Assembly: GCF_012849095.1 (NCBI RefSeq)
Contig: NZ_CP051680.1
Span: forward strand, 7,436,001-7,500,000
Source of the DNA: Cohnella herbarum
Lineage (GTDB): Bacteria; Bacillota; Bacilli; Paenibacillales; Paenibacillaceae
Direction of reading: 5' to 3'
DNA: 64,000 nucleotides
The notes under the pieces are model-generated. The model was not told the origin of the DNA. It saw only the letters and a list, made by a program, of their open reading frames with translations, and searched no databases. The translations under genes and the position numbers were made by a program. Shown here piece after piece: positions 1-64,000 of the stretch (its first letter is position 1; the number at the start of each line of letters is the position of its first letter).

Positions 1-1
1 G

Positions 2-307
2 TATCCGACGGAAGACGTGTTTATCCCGTTAGGAGCGATCATTACCAAGGTTTCAATTTTCATTCCACCGGGATCGATCAAGGCTTCTTACCCGGGTTGG
101 AATTATACAGTGAGTACAAGTGAGGCAAATCCCACAGTGCTTGCTTCGGCAAACCCCGTTCAAGGCGATACAAAGAAAGGCTTTAATACGCAGCAGGAAA
201 CGTTTTTCGTATGCGATACCGATGAGAAAAGACATATCGTATTAACGGCATCCAGCGGTGTTAATGAGATAAAAAAAGGGTACTGTATGATCGAGTACAT
301 GGGATAA
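2..307 (+). CDS. C-terminal end of a pectin-lyase-fold surface protein (5' end outside window)
   Basis: The reading frame is open from the first bases of the window, so only about the last 101 residues are present. They align by eye with the C-terminus of the pectate-lyase-like protein at 5250-6962. Shared features are PLGA near the start of the module, a CDTD-x-KR motif, and the ending KG-x-C-x-IEY-x-G. The two genes therefore encode paralogues with the same C-terminal module, perhaps a beta-rich oligomerisation or binding domain. The catalytic part lies upstream, so substrate and activity cannot be judged. A GTG at 17 is not a credible start, because homology begins before it. Confidence 0.7.
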   Translation, partial: YPTEDVFIPLGAIITKVSIFIPPGSIKASYPGWNYTVSTSEANPTVLASANPVQGDTKKGFNTQQETFFVCDTDEKRHIVLTASSGVNEIKKGYCMIEYMG

Positions 308-317
308 TTTTATTATT

Positions 318-345
318 GTAAAAGCCCGCGGGGGCTTTTTATTTT
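318..345 (+). terminator. Rho-independent terminator
   Basis: An AAAAGCCC / GGGCTTTT stem with a GC-rich loop is followed by T-rich sequence 11 bases after the stop codon of the partial gene. It separates that transcript from the EPS operon starting near 478. Confidence 0.8.
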
Positions 346-353
346 GAAATAAT

Positions 354-446
354 AAATACGAAATGTATCAAAACGACCGCTAATTCACTTGACATGATAC
401 GAAATGTGTCATAAATTATAGAGAGAACCATAGATACGATTCGTAA
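354..446 (+). promoter_or_regulatory. EPS operon promoter with repeated palindromic operator candidates
   Basis: TTGACA at 389-394 and TAAATT at 412-417 are 17 bases apart, a plausible SigA promoter. Two near-identical sites, TACGAAATGTATC (357-369) and TACGAAATGTGTC (398-410), read outward as ATAC-GAAAT-GTAT palindromes. One lies upstream of the -35 element and one fills the spacer. A looser third site, TACGATTCGTA, is at 435-445. This layout suits a dimeric repressor. The cognate regulator is not identifiable in the window. Confidence 0.55.
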
Positions 447-477
447 CATAATAAAGTTTATGTGCTTGAGGGAGGAA

Positions 478-1083
478 ATGGTTTTGTTTAAACCCAAAGA
501 GAGCTTACTGTCGAAATTAAAAGAAGATTTGCGGATGCTTATCGATAAGGAACCATCAAGAATGGATATGTTTAGGGCTGTATTACTAAAGAGAGAATTT
601 CATATTATGATGATTTACCGGCTTTCTCATTTTTTTTATAACCTTAAACTTTCCTATCTGGCGACCGTAATGCAGAGAATCAATATCATGTTCTACGGTG
701 TTGAGATTTCATTCAAAATCAATATTGGCTCTGGTTTTAGAATCAATCACGGTGTTGGAACGGTTATCGGCGATGCTGTCATTCACACAAGTGTAACGGT
801 ATTTCAGAATGTCACGATCGGGGCGAATTATCCGGAGCTGACAAGCTCGAATAAGCCTAAAGGATATCCAACCATTGAAGAGAGAGTCGTGATATTCCCC
901 GGTGCCGTTATAGTTGGACCTATCACGATCGGCAAGAATAGCGTGATTGGGGCAAATGCGGTTATCGTTTCGAATATCCCTCCTGAAAGCGTAATAGCCG
1001 CTCCCAAAGCCGTAGAGATAGGCTCGTCGGCGATAAGCGACATGACGAATTCTGTAGCTTTAATGTCGCAGGTTGCCCAATGA
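478..1083 (+). CDS. Serine acetyltransferase-like hexapeptide-repeat O-acetyltransferase
   Basis: This is a protein of about 200 residues with an N-terminal helical part and a C-terminal left-handed beta-helix. Hexapeptide-like repeats run through VIGDAVIH, VTIGANYP and PITIGKNSVIGANAVI, and the shape resembles serine acetyltransferase (CysE/WcaB type). As the first gene of a polysaccharide operon it more probably transfers an acetyl group from acetyl-CoA to a sugar or repeat unit than makes O-acetylserine. The start is uncertain. GGGAGG at 470-475 is only 2 bases before ATG 478 but 8 bases before an in-frame TTG at 484; an in-frame ATG at 460 has no ribosome binding site. The stop overlaps the next start (ATGA). 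Confidence 0.75.
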   Translation: MVLFKPKESLLSKLKEDLRMLIDKEPSRMDMFRAVLLKREFHIMMIYRLSHFFYNLKLSYLATVMQRINIMFYGVEISFKINIGSGFRINHGVGTVIGDAVIHTSVTVFQNVTIGANYPELTSSNKPKGYPTIEERVVIFPGAVIVGPITIGKNSVIGANAVIVSNIPPESVIAAPKAVEIGSSAISDMTNSVALMSQVAQ

Positions 1084-2651
1084 GTACTAGGGCGATTTTT
1101 ACAGGGGCTTTCATTCTCTTCGTCGGTAATATTCTAAGTAGCGTACTCGGGTTGACGCGTGAAGTTCTCAATGCCGCATATTATGGTGCCAATGTCGATA
1201 TGGATTCTTATTTATTTGCGAATACGATTCCTTCCTTCATTCTTACCTTTATCGGCGGAGTGTTCATGGCGGGGTTTATCCCATTGTTTATAAAGAAAAG
1301 AGTCGAACATAGCGCGGAAGAAGCATCATATATGTTCAGCAACTCCATAAACGTTATTCTAATAGTCGTCATCTTGCTAACAGGTCTATGCTATTGGTTT
1401 AGTGGTCCGCTAGCTTCCTTTTTCGCATCGGATTCCGCAAACCAAGAACAGATTCAGAAGCTATTATGGATATTACTTCCCAGTATTTTGTTTTTCGGAC
1501 TTTCCTATTCGCAATCCGCCGTGCTGAACAGTCTTAACCATTTTACAATACCAGCTTTTCTTACAGTAATGAATAACGTCGTCGTTATCGTATTCATGAT
1601 TGTCTTGAATCGTTGGATCGGTATTACATCCATTGCGATTGGTTTCGTTGTAGGAACAGTGCTTCAAGTTATCGTCCAATGGCCGATGATGAAAAGATTA
1701 GGTGTCAGGTATAAGCTATACCTGAATTTCAAGGATAAAGATCTAAAGAAACTGCTAGTTTTGGCCATACCTATTATTGGTATTGGCGTTATTGATCAAT
1801 GTCTTGTGTTAGCTACTCGTTTTTTCTCATCCAACCTCTCCCCAGGGAGCGCATCTGCGCTTAATTATGCGAATCGTATAATTATGTTGCCCGTCACTTT
1901 GTTTGGGACAGCGCTGGTTAGCGCAATCTATCCGTCCGTGGTAAGAGCATTGGCAGAGAAAAATATTAGAGAATACAACACGATGGTGTCCACGTCTGTT
2001 AAGAGTTTATTACTTCTCGTCACCCCGGTGATGCTGATCTGTATGGCTTTCGCTCCTAACATTATTAACGCGTTATTGGAAAGAGGAGCATTCGATCAGG
2101 CCGCGACACACAAGACAGCCATTTCATTTATGATTCTTTCACTAGGGATTATGGTCATTCCCATTCGCGAATTTTTCACTAGGCTTATGTTCGGTCAGGA
2201 GAATATTAGAACTCCGCTGATTGCTTCTTGTATTTACTTAAGCACTTTTATTGCAGGCTGCATCCTCTTGGTTCCAAGCCTCCAGTATATCGGAATCGCG
2301 GTTGCAACATCGGTTGCCATGGTCATCTCATTTATGTTCACTTTATTCACATATGTTCGAAAAAATAAAAATCACAAAGTGGATATTTCTGTTGTTTATC
2401 TTCTTAAAATTTTCATTTCTTCCGTATTAGCGACGCTGATCGCGCTCTCCATCCGCGAAGGTGCTCTAAGGCTATTGAACATGGAGGGAACGAATGTACT
2501 CATAACGGTCTTCTGTTTAGTGACGGGTATGGTATTTTATTTTATCATCGTAAAATTGCTAAGAATTCAAGAAGTCGAATTCGTATTTAACAAGTTATCT
2601 GCCAAGTTCCATTGGAAAAGAAGCAGCGGGACGGTCAAGGCGAACGGATAA
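1080..2651 (+). CDS. MurJ/MviN-type lipid-linked oligosaccharide flippase (Wzx role)
   Basis: A 523-residue polytopic membrane protein of the MOP exporter superfamily. The N-terminus (GNILSSVLGLTREVLNAAYYG) and a run of about 13-14 hydrophobic segments match the MurJ branch. MurJ proteins move undecaprenyl-linked intermediates across the membrane. Its place between an acetyltransferase and a Wzy-like polymerase suggests it flips an exopolysaccharide repeat unit here, rather than being the housekeeping lipid II flippase. It overlaps the acetyltransferase by 4 bases, so the two are probably translationally coupled. Family confidence is high; the polysaccharide substrate is inferred from context. 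Confidence 0.8.
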   Translation: MSTRAIFTGAFILFVGNILSSVLGLTREVLNAAYYGANVDMDSYLFANTIPSFILTFIGGVFMAGFIPLFIKKRVEHSAEEASYMFSNSINVILIVVILLTGLCYWFSGPLASFFASDSANQEQIQKLLWILLPSILFFGLSYSQSAVLNSLNHFTIPAFLTVMNNVVVIVFMIVLNRWIGITSIAIGFVVGTVLQVIVQWPMMKRLGVRYKLYLNFKDKDLKKLLVLAIPIIGIGVIDQCLVLATRFFSSNLSPGSASALNYANRIIMLPVTLFGTALVSAIYPSVVRALAEKNIREYNTMVSTSVKSLLLLVTPVMLICMAFAPNIINALLERGAFDQAATHKTAISFMILSLGIMVIPIREFFTRLMFGQENIRTPLIASCIYLSTFIAGCILLVPSLQYIGIAVATSVAMVISFMFTLFTYVRKNKNHKVDISVVYLLKIFISSVLATLIALSIREGALRLLNMEGTNVLITVFCLVTGMVFYFIIVKLLRIQEVEFVFNKLSAKFHWKRSSGTVKANG

Positions 2652-2694
2652 ACAATCCTTGAACCACTGCACTACGATTGAAGGGGACATCATC

Positions 2695-3897
2695 GTGAAG
2701 ATATTATTTTTATCATGGGCATATCCGAAAGATAATACTCCATATCTTGGTATTTGGGCTCACCAGCAAGCGTTAGCACTCAAAGCCAAGGGAGTGGATG
2801 TGGAAGTAGTCAACGCGGTGCCATATATCCCCCAAGCTTTTGGAGTTCTATCTAAGAAGATAAGAGAATATGCCCATATTCCAAAACAAGAAGACTACGA
2901 GGGCATTAAAGTTTACCATCCCCGATTATTTAGAACAAAACCTCAAGCGCTGCTGGACAACCTGTTGTTTCATTTCTTAGGCTTCCAATCCCGATTTATT
3001 GCAGCTTCAATTAGCCGCGAGATCGATCTTGATCAATTCCAAATCATTCATGCTCACAACCTATACCCCGATGGGGTACTTGCGTACAGGTTAAGTAAAC
3101 GATTTGGTATTCCTTACGTGTTAACATTGCACGACGTGGATAAGTATAATCGATTCCCGGAAAATGGATGGCTAAAATCGGTCTCGAGGAAGATTATTGC
3201 GGGGGCAGAAAAGGTGTTTGCGGTTAGTCACAAGGTCAAGAATAATATTTCTCCCTATGTCAATCATGACCGGATGGACATTTTGTATAATACATTCTGG
3301 ACGGCAGAGAGGACGATCAATCGTCCTCAGGAATATAACATTGTAATAATAGCATCGCTGATTGAAAGGAAAGGCGTACACATCCTTCTTCAAGCTTACG
3401 CAAGAATTGTAAAGAAATATTCGGAGTATAAGCTCATTATCATCGGTAACGGGGATTATTACGATTCTTTGAAGACACTCGCCTGGAGTTTAGGCATTGG
3501 TGAGAAGGTGTTATTCAAGGGAACTCTATCTCATCCAGAAGCGATGGAGGAACTGGCTACTGCATCGATATTCTGCCTGCCCAGTTGGGATGAGGCGTTC
3601 GGTGTCGTCTATGCGGAAGCTATGTCTTTTGGAATTCCGATTATAGGCTGTAAAGGGGAGGGGATCGCGGATATTATCTCCGATCGAGTGAACGGTCTTC
3701 TCGTCGAATCTAACAATGTGAGTGATTTGGAACAAGCCTTGAACGAACTCATTCAGAACCCTGAGCGTACACGACAAATTGGAATAGCGGGCAAAGAAAA
3801 AATAAGAGAGTTGCATCCCGATCAGTTTGGAAATAAATTAGTTTCGATTTATCACTACATCATAAGTGTCGCCGGAAGGAGCACGTCTGATGCTTAG
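2695..3897 (+). CDS. GT4-family glycosyltransferase
   Basis: About 400 residues with the GT-B fold pattern of family 4. The N-terminal Rossmann-like half (ILFLSWAYPKDN, IIHAHNLYPDGV) is followed by a C-terminal nucleotide-sugar half with the E-x7-E-type region FCLPSWDEAFGVVYAEAMSF. It probably adds a sugar from a nucleotide donor to the lipid-linked repeat unit on the cytoplasmic side. The start is taken as GTG 2695, because AAGGGG at 2681-2686 sits 8 bases upstream. A longer form from TTG 2659 has no such site. It lies directly behind the flippase and overlaps the polymerase gene. Confidence 0.85.
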   Translation: MKILFLSWAYPKDNTPYLGIWAHQQALALKAKGVDVEVVNAVPYIPQAFGVLSKKIREYAHIPKQEDYEGIKVYHPRLFRTKPQALLDNLLFHFLGFQSRFIAASISREIDLDQFQIIHAHNLYPDGVLAYRLSKRFGIPYVLTLHDVDKYNRFPENGWLKSVSRKIIAGAEKVFAVSHKVKNNISPYVNHDRMDILYNTFWTAERTINRPQEYNIVIIASLIERKGVHILLQAYARIVKKYSEYKLIIIGNGDYYDSLKTLAWSLGIGEKVLFKGTLSHPEAMEELATASIFCLPSWDEAFGVVYAEAMSFGIPIIGCKGEGIADIISDRVNGLLVESNNVSDLEQALNELIQNPERTRQIGIAGKEKIRELHPDQFGNKLVSIYHYIISVAGRSTSDA

Positions 3898-5257
3898 AGT
3901 TTACGGTCTAATTTGTTTCACACTTACCAATGCGGTTTTTTGCTATCTGTATACGGACTCAGTGGGGTCATCGCTTGTGTTGATATCATTTTTTCTGAAC
4001 TTATTGTGTATTGCCATCGGATTGAATCAATCTGTCCGGAATAAACAGCTTAACTTAGATACGATCATTTGGGTGTTCGTATATATGTTCTTTTTCCTTG
4101 CTCCGATAGTTCAGATTAATTATGCTGAATATTTCCCCAACTCTCTTCCTATAACTAAATCTGATATTCTTAGAGCAAACTCGCTTCTATTTCTATGGAA
4201 TATCATATATTTGTTGTTTAGGAGACAGTCACAAGTAATTAAGGTAAGCGAGAGCACCGATAACAAGGCAGTGCTTTCTTTCGTCAATAATTATGTGAGA
4301 ACAGGATATTTCCTAGCGGCGTTATCAATAGCCACAGTTACGTTTGCCCGCTTCAAGCTTGGTTTCTTTTTCGGAGACGCAGATTATTCCACATTGATTT
4401 CTAACAAATCGATTTTGCTCTTAGTTAATATCAGCGTTCAAGGAGCAGTGTTCGCGAATTGGCTTTTCTCGTTTAATACTTGGAAACGAAAGGGGAATAT
4501 AGCGAATTTCATATATGTGCTAGTTTCTTCAATAATTGCTATATACCAATTAAGTCCTTTTAACACGAATCGATCATACATCGGGTTCTGTATCATCGTA
4601 ATCGTGTACCTCTACTACAGTCAGAAAATTAATCCCAGTCGGTTCTTGTGGATCATTTTTTCCGGGCTGTTGTTCATCTTTCCTATAATGAATAATTTCC
4701 GATACGGATTCCAAAATTTCGAGATGCCCTCCTTGTACCATTTAATGTTCGACCAGCTAACAGAACTGCATTTCGATGCATACTCAAATCTCATTGCGAC
4801 CTTTCATTATGTGAATGCCAATGGATTTGCATACGGATATCAGATGCTTGGCGTGTTGTTCTTCTTTGTTCCGCGTAATATTTGGTCAGGAAAACCACTA
4901 AGTTCAGGTGAAGCTGTTGGTAATTTCATATCTACGAGATTCGAAATGAATTTCACTAATATCTCGAATCCCATTCCTAGTGAATTTTACATTAACTTTG
5001 GATGGTTTGGCATATTCTTAGGTGCATATTTGATATCAAAATTCGTCAATAGGTTAGAATCGGATGCGATTACGGACCGGTATACGCATGCATTAATAGC
5101 AGGTTACTTGTTTGTCATATACCGGGGAGATCTAATGAATGCTTTTGCGTACTGTTTTGGAACTTACGTCATTATGGTCATCGTTCCTAAAGCTATTTTC
5201 AGGTTGAGTAAGCAGTCGATACCATTACAGCCTGTTAGGAGACTTCATAATGGATAA
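3890..5257 (+). CDS. O-antigen/EPS polymerase-like membrane protein (Wzy type)
   Basis: About 455 residues with some ten to twelve hydrophobic helices and a large polar loop in the C-terminal half (around SGKPLSSGEAVGNF and the conserved-looking PIPSEFYINFGWFG). This is the usual profile of oligosaccharide repeat-unit polymerases, which are recognised by topology more than sequence. It would polymerise flipped repeat units outside the membrane. ATG 3890 is chosen because GGAAGGA at 3874-3880 precedes it by 9 bases. A GTG at 3866 is also in frame. It overlaps the upstream and downstream genes by 8 bases each, so it belongs to the same operon. Confidence 0.75.
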   Translation: MLRVYGLICFTLTNAVFCYLYTDSVGSSLVLISFFLNLLCIAIGLNQSVRNKQLNLDTIIWVFVYMFFFLAPIVQINYAEYFPNSLPITKSDILRANSLLFLWNIIYLLFRRQSQVIKVSESTDNKAVLSFVNNYVRTGYFLAALSIATVTFARFKLGFFFGDADYSTLISNKSILLLVNISVQGAVFANWLFSFNTWKRKGNIANFIYVLVSSIIAIYQLSPFNTNRSYIGFCIIVIVYLYYSQKINPSRFLWIIFSGLLFIFPIMNNFRYGFQNFEMPSLYHLMFDQLTELHFDAYSNLIATFHYVNANGFAYGYQMLGVLFFFVPRNIWSGKPLSSGEAVGNFISTRFEMNFTNISNPIPSEFYINFGWFGIFLGAYLISKFVNRLESDAITDRYTHALIAGYLFVIYRGDLMNAFAYCFGTYVIMVIVPKAIFRLSKQSIPLQPVRRLHNG

Positions 5258-6962
5258 ATCAAAGATAGGAAGAAGAGAGTTCCTAGTTGGAGTTGCAGCA
5301 AGCATTGTTGGTTTAGTATCCGGAGGAGTCTTAGGCGGACGTGTTTTCACCCGGGAACCGGCCTTACAGAACGTCATCGTCGAGTCCACGAACCAGAGTC
5401 CATCTTGGATTAATGTGGTGGACTTCGGGGCTGACCCTACAGGGGTTAAGGATAGCAGCAATGCATTCATTCGAGCGATTCGTCATGTGGAAAACTCGAT
5501 CGCTGCTAATCCTGCCTCACTTGCGTTAGGAAACAATACTGCTCGGGGAAGAGTTAAGTTATACGTTCCAGAAGGATGTTACATTATTCGCAAGCCGGAT
5601 GCTTTGATGTCTAGAACCTTACGAAAGAAGACATTGGGCTTCGTCATTCAAGGTGCCGGAAGAGGGTTGACACAGATTTATTATTTGAATGAGTCATCTG
5701 GAAAATATTTACTTAGCAATAGCGATGCATGGTTGGGTATTAGCGTTTCTGATATCGAATTTATATCGAAAAATGGAAAAAATAACTTTATGTATTCTTA
5801 TTCCGAAGGGGCGGCACAAAACTATACGTTTGAAAGGTGTATGTGGAGCGGCAATTGGAACTATGTGTTTCGTCTAGAAGGGACCAACAACAACAGCGAA
5901 ATGACATGGTACCACTGTAATTTCTCCGGCACTGTTAATGCGGCCTTGTATGTGCCTGCGGATAAAGGTTCTGACCAATTCCTGAATTATAACTTTTTCT
6001 CTTGTCAATTCGAAGTGGAGGAAGGAGATTATCTGGTATTAGAGAAAGGAGGGAATGTTAATCTTTGGGGCGGTAGCATAATGCATTACGATGAGACTAA
6101 GGGGGGGACGTTCTTTAAGTTAAAGAACGGAAGCCATCATGGAGGTGTGGAACGATTCTCTTGCATTGGAGCGAGATTCGAACATCGGAATAAAAATAGT
6201 AAGCTTATCGAATGCGAGTGGAATGACGGTACGGTATCCTTCATTAGCTGTGATATGTCTTCGCAAGCCTTTCAATTGGAACCGTCAGTGAATGCGATAT
6301 TTAGATCTATTAACCAAAAGATGCCAACGATCATTTTTCAAAGTTGCATCCTTATGGGTATGCATGAATACCGCTATCTATCTCGCTCATGGGCAACCCC
6401 GCATAATGTCACATACCTGAGCTGTGAATTTGCCCATGGACTGATGGCTGATCAATTCATCGTATATACCATGGAAGAACAATCGCTAGAGGAGTTTAGC
6501 GCTGGACGTCCTTCTATTAAGTTTCTTAATTGCAGAAGCATCCATGCTACCCATGAAACAGGGTTTTATGATTCCGATCACGGTTATCAATATAACAATC
6601 GCGCAATGTTAACTAAGAAGGTCATCAGTGTTAAAAGCTCGTTTGGAGCGTTACCTTATAAAGGAGAAGCTGAAACCTTTCAACTGCCGCTCGGTGCATT
6701 GATCCTCAATGTGAAATTTATAAGCAAACCAGACTCGGTAAAAAGCCAATCGAAAGCAGAATATTGGGTTGAAACCTCCGAGAATCAGCCTACTCGAATA
6801 GCCGAAGTTTATGCTGAACAAGCCAGTCATGGCTTTACCGCTGATTCCAATCCCTTATTTGAATGCGATACAGATCCGAAACGTAAGCTGCGTCTTTGTT
6901 CCGGTTCTCAAGTAGATGAGCGTAATGCGAAAGGATTATGCTTGATTGAGTACATAGGATGA
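5250..6962 (+). CDS. Twin-arginine-signal pectin-lyase-fold (parallel beta-helix) protein
   Basis: A 570-residue protein starting with a Tat-like signal, GRREFLVG followed by a hydrophobic stretch (residues 7-30). The mature part begins with INVVDFGADPTGVKDSSNAF, the hallmark of the pectate-lyase-3 / tailspike-like beta-helix family. Many later segments look like helix rungs. The last ~95 residues match the partial protein at 2-307. It may cleave, epimerise or bind the exopolysaccharide at the cell surface; no catalytic residues can be assigned by eye. It overlaps the polymerase by 8 bases. The Tat signal fits the tatA/tatC genes at 39.8-41 kb, but export by Tat is inference. Confidence 0.75.
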   Translation: MDKSKIGRREFLVGVAASIVGLVSGGVLGGRVFTREPALQNVIVESTNQSPSWINVVDFGADPTGVKDSSNAFIRAIRHVENSIAANPASLALGNNTARGRVKLYVPEGCYIIRKPDALMSRTLRKKTLGFVIQGAGRGLTQIYYLNESSGKYLLSNSDAWLGISVSDIEFISKNGKNNFMYSYSEGAAQNYTFERCMWSGNWNYVFRLEGTNNNSEMTWYHCNFSGTVNAALYVPADKGSDQFLNYNFFSCQFEVEEGDYLVLEKGGNVNLWGGSIMHYDETKGGTFFKLKNGSHHGGVERFSCIGARFEHRNKNSKLIECEWNDGTVSFISCDMSSQAFQLEPSVNAIFRSINQKMPTIIFQSCILMGMHEYRYLSRSWATPHNVTYLSCEFAHGLMADQFIVYTMEEQSLEEFSAGRPSIKFLNCRSIHATHETGFYDSDHGYQYNNRAMLTKKVISVKSSFGALPYKGEAETFQLPLGALILNVKFISKPDSVKSQSKAEYWVETSENQPTRIAEVYAEQASHGFTADSNPLFECDTDPKRKLRLCSGSQVDERNAKGLCLIEYIG

Positions 6963-6990
6963 GTATTAACATTGTGCAGGAGGAAATGAT

Positions 6991-8145
6991 ATGCGCATGT
7001 TTGAGAGTAAAATCCTAATTCCTATATTTGTAATCTTCGTTGTCATCGGCGCTATGGCTTATTACGGAGATAAACTCTCCAAAGTGAAAGAACAAAAGAA
7101 TATTGATGAAGATAAACAACTCTTGAGGAGGCTTTCTTCAAGTATCGAGCAAAAATCCAATCTTACGGTATACGATAAATTGAGACAGGGTAAGGCAATC
7201 CGATATTTGGTTATTGGGGATAGCATCGGACAGAGCGATGGGGCTTCCGAGGGGAATCAATGGTTCAGTTTATTGAATCAATCTTTAAGGGATAAATATG
7301 AAGTAGTCCCATTCATGAATCGAATCACAATGGGCGGCGCGGTAGTGCTGGCTGGTTGGATCGATTATATCGAGAAAATTCCCAAGAAACCCGAGGGGTA
7401 TGACATTGTATTTATCTGTTACGGACAGAATGATCAGGGTTCATTAAAGGAAGAAGAATTCGGTGCAATCTATGAAAATCTTGTTCGGCGTATTAAGCAA
7501 GATAACCCATTTGCTGAGATTGTCACTATCGTGGAAAGTAGTCTGCAATCGGATAGTTATCCGGATATCATCAAATCCATATCGGTTCATTACCAGCTCA
7601 TTAACGTAGACACGAGGCAAGCATATAGGGATTCTGGATTTTCAATTGATTCATTAACAATAGACGGTGTGCACCCCAACGATCAAGGTTATAAATTATA
7701 CGCTGAGCAGATCTTTGATTCGATTAACCGTCAATATGATTCAGGAAAGCGAATTGCCCCACTAAAGGATTCGTTAATCTATGTCAATTCTTCCTTCACG
7801 ACAGGTCAAACATTCACTGAATGGGATTCCTTAAATGGATTCTTTAAGAGCGGAGGTTCTCTTATCGGCAATTCTTCAGGATTCTCCGCAGAAAGCGAAT
7901 TTGAAGGGGAATTTCTTGGCCTATCCTATATAACTGATCCTAATGGCGGGGTTCTGAATGTTTATATCGATGGAGAATTACGGAAACAAATCAATACTCG
8001 GTTGGATTTTGTTGTGAATTGGAAGAGTCTTGTCGTCAACGGACTAACCAAAGGTAAACATCGTTTGAAAGTGGAGATTGCTCCGCAAGTAAGCTCTAGT
8101 TCTCAAGGTACCTTTGCAAATATTGTTGGTTTCATTAGTAACTAA
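6991..8145 (+). CDS. Membrane-anchored SGNH/GDSL hydrolase
   Basis: A 384-residue protein with an N-terminal transmembrane segment (about residues 7-25) and an SGNH esterase domain. Block I is GDS with Ser78, block III is GQND at 145-148, and the catalytic Asp/His pair is DGVH at 225-228. A C-terminal beta-rich domain (residues 270-384) looks like a carbohydrate-binding jelly roll. It probably removes or transfers acyl groups on the extracellular polysaccharide, complementing the acetyltransferase at 478. AGGAGG at 6979-6984 sits 6 bases before ATG 6991. It is the last gene of the EPS operon. Confidence 0.8.
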   Translation: MRMFESKILIPIFVIFVVIGAMAYYGDKLSKVKEQKNIDEDKQLLRRLSSSIEQKSNLTVYDKLRQGKAIRYLVIGDSIGQSDGASEGNQWFSLLNQSLRDKYEVVPFMNRITMGGAVVLAGWIDYIEKIPKKPEGYDIVFICYGQNDQGSLKEEEFGAIYENLVRRIKQDNPFAEIVTIVESSLQSDSYPDIIKSISVHYQLINVDTRQAYRDSGFSIDSLTIDGVHPNDQGYKLYAEQIFDSINRQYDSGKRIAPLKDSLIYVNSSFTTGQTFTEWDSLNGFFKSGGSLIGNSSGFSAESEFEGEFLGLSYITDPNGGVLNVYIDGELRKQINTRLDFVVNWKSLVVNGLTKGKHRLKVEIAPQVSSSSQGTFANIVGFISN

Positions 8146-8492
8146 ATTGACTTGCCGCAATCCCTATGTCATTGCAGGGCAGGACTAAAGTAACTACTAC
8201 AACCGCAATGACTGAAAATTGTGGTTATTTGCTGTTGAATTGTGACCTCTAGAAGATGTAATCATAACTGCATCTATTCAGAGCTAGAGCTGAAAGTCTT
8301 CTTGAAAAATAGTGAGGGACCATACATACGAACGTATTGATCGGAGTTGTGGTCCCTTGCTCGGGTGTTTGGTCGGCGGTAGATCGAGCCGATGCGTTAT
8401 GCTTGTTGACGGAGTGGTAGGCCTTATCTCAATCGTTCGAAGGAAGTTTGAGATCAAATACTTACATAGTTAATCGTAAGAAGCAGGCGGAC
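8146..8492. other. Intergenic region with several hairpins, no gene seen
   Basis: No credible coding frame was found. AACCGCAAT / ATTGTGGTT (8201-8226) is a weak stem after the EPS operon. AGGGACCA (8315-8322) and TGGTCCCT (8350-8357) enclose a second small stem, ATACG-AA-CGTAT. ATCTCAA / TTGAGAT (8426-8455) is a third. They could be an untranslated RNA or stacked terminators; I do not recognise a known family. Confidence 0.4.
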
Positions 8493-8515
8493 TCAAACCG
8501 CCTGCTTCGTTTTCT
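8480..8515 (+). terminator. Terminator overlapping the bactofilin 3' end
   Basis: A perfect 11-bp stem, GAAGCAGGCGG / CCGCCTGCTTC, is followed by GTTTTCTT on the plus strand. The loop holds the stop codon of the minus-strand bactofilin gene, and one arm encodes its last residues. Confidence 0.7.
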
Positions 8516-8945
8516 TATCCCCGTGCTCCTTCGGTCCCGAACCCGCGCTCGACGTAGACCCCTCCGATAGGGCTCCCGCCGTCCTAGTATCCGATCGCCC
8601 CATCTGGCTGCCGCCGTTAAGTATGCCGCCTTCTTGCACGTTCAGAATGGCCGCGTGCGAGTTTCCGTGCAACTGTCCCGTCGCCGTTATGAGCAATTTT
8701 CCGACGGTATGCACATCCCCGTACACTTTGCCCGCGATCGTCACGTCTCTGGCGGTAATATTGGATTTCGCGACGCCGCTTTCTCCGATGACGATATCCC
8801 CCTTGCTCTCGATGTCCCCTTGGTAAGCCCCTTCGATCCGTATTCCCGCTTGGGATTTCAACAGTCCGTTCATCTCCGTACCGACCCCGATTAACGTATC
8901 GGTCATGCCGGGCGGATGTTTCTTGTTCTTGAACATAAGTTTCAA
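8493..8945 (-). CDS. Bactofilin (cytoskeletal polymer protein)
   Basis: A 150-residue protein with the bactofilin (DUF583) core: TLIGVGTEMNGLLKSQAGIRIEG, then repeated beta-helix rungs (GDIESKGDIVIGESG, VTIAGKVYGDVHTVGKL) and a disordered Ser/Gly/Thr-rich tail. Bactofilins form nucleotide-free filaments that place cell-wall enzymes. The M23 endopeptidase directly upstream on the same strand overlaps this start by 4 bases. Such pairs are known in several phyla, so a joint role in local wall remodelling or cell shape is a reasonable inference. Confidence 0.9.
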   Translation of the reverse strand: MKLMFKNKKHPPGMTDTLIGVGTEMNGLLKSQAGIRIEGAYQGDIESKGDIVIGESGVAKSNITARDVTIAGKVYGDVHTVGKLLITATGQLHGNSHAAILNVQEGGILNGGSQMGRSDTRTAGALSEGSTSSAGSGPKEHGDKKTKQAV

Positions 8946-9940
8946 TCCTCCTTCACTTGTCGTAAATAAGGTAGAGGGTTAACCGGCTCTTCGCTCGAGA
9001 CGATCTGAAAGTGCAGATGCGGCCCCGTGCTTCGCCCGCTGTTTCCCATCTTTCCGATTAAATCTCCGCGCTGAAGCTGTTGTCCGACGGTCACCCCGAT
9101 AAAGCTTAAATGCATGTACCAGGATTCCAATCCATTGCGATGGGCAATGATGATATAATTACCCCGTGTGCGATTGAATCCGGCTTCCTTTACCGTGCCA
9201 TCGCCGGCGGCGTAGATTGGGTCCCCGATATCGCCGGTAATATCCACTCCCGCATGGAAAGTGGATTTCCGCGTGAACGGATCGCTCCGATAACCGAACC
9301 CGGAGGTCAGGCGTCTCGATACGGTCGGCCATTCCGAGGGAATGGCGTCCATCTCGGCGCGTTTCTGCTCGGCTTTGCGAAGATTGGCTTCCATGGAAAT
9401 CGCCAATTCATCCAGCATGGCCGAAAGCTCGGTGAAATCGGCAATCGTCGACTCCATGGCCGCCGCGGACAGCCGATCGTCCGGGTTGGAATCCGCGAAA
9501 GCGGAAACCGCAACTTCGGAGTGGGGAGGAGAGTCGGCTATATTCGGATTGGACGAGCTCGCTCCCGTTCCGTCTCCGTATTTTCCGATGAATCGTCTCA
9601 ATTTTCCTTCGAGCTCGTTCAGCTCGTTCATCCGGCTTTGCAGACGGTCGGTTTGTTCGTCAAGTTGGAGAAGCTCTTGCTTAAGGGTCAGAACTTCGGC
9701 GGATTTCCCGGTTAGCGTACGGTCGTGCTCCGCGGATTCCATGGCCAATCGTAACTCCAACTCGTGAATTCGGGTCGTCGCCTTCAACTCCAGGAACGCG
9801 AAACCGCCTGCGACGGCCAGAGCCGCGGTGACGGGCAAAAAGACGACCGTTCTCCCCGACACCCGGAATTGCTTAACGCGACGATCGGCATCCCTAATAA
9901 GCAGCAGCGACCATTTCGACTTCCGTGTTCGATGTCCCAT
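8942..9940 (-). CDS. M23-family peptidoglycan endopeptidase with coiled coil
   Basis: About 332 residues: a short basic cytoplasmic tail, one transmembrane helix (around residues 28-48), a coiled coil (about 55-120), and a C-terminal LytM/M23 domain. Zinc-site motifs are visible as STFHAGVDI (H-x3-D) and GPHLHFQI (HLH). It should cut peptide cross-links in peptidoglycan while tethered to the membrane. ATG 9940 is preferred over the in-frame TTG 15 bases upstream, because AAAGGAG stands just ahead of it. It is cotranscribed with the bactofilin, its likely spatial partner. Confidence 0.9.
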   Translation of the reverse strand: MGHRTRKSKWSLLLIRDADRRVKQFRVSGRTVVFLPVTAALAVAGGFAFLELKATTRIHELELRLAMESAEHDRTLTGKSAEVLTLKQELLQLDEQTDRLQSRMNELNELEGKLRRFIGKYGDGTGASSSNPNIADSPPHSEVAVSAFADSNPDDRLSAAAMESTIADFTELSAMLDELAISMEANLRKAEQKRAEMDAIPSEWPTVSRRLTSGFGYRSDPFTRKSTFHAGVDITGDIGDPIYAAGDGTVKEAGFNRTRGNYIIIAHRNGLESWYMHLSFIGVTVGQQLQRGDLIGKMGNSGRSTGPHLHFQIVSSEEPVNPLPYLRQVKED

Positions 9941-10094
9941 CGGCTCTCCTTTCAAAGTGAACGCTTTTTGGAGGCTATATATAATGCTATTTATTCTTGA
10001 AACCTTTCTTTCATTCCAAAATAATGAGAGTTCGAAAGTGACCTAACTATGCGAACGACATCTATAAATCATTACGAGACGGCGAGGATTAGCG

Positions 10095-11531
10095 ATGATT
10101 GTGCTCGGACTTAGCATTCTGTTATTTATCTTTATCTTTCAAGCGGCGACGATACTGCTGCTCGAGTTTCGCAGACCCGCGCATGCAACCGCGTGGTTGT
10201 TCATTTTGTTTTTATTTCCGCTTGTCGGGTTTATTTTGTATTATTTTCTCGCGACCGAGTTCCGCAGAAGCCGGAAAGCGCGTCGCCGCGGCAGCTTGGA
10301 TCAACGTCGCCGGGCGAAGCTGCTGAAGATGAGCACGAACCTGACGAGTTTATCCGAGTTTCCGGCAGGCTCTCCTTTTATCGCTCAGCCGAGATTGCTG
10401 CGAGCGCTTCTTAAAGGAGGGGAACTGCCGATCTCGGGGCATAACCGCAGCGAAATTTTCAATAACGGGATGGATACGTACGAATCGATGCTGAAAGCAA
10501 TCCGCGGAGCGAAGTCGCATATTCATCTGTCCGCGTACATCGTAAGGGACGACGACATCGGGAGAGAGTTTCAACAAGCGCTTATCCGCAAAGCGCGCGA
10601 GGGCGTGAAGGTGAAGCTGTTATACGACGGAATAGGGAGCATTAAGCTGAAGGATTCCTACATACGGATCTTGGAACAGGGAGGCGTGGAGTGCGCATGT
10701 TTCTTTCCGTTAAGGCCGTCTTTTCTGAAAAAAAGAATGAACTACCGGAACCATCGTAAAATCATCGTAGTGGACGGGCTGATCGGGTTCGTCGGAGGCA
10801 TCAACGTAGGGGATGAATACATAGGGAAGCATCCTCGTTTGGGCTACTGGAGAGATACCCATATTAGGCTTGAAGGGGATTCGGTCTATTGGCTTCAAGA
10901 GGTTTTTTTGAAAGATTGGGAGATGGCGACGCGGGAGAAACCGGACGATCCGACGTTTTTTCCCGAGCATGAATGCGCAGCCGTAGAGCCCGTGCAGATC
11001 GTTCCCGCAGGTCCGAACCGAAGAGGGGACGCGATTCACGATTCCGTCTTCGCCATGATGACGTCCGCGAAGGATCGAATCTGGATGACGACCCCTTATT
11101 TCATTCCGAGCGCGAGCATTGCGATGGTCTTGCACGACGCGGCGACGAGCGGGCTCGACGTTCGCATCATTATTCCCTACGTTCCGGATACTTGGCTTGT
11201 CCATTTGGCGACGTTGTCCTACGTTGAAGAGATGATGCGATCGGGCGTACGCGTATATCAGTATAAAAAAGGCTTCGTGCACGCGAAAACATTGGTCGTG
11301 GATCGATACATTTCGGTCGTCGGCTCGGCGAATATGGATTTACGCAGCTTCTTCAGCAACTTCGAGATCAATGCCCATTTGTTCGATCCGGCGGCCATAT
11401 CCCGCTTGGAGAGCGATTTCTTGCAAGATCTGGAGGATAGCACGGAAATCAACTTACAGAAGTTTCTGGATCGCTCGAAAACGCAAAAGGTAAAGGAAGC
11501 CCTAGCAAGAATTTTATCCCCTCTACTGTAG
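10095..11531 (+). CDS. cls: Cardiolipin synthase (phospholipase D family)
   Basis: A 478-residue protein with two N-terminal transmembrane helices (roughly 1-20 and 32-52) and two phospholipase D HKD motifs: HRKIIVVDG about residue 220 and HAKTLVVD about residue 395, each followed by a Gly-rich strand (GFVGGIN, VVGSANMD). It condenses two phosphatidylglycerols into cardiolipin and glycerol at the inner membrane. Length and order match bacterial ClsA. It is transcribed divergently from the M23/bactofilin pair across about 150 bases. Its stop is immediately followed by the first copy of the 168-bp repeat. Confidence 0.9.
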   Translation: MIVLGLSILLFIFIFQAATILLLEFRRPAHATAWLFILFLFPLVGFILYYFLATEFRRSRKARRRGSLDQRRRAKLLKMSTNLTSLSEFPAGSPFIAQPRLLRALLKGGELPISGHNRSEIFNNGMDTYESMLKAIRGAKSHIHLSAYIVRDDDIGREFQQALIRKAREGVKVKLLYDGIGSIKLKDSYIRILEQGGVECACFFPLRPSFLKKRMNYRNHRKIIVVDGLIGFVGGINVGDEYIGKHPRLGYWRDTHIRLEGDSVYWLQEVFLKDWEMATREKPDDPTFFPEHECAAVEPVQIVPAGPNRRGDAIHDSVFAMMTSAKDRIWMTTPYFIPSASIAMVLHDAATSGLDVRIIIPYVPDTWLVHLATLSYVEEMMRSGVRVYQYKKGFVHAKTLVVDRYISVVGSANMDLRSFFSNFEINAHLFDPAAISRLESDFLQDLEDSTEINLQKFLDRSKTQKVKEALARILSPLL

Positions 11532-11536
11532 AGGAG

Positions 11537-11704
11537 GTTCAAAAAGTCGACTTTTGATCACGAAGCGAAGCAAGAAGCGTATTCGACGTCGAATCTTGAA
11601 TTCAGCCGGGCCTTCCGGTGCTCACGTAGGTTCTTCCTACGCTCCGCTCCTCGGTCCCTAGCTTCATCCAACCTTCTCGGTGCTGAAAAGCCGGCTTTTT
11701 GAAC
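11537..11704. repeat. MITE-like 168-bp element, copy 1
   Basis: The element is bounded by imperfect 19-bp inverted ends that differ at two positions. The left end, at 11537, carries the palindrome AAAAGTCGACTTTT; the right end, up to 11704, carries AAAAGCCGGCTTTT. Near the centre is a CGTAGG-TTCTT-CCTACG hairpin (11625-11641). It has no coding capacity. Confidence 0.7.
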
Positions 11705-11722
11705 TTTCATTTAGAAGAAGAG

Positions 11723-11890
11723 GTTCAAAAAGTCGACTTTTGATCACGAAGCAAAGCAAGAAGCGTATTCGACGTCGAATCTTGAATTCAGCCGGGCCTT
11801 CCGGTGCTCACGTAGGTTCTTCCTACGCTCCGCTCCTCGGTCCCTAGCTTCATCCAACCTTCTCGGTGCTGAAAAGCCGGCTTTTTGAAC
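11723..11890. repeat. MITE-like 168-bp element, copy 2
   Basis: This copy has the same length and almost the same sequence as copy 1 and begins 186 bases after it, in the same orientation. The linker also contains a GTAGAGGAG-like piece seen at the end of the cardiolipin synthase gene, which suggests tandem duplication of element plus flank. Confidence 0.7.
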
Positions 11891-11907
11891 TTTCATTTGT
11901 AGAGGAG

Positions 11908-11970
11908 GTTCAAAAAGTCGACTTTTGATCACGAAGTAACTCAAGGAGCGTATTCGACGTCGAATCTTGA
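11908..11970. repeat. MITE-like element, truncated copy 3
   Basis: Only the first 63 bases or so are present, with several substitutions. Similarity ends exactly at the stop codon of the minus-strand polymerase gene (11971), so the broken end abuts that gene. Confidence 0.65.
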
Positions 11971-12858
11971 TCACTTCCCGAGAACATGGGTGATAATCGG
12001 GGCCAGCGACTGGCTCGTCACGGCGGATAGAAGATCTCCGCGGGTTTGCAGCCGCTCTCTAATATTGAGCAAATGAAAGTCGATCGGTTTAACGTCTTGG
12101 CGCACTTCGTCCCACGATAAAGGAGTCGAGACGGTGGCTCCCGGCCTGGCTCGCGGAGAATAGGGAGCAGGCAGCGTCTTGCCCGCGTAATGTTGGAGAT
12201 AATCCAAGTAAATCAGATCCCCCCTGTCTTTTTTCATCCTCTCGACGGTAAACAGCCGCGGGTTCTGAGCCACGAGATATTCGGAAATAAACTTGCCGAA
12301 TTGTCTTAGCTCGTCGAAGGTCGGTCCTCGCTCGATAGGCATAACGATCTGCACTCCGGTCGCTCCGGAGGTTTTGGGTACGGCGTTTAGCCCTAACGAG
12401 CCCAGCAGTTGCCCGACGAGCGAGGTCGCTTCCATTAACCTGGGTTCTTCCTCCAGCGTAGGATCCATGTCCAACATCCACGTATTCGGAAGCGGATTCG
12501 CAATCTCATCGGAGGAAACGTGGAATTCCAAGCTATATAGGCTACCCATCCACAACAAAGCGGGAACGGAATCCAATACGACGTAGCGGATTTTGCCATC
12601 CATGGCAGTGTTAACGAAATCGGGCTTCGGCTGGGGACAGTTTTTCTGGTAAAAGGAGACGCCGTGAATACCCTCCGGATAACGAATCGTAGTCAAAAAA
12701 CGGCCGGATGTATACGGGAGGATGTAAGGGGCGAGCTCGGTTAAGATCCGCACGTATTGCAGCTTCGTGATCCCGGCTTCGGGCCAGATCATCTTGTCCG
12801 GATGCGAGATCTTCAATTCGAATTGACCGAGACGTACTACCGTAAGCTGTTGTACCAT
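11971..12858 (-). CDS. ligD: LigD-type NHEJ primase-polymerase (stand-alone PolDom)
   Basis: A 295-residue archaeo-eukaryotic primase-superfamily polymerase of the LigD PolDom group. The opening ISHPDKMIWPEAGITK is typical. The catalytic acidic pair is in WMLDMDP (Asp130, Asp132). The region DLIYLDYLQHYAGKTLPAPYSPR matches the conserved C-terminal part. It adds nucleotides and fills gaps at broken DNA ends held by Ku. Ligase and nuclease domains are absent; a separate ligase lies at 18419-19369 and Ku at 19439-20329. It is read towards the repeat array, and its stop coincides with the break point of the third repeat copy. Confidence 0.85.
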   Translation of the reverse strand: MVQQLTVVRLGQFELKISHPDKMIWPEAGITKLQYVRILTELAPYILPYTSGRFLTTIRYPEGIHGVSFYQKNCPQPKPDFVNTAMDGKIRYVVLDSVPALLWMGSLYSLEFHVSSDEIANPLPNTWMLDMDPTLEEEPRLMEATSLVGQLLGSLGLNAVPKTSGATGVQIVMPIERGPTFDELRQFGKFISEYLVAQNPRLFTVERMKKDRGDLIYLDYLQHYAGKTLPAPYSPRARPGATVSTPLSWDEVRQDVKPIDFHLLNIRERLQTRGDLLSAVTSQSLAPIITHVLGK

Positions 12859-12978
12859 TCTAAGACTCTCCTTAGCATCGATATCCGTGGCGATTACTTT
12901 GTCGTTTAGTATTGCCGAATCCGCGAATAAGGACTCCGTCCTTGGAAAGAAGTCCTAATGATTACTTATTATCATGCG

Positions 12979-13008
12979 GTTACCTAATGTAACAAAGTGG
13001 CGTATAAT
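12979..13008 (+). promoter_or_regulatory. HxlR gene promoter with palindromic operator candidate
   Basis: GTTAC-CTAAT-GTAAC (12979-12993) is a perfect 5-bp inverted repeat overlapping the -35 region. TATAAT lies at 13003-13008. This fits autoregulation by the HxlR protein downstream. Confidence 0.5.
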
Positions 13009-13036
13009 AAGAAGTACAAGGGATGAGGTGTTGATC

Positions 13037-13357
13037 ATGGACCAACCGCAAATGTGTCCTCGATTCGAGAAAGCGATGGAGCTGCTGAGCAAACGGTGGA
13101 CGGCGTTGATCGTCTTTCAATTGCTTCAAGGCCCGCAACGTTTCGCCCGAATCGAAGGCTCGCTTCCGAATTTGAGCGGCAAGGTGTTGTCGGAACGTCT
13201 AAAAGAATTAGAAGCCGAAGGAATCATCAAGCGGGATGTTTTTCCGGAAACTCCGGTGCGCATTGAATATAAATTGACGGATAAAGGGAAAGCGTTAGCT
13301 CCGTTGTTCGATAACATTCTTAGCTGGTCCAGCGAATGGATCGAGCTTGCGGAGTAA
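13037..13357 (+). CDS. HxlR-family winged-helix transcriptional regulator
   Basis: A 106-residue protein with the HxlR signature: a Cys close to the N-terminus (MDQPQMCPRFEKAMELL), then SKRWTALIVFQLLQGPQRF, and the wing region VRIEYKLTDKGKAL. Family members bind DNA as dimers and often sense electrophiles or oxidants through the N-terminal Cys. ATG 13037 is chosen over an upstream ATG because GAGGTG precedes it by 6 bases. It stands alone between the promoter palindrome and a strong terminator. Its target beyond its own promoter is unknown; the divergent neighbour is the NHEJ polymerase. Confidence 0.85.
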   Translation: MDQPQMCPRFEKAMELLSKRWTALIVFQLLQGPQRFARIEGSLPNLSGKVLSERLKELEAEGIIKRDVFPETPVRIEYKLTDKGKALAPLFDNILSWSSEWIELAE

Positions 13358-13390
13358 AGCCGCTTCCCAGCGAGCGGATGCAAAAATAAT

Positions 13391-13439
13391 AAACGTGGAT
13401 AGATCAGCCTTCGGGCGAAGTTCTATCGACGTTTTTTTG
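13391..13439 (+). terminator. Rho-independent terminator after the HxlR gene
   Basis: A long imperfect stem (AACGT-GATAGA with TCTATC-GACGTT, tip CC-TTCG-GG) ends in seven T residues. Confidence 0.8.
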
Positions 13440-13571
13440 CGTTCTGTGACTATAGGGAAAATGTAAGAAACAGTTAAGAATTAAGAAAGAGAAACGATAA
13501 TCTTTGTTCCTAGAATAGAAATCGACTCAGCCTCCAGATTTTGGACGATCGAAAAGGAGTGGCTTGATAAG

Positions 13572-15038
13572 ATGAGATTTTGGGAAATCGTACTGGTCGT
13601 CGTGAATTTCGGACTGTTGTATGGGGTAATTATGAAGAGGAAAAAAGTCGGCCCGGCTATCGGTTCGCTCTGGACGCTTGCCGTAGCTTACCTGGCCGCC
13701 ATCGTGCAAGCGTCCGTGGAAGGCGCGAGCTGGCGAATGATTCCGGCGTACTTGACGTTGATTCTCTTAACGGCGTACTTATACGTCGGCAGGGATAAAA
13801 CGAAGTCGAGGAAGTGGTATACGGTTACGATTCAAACGGTGCTGTTGACGATCTATCTGGCCATCGCGATCATTCCGCCGGTCGCCATGCCGATCTTCTC
13901 GTTCGCGAAGCTGTCCGGAAGTTATCCGGTAGGAACGATGACGTATCATTGGATCGATGAGAAGCGCACGGAAACATGGTCCGACGTTTCGCGGACGAAG
14001 CGCGAACTGATGGTGCAAATGTGGTATCCGGCTCTGGAGGGAAGCGGGAAGAAACCGGCTCGGTACGTAGAGAACTCCCCGGAAGTGAAGGCGGCGTTAG
14101 CGGAGCAATTCGGGTTGCCCGCCTTCGCGATGGGGCATCTGGGCCTCGTTCGGACGCATGCCCGTCCCGAAGCCACCCTGTCCGAAGCTCAGTGGCGCTA
14201 CCCCGTTCTTGTTTTCTCTCACGGCATGGGCGGCAATCGCAACCAGAATACGTTCGAGGTCGAGGAGCTTGCGAGTCGAGGTTATATCGTCGTGGGCATC
14301 GATCACGCCTATCAATCGGGAGCGACCGTTTACCCGGACGGCCGCACGGCGAAGTTTAACATCGAGAACCAGCCCACGACGAAGGCGGGATTCGATGAGC
14401 TCATGTCGGTTTGGACCGCGGACGCGGCATTCGTGCTGGATCAACTTGAACGATTGAATCGGGGCGGGGAAAGCGATCGTTTTGCGAATAGGCTCGATCT
14501 CGTTAGAATCGGCATGTTCGGACATTCCTACGGAGGAGCTGCCGCCGCGCAGATGCTGGCGCGCGACGCCCGCGTGAAAGCCGCTATCGACATGGACGGC
14601 GGAATGTTCGGAGAACCGCTTCCCGCGGGAGGCGTCGGGAAACCGTTCTTGCTGATGAACGCGCAAGGAACGCTCGATGCCGATCGGTTCGAAGAGGGGC
14701 TTGACTCGAGCACCCGGGAAGAGCTGTACGAAATTACGGGAAGAAACCGCGAGGCGGTCGAGAAAGACTTTTACGATCTTATGCGAAGGTTTAAGGATGC
14801 CGTCGCGAACGACGGCTTCTCCATGGTCATTCCGCATTCGACGCATATTAGCTTCAGCGATTACAGTTTGTATTCCCTGCTGTTTCGGGCGAAAGGCGAG
14901 CAACCGAAGCAAATCCATCGCATCGTCAACGAATTTACGCTCGCTTTCTTCGAGCGATATCTAAACGGGGCGGACGATTCGGTACTTCGGCAGTTGGACG
15001 CCAAGTATCCCGAGGTCAATTTCAAAACGAATAAGTGA
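13572..15038 (+). CDS. Membrane-anchored alpha/beta hydrolase (PAF-acetylhydrolase-like)
   Basis: A 488-residue protein with an N-terminal membrane part of about three or four helices (residues 1-115) and an alpha/beta-hydrolase domain. The oxyanion region is VLVFSHGMGGNRNQ, the nucleophile elbow is GHSYGG, and a late His is in HSTHISF. This resembles platelet-activating-factor acetylhydrolase-like and dienelactone-hydrolase-like esterases. It lies 13 bases before a response regulator gene, which suggests one operon with the two-component system and ABC transporter. AAAGGAG at 13553-13559 precedes the ATG by 12 bases. The substrate cannot be read from sequence. Confidence 0.75.
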   Translation: MRFWEIVLVVVNFGLLYGVIMKRKKVGPAIGSLWTLAVAYLAAIVQASVEGASWRMIPAYLTLILLTAYLYVGRDKTKSRKWYTVTIQTVLLTIYLAIAIIPPVAMPIFSFAKLSGSYPVGTMTYHWIDEKRTETWSDVSRTKRELMVQMWYPALEGSGKKPARYVENSPEVKAALAEQFGLPAFAMGHLGLVRTHARPEATLSEAQWRYPVLVFSHGMGGNRNQNTFEVEELASRGYIVVGIDHAYQSGATVYPDGRTAKFNIENQPTTKAGFDELMSVWTADAAFVLDQLERLNRGGESDRFANRLDLVRIGMFGHSYGGAAAAQMLARDARVKAAIDMDGGMFGEPLPAGGVGKPFLLMNAQGTLDADRFEEGLDSSTREELYEITGRNREAVEKDFYDLMRRFKDAVANDGFSMVIPHSTHISFSDYSLYSLLFRAKGEQPKQIHRIVNEFTLAFFERYLNGADDSVLRQLDAKYPEVNFKTNK

Positions 15039-15051
15039 TATAATATCAAGC

Positions 15052-15753
15052 ATGAAAACACAAATATTGCTAGTGGAAGACGACCGCTCGATCAGCGAGA
15101 TGGTGGCGAATCATTTAAGCAAGGAAGGCTTCGAGATCGTCTGCGCTTACGATGGAGAGCAGGCGATCCGGTTGTTCGGACGGCAGCCGTTCGACTTGAT
15201 TCTGCTCGACCTGATGCTTCCCAAGCTGGACGGCATGGAGTTCTTGAAGCTGACCCGAGCGGATAACGTCATTCCGATTCTTATTATGTCGGCCAAGGAC
15301 GGAGACGTAGACAAGGCTCTCGGTCTCGGCTTCGGGGCGGACGACTATATCGTTAAGCCGTTCTCGTTGATCGAGCTTACGGCTAGAGTAAAGGCGGCAA
15401 TCCGCCGGGCAACGCAATATTCGGCCGCTGCCCGGGAGCAGGTTGCGCCGAGGGTTTTGCAAGTTCACGAACTGACGATCGACGCGGACAACTTCGCCGT
15501 CTCCAAGAACGGAAGGGATATCAAGCTGACGGCCAAAGAGTTCCAAATTCTATTCCTGCTCGCCACCCATCCGAAGAAGCTGTTCACGAAGGAGCAAATT
15601 TACCGTTCGGTGTGGAACGAAGAATACTACGGCGACGAGAACAGCATTAACGTTCATATGAGCAGGCTGCGGGACAAGATCGAGGATCGTCCTTCCGAGC
15701 CGAAATACATTAAGACGTTATGGGGCATCGGATATAAGCTGGGGGAGTTTTGA
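15052..15753 (+). CDS. OmpR-family response regulator
   Basis: A 233-residue regulator with a receiver domain (acidic pocket ED at 9-10, phosphoacceptor Asp53 in LILLDLMLPKLDG, conserved Lys in SAKDG) and a C-terminal winged helix (KLTAKEFQILFLLATHP to KTLWGIGYKLG). It should be phosphorylated by the kinase encoded directly downstream and control the adjoining ABC transporter, the usual arrangement for peptide-antibiotic sensing modules. The downstream GTG follows the stop immediately. Confidence 0.93.
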   Translation: MKTQILLVEDDRSISEMVANHLSKEGFEIVCAYDGEQAIRLFGRQPFDLILLDLMLPKLDGMEFLKLTRADNVIPILIMSAKDGDVDKALGLGFGADDYIVKPFSLIELTARVKAAIRRATQYSAAAREQVAPRVLQVHELTIDADNFAVSKNGRDIKLTAKEFQILFLLATHPKKLFTKEQIYRSVWNEEYYGDENSINVHMSRLRDKIEDRPSEPKYIKTLWGIGYKLGEF

Positions 15754-16716
15754 GTGGTCGGGATTCTGATCGGTATCGTCATTGCGCTAATCGCGCTCAA
15801 TATCGCCCAGTACCGGACTGGCCGGAAACGGGAAAGGAACTTGTCTTACGTATGCGACAAGCTCCGGACGATCGTGGAGGACGGTCGTTCCGAGAAAGTG
15901 CTGCTGTTTACGGACGATCGCGCATTGAAGGCATTGCTGGTCGAACTGAACGGGCTGTTGGAGAAAAAGGACGAAACGTTCTTGAAATACGCGCGGAAGG
16001 AAACCGATATCCGCAAAATGCTCGCCAACATTTCCCATGATCTGAGAACTCCGCTCACTGTCGTGCTAGGCTTGACGGAAACGATTTTACGCGACGGGAA
16101 GATGGCGGAGGGCGAAAGGCAGCAGCTTCTTAAGAATGTTCACAATAAAGCTGCGGAAATTTTGCTGATCATCAACAAGTTTTTCGACTTGGCCCGCTTA
16201 GAGTCCGGCGACAAGGAGTTGCAACTGATCCGAGTCAATATGAGCGAAATCTGCAAAAATAACTTGCTCTTTTTCTACAATCAAATCGAAACCGCGGGTT
16301 TGGAAGCTGTCATTGATGTCCCGGAGAAACCGATTTACGCGCTGGGCAACGTGGAAGCGCTGGATCGGATTTTGCATAATCTCATCTCCAACGCCATTCG
16401 ATACGGAAGCGACGGCATGACCGTCGGTTTGGCGCTGCGCGAGGACGAGCGTTTCGTATACGTCGACGTATGGGATCGCGGCAAAGGAATAAGCGAAACG
16501 CACGGAGATCGGGTATTCGAACGCATGTACACGCTGGAAGATTCCCGGATCCGGCTTTACCAGGGGAGCGGCTTGGGCTTAACGATAACGAAGCGGCTCG
16601 TCGAACATCTGGACGGAGAGATTGCGTTAGAGAGTCGGCCGTTCGAGAGAACAACGTTCACCGTGCGTCTAAGGCGAGCGGGTTCGTTCATGAGGGAGAG
16701 CGAAGGAGGTGGCTAA
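15754..16716 (+). CDS. Sensor histidine kinase with one transmembrane helix
   Basis: A 320-residue kinase with a single N-terminal hydrophobic helix (about residues 3-19) and no recognisable extracellular sensor. The dimerisation/phosphoacceptor box is ISHDLRTPL with His95. The ATPase domain has an N box (LHNLISNAIRYG), a G1 box (WDRGKGI) and a G2 box (GSGLGLTITKRLV). Kinases of this compact shape often depend on a partner transporter for ligand sensing, which fits the ABC genes that follow. Translation starts at GTG right after the response regulator stop. Confidence 0.9.
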   Translation: MVGILIGIVIALIALNIAQYRTGRKRERNLSYVCDKLRTIVEDGRSEKVLLFTDDRALKALLVELNGLLEKKDETFLKYARKETDIRKMLANISHDLRTPLTVVLGLTETILRDGKMAEGERQQLLKNVHNKAAEILLIINKFFDLARLESGDKELQLIRVNMSEICKNNLLFFYNQIETAGLEAVIDVPEKPIYALGNVEALDRILHNLISNAIRYGSDGMTVGLALREDERFVYVDVWDRGKGISETHGDRVFERMYTLEDSRIRLYQGSGLGLTITKRLVEHLDGEIALESRPFERTTFTVRLRRAGSFMRESEGGG

Positions 16717-16718
16717 CC

Positions 16719-17639
16719 GTGACCTATGTCATTAGCACGAGCGGGCTCAGCAAAATCGCGGGCGGGAAAGCCATCGTGTCCGAAGTGAACCTGCATGTCA
16801 AGAAAGGGGAAATCTACGGATTTCTCGGACCGAACGGCGCTGGCAAAACATCGGTCATGAAGATGCTGACGGGATTGTGGAAACCGACCGGAGGCGATAT
16901 CGAGTTGTTCGGCGAACGGTTGACGAGCAGCTCCTTCGAAGCGCTGAAACGATTGGGCAGCCTGATCGAATATCCGATATTTTACGAAAAGCTGACCGCC
17001 CGGGAAAATTTGAAGCTGCATTGCGAGTATATGGGCTATCATGACAGCCGGGCCATCGACGAAGCTCTTGCTTTAGTCGGCTTAACGGACGCCGCGGCTA
17101 AGGCGGTGAAATCTTTCTCCCTTGGAATGAAGCAGCGACTGGGATTAGCTAGGGCGATCGCGACCCGGCCGGAGCTATTGATCCTGGACGAGCCGATCAA
17201 CGGCCTCGATCCGATCGGAATCAAGGATATGAGAAGTTTGTTCGCCATGCTGAGCAGGGAATACGGAATGACTCTATTCCTTTCCAGCCATCTGCTCGGC
17301 GAACTGGAGCAGGTTGCGGATACGATCGGCGTGATCCGGGAAGGTAAGCTCGTTCGGGAAGTAGCGATGTCGAACATTCGCGAGAAAGGGATGGAGCATA
17401 TCGAACTGACGACGAACGATACTTGGAAAGCGGCCGGAGTGCTGGACGATAAGCTGGACATCCGCAACTTTAAAGTGATGAGCGAGTCGACGATCCGTAT
17501 CTACGACTTCCGCTTGCCCCAATCCGACATCGTCAAAGCGTTAGTCTTAAACGGCGTTAACATCGAAGAGATCGGGCGCAAGCGGCATTCGTTGGAGGAT
17601 TACTTCTTCAGCCTCATGGAAAGAGGCGATGGCGCATGA
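16719..17639 (+). CDS. ABC transporter ATP-binding protein (BcrA/lantibiotic-immunity type)
   Basis: A 306-residue nucleotide-binding subunit: Walker A GPNGAGKTS, signature SLGMKQRLGLARAIA, Walker B LLILDEP, then a C-terminal extension of about 90 residues typical of the bacitracin/lantibiotic-resistance group. GTG 16719 is preceded by GAAGGAGGTGG at optimal distance; longer in-frame extensions run inside the kinase gene and are not real. With the small permease that follows it would form an exporter or immunity pump, probably controlled by the two-component genes upstream. Confidence 0.9.
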   Translation: MTYVISTSGLSKIAGGKAIVSEVNLHVKKGEIYGFLGPNGAGKTSVMKMLTGLWKPTGGDIELFGERLTSSSFEALKRLGSLIEYPIFYEKLTARENLKLHCEYMGYHDSRAIDEALALVGLTDAAAKAVKSFSLGMKQRLGLARAIATRPELLILDEPINGLDPIGIKDMRSLFAMLSREYGMTLFLSSHLLGELEQVADTIGVIREGKLVREVAMSNIREKGMEHIELTTNDTWKAAGVLDDKLDIRNFKVMSESTIRIYDFRLPQSDIVKALVLNGVNIEEIGRKRHSLEDYFFSLMERGDGA

Positions 17640-18331
17640 TTCTGCTCATGAAGCTGGAATTGAAAAAATACAAATTCGGCGGATACATCGTCGGCGTCAT
17701 CGCGGCGAATCTGGCGCTCGCGGGCATCGTATGGACGCTTCAGCAACAAGGGTGGCAGGATGAAAGCATCGCCTCGTCTCCGACTTACGCCGTCGCGTTC
17801 GCTTTTATCCGTGCTATGGTGAGTATTACGTTTGGGATATTCGCTGCCGTGCTTATGGCCAGAATGATCGTCGGAGAGTATACGAGCAAAACGATCTCGC
17901 TGTTGTTCGGTTATCCGATCGATCGACGAAAGGTGCTTCTTTCCAAGCTGCTGCTGGTCTCGCTTGTCACCTTTATCGTTCTCATCGTCTCTAATCTGAT
18001 TATTAGCTCGGCATTCTGCGGGATGAATGTCTATTATGATTATATTAAAGAGCCGCTTACCCGAGAAATCTTATACGGGCAAACGGTCGAGATGTTCGTG
18101 CAAGCCGGTCTGACGACGGCGATTAATTGGATCCCGTTCGTTCTGGGAATGATCCGGAAATCGGCGACGACGACGGTGACGTCCTCTTTCGTCATCGAGT
18201 TCGCCATATATGCGACGAATAACGGGCTTACGCTTAGCGTGATCCCCGCGGTTACGATTTCGTTGGCGGCGATCGGCGCGGCAGGCGCGTACTGGACGAT
18301 TCTCAAGGCCAATCGCGATGACGTGTCGTGA
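17636..18331 (+). CDS. ABC-2-type transporter permease
   Basis: A 231-residue membrane protein with about six hydrophobic helices and the pattern MARMIVGEYTSKTISLLFGYPIDRR. This matches small ABC-2 permeases paired with BcrA-like ATPases. It overlaps the ATPase gene by 4 bases (ATGA) and ends the operon. Confidence 0.85.
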   Translation: MILLMKLELKKYKFGGYIVGVIAANLALAGIVWTLQQQGWQDESIASSPTYAVAFAFIRAMVSITFGIFAAVLMARMIVGEYTSKTISLLFGYPIDRRKVLLSKLLLVSLVTFIVLIVSNLIISSAFCGMNVYYDYIKEPLTREILYGQTVEMFVQAGLTTAINWIPFVLGMIRKSATTTVTSSFVIEFAIYATNNGLTLSVIPAVTISLAAIGAAGAYWTILKANRDDVS

Positions 18332-18418
18332 CTTAAATGGTCTTGACCGGTTCTATGGATGAATTGGGTATACTGAGTGGAAAACGCGAGTAGCGAAAAG
18401 GAGTACCCGATTAGACGT

Positions 18419-19369
18419 ATGGATTTGACTGCGGTATTTCCCTTCGAGCCGATCTCGGCTAAGCGAATCCCTTCGGGCGATCAATGGATCGCGCAAATCA
18501 AATGGGACGGAGTTCGGATGTTATCGTACTTCGACGGTCATCGGATCAGGCTGTTCAATCGCAGACGGAACGAACGGACGTTGCAATACCCCGAACTGCT
18601 GATTCCAAACGATTATTGCCGTTCCTCTTCGTTTATTTTGGACGGGGAATTGATTGCTTTCGATGCCGACAAACCTTCCTTTCATGAAATCATGAAACGC
18701 GACAGCATCAGAAACCTTAACCGTGCGGCTCAAGTTCAATCGCAAGTTCCCGTTACTTACATGATCTTCGACGTGCTATATAACGAAGGAGAATGGGTGA
18801 CGAGTAAGCCTTTATCGGTCAGGCAACGCTTATTGCAAGAAATAATCTTACCGCGAGCGAACGTGCAAATCGTGCAAAATTTCAGCGATGCAGGCGGTCT
18901 GCTGCAGGTCATGAGAGCCCATCGAATGGAAGGAATCGTTCTGAAGGACAAACAGAGCGATTACTCCTTGTCGGGCAAAGACGGCCGTTGGCGCAAATTC
19001 AAAATTTTTCACGATTTGCATGCCGTGATCGGCGGAGTGATTATCAAGCACAATATCGTGAGTTCCATGCTGCTAGGGCTCTATGATGAGCACGGAAGTT
19101 TGCAATATATCGGACATTCCGGAATGGGTAAACTGACGGGCGCGGAGACGATCGAGCTTACGAAACAAGCGATTCCTCTGTTCTCCTCTTCCAACCCGTT
19201 CGGCAGTACCCCGGAAAGAGCCGATGAAGCGGTATGGTTAACCCCGCGCATTATCGTAAAAATACAGTTCATGGAATGGACGCGAAACCGAACGATGAGA
19301 CATCCTTCGATGCAAAGCATCGTTCACGAGGTGAAATTGACGGATTGTACGTTTAAGCAATTAGATTGA
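18419..19369 (+). CDS. ATP-dependent DNA ligase, LigD ligase-domain type
   Basis: About 316 residues covering an adenylation domain (nucleophile Lys in IKWDGVR, FILDGELIAF, MEGIVLKDKQSDYSL, GRWRKFKI) and an OB-fold domain (VIGGVIIKHN to VKIQFMEWT). It seals nicks at Ku-bound ends in non-homologous end joining. The start is uncertain: the only good ribosome binding site, AAAAGGAG at 18396-18403, lies 6 bases before an in-frame ATT (18410) and 15 before ATG 18419. An in-frame GTG at 18377 has no such site. It converges with the Ku gene. Confidence 0.85.
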   Translation: MDLTAVFPFEPISAKRIPSGDQWIAQIKWDGVRMLSYFDGHRIRLFNRRRNERTLQYPELLIPNDYCRSSSFILDGELIAFDADKPSFHEIMKRDSIRNLNRAAQVQSQVPVTYMIFDVLYNEGEWVTSKPLSVRQRLLQEIILPRANVQIVQNFSDAGGLLQVMRAHRMEGIVLKDKQSDYSLSGKDGRWRKFKIFHDLHAVIGGVIIKHNIVSSMLLGLYDEHGSLQYIGHSGMGKLTGAETIELTKQAIPLFSSSNPFGSTPERADEAVWLTPRIIVKIQFMEWTRNRTMRHPSMQSIVHEVKLTDCTFKQLD

Positions 19370-19426
19370 ACGTTATAAAAACAGGCAGGTTTGATCCAGG
19401 AGGAATCCGAACTTGCGGTCGTGAAG

Positions 19427-19460
19427 CCGAGGAACCGTTCAGGGAACGGCTCCTTCTTTT
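19427..19460 (+). terminator. Terminator between the ligase and Ku genes
   Basis: GAGGAACCGTTC and GAACGGCTCC form a stem followed by TTCTTTTTT on the plus strand. The stem overlaps the last codons of the convergent Ku gene. Confidence 0.65.
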
Positions 19461-20329
19461 TTGCGGCCGCGGGTTCCTCGCGGTTTTGCTTTGTTACGGT
19501 CGCCGGATGGATCGGCAGATGGATCGACTGCCGAATCCGGTAATGGCGTCGAGGCTGGCTTAACCGCCTCTAAGCTTGCTTGAAGCGCGGCCATGAGATC
19601 GATAACGTTCGTTTTTTCCGCGGCGGGAGCGGTAACGATGTCGGGGCCCTCTCCGGATATTTTACGCTGAATAGCTTCCTGAAGGCTGATTCGGTAATCG
19701 TCGGTATACTTGTTCGGATCGAATGGCGTCGATAGCTGTTCGATTAGCATTTTCGCCATAGTAAGCTCCCGTTCGTTCACCGTCGTCTGTTCGGGTAAAT
19801 TCGGCACTAGCTGCAACGAACGGATTTCATCCGGATAATGCATCGTTTCCATGCAGATGCAATTGTCGACGGCTCGAATGGCCGCGAGGCTGCTTTTGCT
19901 GCGGATCGCAATTTTGGCAATGCCGATTTTGCCGGATTGGCGCATCGCTTCCAGCAACAGATTGTATGCCCCCGACCCGGCTTGATCCGGAGATAAATAA
20001 TAAGCCTTCTGGTAATACAGCGGGTCGATTTCCGTCAAATCGACGAAATCCAGGATTTGAATCGTTCTCGTATTTTCCGGCTTGATGGCATCGAGTTCAT
20101 CGGAATCGAATAAGACGAACCTGCCCTTCTCATACTCGTACCCTTTCGAGATTTCATCCCATTGGACTTCCTTCTCGCAATGAGGGCAAGTTCGAACGTT
20201 CGAGATTGGCGTGCCGCACTCCTTATGGATCATTCGCAAGTGGATGTCCTTGTCTTCGGTAGCGGTGAACATTTTGACGGGGACGTGTACCAATCCGAAG
20301 CTGATGGCGCCTTTCCACACGGTATGCAT
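19439..20329 (-). CDS. ku: Bacterial Ku, NHEJ end-binding protein
   Basis: A 296-residue protein with the bacterial Ku core starting HTVWKGAISFGLVHVPVKMF, a CGTPISNVRTCPHC segment, and a Lys/Arg-rich C-terminal tail (GDRNKAKPRGTRGRKK) of the sort that recruits LigD. It forms a homodimeric ring on double-strand ends. ATG 20329 is used because AAAGGAG stands 8 bases upstream. Together with the polymerase at 11971-12858 and the ligase at 18419-19369 it gives a complete but dispersed NHEJ set. It is divergent from the spore-protein pair at 20448-20803. Confidence 0.92.
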   Translation of the reverse strand: MHTVWKGAISFGLVHVPVKMFTATEDKDIHLRMIHKECGTPISNVRTCPHCEKEVQWDEISKGYEYEKGRFVLFDSDELDAIKPENTRTIQILDFVDLTEIDPLYYQKAYYLSPDQAGSGAYNLLLEAMRQSGKIGIAKIAIRSKSSLAAIRAVDNCICMETMHYPDEIRSLQLVPNLPEQTTVNERELTMAKMLIEQLSTPFDPNKYTDDYRISLQEAIQRKISGEGPDIVTAPAAEKTNVIDLMAALQASLEAVKPASTPLPDSAVDPSADPSGDRNKAKPRGTRGRKKEGAVP

Positions 20330-20376
20330 GGGCGGATCTCCTTTTCGTTTTTTCGTCGTCTTAAGGTTCCCACTCC

Positions 20377-20406
20377 GCATGGAAACCAACCGTGCAGGGA
20401 ATATTG
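20377..20406 (+). promoter_or_regulatory. Possible forespore (SigF/SigG-like) promoter
   Basis: GCATG at 20377-20381 and GGGAATATT at 20397-20405, 15 bases apart, resemble forespore sigma factor elements. They lie 42 bases before the small gene that precedes sspH. This is a by-eye match only. Confidence 0.35.
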
Positions 20407-20447
20407 GAAAAGGTCGAAAAGTCAATATCGGGAGGTAGATCGCCAAC

Positions 20448-20624
20448 ATGGATACGGAAAATAAGGATCAAGTGGTCGCGGATTCGATGCACGAGGGAAG
20501 AGACGTTTACGACATGGACGTTGATCGCATGATTAACGAAGGTTTAGGCGGAGGGCAAGTCACGTTGCAGAACGGATTAATTTCGGAAACGACGACGGGA
20601 ACGATGGAGGAGGATATTCCGTGA
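20448..20624 (+). CDS. Small acidic protein of unknown function, upstream of sspH
   Basis: A 58-residue frame beginning MDTENKDQVV and ending MEEDIP, rich in Asp, Glu, Met and Gly, with no membrane segment. GGAGGT at 20431-20436 precedes the ATG by 11 bases. The stop overlaps the GTG start of sspH, so the two are translationally coupled. I do not recognise the family with confidence; the coupling suggests a sporulation role. Confidence 0.6.
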   Translation: MDTENKDQVVADSMHEGRDVYDMDVDRMINEGLGGGQVTLQNGLISETTTGTMEEDIP

Positions 20625-20803
20625 ATGCTCAAAGAGCGCAGGAGATTTACGATTCCTCGGATAACATCGCCGTTCGATTAGATGACGGACAATCGGTGTG
20701 GATAGAAAAAGTGGACGTCGAGAACGGCGTGGCGACGGTGCAAGTCGGACAAAATCCGACCGATACACAGACGGTAGGCGTCGAGCGGCTGAAGGAGCAT
20801 TAA
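20621..20803 (+). CDS. sspH: H-type small acid-soluble spore protein
   Basis: A 60-residue protein that fits the SspH family: start MNAQRAQEIYDSSDN, then VRLDDGQSVWIEKVD, and the end TQTVGVERLKEH. Minor spore proteins of this type are made in the forespore. The GTG start overlaps the preceding small gene, and the pair sits behind a possible forespore promoter. Its position beside Ku is notable, because NHEJ in Bacillus is known to protect spore DNA during germination. Confidence 0.85.
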   Translation: MNAQRAQEIYDSSDNIAVRLDDGQSVWIEKVDVENGVATVQVGQNPTDTQTVGVERLKEH

Positions 20804-20848
20804 TGTCGAAGGAAGCGTAACGACCGGGAGATACGATGGGCTTACTTT

Positions 20849-20877
20849 TTGAAAGCAGGTCAAGCTCGTGCTACAAT
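20849..20877 (+). promoter_or_regulatory. SigA promoter of the flavoprotein gene
   Basis: TTGAAA (20849-20854) and TACAAT (20872-20877) are separated by exactly 17 bases, 38 bases before the start codon. Confidence 0.7.
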
Positions 20878-20915
20878 AAGGTGAGTTCCATAATATCCCT
20901 TAAGGAGTGGTTGTT

Positions 20916-21479
20916 ATGTACGATATCGCCATTATCGGCGGAGGTCCGGCAGGCGCGAGCGCGGCAATCTTCACTGCGAAGGCAGGGAAGAAAACGCTCG
21001 TTATCGATAGTGACCAAAGCGTAACGAAACGAGCTTGGTTGGAAAATCACTATGGAACAGAGGGAATCTCGGGTCCCGACCTCGTCGCGGCCGGTAAAAG
21101 ACAAGCCGCGAAATTCGGAGCGGAATTCGTAGTCGCGAAAGCTACGAAGCTAACGGCAGGGGACGGTTTCATCAAGATCGAGACCGAGGGAGAAACGTAC
21201 GAAGCGGGTCATGTTATTCTGGCTACGGGGATGTTCGTCGACGCAGCCGAGGCTAGCGGCGTTCGCACGAAGCCGGGAACGGAGCCGCGGATCAAGACGA
21301 TCGTCGATTGCACGCCGGAAGGCAAGACGAGCATCGACAATATCTGGGCTGCCGGTACCGTGGCCGGAGTTAGCATGCACACGATTATTACCGCCGGAGA
21401 CGGCGCTAAAGTCGCGATTAACGTCATTAGCGAGATCAATGGCGAGCGTTACGTCGACCATGACGTATTGAAGTCTTAA
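20916..21479 (+). CDS. Half-size thioredoxin-reductase-like FAD protein
   Basis: About 187 residues. It begins with the FAD dinucleotide motif (YDIAIIGGGPAGASAA), then an ATG motif (VILATGMFV), and ends with the second FAD-contact region (IDNIWAAGTVAGVSMH). This is the thioredoxin-reductase fold without the central NAD(P)H domain and without a CxxC pair. It may take electrons from a partner or be a flavin sensor. ATG 20916 follows AAGGAG by 8 bases; a longer in-frame GTG start is less likely. It has its own promoter and terminator. Confidence 0.75.
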   Translation: MYDIAIIGGGPAGASAAIFTAKAGKKTLVIDSDQSVTKRAWLENHYGTEGISGPDLVAAGKRQAAKFGAEFVVAKATKLTAGDGFIKIETEGETYEAGHVILATGMFVDAAEASGVRTKPGTEPRIKTIVDCTPEGKTSIDNIWAAGTVAGVSMHTIITAGDGAKVAINVISEINGERYVDHDVLKS

Positions 21480-21497
21480 ATAGATCATGATCCTGTC

Positions 21498-21535
21498 CAT
21501 CCCATTTCGTTCTTTGAACGGATGGGATGTTTTAT
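21498..21535 (+). terminator. Rho-independent terminator
   Basis: CATCCCAT...GTTC pairs with GAAC...ATGGGATG, followed by TTTTATT, just downstream of the flavoprotein gene. Confidence 0.75.
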
Positions 21536-21619
21536 TCTACAGGAAGCAACATATTTCATTCGTACGGCGACCAAATTTCTGGTACAATCATCCGTACATG
21601 GATGATGGGAGTTGGAACA

Positions 21620-22000
21620 ATGAATCACGAATTAAAGGATATGTTACAATCCGTTATTCGAGAAGAATTAGCGCCTGTTCATCAACGATTAGAGCGGATT
21701 GAAACACGGTTAGATCGAGTAGAAGAGCGGTTAGATCGAGTAGAAGAGCGGTTAGACCGGGTAGAAGTACGGCTAGATCGAATGGAAACGCGGTTAGAGA
21801 ACGTGGAGACGCGGTTAGATCAGGTAGAAACACGCTTAGAAGCATTAGAAGAAGATTCTCAACTGATTAAACGGGCTGTACTGGAAACAAACGAGAGCGT
21901 TAAGCGTTATGAGGCTATTCAGGAGAGCCAGCAGCGGATCATCGAATTGCTCTCGTCCAGGTCGATTGAGCAAGAAGCTCAGTTGAAACGAATTGTTTGA
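21620..22000 (+). CDS. Heptad-repeat coiled-coil protein
   Basis: About 126 residues, almost wholly a long coiled coil. Eight consecutive heptads of the form RLDRVEE / RLENVET run from residue 23 to 78 and are encoded by near-identical 21-bp units (21686-21853). No signal peptide or membrane helix is present. GGGAG at 21607-21611 supports ATG 21620; the longer frame from 21527 runs over the promoter. Similar short coiled coils of unknown function are common in Paenibacillus relatives. It could be a scaffold or oligomerisation factor; the function is unknown. Confidence 0.7.
   Translation: MNHELKDMLQSVIREELAPVHQRLERIETRLDRVEERLDRVEERLDRVEVRLDRMETRLENVETRLDQVETRLEALEEDSQLIKRAVLETNESVKRYEAIQESQQRIIELLSSRSIEQEAQLKRIV
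21686..21853 (+). repeat. 21-bp tandem repeats encoding heptads
   Basis: Eight units of 21 bp, the first ones nearly identical at DNA level and the later ones drifting. They encode the coiled-coil heptads. Confidence 0.75.
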
Positions 22001-22011
22001 TGGTTTCATGT

Positions 22012-22066
22012 AAAAAAAAAGGCATCGCAATCCGCATGGGCGGTTCGCGATGCCTTTTCGGTTTTT
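22012..22066. terminator. Bidirectional terminator
   Basis: GGCATCGC (22021-22028) pairs with GCGATGCC (22047-22054). Nine A residues precede it, and TTTTCGGTTTTT follows, so it can serve both converging genes. Confidence 0.8.
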
Positions 22067-22067
22067 A

Positions 22068-22850
22068 CTATGCGATGAATTCTTGAACCCATACGCCGTT
22101 ATAATAAGCTACGCCGATCGTCGTGAAGTTCGCGCTCAGAATGTTCGCGCGATGACCGGAGCTGTTCATCCATGCCGTCATGACTTCTTGCGGAGTACGC
22201 TGACCTTTGGCGATATTCTCGCCGGCATATCTGTAGCTGATTCCGTATTGCTTCATCATGTCGAACGGCGAACCGTAAGTCGGAGAATTGTGGTCGAAGT
22301 AACCGTTATTGTACATGTCTTTCGCTTTGTCCAACGCCATTTTCGTTAGCGTGGCATTCGACATTTTCAACGCGCTCAAGCCTGCTTTCGCGCGCTCTTG
22401 GTTAACGATAGATACGACTTCGGTAGCGTAAGCGGATGTAGCAACCGTTCCAGAACCTGTGCCTGTTCCAGAACCTGCGCCCGTTCCATTACCTGTACCG
22501 GAACCTGTTCCGGTGCTAGGCTTGCTCGGTTGAGTCACTTGACCGTTGCCGGAACCCGTACCCGGTTTGCTAGGCTGCGTCACTTGACCGTTGCCCGAAT
22601 TTTCCGTGCCTGTTCCGGGTTTGGATACGACGGGATATTTGCCTTGCATGATTTGTTGCAATAGCGTGTTCAGATCGATGCCTAGACGGCTCGTGACTTG
22701 CGTGATCGTTGTTGTCTGCGCGTAGTTGCTTCCGGACGTGCCTGCCGCGGATGCTGCGCCAATGCCTGTCGGAATGGATACGGCGAGTGCCAACGTACCT
22801 AATATGAGAGTCTTCTTCAGACCTTTATTGTGCTTGTGATGCTTGTTCAT
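22068..22850 (-). CDS. Secreted CAP/SCP-domain protein (YkwD-like)
   Basis: About 260 residues with a signal peptide (basic start MNKHHKHNKGLKK, hydrophobic core, cut after about SAAG), a Gly/Thr/Pro-rich linker holding repeats such as QVTQPSKPGTG, and a C-terminal CAP domain (VVSIVNQERAKAGLSALK, FDHNSPTYGSPFDM, AGENIAKGQRTPQEVMTAWMNS, GHRANIL). CAP proteins of this type act outside the cell, and several are linked to spores or the wall. It is preceded by a c-di-AMP riboswitch, a common control of wall-related genes. The start is set by GGGAGG upstream of ATG 22850. Confidence 0.9.
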   Translation of the reverse strand: MNKHHKHNKGLKKTLILGTLALAVSIPTGIGAASAAGTSGSNYAQTTTITQVTSRLGIDLNTLLQQIMQGKYPVVSKPGTGTENSGNGQVTQPSKPGTGSGNGQVTQPSKPSTGTGSGTGNGTGAGSGTGTGSGTVATSAYATEVVSIVNQERAKAGLSALKMSNATLTKMALDKAKDMYNNGYFDHNSPTYGSPFDMMKQYGISYRYAGENIAKGQRTPQEVMTAWMNSSGHRANILSANFTTIGVAYYNGVWVQEFIA

Positions 22851-22870
22851 GAATGATGTTCCTCCCTTGT

Positions 22871-22980
22871 TTGCCTGCGGAGTTAGCTGTCGGGTTAGGA
22901 CCAAAGTTGCCCCGCCGCATGTTGCGCGGCTTCACCCCATGGTGGTGGGTTCTCCGCGTCCGTTGTGGACTTCGGCTGGA
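22871..22980 (-). promoter_or_regulatory. c-di-AMP riboswitch (ydaO/yuaA type)
   Basis: On the minus strand the conserved pieces occur in order: GCCGAAGTCC with a small hairpin, GCGGAGAACCCA, GGGGTGAAGCCGC, and CCGACAGCTAACTCCGCAGG. These are the hallmark segments of the ydaO motif, which senses cyclic di-AMP and usually shuts off wall-hydrolase and potassium-transport genes. The aptamer ends about 4 bases before the GGGAGG of the CAP gene, and no separate terminator hairpin is visible, so control of translation initiation is likely. Confidence 0.85.
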
Positions 22981-23205
22981 ATATCTCAAAGTCTATCAGC
23001 TAGCGGAAGCGAAATCATTTCATAAATCCTGCCAAGCGGAACGATCGACGCCCGTTTTTGTTGACTTGGCGGCGTTTAGAATCTCAAATAATATTATTCT
23101 CATAATCCATTAAGCAGGAATTCCCAGTAAAAAAGGCGAATGTATATTCGTATAAGGGTGGCGAGACTAAACCGGCATTGCACGTAAATCGAAGGGAGCA
23201 AAAGA

Positions 23206-24462
23206 ATGAAACTCGAAGCGCGCATCGCGTGGAAAGAACCGTTTAACGTAGTAGGGGAGAAGATTCGGTATACGCCGAAGCATCATACGCCGAATTCTAA
23301 AAACGAAATCAGCAAGCTTTGGCAGCGCTTTAACACTCGCGGGGAAGAAATCCTCCATTTCGACGGAAAAAGCTACGGGATGTGTATATTCGGACCGGAG
23401 GATATGCCGGGGCAAGCCTTCGATTACATTGCCGGGGCAGGAGTCGCCGCAATCGGGAATATCCCCGAGGGGATGGTGGCCGAATCGTTCGCAGGCGGTC
23501 TGTACTGCGTCATACAGCGAAGAGGGCCTATTGATGAAATTGGAGAGGCCTTTCAATATTACGAAAGCGCTTGGCTTCCGAATTCCGATTACGAGCCGGC
23601 CGGCGGAGTCCATTTCGAATTATATGACGATCGGTACAAAGGCAACGATAACCCGGATTCGGTCATGGAATTGTGGTTTTCTATTCGTAGAAAACACGAG
23701 TTGCCCATTGAAAATCGAGCGGCGAGTTTGTTCGTCCACGTGACGGATTTAAGGCGAGCGACAGAGTGGTATAGCAAGCTGCTAGGATTACCGATTATGG
23801 AGGAACGGATGAACGGAGGTCCGGTATACTGGTTTGATTTGCCCGGTACGGGGCTCGTTCTCGACTCGGATGCCAACAACCATAACAATCCGGACTGGCA
23901 GCAAGAGAAACCGCTCGTTATGTTAGCGGCATCGGACATCGATCGTGCTTACGCATACATCTGCAGGAAGGCGCAAGTGCTGTCCGAACCCCATCGTTTC
24001 GATGGGATGGCGTATTTTAATTTCTATGATCCGGAAGGAAAAGCCGTCATGGTTTGTTGGAGCGCGGACGGAGGCAAGGAGTATGGGCTTCCCGTTACGG
24101 ACAGCCCGGTGAAGGCTAACATAGGCGGAGTATTCGTCAATGTGAAGAATATGGAGAAAGCGGCAAGCTGGTACTGCGAACTGCTTGGAGTGCCACTGGA
24201 TGAAGAGTCGGTTAAGCAGTCGGTTTATTCCGTTCCGGTAACGCGTGGAGCTTCGCTTTTATTAGACGACAACCGGTACCGCAATCATGAAGCATTCGAA
24301 ATTCTCTTTATGTTCGATACCGACGATATCGATTCCGCTTACGATTTTGCCGCCGATCAAGGGATGACATTTCACGGAGAGCTAGAGCGGCATGGCGAAA
24401 TATCCTTCTTCGTCTTGAAAGATCCGGACGGGAACTTGATTATGGTGTGCCAAGGTCGATAA
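23206..24462 (+). CDS. Fusion of a GyrI-like effector-binding domain with two VOC (glyoxalase) domains
   Basis: A 418-residue soluble protein. Residues 1-165 look like the GyrI/AraC effector-binding fold (GMVAESFAGGLYCVI, WLPNSDYEPAGGVHFELY). Residues about 175-285 and 295-418 are two VOC modules, each ending in a motif like YDPEGKAVMVCW or KDPDGNLIMVC. VOC domains bind metals or hydrophobic ligands, and GyrI domains bind small molecules, so this could be a ligand-binding, resistance or isomerase protein. GGGAG upstream supports the ATG. A second GyrI-like gene follows 31 bases later. Confidence 0.75.
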   Translation: MKLEARIAWKEPFNVVGEKIRYTPKHHTPNSKNEISKLWQRFNTRGEEILHFDGKSYGMCIFGPEDMPGQAFDYIAGAGVAAIGNIPEGMVAESFAGGLYCVIQRRGPIDEIGEAFQYYESAWLPNSDYEPAGGVHFELYDDRYKGNDNPDSVMELWFSIRRKHELPIENRAASLFVHVTDLRRATEWYSKLLGLPIMEERMNGGPVYWFDLPGTGLVLDSDANNHNNPDWQQEKPLVMLAASDIDRAYAYICRKAQVLSEPHRFDGMAYFNFYDPEGKAVMVCWSADGGKEYGLPVTDSPVKANIGGVFVNVKNMEKAASWYCELLGVPLDEESVKQSVYSVPVTRGASLLLDDNRYRNHEAFEILFMFDTDDIDSAYDFAADQGMTFHGELERHGEISFFVLKDPDGNLIMVCQGR

Positions 24463-24493
24463 GTAAATATTCGAATTTAAGGGAGGGGTTTCG

Positions 24494-24988
24494 TTGCGGG
24501 TATCCATCGAACAAAAACAACCGTTAAGAGTCGCCGTAATCCGAAGCGAGTGCAATGGGAAAGAAGTTAGATTAGCGTGGCAACGCGTTCAAGAGCTGTT
24601 GAAGAACCACCCCGCCGTATGCAACGACGAATTCGGGCATGTGATCATTCCGGAATGGCAATGGTCGACGGGCGTGACTACGTTATGGACGGGAGTGGAG
24701 GTCGGCGGCTTTGATGACCTTCCGGATGGGTTGGAGACGATAACGATTCCCGGGCGTAAGTTCGCCAAAATAACGGTGAAAGGCAATAGAGAAAGGTTAG
24801 AGGAGACTTACGCCTTTCTGACCGATTGGTTTCGGACCGAAGGGTACGAGCGAGATATGAACGAAGGTTCTTACGGATACGAGGCCAATCGCTTGAAGCC
24901 GATCAATCCGTTCCTCGTGCCGGCGGACGAGATCGATGAGTTCGACTTCGATATCTATGCTCCGATAAAGGAGAACGTGCAATCATGA
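24494..24988 (+). CDS. GyrI-like small-molecule-binding domain protein
   Basis: About 164 residues with the GyrI-like/AraC effector-binding pattern: FAKITVKGNRERLEETYAFL near the C-terminal half and an acidic end (DEIDEFDFDIYAPI). It has no DNA-binding domain. The start is TTG 24494 behind GGGAGGGG with 5 bases of spacing; an ATG is not available nearby. It overlaps the following gene by 4 bases, so the three genes from 23206 form a probable operon. Confidence 0.65.
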   Translation: MRVSIEQKQPLRVAVIRSECNGKEVRLAWQRVQELLKNHPAVCNDEFGHVIIPEWQWSTGVTTLWTGVEVGGFDDLPDGLETITIPGRKFAKITVKGNRERLEETYAFLTDWFRTEGYERDMNEGSYGYEANRLKPINPFLVPADEIDEFDFDIYAPIKENVQS

Positions 24989-25893
24989 CGAAAAAGCTTG
25001 GCAGGGAAGCGTTTGGAAGAGCACGGCAGTTTTTATTAACGGGCGGCGCAAGGAAGCTGGAGGCTGCTTTGTTCCGATATGAGTTCGAGCGGGGCTCTAT
25101 TGAGGATGTCTATCTCGAGTTAGAGAAATTTCAGAACGATGACGGAGGATTCGGTCGGGCATTGGAACCGGATCTTCGGTGCGCGGCCTCATCGGCTCTG
25201 GCAACGACGACCGCGCTTCAGCTATTGCTGAGCGAGAATATACGGAACGAGGCAATGATCGGGCGCGCCATGCAATACTTGGTGAACTCCTATAACGATA
25301 ACCGGACTGGCTGGGACATCATACCGAAGGAAGCGGAGTTATCCTCAAGAGCCATTTGGTGGAACTACGGCGCATTCGAAGATCACTGGGGAAATCCGAA
25401 CGCGGAAATCGTCGGATACTTCAATGTAGTTCCGGTTGCCGGACATTCGGATCTGACAGCCGAGTTAAACGACTATGCATCGCAATATTTGCAGGAAAAA
25501 AGCGATCTAAAAGAAATGCATGAAATGTTATGTTATGTCCGTTGGGCGAATACCCTATCGAAGGAGGCGTACGAAGCGATCGGCAATAAGCTCGACGAGT
25601 TTATCGACAATTGCGTAGCGAGGATGCCAGAAGATCGCATCGGATACGGTTGTCCTCCCCTAATGCTCGTGGATTCACCGAAATCCCGTTACTACGCGAA
25701 ATATGAAGCGGTTATTCCTGGAGACCTCGATCAGATGATCGAATCCCAGGGAGCGGACGGAACTTGGTTGCCGAACTGGACTTGGGGAAGGTTCGAGGAC
25801 GAATGGGAGACGGCCAAGACGGAATGGCAGGGGATTATAACGTTAAACTCCTTACGAACGTTGCGGAGATTCGGTCGGCTCGACACGGAATAA
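24985..25893 (+). CDS. Alpha/alpha-toroid (terpenoid-cyclase/prenyltransferase-fold) protein of unknown function
   Basis: A 302-residue soluble protein with helical repeats and a QW-like motif (LEKFQNDDGGFGRALEPD, then SQGADGTWLPNWTWG) found in squalene-cyclase and prenyltransferase toroids. The cyclase DxDD motif is not seen, so a hopanoid activity is not supported. It is translationally coupled to the GyrI-like gene. Possible roles are binding or modifying the ligand recognised by its two neighbours. The fold call is moderate and the function is unknown. Confidence 0.6.
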   Translation: MTKKLGREAFGRARQFLLTGGARKLEAALFRYEFERGSIEDVYLELEKFQNDDGGFGRALEPDLRCAASSALATTTALQLLLSENIRNEAMIGRAMQYLVNSYNDNRTGWDIIPKEAELSSRAIWWNYGAFEDHWGNPNAEIVGYFNVVPVAGHSDLTAELNDYASQYLQEKSDLKEMHEMLCYVRWANTLSKEAYEAIGNKLDEFIDNCVARMPEDRIGYGCPPLMLVDSPKSRYYAKYEAVIPGDLDQMIESQGADGTWLPNWTWGRFEDEWETAKTEWQGIITLNSLRTLRRFGRLDTE

Positions 25894-25920
25894 AGAGGTC
25901 ATTCGGCCATATGGCTTTCA

Positions 25921-25957
25921 AGACCCGATCGGCAACGCCTGCCGAACGGGTCTTTGC
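25921..25957 (+). terminator. Rho-independent terminator
   Basis: AAGACCCG-ATCGGCA pairs with TGCCGA-ACGGGTCTT, followed by a short T-containing run. It separates the GyrI/VOC cluster from thiL. Confidence 0.65.
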
Positions 25958-26016
25958 ATGTTCAGGCGCACCCCGATATAATTAAGGACAAAATGACGAC
26001 GAAAAGAGGTAACGCC

Positions 26017-27042
26017 GTGCCGCCACTGGACGAATTCGGACGCATTCGCGCCTGGACGGAAGGTCGTCAGTCCCAGGAGTTCTTTGACCGGGCAGGCGTT
26101 ACGCTCGGCATCGGAGACGACGCGGCCGTCGTGACCGATTCACCTGGACAGGAATGGTTGCTTGCCATGGATACGATGGTGGAAGAAGTTCATTTCCGCA
26201 ACGAGACGATGGGTGCCGAGGATATCGGGTACAAAGCGCTTGCGGCTAACGTGAGCGACATCGCGGCGATGGGCGGCTTTCCGAAGTTCGCGCTGGTATC
26301 GGTATGCGTTCCTCCTTCTTGGGACGCAGCACGTATGAAACGGCTGTACGACGGTATATATGCTTGCGCGGAAAGATACGGGGTGGCAGTCATCGGTGGA
26401 GATACTACCTCGGCTCCAACGCATCTTGTCGTAGCGGTAACGCTCATCGGCACCGTCGAAGCCGGCCGAGCGATTCGCCGAGATGGCGCAAAAGCAGGGC
26501 AGTTCGTGTTCCTAACCGGGCCTACGGGCTTGTCGGCGGGGGGACTGCACGGCATGCTAAGAAACGGACATTCCGAGAAATCTTCGCTTCCGACTCCGTC
26601 AAGGCTCATTCAAGCCCATCAACGTCCGATTCCATCGGTCAAGGCGGGCCGCCTTTTGTTGGAACAAGGATGGGGAGCGTCGCTTAACGACGTAAGCGAC
26701 GGCGTTGCCAGCGAAGCCTGGGAAATCGCGGAAGCTTCGGGCGTGAGATTGCGGCTGAAGGAAACGCAATTGCCGCTCTCCGGCGAACTCGCCGCGTATT
26801 CTCGCGATAATGGCTTGGATCCGCTAGATTTCGTTCTCTATGGCGGGGAAGATTACGTACTTCTAGGCACCGCCGACCGGGAATACGAACAAGCGATGAA
26901 GGAGCGTTTTCGATCGGAAGGCATTCCGTTGTTTATCATCGGCGAAGTGGAAGAGGGATTGCCGGGAGTGTTCGCAGAAACGGCGGCGGGAGCGACCAAG
27001 CCGGTAAGCAAGCGCGGTTATAATCATTTTCCGAAGGGGTAA
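26017..27042 (+). CDS. thiL: Thiamine-monophosphate kinase
   Basis: About 341 residues of the PurM/ThiL ATP-dependent kinase fold: GIGDDAAVV near the N-terminus, AMDTMVEEVHF, the metal-binding DIAAMGG, GGDTTSAP, NDVSDGVASE and YGGEDYVLLGT. It phosphorylates thiamine monophosphate to the diphosphate cofactor. GTG 26017 is chosen because AAAGAGGT precedes it by 6 bases. It heads the conserved thiL-tsaE-tsaB-rimI-tsaD operon. Confidence 0.93.
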   Translation: MPPLDEFGRIRAWTEGRQSQEFFDRAGVTLGIGDDAAVVTDSPGQEWLLAMDTMVEEVHFRNETMGAEDIGYKALAANVSDIAAMGGFPKFALVSVCVPPSWDAARMKRLYDGIYACAERYGVAVIGGDTTSAPTHLVVAVTLIGTVEAGRAIRRDGAKAGQFVFLTGPTGLSAGGLHGMLRNGHSEKSSLPTPSRLIQAHQRPIPSVKAGRLLLEQGWGASLNDVSDGVASEAWEIAEASGVRLRLKETQLPLSGELAAYSRDNGLDPLDFVLYGGEDYVLLGTADREYEQAMKERFRSEGIPLFIIGEVEEGLPGVFAETAAGATKPVSKRGYNHFPKG

Positions 27043-27050
27043 AGGAAATC

Positions 27051-27569
27051 ATGCAACGGAAATTAACGAACGATTCGCCGACGAAGTACGTTCGGGAAGC
27101 GATTGCCGAGAAGAGCACGGTAGAGTTTGCCGAAGCGGTGGCCAAGCTTGCGGGACCCGGAGACGTTATTGCGTTGGACGGCGACTTAGGCGCAGGTAAA
27201 ACGCGTTTCTCGCAAGCGTTCGCGGCCGCGATCGGCGTCGAAGGCATCGTGAACAGTCCTACTTATACGATTATTAAAGAATATGAGGGAGTACATTTCC
27301 CTTTTTATCATATGGACGTCTATCGGCTGTCCCTGGAAGAAGCGGATGAGCTTGGATTGGACGAGTATTTCCATGGGGAAGGCGTAACTTTGGTGGAATG
27401 GGCATCCTTGATTGAGCCTCTTCTGCCTGAAGAACGGCTACACCTTTATATTGAGACGACGGGTCCGCAATCTCGTACGATAACTTGTCGACCGGTCGGT
27501 GCGAAATACGAACTATGGTGCAGCCAATTAGAATGGCAGCGGGTTGAGAAGGAGGATCCTACGGCATGA
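27051..27569 (+). CDS. tsaE: tRNA t6A synthesis ATPase TsaE
   Basis: A 172-residue P-loop protein with Walker A GDLGAGKT (residues 44-51), then NSPTYTIIKEY and a conserved HMDVYRL. TsaE drives the TsaB-TsaD complex that adds threonylcarbamoyl to A37 of ANN-decoding tRNAs. It lies 8 bases after thiL and overlaps tsaB by 4 bases. Confidence 0.95.
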   Translation: MQRKLTNDSPTKYVREAIAEKSTVEFAEAVAKLAGPGDVIALDGDLGAGKTRFSQAFAAAIGVEGIVNSPTYTIIKEYEGVHFPFYHMDVYRLSLEEADELGLDEYFHGEGVTLVEWASLIEPLLPEERLHLYIETTGPQSRTITCRPVGAKYELWCSQLEWQRVEKEDPTA

Positions 27570-28360
27570 CGGCACAGAATGCAAGGCATGGCGATCGCTC
27601 CGTTACGGTTCTAAGCTTCGATACGTCGACGGCGGCTTTCGCGGCCGCGATCGTTAGAGATGGAACGATGCTCGATTCCATTGTTTCCTTCACGGAACGG
27701 AATCATTCGGTTAGAATTCTATCCGAGATCAAGGAACTTCTTAGCCGCAATGGAATACGGGGGAGCGATCTGGATGCCGTGGCGGTGGGTCAAGGCCCTG
27801 GGTCTTATACGGGCGTCCGCATCGCGGTGACGGCGGCCAAGACGTTGGCTTGGGCTTGGAACAAGCCTCTGATCGGCGTGTCCAGCTTGCAAGCTTTGGC
27901 TTACGGAGCCTGGAATCATTTGCGCAAAGCGAATGAAGATATGGTAAGCGATCGGAACCATTGGATCGTTCCGCTCATGGACGCGAGAAGAGGTCAGGTC
28001 TATACTTGCCGATATTCGGCTGATCTCTCGGGGGAATGGAGCATGATCGATCCCGATGGCATCCGTTTGATCGAAGATTGGGCACGGCGAATCGAGCAGG
28101 AAGCGACGCTAGACGCCCAAGTTTCTAAAATATGGTTCGTAGGCGACGTGGAAACGCATCGAACGACGATAGAGCTGGCCGAGCAGTCCGGGGCTAACCT
28201 GCGAACGTTGGCTTTCGATATGGACGCGGCAGCCGTCGGACAACTGGCGGAGCTTCGATTCAGGCTGGGCGAACGGGATGACGTTCATTCTTTCGTTCCG
28301 AACTATACGCAATTGGCCGAAGCGGAAGCGAAGCTGCTCGCGGCGTCTCGGGGAGAGTGA
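27566..28360 (+). CDS. tsaB: tRNA t6A synthesis scaffold protein TsaB
   Basis: A 264-residue ASKHA-fold protein with SFDTSTAAFAAAIV at the N-terminus and the signature VGQGPGSYTGVRI. It dimerises with TsaD in the threonylcarbamoyl transferase complex. Its length is slightly above the usual 220-240 residues because of a longer middle loop. It is followed after 4 bases by rimI. Confidence 0.93.
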   Translation: MTAQNARHGDRSVTVLSFDTSTAAFAAAIVRDGTMLDSIVSFTERNHSVRILSEIKELLSRNGIRGSDLDAVAVGQGPGSYTGVRIAVTAAKTLAWAWNKPLIGVSSLQALAYGAWNHLRKANEDMVSDRNHWIVPLMDARRGQVYTCRYSADLSGEWSMIDPDGIRLIEDWARRIEQEATLDAQVSKIWFVGDVETHRTTIELAEQSGANLRTLAFDMDAAAVGQLAELRFRLGERDDVHSFVPNYTQLAEAEAKLLAASRGE

Positions 28361-28364
28361 GAGG

Positions 28365-28865
28365 ATGAATTACCGTTTAATGAATTTGCACGATATCGAC
28401 GCTATCGTGGATATCGAACGCGAAGCTTTCACGGCTCCTTGGTCGGCGGAAGCTTTCCGCAACGAGTTGACTCATAATCTTTTCGCCAAATATATGGTAA
28501 TGGAATTGGATGAAGACGTCATCGGATACGGCGGCATGTGGCTGATTATCGATGAAGCGCATGTAACCAATATTGCCGTAAGGGCGGAATATCAAGGCAA
28601 AGGTTACGGAAAATCGTTGTTAAGAGAAATGATGAGGACCGCATATTTTCTCGGGGCCAGACGTATGACCCTGGAAGTGCGCGTGTCCAACGAGCGAGCG
28701 CAGTCCTTATATCGTAAAATGGGATTCGTCCCCTCGGGAGTCCGGCCCGCGTATTACTCGGACAATCTGGAGGACGCTCTTATTATGTGGGCGGAGCTCG
28801 AGCCGGATAGCGATGACCATGCGGAATTCGCGGGGGCGGCAGAGGTAGAGGGGGAACGAACATGA
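28365..28865 (+). CDS. rimI: Ribosomal protein S18 alanine N-acetyltransferase
   Basis: A 166-residue GNAT acetyltransferase: EREAFTAPWS at the N-terminus, the acetyl-CoA loop VRAEYQGKGYGKSLL, then EVRVSNERAQSLYRKMGFVPSGVRPAYY. This is the RimI pattern, and its place between tsaB and tsaD is conserved in Firmicutes. It acetylates the N-terminus of S18 and possibly other proteins. An upstream in-frame ATG lies inside tsaB and is not used. Its stop overlaps the tsaD start. Confidence 0.92.
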   Translation: MNYRLMNLHDIDAIVDIEREAFTAPWSAEAFRNELTHNLFAKYMVMELDEDVIGYGGMWLIIDEAHVTNIAVRAEYQGKGYGKSLLREMMRTAYFLGARRMTLEVRVSNERAQSLYRKMGFVPSGVRPAYYSDNLEDALIMWAELEPDSDDHAEFAGAAEVEGERT

Positions 28866-29917
28866 ACGAAGCGAACGTAACGGCGGCGGATTCATCCGCT
28901 AGCGATTACTTGCTTCTCGCGATAGAGACAAGCTGCGATGAGACGTCCGTCGCGGTCGTGCGGAACGGAAGGGAAATCTTATCGAATATCATTTCGAGCC
29001 AGATCGAGACGCATAAGCAATTCGGCGGGGTAGTTCCCGAGATTGCATCGCGCAAGCACGTGGAAAGCATTACGCTCATTCTCGAAGAAGCTCTTCGAGA
29101 AGCGAAGATTAGCTTGCCGGAGATCGATGCGGTTGCGGTCACGCAAGGGCCGGGTCTGATCGGCGCGTTGTTAGTCGGGGTCGTCGCGGCCAAAAGCTTG
29201 TCGTTGGCGCTGGACGTTCCGTTGATCGGTACTCATCATATCGCGGGACATATTTATGCCAATCATCTGATCGGAGATATCGTCTATCCGGCGATTGCCC
29301 TTGTCGTGTCCGGCGGACATACGGAAATCGTCTTGCTGGAGGAAGAAGGCAAATTCCGCGTGATCGGCCGGACAAGAGACGATGCGGTAGGGGAAGCCTA
29401 TGATAAGGTGGCACGGGCGCTTCAGTTTCCTTATCCGGGAGGTCCCTACGTGGACAAGCTTGCCCAAGAAGCGACGGAAGAGATTGTTTTGCCTCGCTCT
29501 TGGCTGGAGCCGGACAGTTACGACTTCAGCTTTAGCGGGTTGAAATCCGCGGTGCTGTCGGAGATTAACCGTTCGCGCATGAAAGGGGAATCCCCGGATT
29601 TCTCCGCATTGGCTCGCGGGTTCCAACAATCGGTTATCGACGTGGTCACAAGCAAAGCCGTTAGAGCCGCCAAGGAGTTCGGCGCTCGTCAAATGCTTCT
29701 ATGCGGAGGCGTCGCGGCGAATCGAGGCTTACGCGATAGGCTTAGCTCGCTGTGCGAGGAAGCGGGATTACCTCTGCTTATTCCGCCGAATAAGCTGTGT
29801 ACGGACAATGCGGCGATGATCGCCGCGGCCGCGGATTTGAAATGGCGACGGGGCCAGTATTCATCGCTGGATCTGAAGGCGGAGCCGATCTTGTCTCTTG
29901 AAGATTGGTCTGTCTAG
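28862..29917 (+). CDS. tsaD: tRNA N6-adenosine threonylcarbamoyltransferase TsaD
   Basis: A 351-residue Kae1/Qri7 protein. Visible motifs are AIETSCDETSVAVV, the metal-binding HHIAGHIYAN (H-x3-H), VVSGGHTEIVL, GGPYVDKLA and the late CTDNAAMIA. It transfers the threonylcarbamoyl group to tRNA A37. It ends the conserved operon. In B. subtilis the next gene is the ABC-F ATPase; here about 5 kb with leuA, an IS element and repeats separates them. Confidence 0.96.
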   Translation: MNEANVTAADSSASDYLLLAIETSCDETSVAVVRNGREILSNIISSQIETHKQFGGVVPEIASRKHVESITLILEEALREAKISLPEIDAVAVTQGPGLIGALLVGVVAAKSLSLALDVPLIGTHHIAGHIYANHLIGDIVYPAIALVVSGGHTEIVLLEEEGKFRVIGRTRDDAVGEAYDKVARALQFPYPGGPYVDKLAQEATEEIVLPRSWLEPDSYDFSFSGLKSAVLSEINRSRMKGESPDFSALARGFQQSVIDVVTSKAVRAAKEFGARQMLLCGGVAANRGLRDRLSSLCEEAGLPLLIPPNKLCTDNAAMIAAAADLKWRRGQYSSLDLKAEPILSLEDWSV

Positions 29918-30010
29918 GGAAATTCTAACCTATCAGACATACATGCCGCTAAACGGCATCGCTGATGAATGAAAATGTTGTCCATGCTTAATGCTGGGGC
30001 TGCATCAAAT

Positions 30011-30193
30011 AACGTTATCTTGTATCGCTATCGTCCCCAAAGTAACTCCGATATTCGCAATAACGTTTTGCCATAACGTTAACTCATATCAGAAAAAGAA
30101 AATAGACAGATTTCAAAGAACTAACGTTATGCCATAACGTTAGTGGACCCCGAAGCCATCTGAAGAACCGAGATAACGTTATTCCATAACGTT
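30011..30193. repeat. Array of AACGTT palindromes
   Basis: Seven AACGTT cores lie at 30011, 30062, 30075, 30123, 30136, 30175 and 30188. The last six form three pairs with exactly 13 bases from core to core. Each pair reads approximately TAACGTTnTnCCATAACGTTA, a 21-25-bp palindrome. Successive pair starts are 51 to 61 bases apart. The array lies between tsaD and the leuA promoter. No gene was found from 29918 to 31144. Confidence 0.75.
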
Positions 30194-30355
30194 ATCTCAC
30201 ACCTCTCTGAAAGATGGGGGAGATACATTGTCGTATGCTGACGAAACAGCGGATGTTCTATCCGTTCTGGAATGAATAGAGTCACGCTTGAAGGCGGACA
30301 TGATTTGTACTCATAATGACAGCAAATAGAAAATCAACAAATGAGGAAAATTGAA

Positions 30356-30384
30356 TTGACAGTTCGCTCGTTGGTGAATATAAT
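30356..30384 (+). promoter_or_regulatory. Consensus SigA promoter of the leuA leader
   Basis: TTGACA (30356-30361) and TATAAT (30379-30384) are separated by 17 bases, a perfect consensus. It stands just ahead of the first T-box. Confidence 0.85.
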
Positions 30385-30389
30385 AAATA

Positions 30390-30702
30390 ACAATCCCGCA
30401 AGGGAATAAAGCTTAGAAACGCGATGAACAGGAACAGTAGGGCAAACCCGGAATACAGAGAGCTGCGGGACGGTGCAACGCAGCGGATGGGAACCTGAAA
30501 CTCGCCTGGGAGCGGATGAATGGAAACACGCGGAAGAAAGATTGTCCACTGCGTACATTCTTACGGTTAACCCCCGTGATCGGGTCCGAGCGGATATTTC
30601 TTGCCGAATTGAACGGCATATGGAAATATCAACGAGAGTGGTACCGCGGATGGCTAATTTAGCCCGCCGTCTCTTATATAGAGATGGTGGGCTTTTATAT
30701 TT
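30390..30702 (+). promoter_or_regulatory. T-box riboswitch 1 (leucine specifier)
   Basis: This T-box leader has the stem I segment AGAGAGCTG...GGTGCAACGCAG, a likely specifier CTC at 30501-30503, the T-box sequence GAGTGGTACCGCGG (30636-30649) and a terminator GCCCGCCGTCTC / GAGATGGTGGGC with TTTTAT (30662-30696). Uncharged leucyl-tRNA would favour the antiterminator. The specifier is read by alignment with the second element. Confidence 0.85.
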
Positions 30703-30708
30703 GTATAC

Positions 30709-31031
30709 GCAATGAACGGGAGTAGTAGGACATTCCTCGGGATCAGAGAGCTGCGGGCCGGTGCGACGCAGTCGAAGAGGGAACCGAACTCGCCCGGGAG
30801 CGGAACGGTGGAATCGGATTCGGCGTATTATTCAGCCGGCTTCAGGTACATCGATTCGGTTGGCCCCCGATATAGGGCGCTCGCTTATCTTCGATCGACC
30901 GAACGGTCGAAGGTGGCGCACAAGTGGGAGGATCCGTTCGTCCGTCGGAAGACGAACCCCTCCAAGCGGAGTGGTACCGCGGCGGCTTACAAGCCCGTCG
31001 TCTCTAGCCTTAAGAGACGACGGGCTTTTTG
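30709..31031 (+). promoter_or_regulatory. T-box riboswitch 2 (leucine specifier)
   Basis: This is a second complete T-box directly after the first: AGAGAGCTG and GGTGCGACGCAG, GAACTCG with specifier CTC at 30789-30791, AGTGGTACCGCGG (30970-30982), and a strong terminator AAGCCCGTCGTCTCT / AGAGACGACGGGCTT plus T-run (30991-31030). Both must be read through to express leuA. Confidence 0.88.
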
Positions 31032-31144
31032 CGTTATCCGGCAGTCGTAGGCGGCGCACCTATCGCTTCCGGACAAACGCACCCGGCGTTCTCTTGGATT
31101 GATCCGACATCTCGCAGGGGATGAAATCTAAGGAGGTTAACCTA

Positions 31145-32749
31145 ATGACTAACATGACCAACTCGAATAACTCGACTAACGTAAACACGAATGTTCAAGC
31201 TAAACGACGAATCCAAATTTTCGATACGACGCTTAGAGACGGAGAGCAAGCGCCCGGCGCATCGATGAAACCCGAGCAGAAGATCATCATCGCTCGCCAG
31301 CTTGCGCGGATGGGCGTGGATATTATCGAGCCTGGATTCCCGATATCCAGCCCGGGAGAGTTTCAGGCCATCCAGCAAATCTCGCGCGAGCTTCAGAACG
31401 TGGAAATTTGCGGATTCGCCCGCTGCGTGAAGGCGGATATCGATTCCGCCGTTGCCGCTACTCAAGATGCCGCTCGTCGCAGGCTGCATCTGTTCATTTC
31501 CTCGTCGCAGATCCACTTGGACTTCCAACTGCGCAAGACGCAGGACCAAGTGATCGAGATGCTTCGGGGAATGGTTGCCTACGGCAAACAGTTCGTCGAT
31601 CAGATCGAATTTTCTCCGATGGACGCTTCCCGTTCGAGCGAGGAATTTCTGTTCCGGGTCGTCGAAGCGGCCATCGAAGAGGGAGCGACGATTATCAATA
31701 TTCCGGATACGATGGGGTACGCGCTGCCTGAAGAATTCGGTCCGTTGTTCACTCGTGTACGTCAAGGCGTACGGGGCGGGGATAAAGTCATTTACAGTAC
31801 CCATTGCCATAACGATCTTGGTTTGGCGGTCGCGAATAGCTTGGCGGCGATCCGGCATGGCGTTACTCAAGTCGAGGTTAGCGTGAACGGCGTAGGCGAA
31901 CGCGCGGGCAACTGTTCCTTGGAGGAACTTGTCATGGCGATCGAAACCCGCGGAGACTCGATGGGCGTGGAAACGGGGATTGCCACGGAGCATATTTACG
32001 AGACGTCCCGGATGGTCAGCCGCACGATGCATTTCCCGATCGCGTATAACAAGCCGATCGTCGGACGTAACGCATTTCAGCACGAATCCGGCATTCATCA
32101 AGACGGCTTGCTGAAAAATCGCAATACGTACGAGATTATGGATCCGGAAGCGATGGGCATTCCGCGGAGCATGATTATCTTGGGCAAACATTCCGGGCGT
32201 CACGCCATCAAGCATCGGGTAGCGGAATACGGCATTAAGCTGGGCGACTCGGAGATGGAGGATTTGTACAACCGGTTTAAGGAGAAAGCGGACGAACAAA
32301 AAATCATTACGGACGATATGCTGATGCAGTTGGTCGGCGAGTCCACGGATACGATCGTTCAGCCGTATTCTTTGGTCGATCTGCAAGTATTGGCGGGTTC
32401 CAACCGTTCCCGGATCGCATCCGTTACGATCTTTAGCGTCGAAGACGAGACGGAGCGCACGTATACGGGCTCGGGTGAAGGACCGCTTGAAGCGGTTATT
32501 GCGTGCATTCGCGAGGCGATGCCGGTCGATGCCGTGTTCGAGGACTTGGAGCTCCATTCCCTGTCGACGGGAGAAGACGCGTCCGGCGAAGCCGTCGTAA
32601 CCGTCATTAGCGATGGCCAACGGAACATCGGAACCGCGATTCACCAGGACATTATTCTTGCGGCGGCGAAAGCATACGTCGCGGCGGTTAACGGGGTTAT
32701 TCTGGCGCGCAAGATGCGCGAATCCCGTAAAGAAGCTTCAGGCGAGTGA
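31145..32749 (+). CDS. leuA: 2-isopropylmalate synthase
   Basis: A 534-residue enzyme: DTTLRDGEQAPGASM near the N-terminus, the metal-binding THCHNDLGLAVANSLAA, GAGNCSLEE-like GERAGNCSLEELVMAI, and a C-terminal LeuA regulatory domain (from about residue 390) that usually binds leucine. It condenses acetyl-CoA with 2-oxoisovalerate, the first step of leucine synthesis. ATG 31145 follows AGGAGGTT by 6 bases. It is a single-gene transcript controlled by two leucine T-boxes and closed by a terminator; the other leu genes are not in the window. Confidence 0.95.
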   Translation: MTNMTNSNNSTNVNTNVQAKRRIQIFDTTLRDGEQAPGASMKPEQKIIIARQLARMGVDIIEPGFPISSPGEFQAIQQISRELQNVEICGFARCVKADIDSAVAATQDAARRRLHLFISSSQIHLDFQLRKTQDQVIEMLRGMVAYGKQFVDQIEFSPMDASRSSEEFLFRVVEAAIEEGATIINIPDTMGYALPEEFGPLFTRVRQGVRGGDKVIYSTHCHNDLGLAVANSLAAIRHGVTQVEVSVNGVGERAGNCSLEELVMAIETRGDSMGVETGIATEHIYETSRMVSRTMHFPIAYNKPIVGRNAFQHESGIHQDGLLKNRNTYEIMDPEAMGIPRSMIILGKHSGRHAIKHRVAEYGIKLGDSEMEDLYNRFKEKADEQKIITDDMLMQLVGESTDTIVQPYSLVDLQVLAGSNRSRIASVTIFSVEDETERTYTGSGEGPLEAVIACIREAMPVDAVFEDLELHSLSTGEDASGEAVVTVISDGQRNIGTAIHQDIILAAAKAYVAAVNGVILARKMRESRKEASGE

Positions 32750-32756
32750 TCGGCGG

Positions 32757-32785
32757 AGGCCACCAATTTGGTGGTCTTTTTCTTT
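32757..32785 (+). terminator. Rho-independent terminator of leuA
   Basis: GCCACCAA / TTGGTGG stem followed by TCTTTTTCTTT, 8 bases after the stop. Confidence 0.75.
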
Positions 32786-33016
32786 AGCGATTGCAGGCGC
32801 AATGGGATCAATTAAGTTTGTTCGTTGATTGTTTCGTTTGGTTACTTAAAAGTTCGGATGTCGTCGCTGTCGTACAATCGAGGGTTACTTTCTAGCGGCT
32901 GCCACAGTCGTTATTTAGTCAAAAATAAGCGGTTTAATATTCTAACGGAACTGCACGCCTCTATTCATGTTCAAAGGGTATGTTTAAGCTGGAAAATACT
33001 GAAATAAGAGCGCGTA
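32786..33016. other. Intergenic spacer left of the IS element
   Basis: No gene is seen. It holds scattered degenerate pieces such as CTAACGGAA and CGTTATTT, like the repeat-rich spacer on the other side of the IS element. Confidence 0.4.
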
Positions 33017-33055
33017 TGGACCTCTGTCAAGAAAGTGGACACGCTATAAGAGCGT

Positions 33056-33892
33056 TTATTTAATACTGCTATAGTACTGAGCTTCGAATTGCGAAGGTGA
33101 TAAGTAACCTAGCGAACCATGTATTCTCTTACGGTTGTAGAAGAGCTCAATATATACAAACATCTCTTGTTGCGCCTGCGCCTTCGTTTGAAATTTCGTA
33201 CAGTAAATAAACTCCTTCTTCAGCACGCTGTGGAACGATTCGATACAGGCGTTGTCGTAGCAGTTACCTTTGCGGCTCATGCTTGCTTCCATGCCATATT
33301 GCTTTAACCTTTCACGGTATTCATCTGATGCATACTGCGAACCCCGATCAGAGTGGTGTATAAGCCCTTTGGGAGGTTTGTGCGTACTGTATGCCTGATC
33401 AAGCGCTGCAAGCACTAAATCGGTTGTCATCCGGTCTGCGAGCTTCCAGCCCACAATCTTACGGGTATATAAATCCAGAACGCTGGCGAGGTACAAACGA
33501 CCTTCACGGCACGGTATATAGGTAATATCGGTTACCCAAATCTTGTTAGGTGCAGTCGTCTTAAAATCCTGATTCAGCACATTTGGTGCTATAGGTTGAT
33601 CGTGATTCGAGTCAGTGGTGGTCACTCGGAATTTCTTAGATACACAAGAACGTAAACCATTCTCATGCATGATTTTCCCTACTAAACGTTCAGAAACTGT
33701 CCAACCTTCTTTTCGTAGAAGTTTTGTGATTTTAGGGCTACCATACCTGTTGTGAGCGTCTAGGAAAAGCCAGGTGATTCGCGCCAATAGCGCTCTGCGA
33801 CGCTTCTGATAACTGTTCTGGACGGTCTTCTCCAGAAGCCATTTATAGTAACCGCTCCGTGATACACATAGAACTGTGCACATCTTCTCCAT
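33056..33892 (-). CDS. IS3-family transposase OrfB (DDE integrase)
   Basis: A 278-residue rve-type catalytic domain: an N-terminal HTH-like part, then WVTDITYIP (first Asp), [10 protein letters not shown] (second Asp) and [15 protein letters not shown] (Glu). It catalyses transposition. The frame is open further upstream as far as the orfA end and lies at -1 relative to orfA, so the active enzyme is probably an OrfAB fusion made by -1 frameshifting at an AAAG/AAAGG run near 33940-33950. Confidence 0.92.
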
Positions 33893-33930
33893 TCGAAACT
33901 CGGAGCGATGATCTTCGATGAATTGGAACC

Positions 33931-34227
33931 TTAGTTCCTTTCTTTGCTGAAGATGTGCATGGCCTTTTTTAGGATAGCGATTTCTTCCTTGAGATCCTCA
34001 ATCGTGCGTTCTTGCTCCATCAGTTGCTTATCTTTCTGGTGAAGGGTCGCACGATCTACAAGCGGTTCATTCTCAAACTTGCGGTACTTGGTCATCCACT
34101 GTTTTAACGTACCACTTGGGATGTTTAAATCTTCTCCGATCTGGGGCAATGTCTTTGTCTGTTCCTGAATGTATTTAACAGTCTGTTCTTTAAACTCTTC
34201 ACTGTAACGCTGTCTCTTCTCACCCAT
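33931..34227 (-). CDS. IS3-family transposase OrfA
   Basis: A 98-residue protein with an HTH_Tnp_1 domain ([29 protein letters not shown]) and a C-terminal leucine-zipper-like helix ([15 protein letters not shown]). It binds the IS ends and regulates transposition. ATG 34227 follows GAGGTG by 6 bases. An in-frame GTG at 34236 is an alternative. Confidence 0.9.
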
Positions 34228-34440
34228 ACCGGACACCTCATCTTCTTATTGTTTTTTATTATCTGTTAGTTCTTATGAGGTGTCCACTTTCTATTCTAGC
34301 TGCAGTACAGCCGTTAGATTTTGAAAAGTACCTTTTTGGACGGAATAACGGCTTGTACTTCCGTAAGACATAAGCTTTAATGCGTCAGGCGCTGATTAGG
34401 GGATGGAACCCGAATCCACTCCTCCTATTTCAGAAGAGTA

Positions 34441-34640
34441 AGACGACCGATTTTCCGTCTATCTCATCTGGTTTAAGCCCTTCTGCCGGGTGAGATCGAT
34501 AGATTTTCCGTCTAACTCCTCTGGTTAAGCCCTTCTGCCGGGCAAGATCGCCGGATGTTCCGTCTAACTCCTCCGATCAAGCGCTTCAGACGAGTGAGTC
34601 AGACGGTTTATCCGTCATCTCCTCTGAGTTGCCAGAGCTT
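34441..34640. repeat. Degenerate 52-53-bp tandem repeat, about four copies
   Basis: A TTCCGTCTAACTCCTCTGG-like core recurs with its CGTC at 34456, 34509, 34561 and 34613, giving periods of 53, 52 and 52 bases. CCCTTCTGCCGGG is shared by the first two units. There is no coding frame across it. Confidence 0.7.
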
Positions 34641-34685
34641 CTTAAAGTGGCCGCATTCCTTTACCAATTGCGGGAATTTAGACGC

Positions 34686-34954
34686 TGTGGACAAACTTAT
34701 CCACAATGCCTGTGCATACTGTGGACAAGGTCGAAAAACCGTTGATACATCAGCAATGAAAGAAAATCGAGAATCGGATTATTTTTTCACAAATGAAGTG
34801 TGGACAGTGTGGGTAATGTGGATAAATCGGTGGAAAACTATGGCTCTTCGCAAAAAGTGACAAAAAAAGCTTGCGTATCAACGATTCGAAAGGGAACGAT
34901 GGGCCCCTTAAACGGCTCTTGAGATACGCAAGCTGTGTATAACTGTGTGCATAA
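34686..34954. promoter_or_regulatory. DnaA-box cluster
   Basis: Two perfect DnaA boxes (TTATCCACA at 34697-34705 and its complement TGTGGATAA at 34817-34825) occur with near-boxes TGTGGACAA at 34686 and 34720, TGTGTATAA at 34934 and TGTGCATAA at 34946. Seven such 9-mers, counting TGTGGACAG near 34799, fall within about 270 bases of noncoding DNA between the tsaD-leuA region and the ABC-F gene. Confidence 0.7.
34862..34934 (-). terminator. Terminator of the ABC-F gene
   Basis: A 12-bp perfect stem, AGCTTGCGTATC / GATACGCAAGCT, has a 43-base loop with an inner AAGGG/CCCTT stem. Seven T residues follow on the minus strand. Confidence 0.65.
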
Positions 34955-34993
34955 AGATATTTGGAATCCAGACTTGTGAACGCGTACTTATAT

Positions 34994-36910
34994 TTAATCT
35001 TCCATTAAAGCTTCCCACTCCGCATAAGCGTCTTCCAGAGCGACTCTTTTCTGTTCCGCTTCGCCTTGCATATCCCTCAATCTCACGTAATCCGTAACGA
35101 CCTCGGGAGAAGCCATCTCGAGCTCGAGAGAGGTAATCTCGGACTCCAGCCTAGCGATATCGGCCTCGAGTTGTTCGCGTTTTCGCGTACGCGCGCGATC
35201 TTCCCGTTTCGCTTGCTTATCCGCTTCATAGTTACTGACGGCAGGCTGCGTTGAAGGGGAGGCACTGTCGATTTGTGACGATTCCCATTCCTTCATTTGC
35301 TCCTTTTTCGCTACCATCTCGTCATAATTTCCCAGGAAATGCGTCACTCCGTCCGGCGCCATTTCGACAATCCGATCGGCGATCCGGTTCAGGAAGTACC
35401 TGTCATGGGAAACGAAGATCAGCGTGCCATCGTATTCGTCCAATGCGGCTTCGAGCACTTCGCGGCTCATCAAATCCAGATGGTTCGTCGGTTCATCCAG
35501 CAAGAGAACGTTCGCTTTGAGAAGCATGAGCTTCGAAAGCGCGACGCGCGCTTTTTCCCCGCCGCTAAGGGCGCTTACCTTCTTGCGCACGTCGTCGCCG
35601 CTAAACAGGAAGTTGCCGAGTACGGTGCGGATTTCAGCTTCGGGCTGCATAGGATAGGCGCTCCACACTTCCTCAAGCACCGTGTTAGCCGGATTAAGCT
35701 CCCGTTGCATCTGGTCGTAGTAGCCAAGAGAGACGCCGGCGCCCCACTCGAACACTCCGGTACGCAGCGGCAGCTTCTCGATTAGCGCGTGGAGCAAGGT
35801 GGTTTTCCCGACCCCGTTGGGGCCAAGAAGCGCCAGCCTTTCCCCTCTTTTTACCTCGAAGCTAACGTTGCGAAACAATGGAGCCATCTCCGTCTTGGGA
35901 GCGGCTGAGCAATTAAAAGCCCTGAGAACTTCCTTGCCGCTGCGGCGTTCCGTAGAAAAGGAGAAACTCGCTTGACGCAACGTGTTCGGCTTCTCCAAGC
36001 GTTCGATTCTTTCCAGGGCATTGCGTCTGCTCTGAGCTCGCCTAGTCGTGGAGGCACGAACGATATTTCGCTGCACGAAGTCTTCCATTCGGGAGATTTC
36101 TTTGCGTTGTTGTTCATAAAGCTTAAGCTGCTGGGCGAAAGCCGCGGCTTTCAGATCCATGAACCGGCTATAGTTTCCGGTGTAGCGCGTTGCCGCATGC
36201 CGTTCGATCTCTACGATAGCCGTAACCGTGGCATCAAGGAAGTAACGGTCATGGGAAACGATCACCATGGCTCCTGCGTACGATCGTAAATATTGCTCCA
36301 GCCAAGTCAGCGTATCGATATCCAGATGATTGGTCGGTTCGTCTAGAAGCAAAAGCTCGGGTTGTACGAGCAGCAATCTGGCCAGGGCCAGTCTCGTTCG
36401 TTGTCCGCCGCTAAGGGAAGCCACTTCGGTATCGGGCGCGAAGCTGCCGAATCCCATCCCATGGAGGATGCTGCGGATGCGGTTATTCATTTCAAACCCG
36501 CCGTTCTCCCTGAACTTCTCGCTAACGTCCGCGTATTGGGCAAGCAAAGTCTCGTATCGTTCGGGATGTTCGAGCTCTTGGGGATCCGCGACACGCGCCT
36601 CTAAGCCTTGTAATATCCGTTCTTGTTCGAGCAGGGGACCGAACGCGGAATTCATCTCTTCCATGATCGTACGATGGCCTTGAAGTCCGCCGTTCTGAGC
36701 AAGGTAGCCGACTTTAAGCTCCCTAGGCTTCGAAACCGCTCCGGTATCGGCGGTCAGTTCTCCGGCCAGGATGCGAAGAAAAGTGGATTTGCCCGCCCCG
36801 TTAACGCCGACTAAGCCGATGCGGTCGCGTTCATTGATTTGGAGCGATACCCCGTCCAATACGGGAGTGACGCCGTAATGTTTAGTAATGTTGGATGCTT
36901 GTAGCAGCAA
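34994..36910 (-). CDS. ABC-F family ATPase (YdiF-like)
   Basis: A 638-residue protein with two ABC modules and no membrane helices. Module 1 has Walker A GVNGAGKST, signature LSGGQRTRLALARLL and LLLLDEPTNHLD. Module 2 has GPNGVGKTT, LSGGEKARVALSKL and VLLLDEPTNHLD. A charged linker separates them, and a coiled-coil tail (residues about 560-638) follows. ABC-F proteins bind the ribosomal E-site region and aid translation or confer antibiotic protection. Position next to the tsaD/moaC block matches B. subtilis ydiF. It is transcribed against its neighbours. Confidence 0.92.
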   Translation of the reverse strand: MLLQASNITKHYGVTPVLDGVSLQINERDRIGLVGVNGAGKSTFLRILAGELTADTGAVSKPRELKVGYLAQNGGLQGHRTIMEEMNSAFGPLLEQERILQGLEARVADPQELEHPERYETLLAQYADVSEKFRENGGFEMNNRIRSILHGMGFGSFAPDTEVASLSGGQRTRLALARLLLVQPELLLLDEPTNHLDIDTLTWLEQYLRSYAGAMVIVSHDRYFLDATVTAIVEIERHAATRYTGNYSRFMDLKAAAFAQQLKLYEQQRKEISRMEDFVQRNIVRASTTRRAQSRRNALERIERLEKPNTLRQASFSFSTERRSGKEVLRAFNCSAAPKTEMAPLFRNVSFEVKRGERLALLGPNGVGKTTLLHALIEKLPLRTGVFEWGAGVSLGYYDQMQRELNPANTVLEEVWSAYPMQPEAEIRTVLGNFLFSGDDVRKKVSALSGGEKARVALSKLMLLKANVLLLDEPTNHLDLMSREVLEAALDEYDGTLIFVSHDRYFLNRIADRIVEMAPDGVTHFLGNYDEMVAKKEQMKEWESSQIDSASPSTQPAVSNYEADKQAKREDRARTRKREQLEADIARLESEITSLELEMASPEVVTDYVRLRDMQGEAEQKRVALEDAYAEWEALMED

Positions 36911-37065
36911 GAGGAATCCCTCCGACGATTTCTTTTCGACTCACCTCCCAAGTGTACCGTAAATGCGCAAGAAAAGTCCAAGTCGTTATTCTTTGGCGAA
37001 ATTAGGCATTCAATGATAAAATGAAAAGAGATTTTCACGGAGTTCAGAAGGTAGGCCTGCAGATT

Positions 37066-37692
37066 ATGGGGGAGAGCGAAGGGATTATCGGCAAGGCCGA
37101 ATGGCGACGCCGACTGGCGGGCTTAAGAGACGGATTGTCTGCGGACGAGCGGACAAACAGATCCGAGAAGCTTTGCGAACGTGTCCGGCTAGAGGTGCTC
37201 GATCCGTTGCGTATTCGGTCGAATCGTCCCTTGAACGTGTGCGCGTACGCGCCTTTTCGGTCGGAGTCTTCGCCGCTGCCGTTGATTAAGAACAGTTGGG
37301 AACAGGGTGACCGCATATTCGCGCCAAGAATAATTCCGGGCGGAGAAGGAATGGAGCTACGCGAGGTCGAAGCATTGTCAGACTGGATTCCCGGCAAATG
37401 GGGAGTTCCGGAGCCCGACCCGCAAAAAACTTTATTAATAGAAGGAAGGCAGCCTCTGGACGTCGTTCTCGTGCCGGGCATTGCTTTTCACATACAAGGC
37501 GGTAGATTGGGCTACGGAGGCGGTTATTACGATCGCTTGTACGCCGATAGGTTGCTTTCGGGAAACGGCGAGACGATATGGCTCGGCTTTTGTTTTGCGG
37601 CGCAGGTCGTGACGGAGCTCTTGCCGATCGAGCCCCATGATCTCCGATTATCGGGAGTGGCAACGGAAGAACGGGTCGTATGGTTTAGATAG
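37066..37692 (+). CDS. 5-formyltetrahydrofolate cyclo-ligase
   Basis: About 208 residues with the family pattern: basic start ([13 protein letters not shown]), [37 protein letters not shown], and a final [19 protein letters not shown]. It converts 5-formyl-THF to 5,10-methenyl-THF with ATP. ATG 37066 is preferred to the in-frame ATG 37021, which has no ribosome binding site; the nearest one, AGAAGG at 37046, is modest. It is followed after 7 bases by moaC. Confidence 0.88.
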
Positions 37693-37699
37693 GGGGAGT

Positions 37700-38197
37700 A
37701 TGACAGTGGGGAACGACACGACAGATTTTACGCATTTTAATGATCAAGGACGCGCGAAGATGGTAGATGTCTCCGACAAAGCCGTGACGGCCAGAGTAGC
37801 GGTTGCCGAAGGGGCCGTTACGATGGCTCCGGAGACGCTGCAACGAATTCGGGAGCGTTCCGTGGCCAAAGGGGACGTGCTTTCCGTCGCACAGATCGCC
37901 GGTATCCAAGCGGCGAAGAAGACATCGGATTGGATACCGATGTGTCATCCGCTACCGTTAACGGGAGTCGATATCCGTTTTTCGGACAACGGTGCAGACA
38001 CGCTTCGGATTACGGCAGAGGTAAAAACAACGGGCAAAACCGGCGTAGAGATGGAAGCTTTGACCGCCGTGTCGGCTGCTGCCCTTACCGTATACGATAT
38101 GTGCAAAGCATTACAGAAGGATATGGTTATCGGACCTATACAACTGTTGGTCAAGACGGGCGGCAAGAGCGGGGATTACGCCTTGGCGACCGAGTAA
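37700..38197 (+). CDS. moaC: Cyclic pyranopterin monophosphate synthase MoaC
   Basis: A 165-residue enzyme with [35 protein letters not shown], and the active-site stretch [15 protein letters not shown] followed by [11 protein letters not shown]. It forms cPMP in molybdenum cofactor synthesis together with MoaA, which is not in the window. An AGGGGGAG site supports ATG 37700. The two following genes also belong to the molybdopterin group. Confidence 0.95.
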
Positions 38198-38252
38198 CGG
38201 AAAGACAAAGACAAAGACAAAGCTCGTACTCATGGGTGCGGAGGGATGAAGA

Positions 38253-38741
38253 ATGCGTTGGAAAGTTGCTTTATTAACGGCTAGCGATAAAGGTTCGCGC
38301 GGGGAACGCGAAGATACGAGCGCACAGGTCATTCGGGAATTGGTCGAAGAAGAATTGCACGGGGACATTATCGATTACCGGATCGTACCGGACGATCAGG
38401 ATGAATTGCGGGCGGCTCTGATCGAGATGGCGGATTATTATCAAGCGGATCTCATATTGACGACTGGCGGCACGGGACTCGCGTTCCGCGACGTCACTCC
38501 GGAGGCGACGTTGATGGTCGCGGAACGCATCGTGCCGGGGATTCCGGAAGCGATGCGCGCAGCCGTGACCCAGCGCTCCCGGCAAGGCATGCTGTTTCGG
38601 GGCATTTGCGCGATTCGCGGCCGTACCTTGATTCTGAATTTACCGGGGGATCCGAAGGGCGTTCACGAGCATCTGATGGCCGTTATGGATATGCTGCCGG
38701 AAGCGCTCGATCAAGTGAAAGGCTTAAGAGGGGAGCATTAA
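38253..38741 (+). CDS. mog: MoaB/Mog-type molybdopterin adenylyltransferase
   Basis: A 162-residue MoCF-domain protein: LLTASDKGSRGEREDTSA, DYRIVPDDQDEL, ILTTGGTGLAFRDVTPEAT and LILNLPGDPKGVHEHL. It adenylates molybdopterin before metal insertion. Family placement is firm; whether the symbol should be mog or moaB cannot be decided by eye. The preceding spacer has a short AAAGAC triplicate repeat. Confidence 0.88.
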   Translation: MRWKVALLTASDKGSRGEREDTSAQVIRELVEEELHGDIIDYRIVPDDQDELRAALIEMADYYQADLILTTGGTGLAFRDVTPEATLMVAERIVPGIPEAMRAAVTQRSRQGMLFRGICAIRGRTLILNLPGDPKGVHEHLMAVMDMLPEALDQVKGLRGEH

Positions 38742-38742
38742 G

Positions 38743-39795
38743 ATGACGATGCCCGGCTTACCCTCGGATCATCGCTCCACCGTCATCGGTTCCTCTTTGC
38801 TTAAAGAAGTGATGGTAGAAGACGCTGTAGGGATGGTGCTGGCCCATGACTTGACGCAAATCGTTCCCGGGGAGTTCAAGGGAAGATTATTTCGCAAAGG
38901 CCATGTCGTTGTCAGTGAAGACATTCCTAAGCTGAAGGATATCGGTAAAGAGAACCTATACGTGATAGAGCTCGCGCCAACGGATCTTCACGAGGACGAT
39001 GCGGCTCTCAGAATGGCGGCCGCTTTGGGCGGAGTTAATACGACCATAGGAGAGCCGCACGAGGGCAAGGTGTCGATCAAGTCGGATATCCTCGGGATCG
39101 CCGGAATCGCGCGGGAAGTCGTAGACGAGATTAACCGGCTGGGAGAAATCGCTCTCGCTTCCGTGACGAACCATCGCGTCGTATTCCCGGGAGACGGATT
39201 GGCGGCGACAAGGGCGATTCCGCTCATCGTACCCGAACATAAGGTTCAAGCCGTCGAATCGATTGCCGGCGATTATCGGAAGAGGCATGGAATTGCCCCG
39301 ATCAGCGTTCGGCCGTTTCGATTGATGAAGGCGGGGTTGTTAACGACGGGGAGCGAAGTGTTCTCGGGAAGAATCGCGGACAAGTTCGGCCCGGCGGTGA
39401 AGGCGAAGCTCGAAGCGCTAGGTTCCGAAGTTGCGGAGCAACGTTTCGCTCCAGACGATCGACATATAATTGTCAACGAAATTCACTATTTCCTGAATCA
39501 AGGGTATGATATGATACTCGTAACGGGTGGAATGTCAGTGGATCCCGACGATCGTACTCCGGGAGCCATCGCGGATGCGGGAACGGATATCGTAAGCTAC
39601 GGCACTCCGATGTTGCCGGGCTCGATGCTGTTGTTCGGCTACATACGCGGAGTACCGATATTCGGCTTGCCGGGTTGCGTGATGCATGACCCCTATACCT
39701 CATTTGACGTCTTGTTGCCGAGAATTCTGGCTGGAGATACGGTTGTGAAGGAAGATATCGTCGGAATGGGATACGGAGGGCTTCATCGCTGCTAG
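38743..39795 (+). CDS. MoeA-like molybdopterin-binding protein
   Basis: A 350-residue protein starting one base after the mog stop. Residues from about 190 form a MoCF-like domain (LLTTGSEVFSGRIADKFGPAVKAKLEALG, ILVTGGMSVDPDDRTPGAI, PMLPGSMLLFGYIRGVPIFGLPGCVMHDPYTSFD). The N-terminal part is shorter than in canonical MoeA (about 400 residues). Such proteins are annotated as molybdopterin-binding and may mediate molybdate insertion or cofactor maturation for a specific enzyme. Confidence 0.8.
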   Translation: MTMPGLPSDHRSTVIGSSLLKEVMVEDAVGMVLAHDLTQIVPGEFKGRLFRKGHVVVSEDIPKLKDIGKENLYVIELAPTDLHEDDAALRMAAALGGVNTTIGEPHEGKVSIKSDILGIAGIAREVVDEINRLGEIALASVTNHRVVFPGDGLAATRAIPLIVPEHKVQAVESIAGDYRKRHGIAPISVRPFRLMKAGLLTTGSEVFSGRIADKFGPAVKAKLEALGSEVAEQRFAPDDRHIIVNEIHYFLNQGYDMILVTGGMSVDPDDRTPGAIADAGTDIVSYGTPMLPGSMLLFGYIRGVPIFGLPGCVMHDPYTSFDVLLPRILAGDTVVKEDIVGMGYGGLHRC

Positions 39796-39834
39796 AAATC
39801 CTGATTTCGCATAACAGAAACGGAGGTTTAACTT

Positions 39835-40065
39835 ATGGGTGGCATCGGTGCATCCGGTATTATTTTGCTTGTATTGATCGCGTTGCTATTATTCGGACCG
39901 AATAAATTGCCTGAATTGGGTAAAGCGTTCGGCCGCACGTTGCGCGAGTTCAAGAAGGGCGCTAACGATCTAATGGACGATACTAAGGAACGTCAACCAA
40001 CTCGCGTGGATGTCTCTTCCGAAGAGACTCAGCAACCGAAAACGGAACGGCGTCTCCCGGAATGA
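39835..40065 (+). CDS. tatA: Sec-independent translocase subunit TatA
   Basis: A 76-residue protein with one N-terminal transmembrane helix (ASGIILLVLIALLLFGPNKLPELG), an amphipathic helix (KAFGRTLREFKKGANDLM) and a charged tail. It supplies the pore-forming component of the twin-arginine pathway. GGAGG precedes the ATG. tatC follows after a 125-base gap containing a hairpin. Confidence 0.95.
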   Translation: MGGIGASGIILLVLIALLLFGPNKLPELGKAFGRTLREFKKGANDLMDDTKERQPTRVDVSSEETQQPKTERRLPE

Positions 40066-40090
40066 GCGGGATTGGCAATGAATCATTAAG

Positions 40091-40137
40091 GGGCTGTCCT
40101 TCGACGCAGATGAATCATTTGCGAAGGGGACAGCCCT
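40091..40137 (+). other. Hairpin between tatA and tatC
   Basis: GGGCTGTCC-TTCG pairs with CGAAG-GGGACAGCCC around a 19-base loop. No T-run follows, so it looks like an mRNA-processing or attenuation structure that could set different TatA and TatC levels. Confidence 0.5.
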
Positions 40138-40190
40138 GTTGTCGTACTCGAGGTCAATGATCTGTCAGCACATGGAGGCGAAGCGATATC

Positions 40191-40967
40191 ATGGAGGAAA
40201 AACCAAGCCCGTTGAAGCCGGAGGAGTGGATGCCGTTAACGGAGCATTTGGGCGAACTGCGCAAGCGGATCATCTATACTTTGATCGTATTCGTACTCGG
40301 ATTGGTCGGAGGGTTGTTCGCTTCCCAGCCCGTGTTCGATTATTTAGTGGAGGCCGCCCCGGTGAAAAACCTGGACCTTCACGCGTTCTCGCCGTGGGAC
40401 GCGATCGGCTTATATATGAAATTCGCGATCGCAATCTCGCTTGTCATCGCCCTTCCGTTCGCGATGTTCCAGCTTTGGTCCTTCGTTCGGCCGGCGCTGG
40501 GTCCTAAGGAGCAGAAGTCTACATTGCAATTCGTTCCGTGGGCGTTGATTATGTTTTTGATCGGATTGGCTTTTTCCTATTTCGTCGTCTTTCCGATGGC
40601 ATTCCTGTTCACGGAAAAAATTACGAATAACTTGGGGCTGGAACAAACTTACGGGGTCACGCAGTATTTCTCGTTTCTTTTCAATATTCTCCTGCCCATT
40701 TCTCTGCTGTTCGAATTACCGCTCGTTATCCTCTTTCTCAGTCGGATCGGAATATTGACCCCCGCGATTCTCGTCAAAATGCGCAAGGTCGCTTGGTTCA
40801 TACTGATCTTTGTCGGAGTCTTGGTTACCCCTCCGGACGTCGTTTCCGATTTGATGGTGGCGGTGCCTCTGATTTTGCTATACGAGTTTAGCGTGATCTT
40901 GTCGAGAATCGCATACGGCAAACGTATGAAAACACGGGAAGACGCGGCAATCGGGCAAGAGGATTAA
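40191..40967 (+). CDS. tatC: Sec-independent translocase subunit TatC
   Basis: A 258-residue polytopic protein with about six helices: MPLTEHLGELRKRIIYTL at the N-terminus, the conserved FVRPALGPKEQK loop, and LVTPPDVVSDLMVAVPLILLYE. TatC recognises the twin-arginine signal. A possible substrate is the EPS protein at 5250-6962. The set here is a minimal TatA/TatC system without TatB, as usual in Firmicutes. Confidence 0.95.
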   Translation: MEEKPSPLKPEEWMPLTEHLGELRKRIIYTLIVFVLGLVGGLFASQPVFDYLVEAAPVKNLDLHAFSPWDAIGLYMKFAIAISLVIALPFAMFQLWSFVRPALGPKEQKSTLQFVPWALIMFLIGLAFSYFVVFPMAFLFTEKITNNLGLEQTYGVTQYFSFLFNILLPISLLFELPLVILFLSRIGILTPAILVKMRKVAWFILIFVGVLVTPPDVVSDLMVAVPLILLYEFSVILSRIAYGKRMKTREDAAIGQED

Positions 40968-41128
40968 GCGGAGTGCTGCCCCTTTCTCCCTAGGGACTAT
41001 AGAACGAGCCATATCGCCAAAAAGAACCATAAAGGATCAAATTTCGATATTCCAAATGGAAAAATTATGATACACTGGTCTCAAGTAAGGGCTTACAACG
41101 GCCGTTCGAATCCGGGAGGGACTAGTGC

Positions 41129-42400
41129 ATGCGCGATATGACTTTAGGTCGTAAGATTACGTTAGGTTACGTAGGCATGATTGTGTTGCTGGCATTGGCG
41201 TTCGTACTACTGTTAACGGGAATGGATTTCGCGGAACATAAGGTTTTATTCATCGAGATGATCGTCATTATCCTGATCATCGCGGGCGCGAGCGGTTTAG
41301 GCTTAATGTGGTTGGTACGCAATCTGACCGAATCCATTGGCGGCGTAACCTCCACGCTCAGGAATATCGCTTCTTCCGGAGGAGACTTAACGAGACGCAT
41401 ACATATCCGATCCACCGATGAGATGGGGGATCTTGCAGGCGCGGCTAATCATATGCTCGACGGCTTGCAGAAGATGATGAAGGAGCTGCGCGAAAGCACG
41501 GCGGAGTTAGCCGCTTCCGCAATCTTGCTCAAGCAGGGCGCGGACGAGAACGCTCGCGTGAGCAGCGAAGTATCCAAAGCGGTAGAGAAAGTAGCGGCAG
41601 GCTCGGAAACCCAGGTTGCGCAATCGCAGGAAATTTCGGCGACGATGCAAGAAACTTTAGACGGTTTGAATCAGGTTGCGTCAACGACAACGGGAGTATC
41701 GGATGCGGCGCAATCGACCGTTAGCCGAGCGGAAGCCGGGTCCGAGCTGCTGCAATCGACCTCGGTGGAAATCGCCCAAGTCGGCAAAGCCTTCCGTTCT
41801 CTTCAAGAAGTGGTAAGAGGGTTGAACCACAAATCCGAGCAGGTGCGCGAAGTTATCGGCTATATTTCGGAAGTCGCGAACCAGACGAACTTGCTGGCGC
41901 TTAACGCGGCTATCGAGGCCGCTCGCGCCGGCGAGCACGGAAGAGGGTTTGCGGTCGTCGCGGGAGAGATTCGCAAACTCGCGGATCAGACTCAGCAATC
42001 CGCGGTTCAGATCGGAGACACGATCGGTACGATGTCGAGCGATATCGGACAAGTCGTGACGATGTTCGAACAAAGCTCCGGGCAAGTATTTACGGCGGTT
42101 GAAAGCATGGGAAATGCGGAGGAAACTTTCCGCGATATCGTCGGCAAGGTCGGTCAATTGAGCTCTAACATCGTCGATGTCGCCGCCTCGGTCGAGCAAA
42201 TGTCGGCCGGCAGTACATCCGTCGTTCAATCGATACAAGACATTTCCCGAATTACCGAAGAAACGGCTTCTTTCACGGAGCAAGTATCGGCGATGACGGA
42301 GCAGCAATTGTCTTCTACGGAGGAGATGGCGCGTACGGCCGAGAATCTCAGCACGATGGCTTCCAGGCTGAAGGGTCTCGTCGGAAACTTCAAAACTTAA
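41129..42400 (+). CDS. Methyl-accepting chemotaxis protein without extracellular sensor domain
   Basis: A 423-residue chemoreceptor. Two transmembrane helices (about 12-29 and 41-61) are joined by only about ten residues, so there is no ligand-binding domain. A HAMP domain (about 62-115, [16 protein letters not shown]) and a full signalling domain follow, with the hairpin tip [31 protein letters not shown]. It should signal to CheA/CheW and may sense membrane state or a cytoplasmic cue. GGGAGGG precedes ATG 41129. It sits between tatC and groES, apart from other chemotaxis genes. Confidence 0.88.
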
Positions 42401-42451
42401 TTACGGTTGTTCTCCAAGTAATCTCGATGGGGAATGGGCCAATTCATTCGA

Positions 42452-42487
42452 TGCGAATCCGCTATAAACGCGGATTCGCATTTTTTT
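42452..42487 (+). terminator. Rho-independent terminator
   Basis: TGCGAATCCGC / GCGGATTCGCA stem with a seven-T tail, downstream of the chemoreceptor gene. Confidence 0.85.
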
Positions 42488-42521
42488 GTATAGGTTTTAA
42501 TGCATTTTAACGCAAAAGGAC

Positions 42522-42589
42522 TTGAAAACCATCTGTAAAAACCGTATCATAGAAAATGGTTATTAGCACTTAACACAATTGAGTGCTAA
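42522..42589 (+). promoter_or_regulatory. groESL promoter with CIRCE operator
   Basis: TTGAAA (42522-42527) and TATCAT (42545-42550) are 17 bases apart. The CIRCE element follows at 42563-42589, with arms TTAGCACTT and GAGTGCTAA and a 9-base spacer; one arm base departs from the consensus. It implies control by HrcA. Confidence 0.93.
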
Positions 42590-42640
42590 CAGAAGAATGG
42601 CTTCAAATAAAACTTAAAATTTAAGAAGGAGGCTATTTAC

Positions 42641-42925
42641 ATGATTAAACCTTTGGGTGACCGCGTTCTCGTAGAAGCGAACGCAAAAGAAGAAAAAACG
42701 ATCAGCGGTATCGTATTGCCGGATAACGCAAAAGAAAAGCCGCAAGAAGGAACGATTATCGCGGTGGGTAGCGGAGCTTTAACTAAAGACGGTGAACGGA
42801 TCGCGCTTGAGGTAAAAGAAGGCGACCGCGTATTGTTCTCTAAATATGCAGGTACGGAAATCAAATACGAAGGCAAAGAGTATTTGATCATGAAAGAAAG
42901 CGATATTCACGCGATCGTAGGCTAA
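42641..42925 (+). CDS. groES: Co-chaperonin GroES
   Basis: A 94-residue protein with the complete GroES pattern: [17 protein letters not shown], the mobile loop around [18 protein letters not shown], and [22 protein letters not shown]. It caps the GroEL ring. AAGGAGG precedes the ATG. It forms an operon with groEL 35 bases downstream under the CIRCE element. Confidence 0.98.
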
Positions 42926-42945
42926 TTAATATTAACAGATTCTAA

Positions 42946-44589
<1,644 letters not shown>

Positions 44590-44655
44590 ACTGACCTGAG
44601 ATCCCTTGAGTAGCATAGGGTCTCAAGTTAGAAAACGTCATTTGATTACATGATG

Positions 44656-44708
44656 AAAAATTAGGCTTCTCACAAGTTCAGATTGAACTTTGTGAGAAGC
44701 CTATTTTA
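44656..44708. terminator. Bidirectional terminator after groEL
   Basis: TAGGCTTCTCACAA pairs with TTTGTGAGAAGCCTA. A T-rich run stands downstream and an A-rich run upstream, serving groEL and the convergent PIN gene. A smaller hairpin (44600-44628) precedes it. Confidence 0.75.
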
Positions 44709-45090
44709 TTAAGCGTTGTGTAGATCATCAATCATTTGGTTAAGCTTCTTGTCAAAAGTGAAAACAGTATACCCACCTATCTTCGAGTAGGCGAAAAGCA
44801 GGGAGTCAACAAAATCGATTTTTATATCACTGTAGACCTTTAAAGCTTCGATCAGGATATTTCTGTCATGCATTGATAGTGTTGCCGTAGGAAAGTAAGT
44901 TCCGTAACGAATCAAAGATATGAACTCGCTCCACTTTATATATCTTTTCCAATACATAAACGGCTTCGGCAATAACTTCATTCGGAATAAAAATATAGTG
45001 GTCTTCAATCTTTTCTCGGGCTTGTTCTAAGAATTGATCAACATCTTGAAGCAAGTACCGCAAAATTAAATTTGCATCAACGATGTTCAT
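44709..45090 (-). pseudogene. Frameshifted PIN-domain toxin (VapC-like)
   Basis: The first part (start ATG 45090, MNIVDANLILRYLLQDVD) has the first PIN Asp and runs to RNLLSYGN. The rest (TLSMHDRNILIEALKVY, then IDFVDSLLFAYSK and FTFDKKLNQMI) continues in another frame. A one-base shift near 44875-44890 breaks the gene. Repaired, it would be a PIN ribonuclease of about 126 residues. The start overlaps the antitoxin gene, as in intact vap operons. It could be a true pseudogene or a sequencing error. Confidence 0.75.
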
Positions 45091-45325
45091 GTTTTTCTTG
45101 CACACCCTTTTCCCAGGCATCTTGTTCGTATTGGATTAAATCCAATTTGGAGTACTGTTTCAATGCGCCTCTAGCGGTGGGAGAAGAGGGAACTGAAAGT
45201 TTGAATGGAGATGGGTCTCCGATAGGTAATATGATTAATTCAACATCCTGATTCCGAAGGCTTTCAGGGAGATCGACGATATGCTTTAGAGCATCGCTGT
45301 TGGTTATTTTTCTGACGAAATTCAA
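45077..45325 (-). CDS. Antitoxin of the PIN-domain toxin
   Basis: About 82 residues. The N-terminal half (SDALKHIVDLPESLRNQDVELIILP) looks like a short DNA-binding antitoxin domain; the C-terminal half (RGALKQYSKLDLIQYEQDAWEKGVQEK) resembles toxin-neutralising tails. TTG 45325 is used because AAGGAAGG lies 8 bases upstream; GTG 45334 is an alternative. The toxin start overlaps its end by 14 bases. With the toxin frameshifted, it may persist as an orphan regulator. Confidence 0.7.
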   Translation of the reverse strand: MNFVRKITNSDALKHIVDLPESLRNQDVELIILPIGDPSPFKLSVPSSPTARGALKQYSKLDLIQYEQDAWEKGVQEKHEHR

Positions 45326-45509
45326 ATTAATCACCTTCCTTAGTTAAAGTATAGCCGATTCAGAATTGACTCACAATTACCAATCTTACAGTCGCTCCAG
45401 CCTCTGTTGAGAGCTGAATGAGAAAAATGAATAAATGATTAAAAATCCGATTGTCGGTGTAATTAGAATATAGATAAGCTCGAAACTATGAAAAATGGGG
45501 TGAATGAAA

Positions 45510-45638
45510 ATGAATAAAATCGCGATTCTGGTTATGTTAATCTCCTTATTGAATCCGCAAGCCGTCGTCACTTCCGTTGATAACGTCATTACGATTACGA
45601 AAGATAATGTCGTGACGACTTATGAAGTAAACGAATAG
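45510..45638 (+). CDS. Small 42-residue secreted or membrane peptide
   Basis: ATG 45510 follows GGGGTG by 7 bases. The peptide has a basic start and a hydrophobic core (MNKIAILVMLISLLN), then a Val/Thr-rich end (ITITKDNVVTTYEV). A strong terminator follows at once, so it is probably a real small gene. It looks like a signal-peptide-bearing short peptide; the function is unknown. Confidence 0.5.
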   Translation: MNKIAILVMLISLLNPQAVVTSVDNVITITKDNVVTTYEVNE

Positions 45639-45662
45639 TTTTCGTTTGAAGAGCAGGCTCGA

Positions 45663-45690
45663 GCAGGAGGGATGACCTCCTGCTTTTTTT
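45663..45690 (+). terminator. Rho-independent terminator
   Basis: GCAGGAGG / CCTCCTGC stem with a seven-T tail, 25 bases after the small peptide gene. Confidence 0.8.
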
Positions 45691-45769
45691 GTCTTGACAG
45701 CGCCAGCCCGCCGTAGGTATATTCATTTCTATCATCGAATGGATATCATGAGGGAAGGAAGCGGGAGGA

Positions 45770-46501
45770 ATGGCAATCCATCATAAGCCTCTGATCATCG
45801 CGCACAGAGGCGCGGCGGGAGAAGCGCCGGAAAACACGCTCGCGGCGTTCCGGCTAGGTATGGAGCAAGGCTGCGACGCGATCGAATTGGATATTCACCT
45901 GTCCAAGGACGGGGAGATTATCGTCTGTCACGATGAGACGATCGACCGAACGAGCGACGGGACCGGTGCGATCCGGGAGCTGACCGTAGCGGAAATAAAG
46001 CGGGCGGATGCCGGCGGATGGTTTAGCGAGAAGTATGCGGGCGAGCGAATCCCCTTGCTAGAGGAAGTATTCGAACTTGTTCCTTCTAGCATTATGATCA
46101 ATATAGAGATCAAGAGTTCGTTCGAGCAACGCTTAGAAACGACTTTAGCCCGATTGCTTCGGCGAACGGCAAGGCTTTCGAGCGTTGTCGTGTCGTCTTT
46201 CGATTTCAATTGCTTGGCGGTCTTAAAACAAATCGAACCGGAAGCGCGAATCGGTCTCCTATATGAGGATAAGGCAACGCTTGCCGATCCGACAAATCAG
46301 CTAACCGTTCCGGTGTATTCCCTCCATCCCTACTTCGGCAAGCTGGACATCGAAGACGCGCGCGAAGCGGTGCGTCAAGGGCTTCGGGTATATCCGTGGA
46401 CGGTTAATGGAGAGGAACAAATTCGGCTGATGATCGAATACGGCGTCTCGGGCGTCATTACCGATTATCCGGGCAGAATGAAAAAAATATTGGGAAGTTA
46501 A
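45770..46501 (+). CDS. Glycerophosphodiester phosphodiesterase
   Basis: A 243-residue TIM-barrel enzyme with IIAHRGAAGEAPENT, LDIHLSKDGEIIVCHDETIDRTSDGTG, an NIEIKSS strand and a C-terminal GVSGVITDYPGRM. It splits glycerophosphodiesters into glycerol-3-phosphate and an alcohol. No signal peptide is present, so it is cytoplasmic (UgpQ-like). GGAGG precedes ATG 45770. Confidence 0.93.
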   Translation: MAIHHKPLIIAHRGAAGEAPENTLAAFRLGMEQGCDAIELDIHLSKDGEIIVCHDETIDRTSDGTGAIRELTVAEIKRADAGGWFSEKYAGERIPLLEEVFELVPSSIMINIEIKSSFEQRLETTLARLLRRTARLSSVVVSSFDFNCLAVLKQIEPEARIGLLYEDKATLADPTNQLTVPVYSLHPYFGKLDIEDAREAVRQGLRVYPWTVNGEEQIRLMIEYGVSGVITDYPGRMKKILGS

Positions 46502-46508
46502 CGGAAGA

Positions 46509-46546
46509 AGCGGGCTTAGCGCAATTGCGCTAAGCCCGCTTTTTTT
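46509..46546. terminator. Terminator after the phosphodiesterase gene
   Basis: A perfect stem with arms AGCGGGCTTAGCGC and GCGCTAAGCCCGCT around AATT, followed by a T-run. It may also stop the convergent chemoreceptor transcript. Confidence 0.85.
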
Positions 46547-46569
46547 GATGCGTTGACGGAATTTGCAGA

Positions 46570-48303
46570 CTATAGTTTGAAAAACCGGACGGAAGCGTTG
46601 AGGTTCTTCACGATATGTTGCAATTGCTCGGATGAGGAAGCAATATTCTCGGCTAGGGCAAGCTGTTCTTCCGTAGCCGCCGAGACGTTCTGCGCCTTGC
46701 CGGCGATTTCTCGCGCGGAGGATGAGGATTGCTCCATGCTTGCCGATACTTCTTCCGAGCTTGCCGACATTTGTTGCGTGATCGCCGACGTATCGTGGAT
46801 TTGTTCGGCGACTTGTTTGATGGATTCCACGATCGTTTCAAAGCCGATGGCCACATTGTCCATGATGGAGTTTCCTTCTTCGAACTGGAAAGCGGTCGTT
46901 TTCATATATTCCGAAGCCTGTTCGATCTCGCTTCTCGTATCGGCAATGAGATCGTTGATGCTTTGGGCGGATTCTAGCGAGTGAGTCGCAAGCTTGCGGA
47001 TTTCCTGGGCGACAACCGCGAAGCCCCGGCCATGTTCTCCGGCTCTGGCGGCCTCAATAGAAGCATTTAGCGACAAAATCCCCGTCTGAGTAGCGAAGTT
47101 CGTGATGTTTTCCGTAATTGAGCCGATTTCTGCCGATTTATCGTTCAGGGTGTCTACGCTGCGATTGAGTTCCATGATCGTTCCCAACATTTGCTCCATC
47201 TGCATCTTCATCTTTTGTAACAGCTCGCTGCCTTGGTCGGCTTGGAGATTCGTTTGGTAGGAATGATCGGAGATCGCGTTCGTGCTTTCGGCGATTCTCT
47301 GAACGCCAAAAGACATTTCGCCGATCGCTTTGGTCGTTTCATCCGCGACATTCGATTGGGTATCGACGAGGGATGTCACCTCTTGAATATTATCCGCGAC
47401 ATGGCCGGCTGCGGAAGAAGATTCCCGTGCGCTTAGCGCCAGCTCCTCGGATGCCGTCTCGACTTGATAGGCGCTATCGGCAATGCTGCCGATCAACTCG
47501 CGCATTTTGCCGATCATCCCGTCTACCGACATTAAGATTTGCCCGAGCTCGTCCTTATCGTACTTAGGTTGAGGCTCGTATTTGAGATCGCCCAACGAGA
47601 CTTGTTTCGTTTTCGACTGAACCAAGGAAACCGTTCTGCTTACTTTGCGAATGAGTATCGCTCCGAATAAGAGCAAGAGAATCCACTCAACAATCAACGT
47701 GCCATAGATGAGCATATCGGACTGCTCTTTGTTTGCCGTGATCTTTTTCAATTCGCCCATGGCATAAGTTTCGAGAATTTCGCCGAACTCGTTGATGTTC
47801 CCGCGCGCGACTTCGAAGTCTAGCTGCAGCTTCGTTTCGTTCTCTACGGTAAAGGTATTCGACTTAATATATGTATTCGCTTCCTGTGCCCATTCGTTAA
47901 AACGAACATCGACCTCTTCCATGATCGCGTCGATCGATTTGTTGCTCGATTCATGTCTTAAGCCGCTCAAACGCTTGTTAGCGAGTATGGTTAACGCCTC
48001 GTTAATCCGTTCGTTTGCCTGCTGCACGTTTTCGTTGAAATCATGGATAGATTTGCTCTTTTTCTCTTGCGTTACGTGTGCGGATTGCAATTGCTGGTAA
48101 GCGCTGGAGGCTTGATACATATCCCTGTCCGCGTTCAGAACGAGACTCGTAGCCTTGTTGCTAGTCTCGTAAAGCACGTCCGTCAGTTTATCGATGTTCG
48201 AGGAGTTAAGTTGGAGAAGGTAGAGCGCTGTAGCAGCAAATAAAACAAGCGGGGTAAGGAGTAAAAAAAGCAGCTTCGTTCTAACGGAAACATTGTTCAT
48301 CAT
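46570..48303 (-). CDS. Methyl-accepting chemotaxis protein
   Basis: A 577-residue receptor. TM1 (about 10-30), a helical extracellular domain of about 150 residues (four-helix-bundle type, NRYSFT-less), TM2 near residues 195-215, HAMP, and a signalling domain with [33 protein letters not shown]. The ligand is unknown. ATG 48303 follows AGGGAG by about 10 bases. The promoter region resembles a SigD motility promoter and lies over the lost 5' part of the ydbS remnant. Confidence 0.9.
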
Positions 48304-48351
48304 GTTGGTCTTCTCCCTTTGAGGTCTGATGTTAGCAAGTATACTTACTAT

Positions 48352-48378
48352 ATATCGGTATAGCGTCGCGTAAATGTA
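48352..48378 (-). promoter_or_regulatory. SigD-like promoter of the chemoreceptor gene
   Basis: On the minus strand, TACA and ACCGATAT are 15 bases apart, close to the motility sigma factor consensus TAAA-N15-GCCGATAA. It is placed 49 bases before the start codon. Confidence 0.5.
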
Positions 48379-48379
48379 G

Positions 48380-48586
48380 TGGATACAGGATATCGTCATT
48401 CCGATGGTTAAGGTTCAACATGTCGAACTGACCAGCGGACCGCTTATGCGCAAGAAGGAATTGGCGGATGTCGTTATCGTTACGGCAGCGACTAAGCATT
48501 CTATTCATGGGTTGGAAAAGGATCATGCCGAGGCTGTGCAGCGGAGAATAGCCGTATGGGCGAGAGTGAGGGAAGACGATGTCTGA
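48380..48586 (+). pseudogene. 5'-truncated PH-domain protein (YdbS remnant)
   Basis: The frame reads [29 protein letters not shown] and on to VREDDV, the C-terminal part of bPH2 proteins of the YdbS type. Homology extends upstream of the first ATG (48404) but ends at a stop (48377-48379), and the membrane half is missing. The following ydbT-like gene overlaps it by 8 bases, as in intact ydbST operons. Expression of a stub from ATG 48404 is possible. Confidence 0.65.
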
Positions 48587-50081
48587 GCCTGTGGTCCGCC
48601 GTCAGCATCCCCTCTATTTCCTAGTGATTATCGCGGAATGGCTTAAACCCCTTCTTGTTCCGATTGTTGTATTCGTCGTTATTAATCGCAGGGGAAATCC
48701 GGACGAATGGCCGCCGATCGTCTTTTACGGCATTGTTGCCGCTTTTGTAGTGCAATTCGTTGCCGGATATCTTTCGTGGCGCAGGTTTACCTATGTCAGA
48801 GACGATCGGCAGTTGCTTGTCCGAAGCGGCGTATTGTTTCGACAGGTCAAGGCGATTCATCGCAATCGCGTGCACTCGATTCAAATTCAACAGCCGTTTA
48901 TCCAAAGGATGTTAGGAATCTCGCAGGTTGTCGTCGAAACCGCGGGAGGCGGGGGAAAGCCGGAAGTCGTCATTCGAGCGGTATCGCTCGAGGAAGCCGA
49001 AGCTATTCAAGCGCTGGCGCGTAGAGACTTAGAGGAGATCCCGGTTGTCGAGGAAGATCAGTCTTCGGCTTCGGAATCGATTGCGCGGACGGCCTCTCGA
49101 CCGATCGCTATGCTGGCGGCGGACGAAACCGCACCGACGAGCATACAGAGCATACACGTATCTTCGAAGACATTGACCTTAGCCGCGCTTACGACCACCA
49201 ATATTCAGTTAACGTTGGCCTTTATAGCAGGAATTGCATCGTTCGCGGACGATATTCTAGGAAAATCGGTGTATGAATCCCTTGCCGATACCGCGATGAA
49301 GAGTTTGAACGGGCCATTCGCGATTGTGATTTGGTCGGGAGTCGCTTTATTGTTGGCTTGGGTATTGTCTATCGGGCTTTACGTATGGAAATACGCGGGC
49401 TTTAAACTTGAACGGAACGGGGATCGAATTACGGTCAGCCATGGCTTGTTAGAGAAACGGCAGCTCACGTTCTCCGTGGCTAAAGTTCAAGCGGTTCTAT
49501 TCGTCGAAGGGCTATTGCGCAAGCCGTTGGGACGGGGGGAAGTCCGATTGCTGGTCGTGCAATCCGATAAGGAAACGTCGGTTATGCTCCATCCCTACTT
49601 AAAAGCCGACGAGCTAGAAGGTTTGTTGGCAAGCCTAATGCCGGATGTTAAGCCGATTGCTCCGACGATCGTTCCGGAAGGCAAAGCTTGGCTTGCTTTT
49701 GTCCGGTGGAAGGCGATCGTAACGGGAGTAGCCGCAGCCGGACTTATCTATGGATTCGGTTTCGCGTTGGCTTGGCCGGCGCTATTGCTGCTTCCTCTAG
49801 TCGCGTGGTGGGGATACGCGCAATTTCGCAGCGAGGCCGCGGGGACGGACGGAAGCCATTTCGTGCTGAGGCATCGCAGGCTTGCGGTTACGACCGCGTG
49901 GATGCGCAGAAAACATATCCAAGCGTTAACGATGCATGCATCGGTTATTCAGCGCCGCAAAGGCCGAAGAGACGTACGAGCGGCCGTGATGGGTGGGTTG
50001 AAAGGGACTGTTTTGACCGCGCGCATGCTTCCCGTTGAGGATACGGAGCGAATCGGAAAATGGTTCTCTAGACGATCGTAG
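48579..50081 (+). CDS. YdbT-like membrane protein with bacterial PH domains
   Basis: A 500-residue protein with paired transmembrane helices and three bPH2 modules: RQLLVRSGVLFRQVKAIHRNRVHSIQIQQPF, ITVSHGLLEKRQLTFSVAKVQAV, and FVLRHRRLAVTTAWMRRKHIQAL. YdbS/YdbT proteins of Bacillus are linked to resistance to certain bacteriocins and to membrane stress. Its usual partner gene upstream is broken here, so function without YdbS is doubtful or different. Confidence 0.8.
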   Translation: MSEPVVRRQHPLYFLVIIAEWLKPLLVPIVVFVVINRRGNPDEWPPIVFYGIVAAFVVQFVAGYLSWRRFTYVRDDRQLLVRSGVLFRQVKAIHRNRVHSIQIQQPFIQRMLGISQVVVETAGGGGKPEVVIRAVSLEEAEAIQALARRDLEEIPVVEEDQSSASESIARTASRPIAMLAADETAPTSIQSIHVSSKTLTLAALTTTNIQLTLAFIAGIASFADDILGKSVYESLADTAMKSLNGPFAIVIWSGVALLLAWVLSIGLYVWKYAGFKLERNGDRITVSHGLLEKRQLTFSVAKVQAVLFVEGLLRKPLGRGEVRLLVVQSDKETSVMLHPYLKADELEGLLASLMPDVKPIAPTIVPEGKAWLAFVRWKAIVTGVAAAGLIYGFGFALAWPALLLLPLVAWWGYAQFRSEAAGTDGSHFVLRHRRLAVTTAWMRRKHIQALTMHASVIQRRKGRRDVRAAVMGGLKGTVLTARMLPVEDTERIGKWFSRRS

Positions 50082-50099
50082 AGACCGTCAGCATCGGCA

Positions 50100-50444
50100 T
50101 TAGCTCCATCTGGCCGCCCAAAGCTTCATTTCCTTGACGATTTGGTGCAGATCTTCTCCTTTGGGAGTTAACGTATACTCGACGGTTACCGGAACGGTCG
50201 GGAATACGGTGCGAGTCAGAACGCCTTTCTCTTCCATGTGCCGCAGCGTGCTCGTAAGCGCGCGAGGACTGACGGAAGCGATGCTGCGTTGAAGCTCTCC
50301 GAAACGCCGGGTGCCGCAGAACAACTCCCTTAGTACGAGAAAAGCCCATTTTCCGCCGATGACGTCCAATGTTTTCTCAATGGAGCACTCTATGACTTCG
50401 GGTACTTTAGGGATCGTGTAAGATTCCGTGGATGGTGTTGTCAT
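50100..50444 (-). CDS. HxlR-family transcriptional regulator
   Basis: A 114-residue winged-helix protein: a Cys in VIECSIEKTLDVIGGKWAFLVLRELFCGTRRFGELQRSI, then SPRALTSTLRHMEEKGVLTRT and VTVEYTLTPKGEDL. It converges with the ydbT-like gene. GGAGG stands about 10 bases before ATG 50444. Target genes are unknown. A second family member lies at 13037. Confidence 0.9.
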   Translation of the reverse strand: MTTPSTESYTIPKVPEVIECSIEKTLDVIGGKWAFLVLRELFCGTRRFGELQRSIASVSPRALTSTLRHMEEKGVLTRTVFPTVPVTVEYTLTPKGEDLHQIVKEMKLWAARWS

Positions 50445-50527
50445 GATAGGAACGCCTCCATATGATCAATAATATATAAAGTATAGCTAAGAGCATTATA
50501 GCTTATTATGAATGGAAAAGGATATGT

Positions 50528-50574
50528 AAAAAGCGGTCGAGCTAGAGGGATACGCCTCCGGTTCGACCGCTTTT
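50528..50574. terminator. Strong hairpin with T-run
   Basis: AAAAGCGGTCGA pairs with TCGACCGCTTTT. No gene precedes it on the plus strand within about 450 bases, so it may end a short untranslated RNA or act on leftward transcripts. Confidence 0.55.
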
Positions 50575-50606
50575 CCTATTTGGGAAGGATGATTGCCCTA
50601 GTGCAT

Positions 50607-51228
50607 TCGCTTACGAAATTGAAACAAACGCATCTTTATTTTGCTCCGCGAGCAGGTTTCTGGAGAAATAAGGGTGCTGGGCACCGCTATTTCGCTCCGC
50701 GAGCAGGCTTCTGGAGAAATAAGGGCGCTGGGCACCGCTATTTCGCTCCGCGAGCAGGTTTCTGGAGAAATAAGGGTGCTGGGCACCGCTATTTCGCTCC
50801 GCGAGCAGGCTTCTGGAGAAATAAGGGCGCTGGGCACCGCTATTTCGCTCCGCGAGCAGGTTTCTGGAGAAATAAGGGTGCTGGGCACCGCTATTTCGCT
50901 CCGCGAGCAGGCTTCTGGAGAAATAAGGGTGCTGGGCATCGCTATTTCGCTCCGCGAGCAGGCTTCTGGAGAATTAAGGGCGCTGGGCACCACTATTTCG
51001 CTCCGTGAGCAGGTTTCTGGAGAAATAAGGGCGCTGGGCACCGCTATTTCGCTCCGCGAGCAAGTTTTGGAGAAATAAGGGTGCTGGGCACCGCTATTTC
51101 GCTCCGCGAGCAGGCTTCTGGAGAAATAAGGGTGCTGGGCACCGCTATTTCGCTCGTTCTCCAGCCAGTAAGGAACAGTTACAGTTATCCCTTAAGGATT
51201 ACTCATCCTTAAATCATTTCGTAAGCGA
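50607..51228. repeat. 13-bp inverted repeats flanking the 51-bp satellite
   Basis: TCGCTTACGAAAT (50607-50619) and its exact complement ATTTCGTAAGCGA (51216-51228) bracket the tandem array. Confidence 0.6.
50650..51156. repeat. Ten-copy 51-bp tandem repeat (satellite)
   Basis: Ten units of 51 bp (one of 50) begin with GAGCAGG. Each holds TTCTGGAGAAATAAGGG and a small GGTGC-TGG-GCACC hairpin. The first six alternate between two versions (GTTTCTGG with GGGTGCT, and GCTTCTGG with GGGCGCT), giving a 102-bp higher-order unit. Because 51 is divisible by three, open frames appear in several phases; none has a credible start. Confidence 0.85.
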
Positions 51229-51245
51229 TTGCCCTGAATAATGCC

Positions 51246-53288
51246 CTAACGTTGGATGACAAGCACGCCGTAGGGAGAAAGTTCCGATAGTTCGGATAAT
51301 CGATTTCCCGAGAGCAGATCGGTCACCGGCTGCAAGAAGTTCAACTGGACCGGCTCTTGGCTATAATTCAGCAAGAACGCGATGTCGCCGCGAATAGCGA
51401 GCTCCACTTGCTTAGGGAGCTCGACCCAGCCTTCGGCAGGCGAAGCGATGCCGATCCGATCGAGGATACCGTGGACGGCTTCCTCGGTGAAGGCGGAGCC
51501 GAGATACCAAGCCGTTCCTTGGCCGTACCGGTTACGGGATAAAGCCGCTTGACCGGAATAATACTCGGACGTATACGTGGCCATAATCTCGGCGGTTTCC
51601 GACTCTACGCTTAATACTTCGTTAAATATGGCAGTTGAGAGCGGAGAAAGCCCGCTATCGTTCCATTGCGCTCCGGCCGCCGGGTAGTTGGCATTGCACA
51701 AGGTAAAGTCCTCGACCGTTATGCCGCACCAATCGGCGGCTAGACCGGGGAACGGAATCATGCGGCATTGGCCCCGTTGATCCTTATAACCGGTTCTGGC
51801 ACCCATAATCAGCGTGCCGCCGCCTTTCACATAGGCGTCCAGCAACGCGGCTCTCTCGGTCGTCAGGATCGTTGCATGGGCGTATACGAGTGCCTCGTAA
51901 CGCTGCAGATCCTCCAGCGTAGTAGATTCGCGCATGTAGACGACGTCGACGGGAATATGCCGTTCTTGCAAAGCCTTATGCCAGCTGTCGCGGCTCTTCC
52001 AGCGGAGCGGCCTAACCCAAACGTCGAACTCGGAATCCCAGACGTTATCGTAATCTTCCAACAACGCGATGGAAGCTTGAAAGCTTTTGCCGGTAATCAA
52101 GCTGCCGATTCTGCCAAGCTCTTCCCCGACCTGCGCGATTTCCCGAACCCTGCGATTGGGACGGTTATGATAGTCGTTGATTCCGTGCCAGTAGATTTCC
52201 GTTCCCATCGTGGCCGTTCTCCAGCGGAAGTAAAGCAGCATATCGGCTCCGTGCGCAATCGATTGGTAAGTCCACAGCCGGGCTTGGCCAGGTCTCGGAG
52301 CTGGCATTTCCATCTGGTTAACCCAACCTCCGGGACCGGATTGTTGTTCCATTACGCAAAATTGCGGGGAGACGGAGCGGGACTCGCTTAGCGACAAACT
52401 CCATTTGCGATCTCGCAAGGACTCCCGATGATCCGGGTCCTCCAGGGAACTGAACTGCGGATAAGAGTCATAGGAGAAGAAATTCAGCAGTTCATCGGTC
52501 ATCTCGTGATTGTCCAGACGTCCGAATAAACCGTTCGTCGTCACCCAATGGTTAGGCGCGTCTTCGCGAATAATATCCGCTTGCAAGCGCGCGAACGAAA
52601 TCGCGTTATCGGATATGAATCTTTTCTCGTCCAGCAGTTGATGAGGGTTCGGCGAATTCGACGGCGTCGGTCTCGTGAGGAATACTTGCTCCCAGTCCGT
52701 ATAAGTTTGGCTCCAAAATACGGTTCCCCAGGCTACGTTAAGCTTATCTAACGTGCCGTATTGCTTCCGAGTCCACTGACGGAACGCGATATGGTCGGCA
52801 TCGGAGTGGAAATCGTTCGTCTCGCAGTTTAACTCGTTGTCGATCTGCCACCCTACGACCGCGGGATGTTCGGAATAGTGCCGAGCCATCCGCCGCACGA
52901 TTCTCTCGCAGTAGAAGCGATATACCGGACTGCTATAGTTGTAGTGGCGCCGTTGCCCGTGCCGATAGACGACGCCGTCAGGGCGCGCGTTCAATACTTC
53001 GGGATAGCGGTGAGTGAGCCAGGCGGGAGGAGTTGCCGTAGGCGTCCCCATTATGATTTTTAATCCGTGGCGATGGGCCGTATCCAGCGCGCGATCGAAC
53101 AGATCGAACGCGAAACGGCCGTCCTCTGGTTCGAAGATCGTCCAAGCGAATTCGGCGACGCGGACGATACTGAAGCCCATCTCCTTCATGCGGCGAAAAT
53201 CATCATCCCATAACTGTTCCGACCAATGCTCCGGATAGTAACACACGCCTAGCTGAAAGGAATCCGAGCCTAACGATTTAGTGGACAT
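51246..53288 (-). CDS. Beta-galactosidase, glycoside hydrolase family 42
   Basis: A 680-residue enzyme with the GH42 catalytic barrel (LGVCYYPEHWSEQLW at the N-terminus). The acid/base Glu152 is in GWQIDNELN, and the nucleophile is Glu314 in CVMEQQSG. The trimerisation domain follows (from about residue 385) and then a short C-terminal beta domain. No signal peptide is present, so it acts on imported galactosides. ATG 53288 follows GAGGAGC by about 8 bases. The divergent AraC regulator at 53416 is its likely controller. Confidence 0.93.
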   Translation of the reverse strand: MSTKSLGSDSFQLGVCYYPEHWSEQLWDDDFRRMKEMGFSIVRVAEFAWTIFEPEDGRFAFDLFDRALDTAHRHGLKIIMGTPTATPPAWLTHRYPEVLNARPDGVVYRHGQRRHYNYSSPVYRFYCERIVRRMARHYSEHPAVVGWQIDNELNCETNDFHSDADHIAFRQWTRKQYGTLDKLNVAWGTVFWSQTYTDWEQVFLTRPTPSNSPNPHQLLDEKRFISDNAISFARLQADIIREDAPNHWVTTNGLFGRLDNHEMTDELLNFFSYDSYPQFSSLEDPDHRESLRDRKWSLSLSESRSVSPQFCVMEQQSGPGGWVNQMEMPAPRPGQARLWTYQSIAHGADMLLYFRWRTATMGTEIYWHGINDYHNRPNRRVREIAQVGEELGRIGSLITGKSFQASIALLEDYDNVWDSEFDVWVRPLRWKSRDSWHKALQERHIPVDVVYMRESTTLEDLQRYEALVYAHATILTTERAALLDAYVKGGGTLIMGARTGYKDQRGQCRMIPFPGLAADWCGITVEDFTLCNANYPAAGAQWNDSGLSPLSTAIFNEVLSVESETAEIMATYTSEYYSGQAALSRNRYGQGTAWYLGSAFTEEAVHGILDRIGIASPAEGWVELPKQVELAIRGDIAFLLNYSQEPVQLNFLQPVTDLLSGNRLSELSELSPYGVLVIQR

Positions 53289-53415
53289 AACTGACGCTCC
53301 TCGTGTTCGAGATAACAATATATTAGGGTCTAAACCGATTGTATTCCTTTTCAAATTCCCGATAAATAACATATTATTATTATGTATAGCAATATCTTGC
53401 GAAAGTAGTGTTCGT

Positions 53416-54285
53416 ATGAAAACTCATCATTATTTGCCGAAGCCCGGTTTTGGGAGATATGTCGCGTTCCCGGAATCGTGCGGCCGGTATTTTCATGAAT
53501 CCGATCACGGGGAACGACGGACGAAAGGTTTGTTCGGTTATTACAACATTCATCTCTTATTCGATGGCAAAGGAACGGTCGTTCATAACGGACAATTAAC
53601 GGAGCTTCAATCAGGCAACGGGTTCCTATACGCGCCCGGGGAGCAGCAGGATTATTTCACAAGCCGATCGGAACCTTGGGACATCTATTGGATCCATTTC
53701 TACGGTACGGGAGCGGATGCTTTACTGGAGGGGAGAGGAAGAGGGGCCCCATGGTTGTTTACCTTCGGCCGGCAGGAGCGGATACGCGCGTTGTTGGACA
53801 ATCTATTGCACCTGTCCTCCTCTTACGAAAGCGGCAACGAGGCAACGGTATCCGCGATCTTGTACGAGATCCTGACGGAGCTTCTAGGGAGCTCGGAAGG
53901 GTTATCCGCCGCGCCGGGATTGGACTATCAAGAGAGAATCCGCAAGACGGCGGACCTGATGTCCGCGAGCTGCGAGGAGCATTGGGATTTGGATCGCATG
54001 GCGGGACACGCGGGATATAGCCCGACTTATTTCTGTCGTCTCTTTCAACGGGTCATGGGCAGATCCGCGGCATCCTTCCTGCAAGAAACGAGAATCGCCA
54101 GAGCGAAGAAGCTGCTCGTGATCGGCAGATTAACGGTGAAGCAAGTGGCCGAGCAAGCGGGATTTAATCAAAGCAGCTATTTTATCCGTCGGTTCCGGGA
54201 ATACGAAGGCATGACTCCAGAGCAATACCGCCTTCTCTATTCGAGGTCGACTTCGATCTCGAAAAGCGATACACCGTTATCCTAG
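53416..54285 (+). CDS. AraC-family transcriptional regulator
   Basis: A 289-residue protein with an N-terminal cupin-type sensing domain (residues 1-150; WDIYWIHFYGTGAD) and two C-terminal HTH units (LDRMAGHAGYSPTYFCRLFQRVMG and VKQVAEQAGFNQSSYFIRRFREYEGMTPEQYR). It probably activates the divergent beta-galactosidase gene in response to a sugar. ATG 53416 has only a weak ribosome binding site; a much longer frame exists but would overlap the promoter region. Confidence 0.88.
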   Translation: MKTHHYLPKPGFGRYVAFPESCGRYFHESDHGERRTKGLFGYYNIHLLFDGKGTVVHNGQLTELQSGNGFLYAPGEQQDYFTSRSEPWDIYWIHFYGTGADALLEGRGRGAPWLFTFGRQERIRALLDNLLHLSSSYESGNEATVSAILYEILTELLGSSEGLSAAPGLDYQERIRKTADLMSASCEEHWDLDRMAGHAGYSPTYFCRLFQRVMGRSAASFLQETRIARAKKLLVIGRLTVKQVAEQAGFNQSSYFIRRFREYEGMTPEQYRLLYSRSTSISKSDTPLS

Positions 54286-54314
54286 CCACACTATCACTAC
54301 CATAGATTAGAGAT

Positions 54315-54376
54315 AAAAAAGGAAGGCTGTCGCGAGAGGTCGCTTGAGACCCCGCGGACAGCCTTTCTTCTTCTAA
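54315..54376. terminator. Bidirectional terminator
   Basis: AAGGCTGTC-GCG pairs with CGC-GGACAGCCTT around a structured loop, with an A-run on one side and TTCTTCTTC on the other. Confidence 0.65.
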
Positions 54377-54383
54377 TCGTACG

Positions 54384-57300
54384 TTAATCGATTAGCTTCA
54401 ATGCCCGCAACATTCTCATTGCGGTTACGGTTGCTTCGGCTTTGGTCACCTTCGATAACGGAGCGAGCTTTGTCGGCGTTACTCCGGTCAGTATTTTCCG
54501 ATCCACCATGAAGGCTAAGGAATTAACGGCAAAGCCGGAAACGTCCGATCGATCCGCGTAGGGCGTTAATACGTTAAGCTCGGCGGTATTCGCGATACCT
54601 CCGAAAGTCATTGCTTTCTCGAGCACGGCCGCGATTTCTTGGCGGGTGATCGGGCCGCTCGGATCGAAGACGTCGGCCGATCTTCCTTGAATAAATCCGT
54701 ACTTCACCGCGGTTATAATATCTTCCGCGAATTTCGTCCGATCGTTCACGTCTTTGAACGGCGACTTCTGCACGCCGGGAACGAGACCAAGAGCCTTCAC
54801 GACGATCGAGACGAATTCCGCCCGCGTAATCTCCGACTTCGATCCGAAGGCATCTTGGCTGACGCCCGAGGCAATCATTTTAGCAACTGCCTTTTCGATG
54901 TCCGGTTTCGCCCATTTCAAGTTCGTATCCGCGAAGTCGGGCGCGGCCGACTCTACGATCGCGTAGATGCTGTTCCCCGTCCTCTTCAACTCGGCGATGA
55001 TCGTTCCATCGGAGCTAGCGGCGAAGAGAGTAGGTACGGGATATACCTTTTTGTTGCCGGGAGTATATACTATCCCGGTCGCGCGTTCCTTATGGATTCC
55101 CGAATCGCTAATCTTGAAGAAACGACTGACGTAGACGTTGCCGAAGTCTTCGATCTCCGTCGCTTTACCTCCGGAAGTCAGCGCTTCGATCTTGAATTCC
55201 CATGGATTCGTTATAATCTTGAATCCTTGCGCTAGAGATTCGGCCTTGAAGTCGGCGGTAATCGTCGGGTCGGCAGCTTGAAGCGTAATTCTAAGGCTCG
55301 CGATGTCCGATCCGAGCTTAAGCGCCTTAATGGGAATGCGGTATTCCACCTGATTCACGATTAAGGAAAGATTGGCTTGCTCGCCTTTGGCGGCAATGGC
55401 ATCGATGACTTCCATGGCGACGAGCGCTTCCGATTTCTCGGCATCCGTGTTTACCGCGATCTGCGAAGTCGTTGCTTTCGAAGCTTGAATCGATTTAACG
55501 GCTTCGGCAGTGTCCAATGAGAAGATCGCTTTGTTCCCTTCCTTCGTTACCTTGGCTTTCAACGGGTTCGCCGCTGGGTCGCCTTTGCCGTTGGGGTCCG
55601 TTGCCGGGGATCCGCCCCCGCCGCCCCCGCTTCCGCTAATCAAGTTAGCCGTTTTCAAATCAATGTTGCTGGCGCTGGAAACTCCCTTCAACGTATCGCC
55701 GTCTTTCCGAACGGCAATAACCTTGATTCGATAAGCCGTGTTAGGGGTCAGGCCGGGGATGTTAAACTCCGTCTGGGTCGTATATCCGATCCAAGTATGG
55801 CCCGCAAGGACGTCATATCCCGAAACGTTGGAGGAGGCATCCCATTTGATCTGGATCGAGGTGTTGCCGATAGATTTCGCTAGAATGTTTTTCGGAGCCT
55901 CTACTTCCGAATTTACGGTGCCTGTGATGGGCAAGTCCCGCGCTAACACGGTGGATAAAGTCTTATTGCCGTCCTGGCTAATGTCCCAGCTCATCGCTCC
56001 GGCGAGGTTCAAAGATTTGATCAAGGAAGTTTTGTACATCATCGATTGTTCGTCGTCGTAGGTTATAAATCTGCGTTTCTCGCTGTTATAGAGGTAGGGG
56101 ACTTTAGCCGCTTCGTTCCAATGCCGTACGTAACCGTTCTTGTTCAAGTAATTCGCCTCGATATCGTCGAAGTCGAATGCCCGGCTCTCGTAGGTTCCGA
56201 AAGATTCGCCTTCCGGAATCGCGCCTCCCTCGCAGGTCAAATATTGTCCGTTCGGCGGACATCCCAGCCAACCGATGCCATAGAACGGAACGCCCAATAC
56301 GAGCTTGTAAGAGGGGACTCCGCCGTTCAAATGAGCTTCGGCCGCCGCGGAAACGTTGTTTCTCGGAGCCGAGCTTTTGGGATGTTTGCCGTCATGGTAC
56401 AAGGGCGCGTTATGATGGGCCAGCGCTTCCCAAGTGCCGCTATAATCATAGGTCATGATGTTAATGAAATCGAGGTAAGCGGAGGAATGAGCCAGATCGG
56501 CGTTCGCGACGAACGCATCCGATTGCGCGGAAGCAATGGTCAGCAAATAGTATTTGTCGTCCGTCGAGCCGGCCGCATCGAGCGCCTCGCGTACGGTTCG
56601 GACCATAAGCAAGAAGTTTTCTTTGTCTTCGGGTCCTCTTGCATTGCTCTCCAAACCGCCTTCAACGGGGTACTCCCAATCGATATCGAGCCCATCTAAC
56701 CGGTATTCGCGCAAGAATTTAACGGCTGAATTGGCGAAGGCGCGGCGAGTTTCCTCGGTCTTAGCCATATTCGAGAAGTTTTTCGACCAGGACCAACCGC
56801 CGACGGAAACCATCAGATTCAGATGCGGCCGTTGAGCCCGGATCGTTCTTAGCGTTTCCATATTTTGCAGATCGACTTCTTGATCTCCGATAACCATCTC
56901 TCCGTCGAATACGTAATCCTTTTGCAGCGGGATATCTTCATTCTGGCATTTTACCCCGCCCGATCCGTAACCTTTCCAGCATAAATCCGAAAACGCATAG
57001 TTGATATGAGTCAGTTTGGACGTATCGATGTCGGTCGGCTGAAATGCGCGTTCATAGACGGACCATGACGTGTAATAAGTAATAAGATTGTAATCGCCGC
57101 CCGGAACAACCGTAGTTTCGCTGCTAGGGGGAGATTGCCATAACCTGTTCTTGGCGACGACCTTGAAGGAGTACGATTCGCCTTCCGTCAATCCTGACGA
57201 TACGTACCGGTTAGAATCGCTTGTGCCTATGAATTCGTCGTTCCGGAAAATATCGTAGCTGGTCGCCCCGGGCGTTGGCGCCCATCCGAGCGAAGCGGTC

Positions 57301-58073
57301 GTTCGGGTCGCGGTGACGATCTGCAAGTCTTGAGGAGCTTGGAGTTGGCCCCAAGCGATCTTAACGGGATTGCTGCGAACGGAAACCGCGGGCAGATTTT
57401 GCGCCGCGACCTCGAACGTATATACGGCGCCTACGACGGTAGCCGGACTGACGGGAAAAGTATAGGAGTTCGATCCGTCCCATATGCCCGCGTAGCTCGG
57501 ATTTCCGCCGGTGATGTACATATCGTAACCGTTCGCCCCGGGGCTGCCGGTCCACTTTAACGTAATGCCCGATTCCGTCACGTCGGTCACTCTAAGATTA
57601 TGCGGCGGCGCGAGAGGGGGCTTAGGTTCCGCGTTCGGATCCCCGGGAGCCGTCTTGATCGTGACGATGGCGCTTTTTTTAGTCGAGTGGTCGTCAGAGG
57701 GAGTTTTCTTGCCGGGGGTAAGATAGAAGGAATATTCCGTATCGGCTAATAACCCGCCGTATGTACCCGTAAGCACGTTCGCGTTGTCGGCCGTCGGAGA
57801 GCTTCCGAGCCACTTCCTCCAATCGCCAGTTGCGGCATTCCATAGGTCGTAGCCGTAATCGGGATCGTTATTTTCCGAATTTAGACCTTCCACTCGGTTC
57901 CAAGTAAAAGTCACGCTATTGGCGGTGACTTCAACCGCCGTAAACTGCTGCGGAGGCAAGATCTCCACCGCAAACGCTTTCGGAGGAAATAACCCCAAAG
58001 ACAAGACCAACGTCAAACTCATCCAGAAAGCGATAATCCTCGTGCGGCGACTTTCGATTAGCGCATGAACCAT
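54384..58073 (-). CDS. S-layer-anchored GH18 chitinase with FN3 domains
   Basis: A 1229-residue secreted protein. It has a signal peptide (residues 1-35), three FN3 modules (about 38-140, 155-240, 245-325), and a GH18 barrel (about 328-700) with catalytic Glu467 in GLDIDWEYP and SVGGWSWS. A fourth FN3 (about 710-805), a Gly/Ser linker, a beta-rich domain and three SLH repeats (about 1045-1229, FKDVNDRTKFAEDI, ITRQEIAAVLEKAM) follow. It should degrade chitin while held to secondary wall polymer. It is a single-gene unit. Confidence 0.93.
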   Translation of the reverse strand: MVHALIESRRTRIIAFWMSLTLVLSLGLFPPKAFAVEILPPQQFTAVEVTANSVTFTWNRVEGLNSENNDPDYGYDLWNAATGDWRKWLGSSPTADNANVLTGTYGGLLADTEYSFYLTPGKKTPSDDHSTKKSAIVTIKTAPGDPNAEPKPPLAPPHNLRVTDVTESGITLKWTGSPGANGYDMYITGGNPSYAGIWDGSNSYTFPVSPATVVGAVYTFEVAAQNLPAVSVRSNPVKIAWGQLQAPQDLQIVTATRTTASLGWAPTPGATSYDIFRNDEFIGTSDSNRYVSSGLTEGESYSFKVVAKNRLWQSPPSSETTVVPGGDYNLITYYTSWSVYERAFQPTDIDTSKLTHINYAFSDLCWKGYGSGGVKCQNEDIPLQKDYVFDGEMVIGDQEVDLQNMETLRTIRAQRPHLNLMVSVGGWSWSKNFSNMAKTEETRRAFANSAVKFLREYRLDGLDIDWEYPVEGGLESNARGPEDKENFLLMVRTVREALDAAGSTDDKYYLLTIASAQSDAFVANADLAHSSAYLDFINIMTYDYSGTWEALAHHNAPLYHDGKHPKSSAPRNNVSAAAEAHLNGGVPSYKLVLGVPFYGIGWLGCPPNGQYLTCEGGAIPEGESFGTYESRAFDFDDIEANYLNKNGYVRHWNEAAKVPYLYNSEKRRFITYDDEQSMMYKTSLIKSLNLAGAMSWDISQDGNKTLSTVLARDLPITGTVNSEVEAPKNILAKSIGNTSIQIKWDASSNVSGYDVLAGHTWIGYTTQTEFNIPGLTPNTAYRIKVIAVRKDGDTLKGVSSASNIDLKTANLISGSGGGGGGSPATDPNGKGDPAANPLKAKVTKEGNKAIFSLDTAEAVKSIQASKATTSQIAVNTDAEKSEALVAMEVIDAIAAKGEQANLSLIVNQVEYRIPIKALKLGSDIASLRITLQAADPTITADFKAESLAQGFKIITNPWEFKIEALTSGGKATEIEDFGNVYVSRFFKISDSGIHKERATGIVYTPGNKKVYPVPTLFAASSDGTIIAELKRTGNSIYAIVESAAPDFADTNLKWAKPDIEKAVAKMIASGVSQDAFGSKSEITRAEFVSIVVKALGLVPGVQKSPFKDVNDRTKFAEDIITAVKYGFIQGRSADVFDPSGPITRQEIAAVLEKAMTFGGIANTAELNVLTPYADRSDVSGFAVNSLAFMVDRKILTGVTPTKLAPLSKVTKAEATVTAMRMLRALKLID

Positions 58074-58239
58074 AGCATCAATGACTCCTCTCGCTTGCAG
58101 ATAATTATTGAATCAACAAGATTCTAATGCACGCCGAGAGCGCCAACTATGGGAAAGAATAACGATAAATGATAGTTTTCAATGGAGTTTATAAGCGGAT
58201 TCCGCAGTTCGATAACGTTCGCTTCTATTCGCTATTTTC

Positions 58240-58292
58240 GGCAAACGAAAGAGCCGCCGCGTCAGCCGGATACTGACTAACGCGACGGCTCG
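58240..58292 (-). terminator. Terminator of the M20 gene
   Basis: On the minus strand GAGCCGTCGCG pairs with CGCGGCGGCTC, followed by TTTCGTTT. The rest of 58074-58324 shows no gene. Confidence 0.65.
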
Positions 58293-58324
58293 AGAAACCG
58301 TAAATCTGGGGAAGGCGAGAGGGA

Positions 58325-59494
58325 TTATACGGCCGAGAACTCCGCTTTGATTCGTTGCAACAATTCGCTATCCGTCAGAACGTCGTAAGCGGTGGAGGCT
58401 AACATTTTCGCTCCGAATACCATGGCCTCGTAGGCTTGCCCGGTTTGCGCCGCGTCCCTGAATTCGACGGTATGCAACTGGTAGGGTTCGTTGACGATTC
58501 GAATGAACGGATGGATAGCCGGACACCGCAGCGATACATTCCCGAGATCCATCGAACCGTGATCATTGCCGGGCTGGATATCGGCTTCGGAAATTCCGTT
58601 CGCGAACAGATTCGCGGTGAAGGCGTCCGACAATGCTTGGTTCGTACGGAGTTCATCGTAGGAATATTCGTAGTTGCTGACGGTCATTTTGCAACCCGTC
58701 GCGATACCGGCCGCTTCGGCGCAGGCGGTCACCTTGCGCGTGAGCTCATCCGTGTAAGCGCGGGCTGCCGAGCGAACATAGAACCGGGCCGCGGCGTAAT
58801 CCGGGATCACGTTCGGCGCTTGCCCCCCGCTGGAGATGATTCCGTGAATTCGGGCATCGTCCCTCGTCTGCTGGCGCAAAGCATTGACGGAGTTGAACAG
58901 CTGAATAACGGCGTCGAGCGCATTAATGCCGAGATCGGGATTCGCCGCGGCATGGGCGGCTTTGCCGTGAAATTCGAATTGCAGGGCATCCATCGCGAGC
59001 GAAGAACCGGAACGCTCGTATGCATAATAAGGATGCGCCATGATCGCGATGTCACAGTCATCGAATAAGCCGGCCGCGGTCATATCGATCTTGGCTCCCT
59101 TCGTTTCCTCGGCGGGCGTTCCGTATACCCGGATCGTTCCGCCCGTCTCGTCCGCTACCGCGCGAAGTCCCGCGGCGGCGCCAAGCGCCATCGTGCAGAT
59201 CAGATGATGGCCGCAGGCGTGGCCGATCTCCGGAAGGGCGTCGTATTCCGCGAGCAGCGCGACGATCGGTCCGGACTTGGCGGAGCGGTACTCCGCGATA
59301 AACGCGGTTTCTAGTCCGAGAACGCCTCTATCGACTTGGAATCCGAGCTGCTCCAACTCGGCAACGAGCAAGGCCGACGCTTGTTGCTCCTCGTGCCCCA
59401 ACTCCGGATGAGCTCCGATGAAGGCCGCGATTTCGGTCAAGCGAGAAGCGTATTTCTGTATGGTAAGGTTCAGGGTTGATTTCATATCGATCAT
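58325..59494 (-). CDS. M20-family metallo-amidohydrolase/peptidase
   Basis: A 389-residue protein of the M20D/AbgB-like group: IGAHPELGHEEQQAS, LLAEYDALPEIGHACGHHLICTMALGAA with metal ligands, a dimerisation lid (FHGKAAHAAANPDLGINALDAV), and a late GNDHGSMDLGNVSLRCPAIHPFI. It hydrolyses an amide bond, possibly of N-acyl amino acids or aminobenzoyl-glutamate-like substrates. ATG 59494 follows AAAAGGAG. It is divergent from the dehydrogenase operon at 59702. Confidence 0.88.
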   Translation of the reverse strand: MIDMKSTLNLTIQKYASRLTEIAAFIGAHPELGHEEQQASALLVAELEQLGFQVDRGVLGLETAFIAEYRSAKSGPIVALLAEYDALPEIGHACGHHLICTMALGAAAGLRAVADETGGTIRVYGTPAEETKGAKIDMTAAGLFDDCDIAIMAHPYYAYERSGSSLAMDALQFEFHGKAAHAAANPDLGINALDAVIQLFNSVNALRQQTRDDARIHGIISSGGQAPNVIPDYAAARFYVRSAARAYTDELTRKVTACAEAAGIATGCKMTVSNYEYSYDELRTNQALSDAFTANLFANGISEADIQPGNDHGSMDLGNVSLRCPAIHPFIRIVNEPYQLHTVEFRDAAQTGQAYEAMVFGAKMLASTAYDVLTDSELLQRIKAEFSAV

Positions 59495-59638
59495 GGAGAT
59501 GCTCCTTTTAAATAGGTTGTTACTCATTGATTCTATCGTAGCCTTTCAAGGGATTACAATCAAGCAAGATGAGTTTCGCTCGCGATGATGTCGTAATTTC
59601 ATAGTCGATATGGCACATAAACTCATTATATATGGATT

Positions 59639-59673
59639 AACAATTGTGTAATCTGTAATTGTTGTCGTATATT
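59639..59673 (+). promoter_or_regulatory. Operator candidate and promoter of the dehydrogenase operon
   Basis: AACAATT (59639-59645) and AATTGTT (59657-59663) form an inverted repeat with an 11-base spacer, beside a TATATT -10 candidate at 59668-59673. The AraC protein of the operon is a possible binder. Confidence 0.4.
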
Positions 59674-59701
59674 TAAAGTAGATGGCCAAGGAGGCTTACA
59701 C

Positions 59702-60688
59702 ATGATTCGGATTGGCAAAATCAGTTACTGGCATGTTCACGCGGATGAGTACACTCAGCAAGCGATCGATAATCCGTCTACGGAGTTGGTCGCGATTTGG
59801 GACGAGAAATCGGAACGCGGACAGGCTAAGGCGCTTCAATACGGCGTGCCTTACTATTCGTCTCTCGACGAGATGCTGGCCAGAGACGACATCGATGCCG
59901 TTATCGTCGATGCGCCGACCAACATTCACTGCGAAGTGATGGTCAAGGCTGCTCGCGCGGGTAAACATATTTTCACGGAAAAGGTAGTCGCGCCGACGAA
60001 CAAAGAAGTGCAAGAGATCCTTGCCGCCGTCCGGGAATCGGGAGTTAAACTAACCGTGTCGCTTCCTCGTCTATATGCGGGCTACACGCAAACGATAGAA
60101 AAGTTCGTCCGCGATGGTTCGCTCGGCAAGCTTACGCTTGCTCGGGTACGGTTGTCCCATAATGGCGGAGTCGCGAATTGGCTGCCCGATCACTTCTATT
60201 CGAAGGAGCAATGCGGCGGTGGCGCCTTGATCGACCTTGGATGCCATCCGATGTATCTCGTTCGGAGGTTCTTGGGTATGCCGGAGAGCGTTAGCGCTAA
60301 TTTCGGTTACGTGACGGGCAGGGAAGTCGAAGATAACGCCGTTTCCGTTCTTCGCTATTCGGAAGGGGCATTAGGGATCGTGGAAGCGGGTTTCGTGAAC
60401 AGCCATTCTCCGTTTTCCATCGAGCTGCACGGTACGGAGGGAACGCTGTTGTTCGGCTTCCCGGAAGAAGTCCTGCGCGTACGCACGAATAGCGGCAGCG
60501 GAAAATGGGAGACGCTCGAAGCGGACGAACCGCTTCCGATCGCGTTCGATCAATGGGCAGAGCATATTCGCGACGATTCGGAAGCGACGGACAATATCGG
60601 AATGGCAGTAGATTTAACCCGTTTAATGGAAGCTTCCACTCGTTCGGTGGCGGAAGGACGTCCGATTCGGATCGACGAGTTGGCTTAA
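59702..60688 (+). CDS. Gfo/Idh/MocA-family oxidoreductase 1
   Basis: A 328-residue protein with an N-terminal NAD(P)-binding part (RIGKISYWHVHADEY, lacking the classic GxGxxG, then DAVIVDAPTNIHCEVMVKAARAGKHIFTEKV) and a C-terminal alpha/beta domain with GGGALIDLGCHPMYLVRRFLG. The EK motif (TEKV) of the family is present. It probably oxidises or reduces a sugar or inositol-like compound. AAGGAGG precedes the ATG. It is the first gene of a three-gene operon. Confidence 0.85.
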   Translation: MIRIGKISYWHVHADEYTQQAIDNPSTELVAIWDEKSERGQAKALQYGVPYYSSLDEMLARDDIDAVIVDAPTNIHCEVMVKAARAGKHIFTEKVVAPTNKEVQEILAAVRESGVKLTVSLPRLYAGYTQTIEKFVRDGSLGKLTLARVRLSHNGGVANWLPDHFYSKEQCGGGALIDLGCHPMYLVRRFLGMPESVSANFGYVTGREVEDNAVSVLRYSEGALGIVEAGFVNSHSPFSIELHGTEGTLLFGFPEEVLRVRTNSGSGKWETLEADEPLPIAFDQWAEHIRDDSEATDNIGMAVDLTRLMEASTRSVAEGRPIRIDELA

Positions 60689-60727
60689 GCTTCGGATGGA
60701 CGGACGGGCGTAGAGGAGGAGCGTTTA

Positions 60728-61786
60728 ATGGCGGACAACAAGGAAAAGCAGGACATCTTCGGTACCAAGAAGCCGCATGATCGGAAATCCGTTGGAAGCC
60801 CGGCTCCTTTTCCTTATGCTCGCATGGCCAATAGATTCGATGCGCTGGACCGGTTGGATTTGCAGTTCCGTTGGGGCGGATATGGCATTCGAGTGCTTCG
60901 ATGTCACTTAGCGGCGTTCCAGCCGGGCGCTATTATTAGCTTTCACAAGCATTCCGAATACGAGTTTCACTACATCCCGAGAGGCAAAGGAAAAGTTATT
61001 CTCGTAGATCAGCCTTTTGATCTTCATGAGGGGCTATTCTATCTGACGGGACCGGAGCTCGTGCATTACCAAGAATCCGATCTTGACGATCCGATGTACG
61101 AGCTTTGCTTGCACCTGGACATCGTTCCTTTAGAGGAAACTCCGGGACCAGTGGGACAAAGCTGGGGAGACGACATGGAGGCGAGAGAGGCAAGCGCCTG
61201 CATTACGGCACTTGATCGTATACCTGCTATTCCGATCGTTGACCGCTTCCACGCGATGAACGGCTTCTTGGAAGCTTATCGGATTTGGGAAGAGCAGCCG
61301 AGCGGATTCTATACGTTGATGAAACAAGCCATCGTACAAATTCTTCTACGTACGACCAGGTTGTTCGATAGTACCGAGGGGAAACCGGCAATTCCCGAAC
61401 GGGACATGAATTATCATCGTTATGAGCTTGCGACGCAATATATTCAAGATAACGAAGGCCTGCCGATTTCCTTGGAGCAAGTAGCGGAAACGATCAATAT
61501 CAGTCCGAGGCAGTTGCAGCGTATTTTCCGCAGCGAAGGCCAGACGACGTTCCGCGATTATTTGGAGCATGTTCGGTTGACCGGCATTTGCTCCGAGCTC
61601 ATACGAACCGATAAACCGATCGAAGAGATCGCATTAAATCACGGCTACGCGAACCCGAATTATTTGTACCCCGTGTTCAAGAGCAAGTATGAAGTTACGC
61701 CAAGCGCTTATCGTCGGATACATTCCGGCGACAATCGAGCAGCCTATCAAACTCAACGCGAGAAAGAAGGAACCGGATCCTTATGA
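60728..61786 (+). CDS. AraC-family regulator with cupin domain
   Basis: A 352-residue protein. It has an N-terminal cupin (ISFHKHSEYEFHYIPRGKGKVIL), a middle helical part, and a C-terminal AraC HTH pair (ISLEQVAETINISPRQLQRIFRSEGQ and PIEEIALNHGYANPNYLYPVFKSKYEVTPSAYR). It lies between two dehydrogenase genes and overlaps the second by 4 bases, so it probably senses the substrate of this pathway and controls the operon. Confidence 0.9.
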   Translation: MADNKEKQDIFGTKKPHDRKSVGSPAPFPYARMANRFDALDRLDLQFRWGGYGIRVLRCHLAAFQPGAIISFHKHSEYEFHYIPRGKGKVILVDQPFDLHEGLFYLTGPELVHYQESDLDDPMYELCLHLDIVPLEETPGPVGQSWGDDMEAREASACITALDRIPAIPIVDRFHAMNGFLEAYRIWEEQPSGFYTLMKQAIVQILLRTTRLFDSTEGKPAIPERDMNYHRYELATQYIQDNEGLPISLEQVAETINISPRQLQRIFRSEGQTTFRDYLEHVRLTGICSELIRTDKPIEEIALNHGYANPNYLYPVFKSKYEVTPSAYRRIHSGDNRAAYQTQREKEGTGSL

Positions 61787-62862
61787 GTAAAAATCTACGT
61801 ATCGGCATCATCGGCAGCGGCGGAATCGCAAGAGCTCACGTATCGGCTTATAGAAAGTTACCTTTCGTGGAGATCGTCGCGGTTGCCGACGTCATACCTG
61901 GCAAAGCGGGTCAATTCGTCGAAGCGGAGCAGCTTGTAGGAGCTGCGGCATACGATGGACATCAGAAACTATTGGAACAGGAACTCGACGCGGTTAGCAT
62001 TTGTACTCCTAACGTCTCTCACCATGCGACTACGGTCGATTCGCTGCGGGCGGGTAAACAAGTGTTATTGGAGAAGCCGATGTCGGTCACGCTTCAGGAA
62101 GCGCTGGAGATGACGCAAGCGGCGCGGGAAACGGGAAATATGTTAACGCTTGGTTTCCAACCGCGTTATGATCCAAATATGAAGCTGCTGCAGGATATCG
62201 TGCAATCCGGACGACTCGGCAACGTATATTATGCCGAGACCGGCGGCGGACGTCGCCGGGGAATGCCGGGCGGAACCTTCATTAGCAAGAAACTGGCAGG
62301 AGCGGGCGCGATGGCGGATATCGGATGTTATTCTCTCGATATGGCGCTTAATACGATGGGCTACCCTCGTCCGGTATCCGTTTCCGCGTTCACGAGCAAT
62401 CATTTCGGCCGCAATCCGCTCTATCATCCGGAGGCCAGCAAGTTCGAAGTCGAAGATTTCGGCGTCGCCATGGTGCGCTTCGAGAACGACCTTGTCCTGC
62501 AATTCAAGATCTCGTGGGCGATGCACATGGATACGCTCGGCGCGACGATGTTCCTCGGCACCGATGCAGGGCTCAAGGTCACGTCGGCGGGTACCGGGCC
62601 ATGGTCCGGAGTATGGGATGGCTCCGTGGGATCGATCACGCTATACCACGACGAATTCGGCGGCCATACGCAGACTCCGATTCCGCTTATCGAGCACAAG
62701 CTGAATCTGTTCGACGAGAAGGTGCGGGATTTCGCCGAAGCGGTGCGCGATGGACGCCCAGCCCCGATTCCGGGCGAGCAAATCCTTATCCAGCAAGCGA
62801 TTATCGACGGAGTGTTACGTTCCGCCGAGGCGAATCGGGAAGTTTCGATCGAGTTGCCATAA
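61783..62862 (+). CDS. Gfo/Idh/MocA-family oxidoreductase 2
   Basis: A 359-residue dehydrogenase with a proper Rossmann motif (IGIIGSGGIARAHVSAY), the VLLEKPMSVTLQEA region carrying the EKP motif, and GAGAMADIGCYSLDMAL in the catalytic domain. It should act on a sugar, sugar acid or polyol with NAD(P). Two such enzymes in one operon suggest successive or opposite redox steps, for example through a 3-keto-sugar intermediate. This is inference. Confidence 0.92.
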   Translation: MSKNLRIGIIGSGGIARAHVSAYRKLPFVEIVAVADVIPGKAGQFVEAEQLVGAAAYDGHQKLLEQELDAVSICTPNVSHHATTVDSLRAGKQVLLEKPMSVTLQEALEMTQAARETGNMLTLGFQPRYDPNMKLLQDIVQSGRLGNVYYAETGGGRRRGMPGGTFISKKLAGAGAMADIGCYSLDMALNTMGYPRPVSVSAFTSNHFGRNPLYHPEASKFEVEDFGVAMVRFENDLVLQFKISWAMHMDTLGATMFLGTDAGLKVTSAGTGPWSGVWDGSVGSITLYHDEFGGHTQTPIPLIEHKLNLFDEKVRDFAEAVRDGRPAPIPGEQILIQQAIIDGVLRSAEANREVSIELP

Positions 62863-62870
62863 ACGACAAA

Positions 62871-62916
62871 AGAAAAGCGGTGGAATAGGGGAAGTCCCTT
62901 TTCCGCCGCTTTTTAT
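62871..62916. terminator. Bidirectional terminator
   Basis: AAAAGCGG-TGGAA pairs with TTCC-GCCGCTTTTT. It separates the dehydrogenase operon from the convergent toxin-antitoxin pair. Confidence 0.75.
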
Positions 62917-63116
62917 TTCCCCTTGTTGAACTCTTCAATCGTAATTCCCAGTTGATCCTTGAGGATACGGCGGAAGACTGGCGGTGGGATCTCGCCGCTA
63001 GAGAGGGATACCTTTGTGCGTCGTCCTTCCTTGCTATAGAAGTAGTGATCGGTTGTTCGATAGTTCGACCATCCGTTTCTATCTAGGTAACGCTTGAGCT
63101 CCGACCATTTAGCCAT
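62913..63116 (-). CDS. hicA: HicA-type toxin
   Basis: A 67-residue protein with the HicA/YcfA dsRBD-like pattern: WSELKRYLDRNGWSNYRTTDHYFY, where the His corresponds to the catalytic position, then RRILKDQLGITIEEF. HicA toxins cleave mRNA. It overlaps the upstream antitoxin gene by 8 bases. The antitoxin comes first here, whereas the toxin is first in most hicAB loci. Confidence 0.8.
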   Translation of the reverse strand: MAKWSELKRYLDRNGWSNYRTTDHYFYSKEGRRTKVSLSSGEIPPPVFRRILKDQLGITIEEFNKGK

Positions 63117-63525
63117 CTGCCGTGACGGCGATCAATTGTTCAAATTGCTGCGTTTGCATCATCGACAATTGTAAGAGGTAGGGGATATCGTGCGGGCGTT
63201 GAGTTGCAAAGCGCTCGAAATCTTCATACATTTCCTCTGTTAAAACCTTCAGGTGTTCAGCCAAGTCATGGCCGGCTTCGGTAATCGTGTCTCCATATCC
63301 GAAAATGTCAGGGATACCGGTAAGGCTGACCATGTGTACACCGTCTTCTTTGGCAAACGTATATTCTAGAGGGAATTGCTGACGTAGCCATACGTTCATA
63401 TGCGGGCCACTCATAAAAAGGTTTACGCGATCGTTCTTTTGGATCAACGCCGGACCTTTGAAAAACACATTATCGAACGTCTTAGCCCAGTTTTCTCTCG
63501 CTTTGGCTGATTGGATTGTCTCCAT
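63109..63525 (-). CDS. HicB-like antitoxin with Phd/YefM-like N-terminus
   Basis: About 138 residues. The first 35 (QSAKARENWAKTFDNVFF) look like a Phd/YefM-type DNA-binding antitoxin start; the later part (GIPDIFGYGDTITEAGHDLAEHLKVLTEEMYEDFE) resembles a HicB domain. It should neutralise HicA and repress its own promoter. ATG 63525 follows GGGGTG by 6 bases. The domain combination is unusual and the first domain call is tentative. Confidence 0.65.
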   Translation of the reverse strand: METIQSAKARENWAKTFDNVFFKGPALIQKNDRVNLFMSGPHMNVWLRQQFPLEYTFAKEDGVHMVSLTGIPDIFGYGDTITEAGHDLAEHLKVLTEEMYEDFERFATQRPHDIPYLLQLSMMQTQQFEQLIAVTADG

Positions 63526-63550
63526 CACTCTCACCCCGTTTCACCCCCCA

Positions 63551-63579
63551 ATTATAGTACAAATCGTACGATTCGTACA
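63551..63579 (-). promoter_or_regulatory. Toxin-antitoxin promoter with palindromic operator
   Basis: The perfect 12-bp palindrome AATCGTACGATT (63562-63573) lies in the spacer upstream of a minus-strand TATAAT (63551-63556). The -35 match is weak. This suits autorepression by the antitoxin. Confidence 0.55.
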
Positions 63580-63771
63580 CCGATTTTCTATAGTTTACCC
63601 AACAATTGGATAAAAGATGACGGCTAATTGGTGAAAATCTAATGGAGAAGCTAGGGAAATGATCTTTTAAGTCGTCTTCTCTTTTTATGCTAGTTTACAA
63701 GGCGAATGGTTGGTATAATCTAACAGATCATGTCGAATTAAGAGGGTGTATCCCGGAAAGAGGAGCTTCAT

Positions 63772-64000
63772 ATGAAATCATGGCTAAGGGTAGCGATATT
63801 TCTGACGATATCCGCCTTTCTTACCCGATTGATTCCGTTTTCCGAATTTTTTCGGAATGTGGATACGTTGATTCATGAAATGTTCCATGCGCTCGCTACT
63901 TTGATTTTGTCAGGCGACGTACGTTATATCCATCTATACGCCAATCAAAGCGGCGTAACGTATATGGCTTATGCCGATCATTGGATGTCGATTCCGATCT
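63772..64000 (+). CDS. N-terminus of an M50-like membrane metallopeptidase (runs off the window)
   Basis: Only about 76 residues are visible. ATG 63772 follows AAAGAGGAG by 6 bases. After a hydrophobic helix (LRVAIFLTISAFLTRLI) the sequence reads TLIHEMFHALATLIL, an HExxH zinc motif within a membrane segment, as in M50B-type site-2-protease-like proteins. The rest lies beyond the window. Other frames over this stretch are shadows. Confidence 0.7.
   Translation, partial: MKSWLRVAIFLTISAFLTRLIPFSEFFRNVDTLIHEMFHALATLILSGDVRYIHLYANQSGVTYMAYADHWMSIPI

What the first reader, a model, noticed from the sequence alone, without database searches (positions are those of the whole stretch)
34686..34954. 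DnaA-box cluster at the conserved tsaD/ABC-F position
Seven 9-mers equal or close to TTATCCACA lie within about 270 noncoding bases; two are perfect. In B. subtilis, as I recall, a DnaA-box cluster sits in the gcp (tsaD) region next to the ABC-F gene and helps limit replication initiation by titrating DnaA. The same chromosomal address in a distant spore-former, kept although about 5 kb (leuA, T-boxes, IS, repeats) has entered beside it, argues for selection on the cluster.
Basis: partly seen in the sequence, partly recalled or inferred. Interest (0 to 1): 0.72.

Follow-up and report, generated by a model that had tools for sequence, protein, structure and literature searches.

The report
Conserved DnaA-binding array beside tsaD
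A short stretch of non-coding DNA packed with likely binding sites for DnaA, the protein that starts chromosome copying, sits beside the gene tsaD and is found there, often with the same internal layout, in many genomes across a whole bacterial phylum, which suggests an old and probably working brake on DNA replication.

Summary
Window 34686-34954 holds seven 9-mers within one mismatch of TTATCCACA, two perfect; shuffles of the same DNA average 0.13 and never exceed 3. It is the largest cluster I found in this 8.5-Mb genome besides oriC (the search was not exhaustive). A DnaA-binding region between gcp (tsaD) and ydiF is known experimentally in B. subtilis. Here a box array lies at this address in 107 of 118 loci of the same order, 38 of 57 other loci and 33 of 58 genomes from other classes of the phylum; permuted 9-mers give about 0. 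The anchor is the 3' side of tsaD rather than the ABC-F gene. The array is ordered: a three-box block with pitches 12 and 9 bp recurs on one strand across the phylum; one spacer changes in steps of about one DNA turn; weak boxes stay weak in place. Most likely it is a DnaA-box cluster that assembles a DnaA complex and withholds DnaA from oriC. Whether it is a passive sink or, like E. coli datA/DARS, changes DnaA's state is open and testable. No binding was measured.

The parts
34686..34694 (-). box E, TTGTCCACA
   Evidence: E is exactly TTGTCCACA in 16 of 20 stacked same-genus arrays
34697..34705 (+). box D, TTATCCACA, perfect, opposite in direction to most others
   Evidence: perfect in 15 of 20
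34711..34719 (-). box C2, GTATGCACA (2 mismatches), abuts C1
34720..34728 (-). box C1, TTGTCCACA
34783..34791 (+). weak box W, TTTTTCACA (2 mismatches), in the middle of the array
   Evidence: same non-consensus 9-mer in 15 of 20; similar motif in printed arrays of other families
34799..34807 (-). box A2, CTGTCCACA (2 mismatches), abuts A1
34808..34816 (-). box A1, TTACCCACA, abuts A0
   Evidence: second member of the pitch-9 tandem
34817..34825 (-). box A0, TTATCCACA, perfect
34829..34837 (-). box X, TTTTCCACC (2 mismatches), 12 bp before A0 on the ABC-F strand; X-A0-A1 is the 12/9 block
34861..34934 (-). probable intrinsic terminator hairpin and U tract of the ABC-F gene, inside the array
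   Evidence: -32.7 kcal/mol, z -4.2, 12-bp outer stem followed by a U run; the simple scan (loops of 3-8 only) did not list it
34934..34942 (-). box P2, TTATACACA
34946..34954 (-). box P1, TTATGCACA, pitch 12 to P2
28862..29917 (+). tsaD (gcp), the gene to whose 3' side the array is tied
   Evidence: TIGR03723, 419.7 bits
34994..36910 (-). ABC-F ATPase gene (YdiF position), convergent with tsaD
   Evidence: NF000355, 493 bits

Best explanation
This is the positional counterpart of the B. subtilis gcp/ydiF DnaA-box cluster: a non-coding, ordered array of about eleven DnaA boxes (seven good, four weak) on the 3' side of tsaD, about a quarter of the chromosome away from oriC. DnaA (I infer mainly ATP-DnaA, as measured in B. 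subtilis) would nucleate at the strong boxes (A0, D and the 12-bp-pitch pair P1-P2) and spread to the weak ones, giving a defined multi-DnaA complex. When the replication fork passes, the number of arrays doubles and more DnaA is held away from oriC, which delays re-initiation. Shown here: the array, its density, its address across the phylum, its orientation and spacing, and the conservation of box columns. Inferred: DnaA binding in this organism, the order of assembly, and the titration effect.
For: Density far above shuffles. The only pitch-9 tandem with <=1 mismatch in the 8.5-Mb genome (at up to 3 mismatches 74 places against 42 for the reversed control). Same address in 107 of 118 own-order loci; 100 permuted boxes give mean 0.06, max 2. 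Beyond the own order: 24 of 57 loci near ABC-F (permuted mean 0.01, max 1) plus 14 more on the tsaD side, so 38 of 57; 33 of 58 in other classes (permuted mean 0.01, max 1). Best 300-bp count before tsaD is <=2 in 27 of 27 loci, and before or within tsaD <=2 in 28 of 28. Box columns 0.90 vs spacer columns 0.60 conserved, p=4e-16. Of 169 pitch pairs the 12/9 block is top in all three samples (56/118, 6/57, 18/58) and has no match on the other strand. Experimental binding at the B. subtilis site: PMC4447404 passages. Early initiation after deleting six clusters: PMC5295017 and PMC13220808 passages.
Against: No binding or phenotype was measured. 11 of 118, 19 of 57 and 25 of 58 loci show no cluster of at least 4 boxes in the stretch examined (in some, a short stretch). 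None of the six loci in which tsaD ends within about 140 bp of ABC-F (L001, L002, L008, L143, L159, L240) has one. A plain sink would not need fixed spacing or conserved weak boxes.
Confidence: 0.72

Rival explanations
1. The array is an active DnaA-state element, a counterpart of E. coli datA or DARS: the fixed geometry builds a complex that promotes ATP hydrolysis or nucleotide exchange on DnaA.
For: Fixed orientation and pitches in samples across the phylum; X-to-D distances of 121-125, 131-134 and 143 bp with none between, in 80 own-order arrays; weak boxes conserved as weak; the B. subtilis site recovers 16-fold more with ATP-DnaA than ADP-DnaA at 55 nM (PMC4447404 passage); in E. coli datA, spacing between sites matters (PMC4585315 passage).
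Against: No biochemical evidence. B. subtilis has no IHF and no datA/DARS loci (PMC13220808 passage). Fixed spacing is also what cooperative binding alone would need.
Confidence: 0.25
2. DnaA bound here regulates or insulates transcription of the convergent genes (tsaD, ABC-F, leuA).
For: The array lies between gene ends and surrounds the probable ABC-F terminator; DnaA is a transcription factor elsewhere.
Against: It sits downstream of the genes; promoter-like sites around it are no more than chance (1 found, 1.2 expected); its immediate neighbours differ between lineages (leuA or other DNA up to about 3 kb) while the array stays.
Confidence: 0.08
3. It is a cryptic or former replication origin.
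For: Dense DnaA boxes as at oriC.
Against: No tandem TAG trio in 34600-35000, whereas the dnaA-dnaN stretch printed carries TAGTAG on its reverse strand; no dnaA/dnaN beside it; oriC is at dnaA.
Confidence: 0.02
4. Chance cluster in A+T-richer intergenic DNA.
For: The region is 41% G+C against 50% for the window.
Against: Composition-preserving shuffles and permuted-motif controls; conservation of place and layout.
Confidence: 0.01

Closest known systems
B. subtilis gcp/ydiF DnaA-binding region, counted among the DnaA-box clusters outside oriC (Okumura et al. 2012, not held; Smith & Grossman 2015, PMC4447404, passages)
   Same: Same address between the 3' ends of tsaD (gcp) and the ABC-F gene; about ten boxes.
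   Different: 5.1 kb lies between the two genes here. B. subtilis has six clusters outside oriC; here, besides this one, I saw only a small four-box group (L263) in an incomplete search. The position is 0.245 of the chromosome from dnaA here and 0.14-0.16 in two genomes of genus g51, which I take to be Bacillus-like.
E. coli datA
   Same: Non-coding DnaA-box cluster away from oriC that lowers initiation; spacing between protein sites matters (PMC4585315 passage).
   Different: datA needs IHF and promotes DnaA-ATP hydrolysis; no IHF site was sought here and no hydrolysis was tested.
E. coli DARS1/DARS2
   Same: Ordered groups of DnaA boxes conserved in place (PMC4585315 passage).
   Different: They reactivate ADP-DnaA; the layout was not compared in detail.
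Paired DnaA boxes 2-3 bp apart in E. coli (PMC11317965, passages)
   Same: Pitch 12 (3-bp gap) between P1-P2 and X-A0 fits the measured pair rule.
   Different: The abutting boxes at pitch 9 are a further arrangement seen here.

Membership tests
DnaA-box cluster (DBC), gcp/ydiF type | Several DnaA boxes in a few hundred bp outside oriC | tested here: met
   Seven at <=1 mismatch in 269 bp; dnaA is 2.04 Mb away
[quoted passage not shown]
   tsaD ends at 29917, ABC-F ends at 34994, convergent; leuA and an IS lie between
DnaA-box cluster (DBC), gcp/ydiF type | Stable, cooperative DnaA binding | not testable with these tools
   Seen in print for B. subtilis
DnaA-box cluster (DBC), gcp/ydiF type | Removal of the clusters advances initiation | not testable with these tools
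   Reported for the six B. subtilis clusters together
datA | IHF-dependent stimulation of DnaA-ATP hydrolysis | not testable with these tools
   No binding or enzyme data; IHF is absent from B. subtilis by review
datA | Conserved spacing between protein sites | tested here: met
   a similarity of design, not membership
Replication origin (oriC) | DnaA-trio and unwinding element next to the boxes, by dnaA/dnaN | tested here: not met
   No TAG repeat in 34600-35000 and no dnaA/dnaN neighbour. The richest 30-bp A+T stretch is 73%, equal to that of the dnaA-dnaN stretch, so A+T content does not discriminate
DARS | Core of three boxes in fixed arrangement that releases ADP from DnaA (recalled) | not tested
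   The 12/9 three-box block was not compared with the DARS core

The most novel reading that the evidence does not exclude
The array beside tsaD is an ancestral, phylum-wide control element of Bacillota: a DNA-helix-phased scaffold that builds one defined DnaA complex and actively sets how much initiation-competent DnaA is available, the missing counterpart of datA/DARS in bacteria that, like B. subtilis, lack Hda, SeqA, DiaA and IHF.
Probability: 0.3. Interest if true: 0.87.

Novelty: new member of a known kind. Interest (0 to 1): 0.66.

Why it matters
DnaA-box clusters in B. subtilis are described as sequestering DnaA (PMC11019786 passage), and a 2026 review says that whether B. subtilis has regulators balancing DnaA-ATP and DnaA-ADP is unknown (PMC13220808 passage). 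One cluster whose place, strand and spacing recur in samples from order, class and phylum is hard to explain as a mere count of binding sites. It gives a concrete element, with named boxes and spacers, on which sink and active-complex models predict different outcomes, and a signature (tsaD 3' side, 12/9 block) to look for in other Bacillota genomes.

Tried and rejected
(1) A first spacing count gave 109-113, 119-122 and 131 bp between the tandem pair and box D. Part of the 111-versus-120 split came from choosing the wrong two boxes of a pitch-9 triplet, so I discarded it (and, which rests on it) and used the count anchored on box X.

(2) A 10.5-bp periodicity of pair pitches is the best period in the class set (permutation p 0.0005, the smallest possible with 2000 shuffles) and the phylum set (p 0.0035), but not in the own-order set (p 0.54). 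The shuffle ignores that neighbouring pitches are correlated, so these p-values are optimistic.

(3) The conserved TGTGAAAAA...TTTTC motif in the middle of the array first looked like a site for a second protein. It reads as an inverted weak box next to a degenerate forward box, so no second factor is claimed.

(4) Other places in this genome with close boxes (L112, L113, L262, L264-L266) are not comparable clusters; L263 has four boxes in about 45 bp.

(5) A conserved distance to oriC: 32 single-chromosome genomes lie at 0.072-0.281 of the chromosome from dnaA, 18 on one arm and 14 on the other. This is descriptive only: gene order near oriC is conserved anyway (my general knowledge), and not all 32 were shown to hold the array (L175, genome G161, lacks it within 4 kb).

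(6) The search for related loci returned mostly distant ABC-F proteins because of a common peptide pattern. Only five of its 80 loci (L001, L002, L003, L007, L008) went into the counts, chosen because one search found tsaD convergent nearby; L018, the sixth with tsaD, was left out because its tsaD lies on the same strand before ABC-F.

(7) Rows not counted: same-genus G009 and G022 (partial ABC-F matches, not fetched) and G017 (no match); L202-L208 (own order, not used); L218 (contig end); order-level matches for which no downstream DNA was fetched.

(8) Named B. subtilis sequence could not be fetched: the control genomes gave no loci.

Full report
OBSERVATION. Two are perfect, five have one mismatch, and four further boxes with two mismatches lie among them. 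Shuffles of the same 333 bp give a mean of 0.13 such boxes and at most 3 in 2000 trials. In the whole genome (8.52 Mb, two contigs; the window is C1:7436001-7500000) there are 36 perfect boxes against 20 for the reversed pattern and 119 TTATNCACA against 114. Boxes are not much enriched in general; they are concentrated. One search listed 100 of the 119 TTATNCACA; in that part only oriC has three or more in 300 bp. The remaining 19 include the four of this array, and I cannot exclude a cluster among the other 15. Two TTWTNCACA in the same direction within 30 bp occur four times in the genome (control 0), once here. A convergent pair within 30 bp occurs at three places (control 1): oriC, C1:5026647 and here. 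A pitch-9 tandem with at most one mismatch occurs once, here (at up to three mismatches 74 places against 42 for the control). oriC was located by dnaA/dnaN and its own boxes. A small group of four boxes in about 45 bp lies at C1:5026635-5026678 (L263).

SURROUNDINGS. Profiles identify thiL, tsaE, tsaB, rimI, tsaD, then leuA, the IS3 transposase, the ABC-F gene, moaC and groES. This is the B. subtilis gene order as I recall it, with leuA and the IS added. The ABC-F gene is followed by a strong hairpin with a U run, taken as its terminator, which lies inside the array between the pair P1-P2 and box X; the simple terminator scan, limited to short loops, lists none. In 30 same-genus loci the flank of up to 1.5 kb beyond ABC-F includes leuA in 14, so leuA is an old neighbour; the IS is seen only in the own locus there and is probably recent.

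CONSERVATION OF THE ADDRESS. I examined the DNA downstream of the ABC-F gene in 118 loci of the same order: 34 of the 36 same-genus genomes that matched (own genome included), 28 best matches handed out, and 56 fetched by me to cover genera. My scripts call this order Paenibacillales, which is my inference, not a tool result. 107 of 118 hold at least four boxes (<=1 mismatch) in 300 bp; 100 permuted 9-mers give a mean of 0.06 and a maximum of 2 loci. Of the 11 misses, four had less than 1.5 kb of sequence. For other families of the class I examined 57 loci: 40 fetched by me as family representatives from the matches, 12 loci of one family with 1.5 kb only, and 5 named loci picked because tsaD is near (Marinococcus luteus, Shouchella miscanthi, Paucisalibacillus globulus, Staphylococcus intermedius and Soehngenia longivitae, which I recall to be a clostridial organism). 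24 of 57 have the array (permuted mean 0.01, max 1). By the rows these are 22 of the 29 loci with tsaD in range and 2 of the 28 without. In 27 genomes I then looked on the tsaD side instead. 16 of 27 have an array within 1.5 kb of the tsaD 3' end, 14 of them new, while the best count before tsaD is at most 2. In four of these (G216, G219, G295, G329) tsaD and ABC-F are about 9-21 kb apart. The anchor is therefore tsaD. Together 38 of 57; eight of the remaining 19 were not re-examined from the tsaD side.

Outside the class, 60 of 61 phylum genomes gave tsaD. Two of those are the own and a same-family genome. In the other 58, from 52 families, 33 have at least four boxes in 300 bp downstream of tsaD and 41 have at least three; permuted 9-mers give a mean of 0.01, maximum 1. 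The DNA before and within tsaD never exceeds two in the 28 loci for which it was held. 25 of 58 show no cluster of at least 4 boxes in the stretch examined (mostly about 1.5-1.7 kb; two are under 0.9 kb).

ORDERED ARCHITECTURE. Read on the ABC-F strand, the same-genus arrays run P1-P2 (pitch 12), terminator, X-A0-A1-A2 (pitches 12, 9, 9), weak W, C1-C2 (pitch 9), inverted D, E. I stacked without gaps the 20 same-genus arrays (of 34) whose X-to-D distance is 132 bp. The 81 box columns have a mean top-base share of 0.90 and the 68 spacer columns 0.60 (p=4e-16; the 9 columns of a degenerate box beside W were left out of both). Boxes that are not consensus keep their non-consensus sequence: W is TTTTTCACA in 15 of 20, E is TTGTCCACA in 16 of 20, X is TTTTCCACC in 12 of 20. 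A template anchored on X fits 80 of 118 own-order loci; 38 do not fit. In the 80, the X-to-D distance is 121-125 bp in 16, 131-134 in 62 and 143 in 2, with none between. Short and long forms occur inside four genera of one family (g1, g2, g3, g5) and between genera of another (f6), so a change of about one helical turn has probably happened repeatedly. The P-to-X distance, measurable in 65, also falls in groups (42; 52-55; 85-86; 93-95; 103; 105-109). A scan of 169 pitch pairs finds the 12/9 three-box block on top in each sample: 56 of 118, 6 of 57 and 18 of 58; the reverse order 9/12 is second in the phylum sample (11 of 58). On the opposite strand the 12/9 block has no match in any of the three samples. 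The class and phylum samples also show a 10.5-bp period of pair pitches (p 0.0005 and 0.0035); the own-order sample does not (p 0.54). I had seen the block by eye in the first 28 phylum loci before scanning; the scan itself covers all pitches from 8 to 20.

POSITION. In 32 single-chromosome genomes the ABC-F end of the locus lies 7-28% of the chromosome away from dnaA, on either arm. In this genome it is 24.5%.

MECHANISM. B. subtilis data suggest the function. [quoted passage not shown] Removing six clusters outside oriC causes early initiation, strong only when all six are removed and partly relieved by one cluster put back at various places (PMC5295017, passages; Okumura 2012 itself is not held). 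Against titration as the main control, about 10-fold more DnaA did not cause over-initiation in otherwise wild-type B. subtilis (PMC13220808, passage). In E. coli DnaA prefers pairs of boxes 2-3 bp apart (PMC11317965, passages), which matches pitch 12. I therefore commit to a titration array that assembles an ordered DnaA complex. The fixed geometry and the conserved weak boxes go beyond what a simple sink needs. They leave room for an active role of the datA/DARS kind, loci that are absent from B. subtilis, where regulators of the nucleotide state are unknown (PMC13220808, passages).

NOVELTY. The kind (DnaA-box cluster) and the B. subtilis site are known. I found no statement in the held library that the site is conserved across the phylum or has a fixed layout: the searches were (listings and abstract starts), and I saw passages of eight papers. 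PMC4585315 (passages) notes that DnaA-box clusters near oriC in B. subtilis and S. coelicolor can repress untimely initiation. The two papers most likely to say more are not held.

Noticed in passing
window 30415-30677 and 30703-31008 (+): Two T-box leaders in tandem before leuA; the second (79.9 bits) is below Rfam's gathering score (93), so only the first is reported at default settings.
   Followed up: partly
window 30009-30209: Six copies of the palindrome TAACGTTA, most in near-palindromic pairs, in 200 bp just downstream of tsaD. Among loci held when one search ran, only the own-genome copies (L294, L354) and two other loci (L011, L027) have two or more. Function unknown.
   Followed up: partly
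window 33030-34292: IS3-family element with 22-bp terminal inverted repeats (86% complementary), between leuA and the array.
   Followed up: no
window 34444-34578: Three copies of a 30-nt direct repeat spaced 52-53 bp beside the array.
   Followed up: no
window 50659-50960: Tandem repeat with a period of about 51 bp that carries sites two mismatches from the DnaA box in register; looks like an unrelated repeat.
   Followed up: no
window 22857-22987 (-): c-di-AMP riboswitch (ydaO/yuaA leader), 91.4 bits.
   Followed up: no
L263 1936-1979 (G000 C1 about 5026635-5026678): Four boxes (<=1 mismatch) in about 45 bp between two ORFs, about 0.4 Mb from dnaA; a possible second, small DnaA site.
   Followed up: partly
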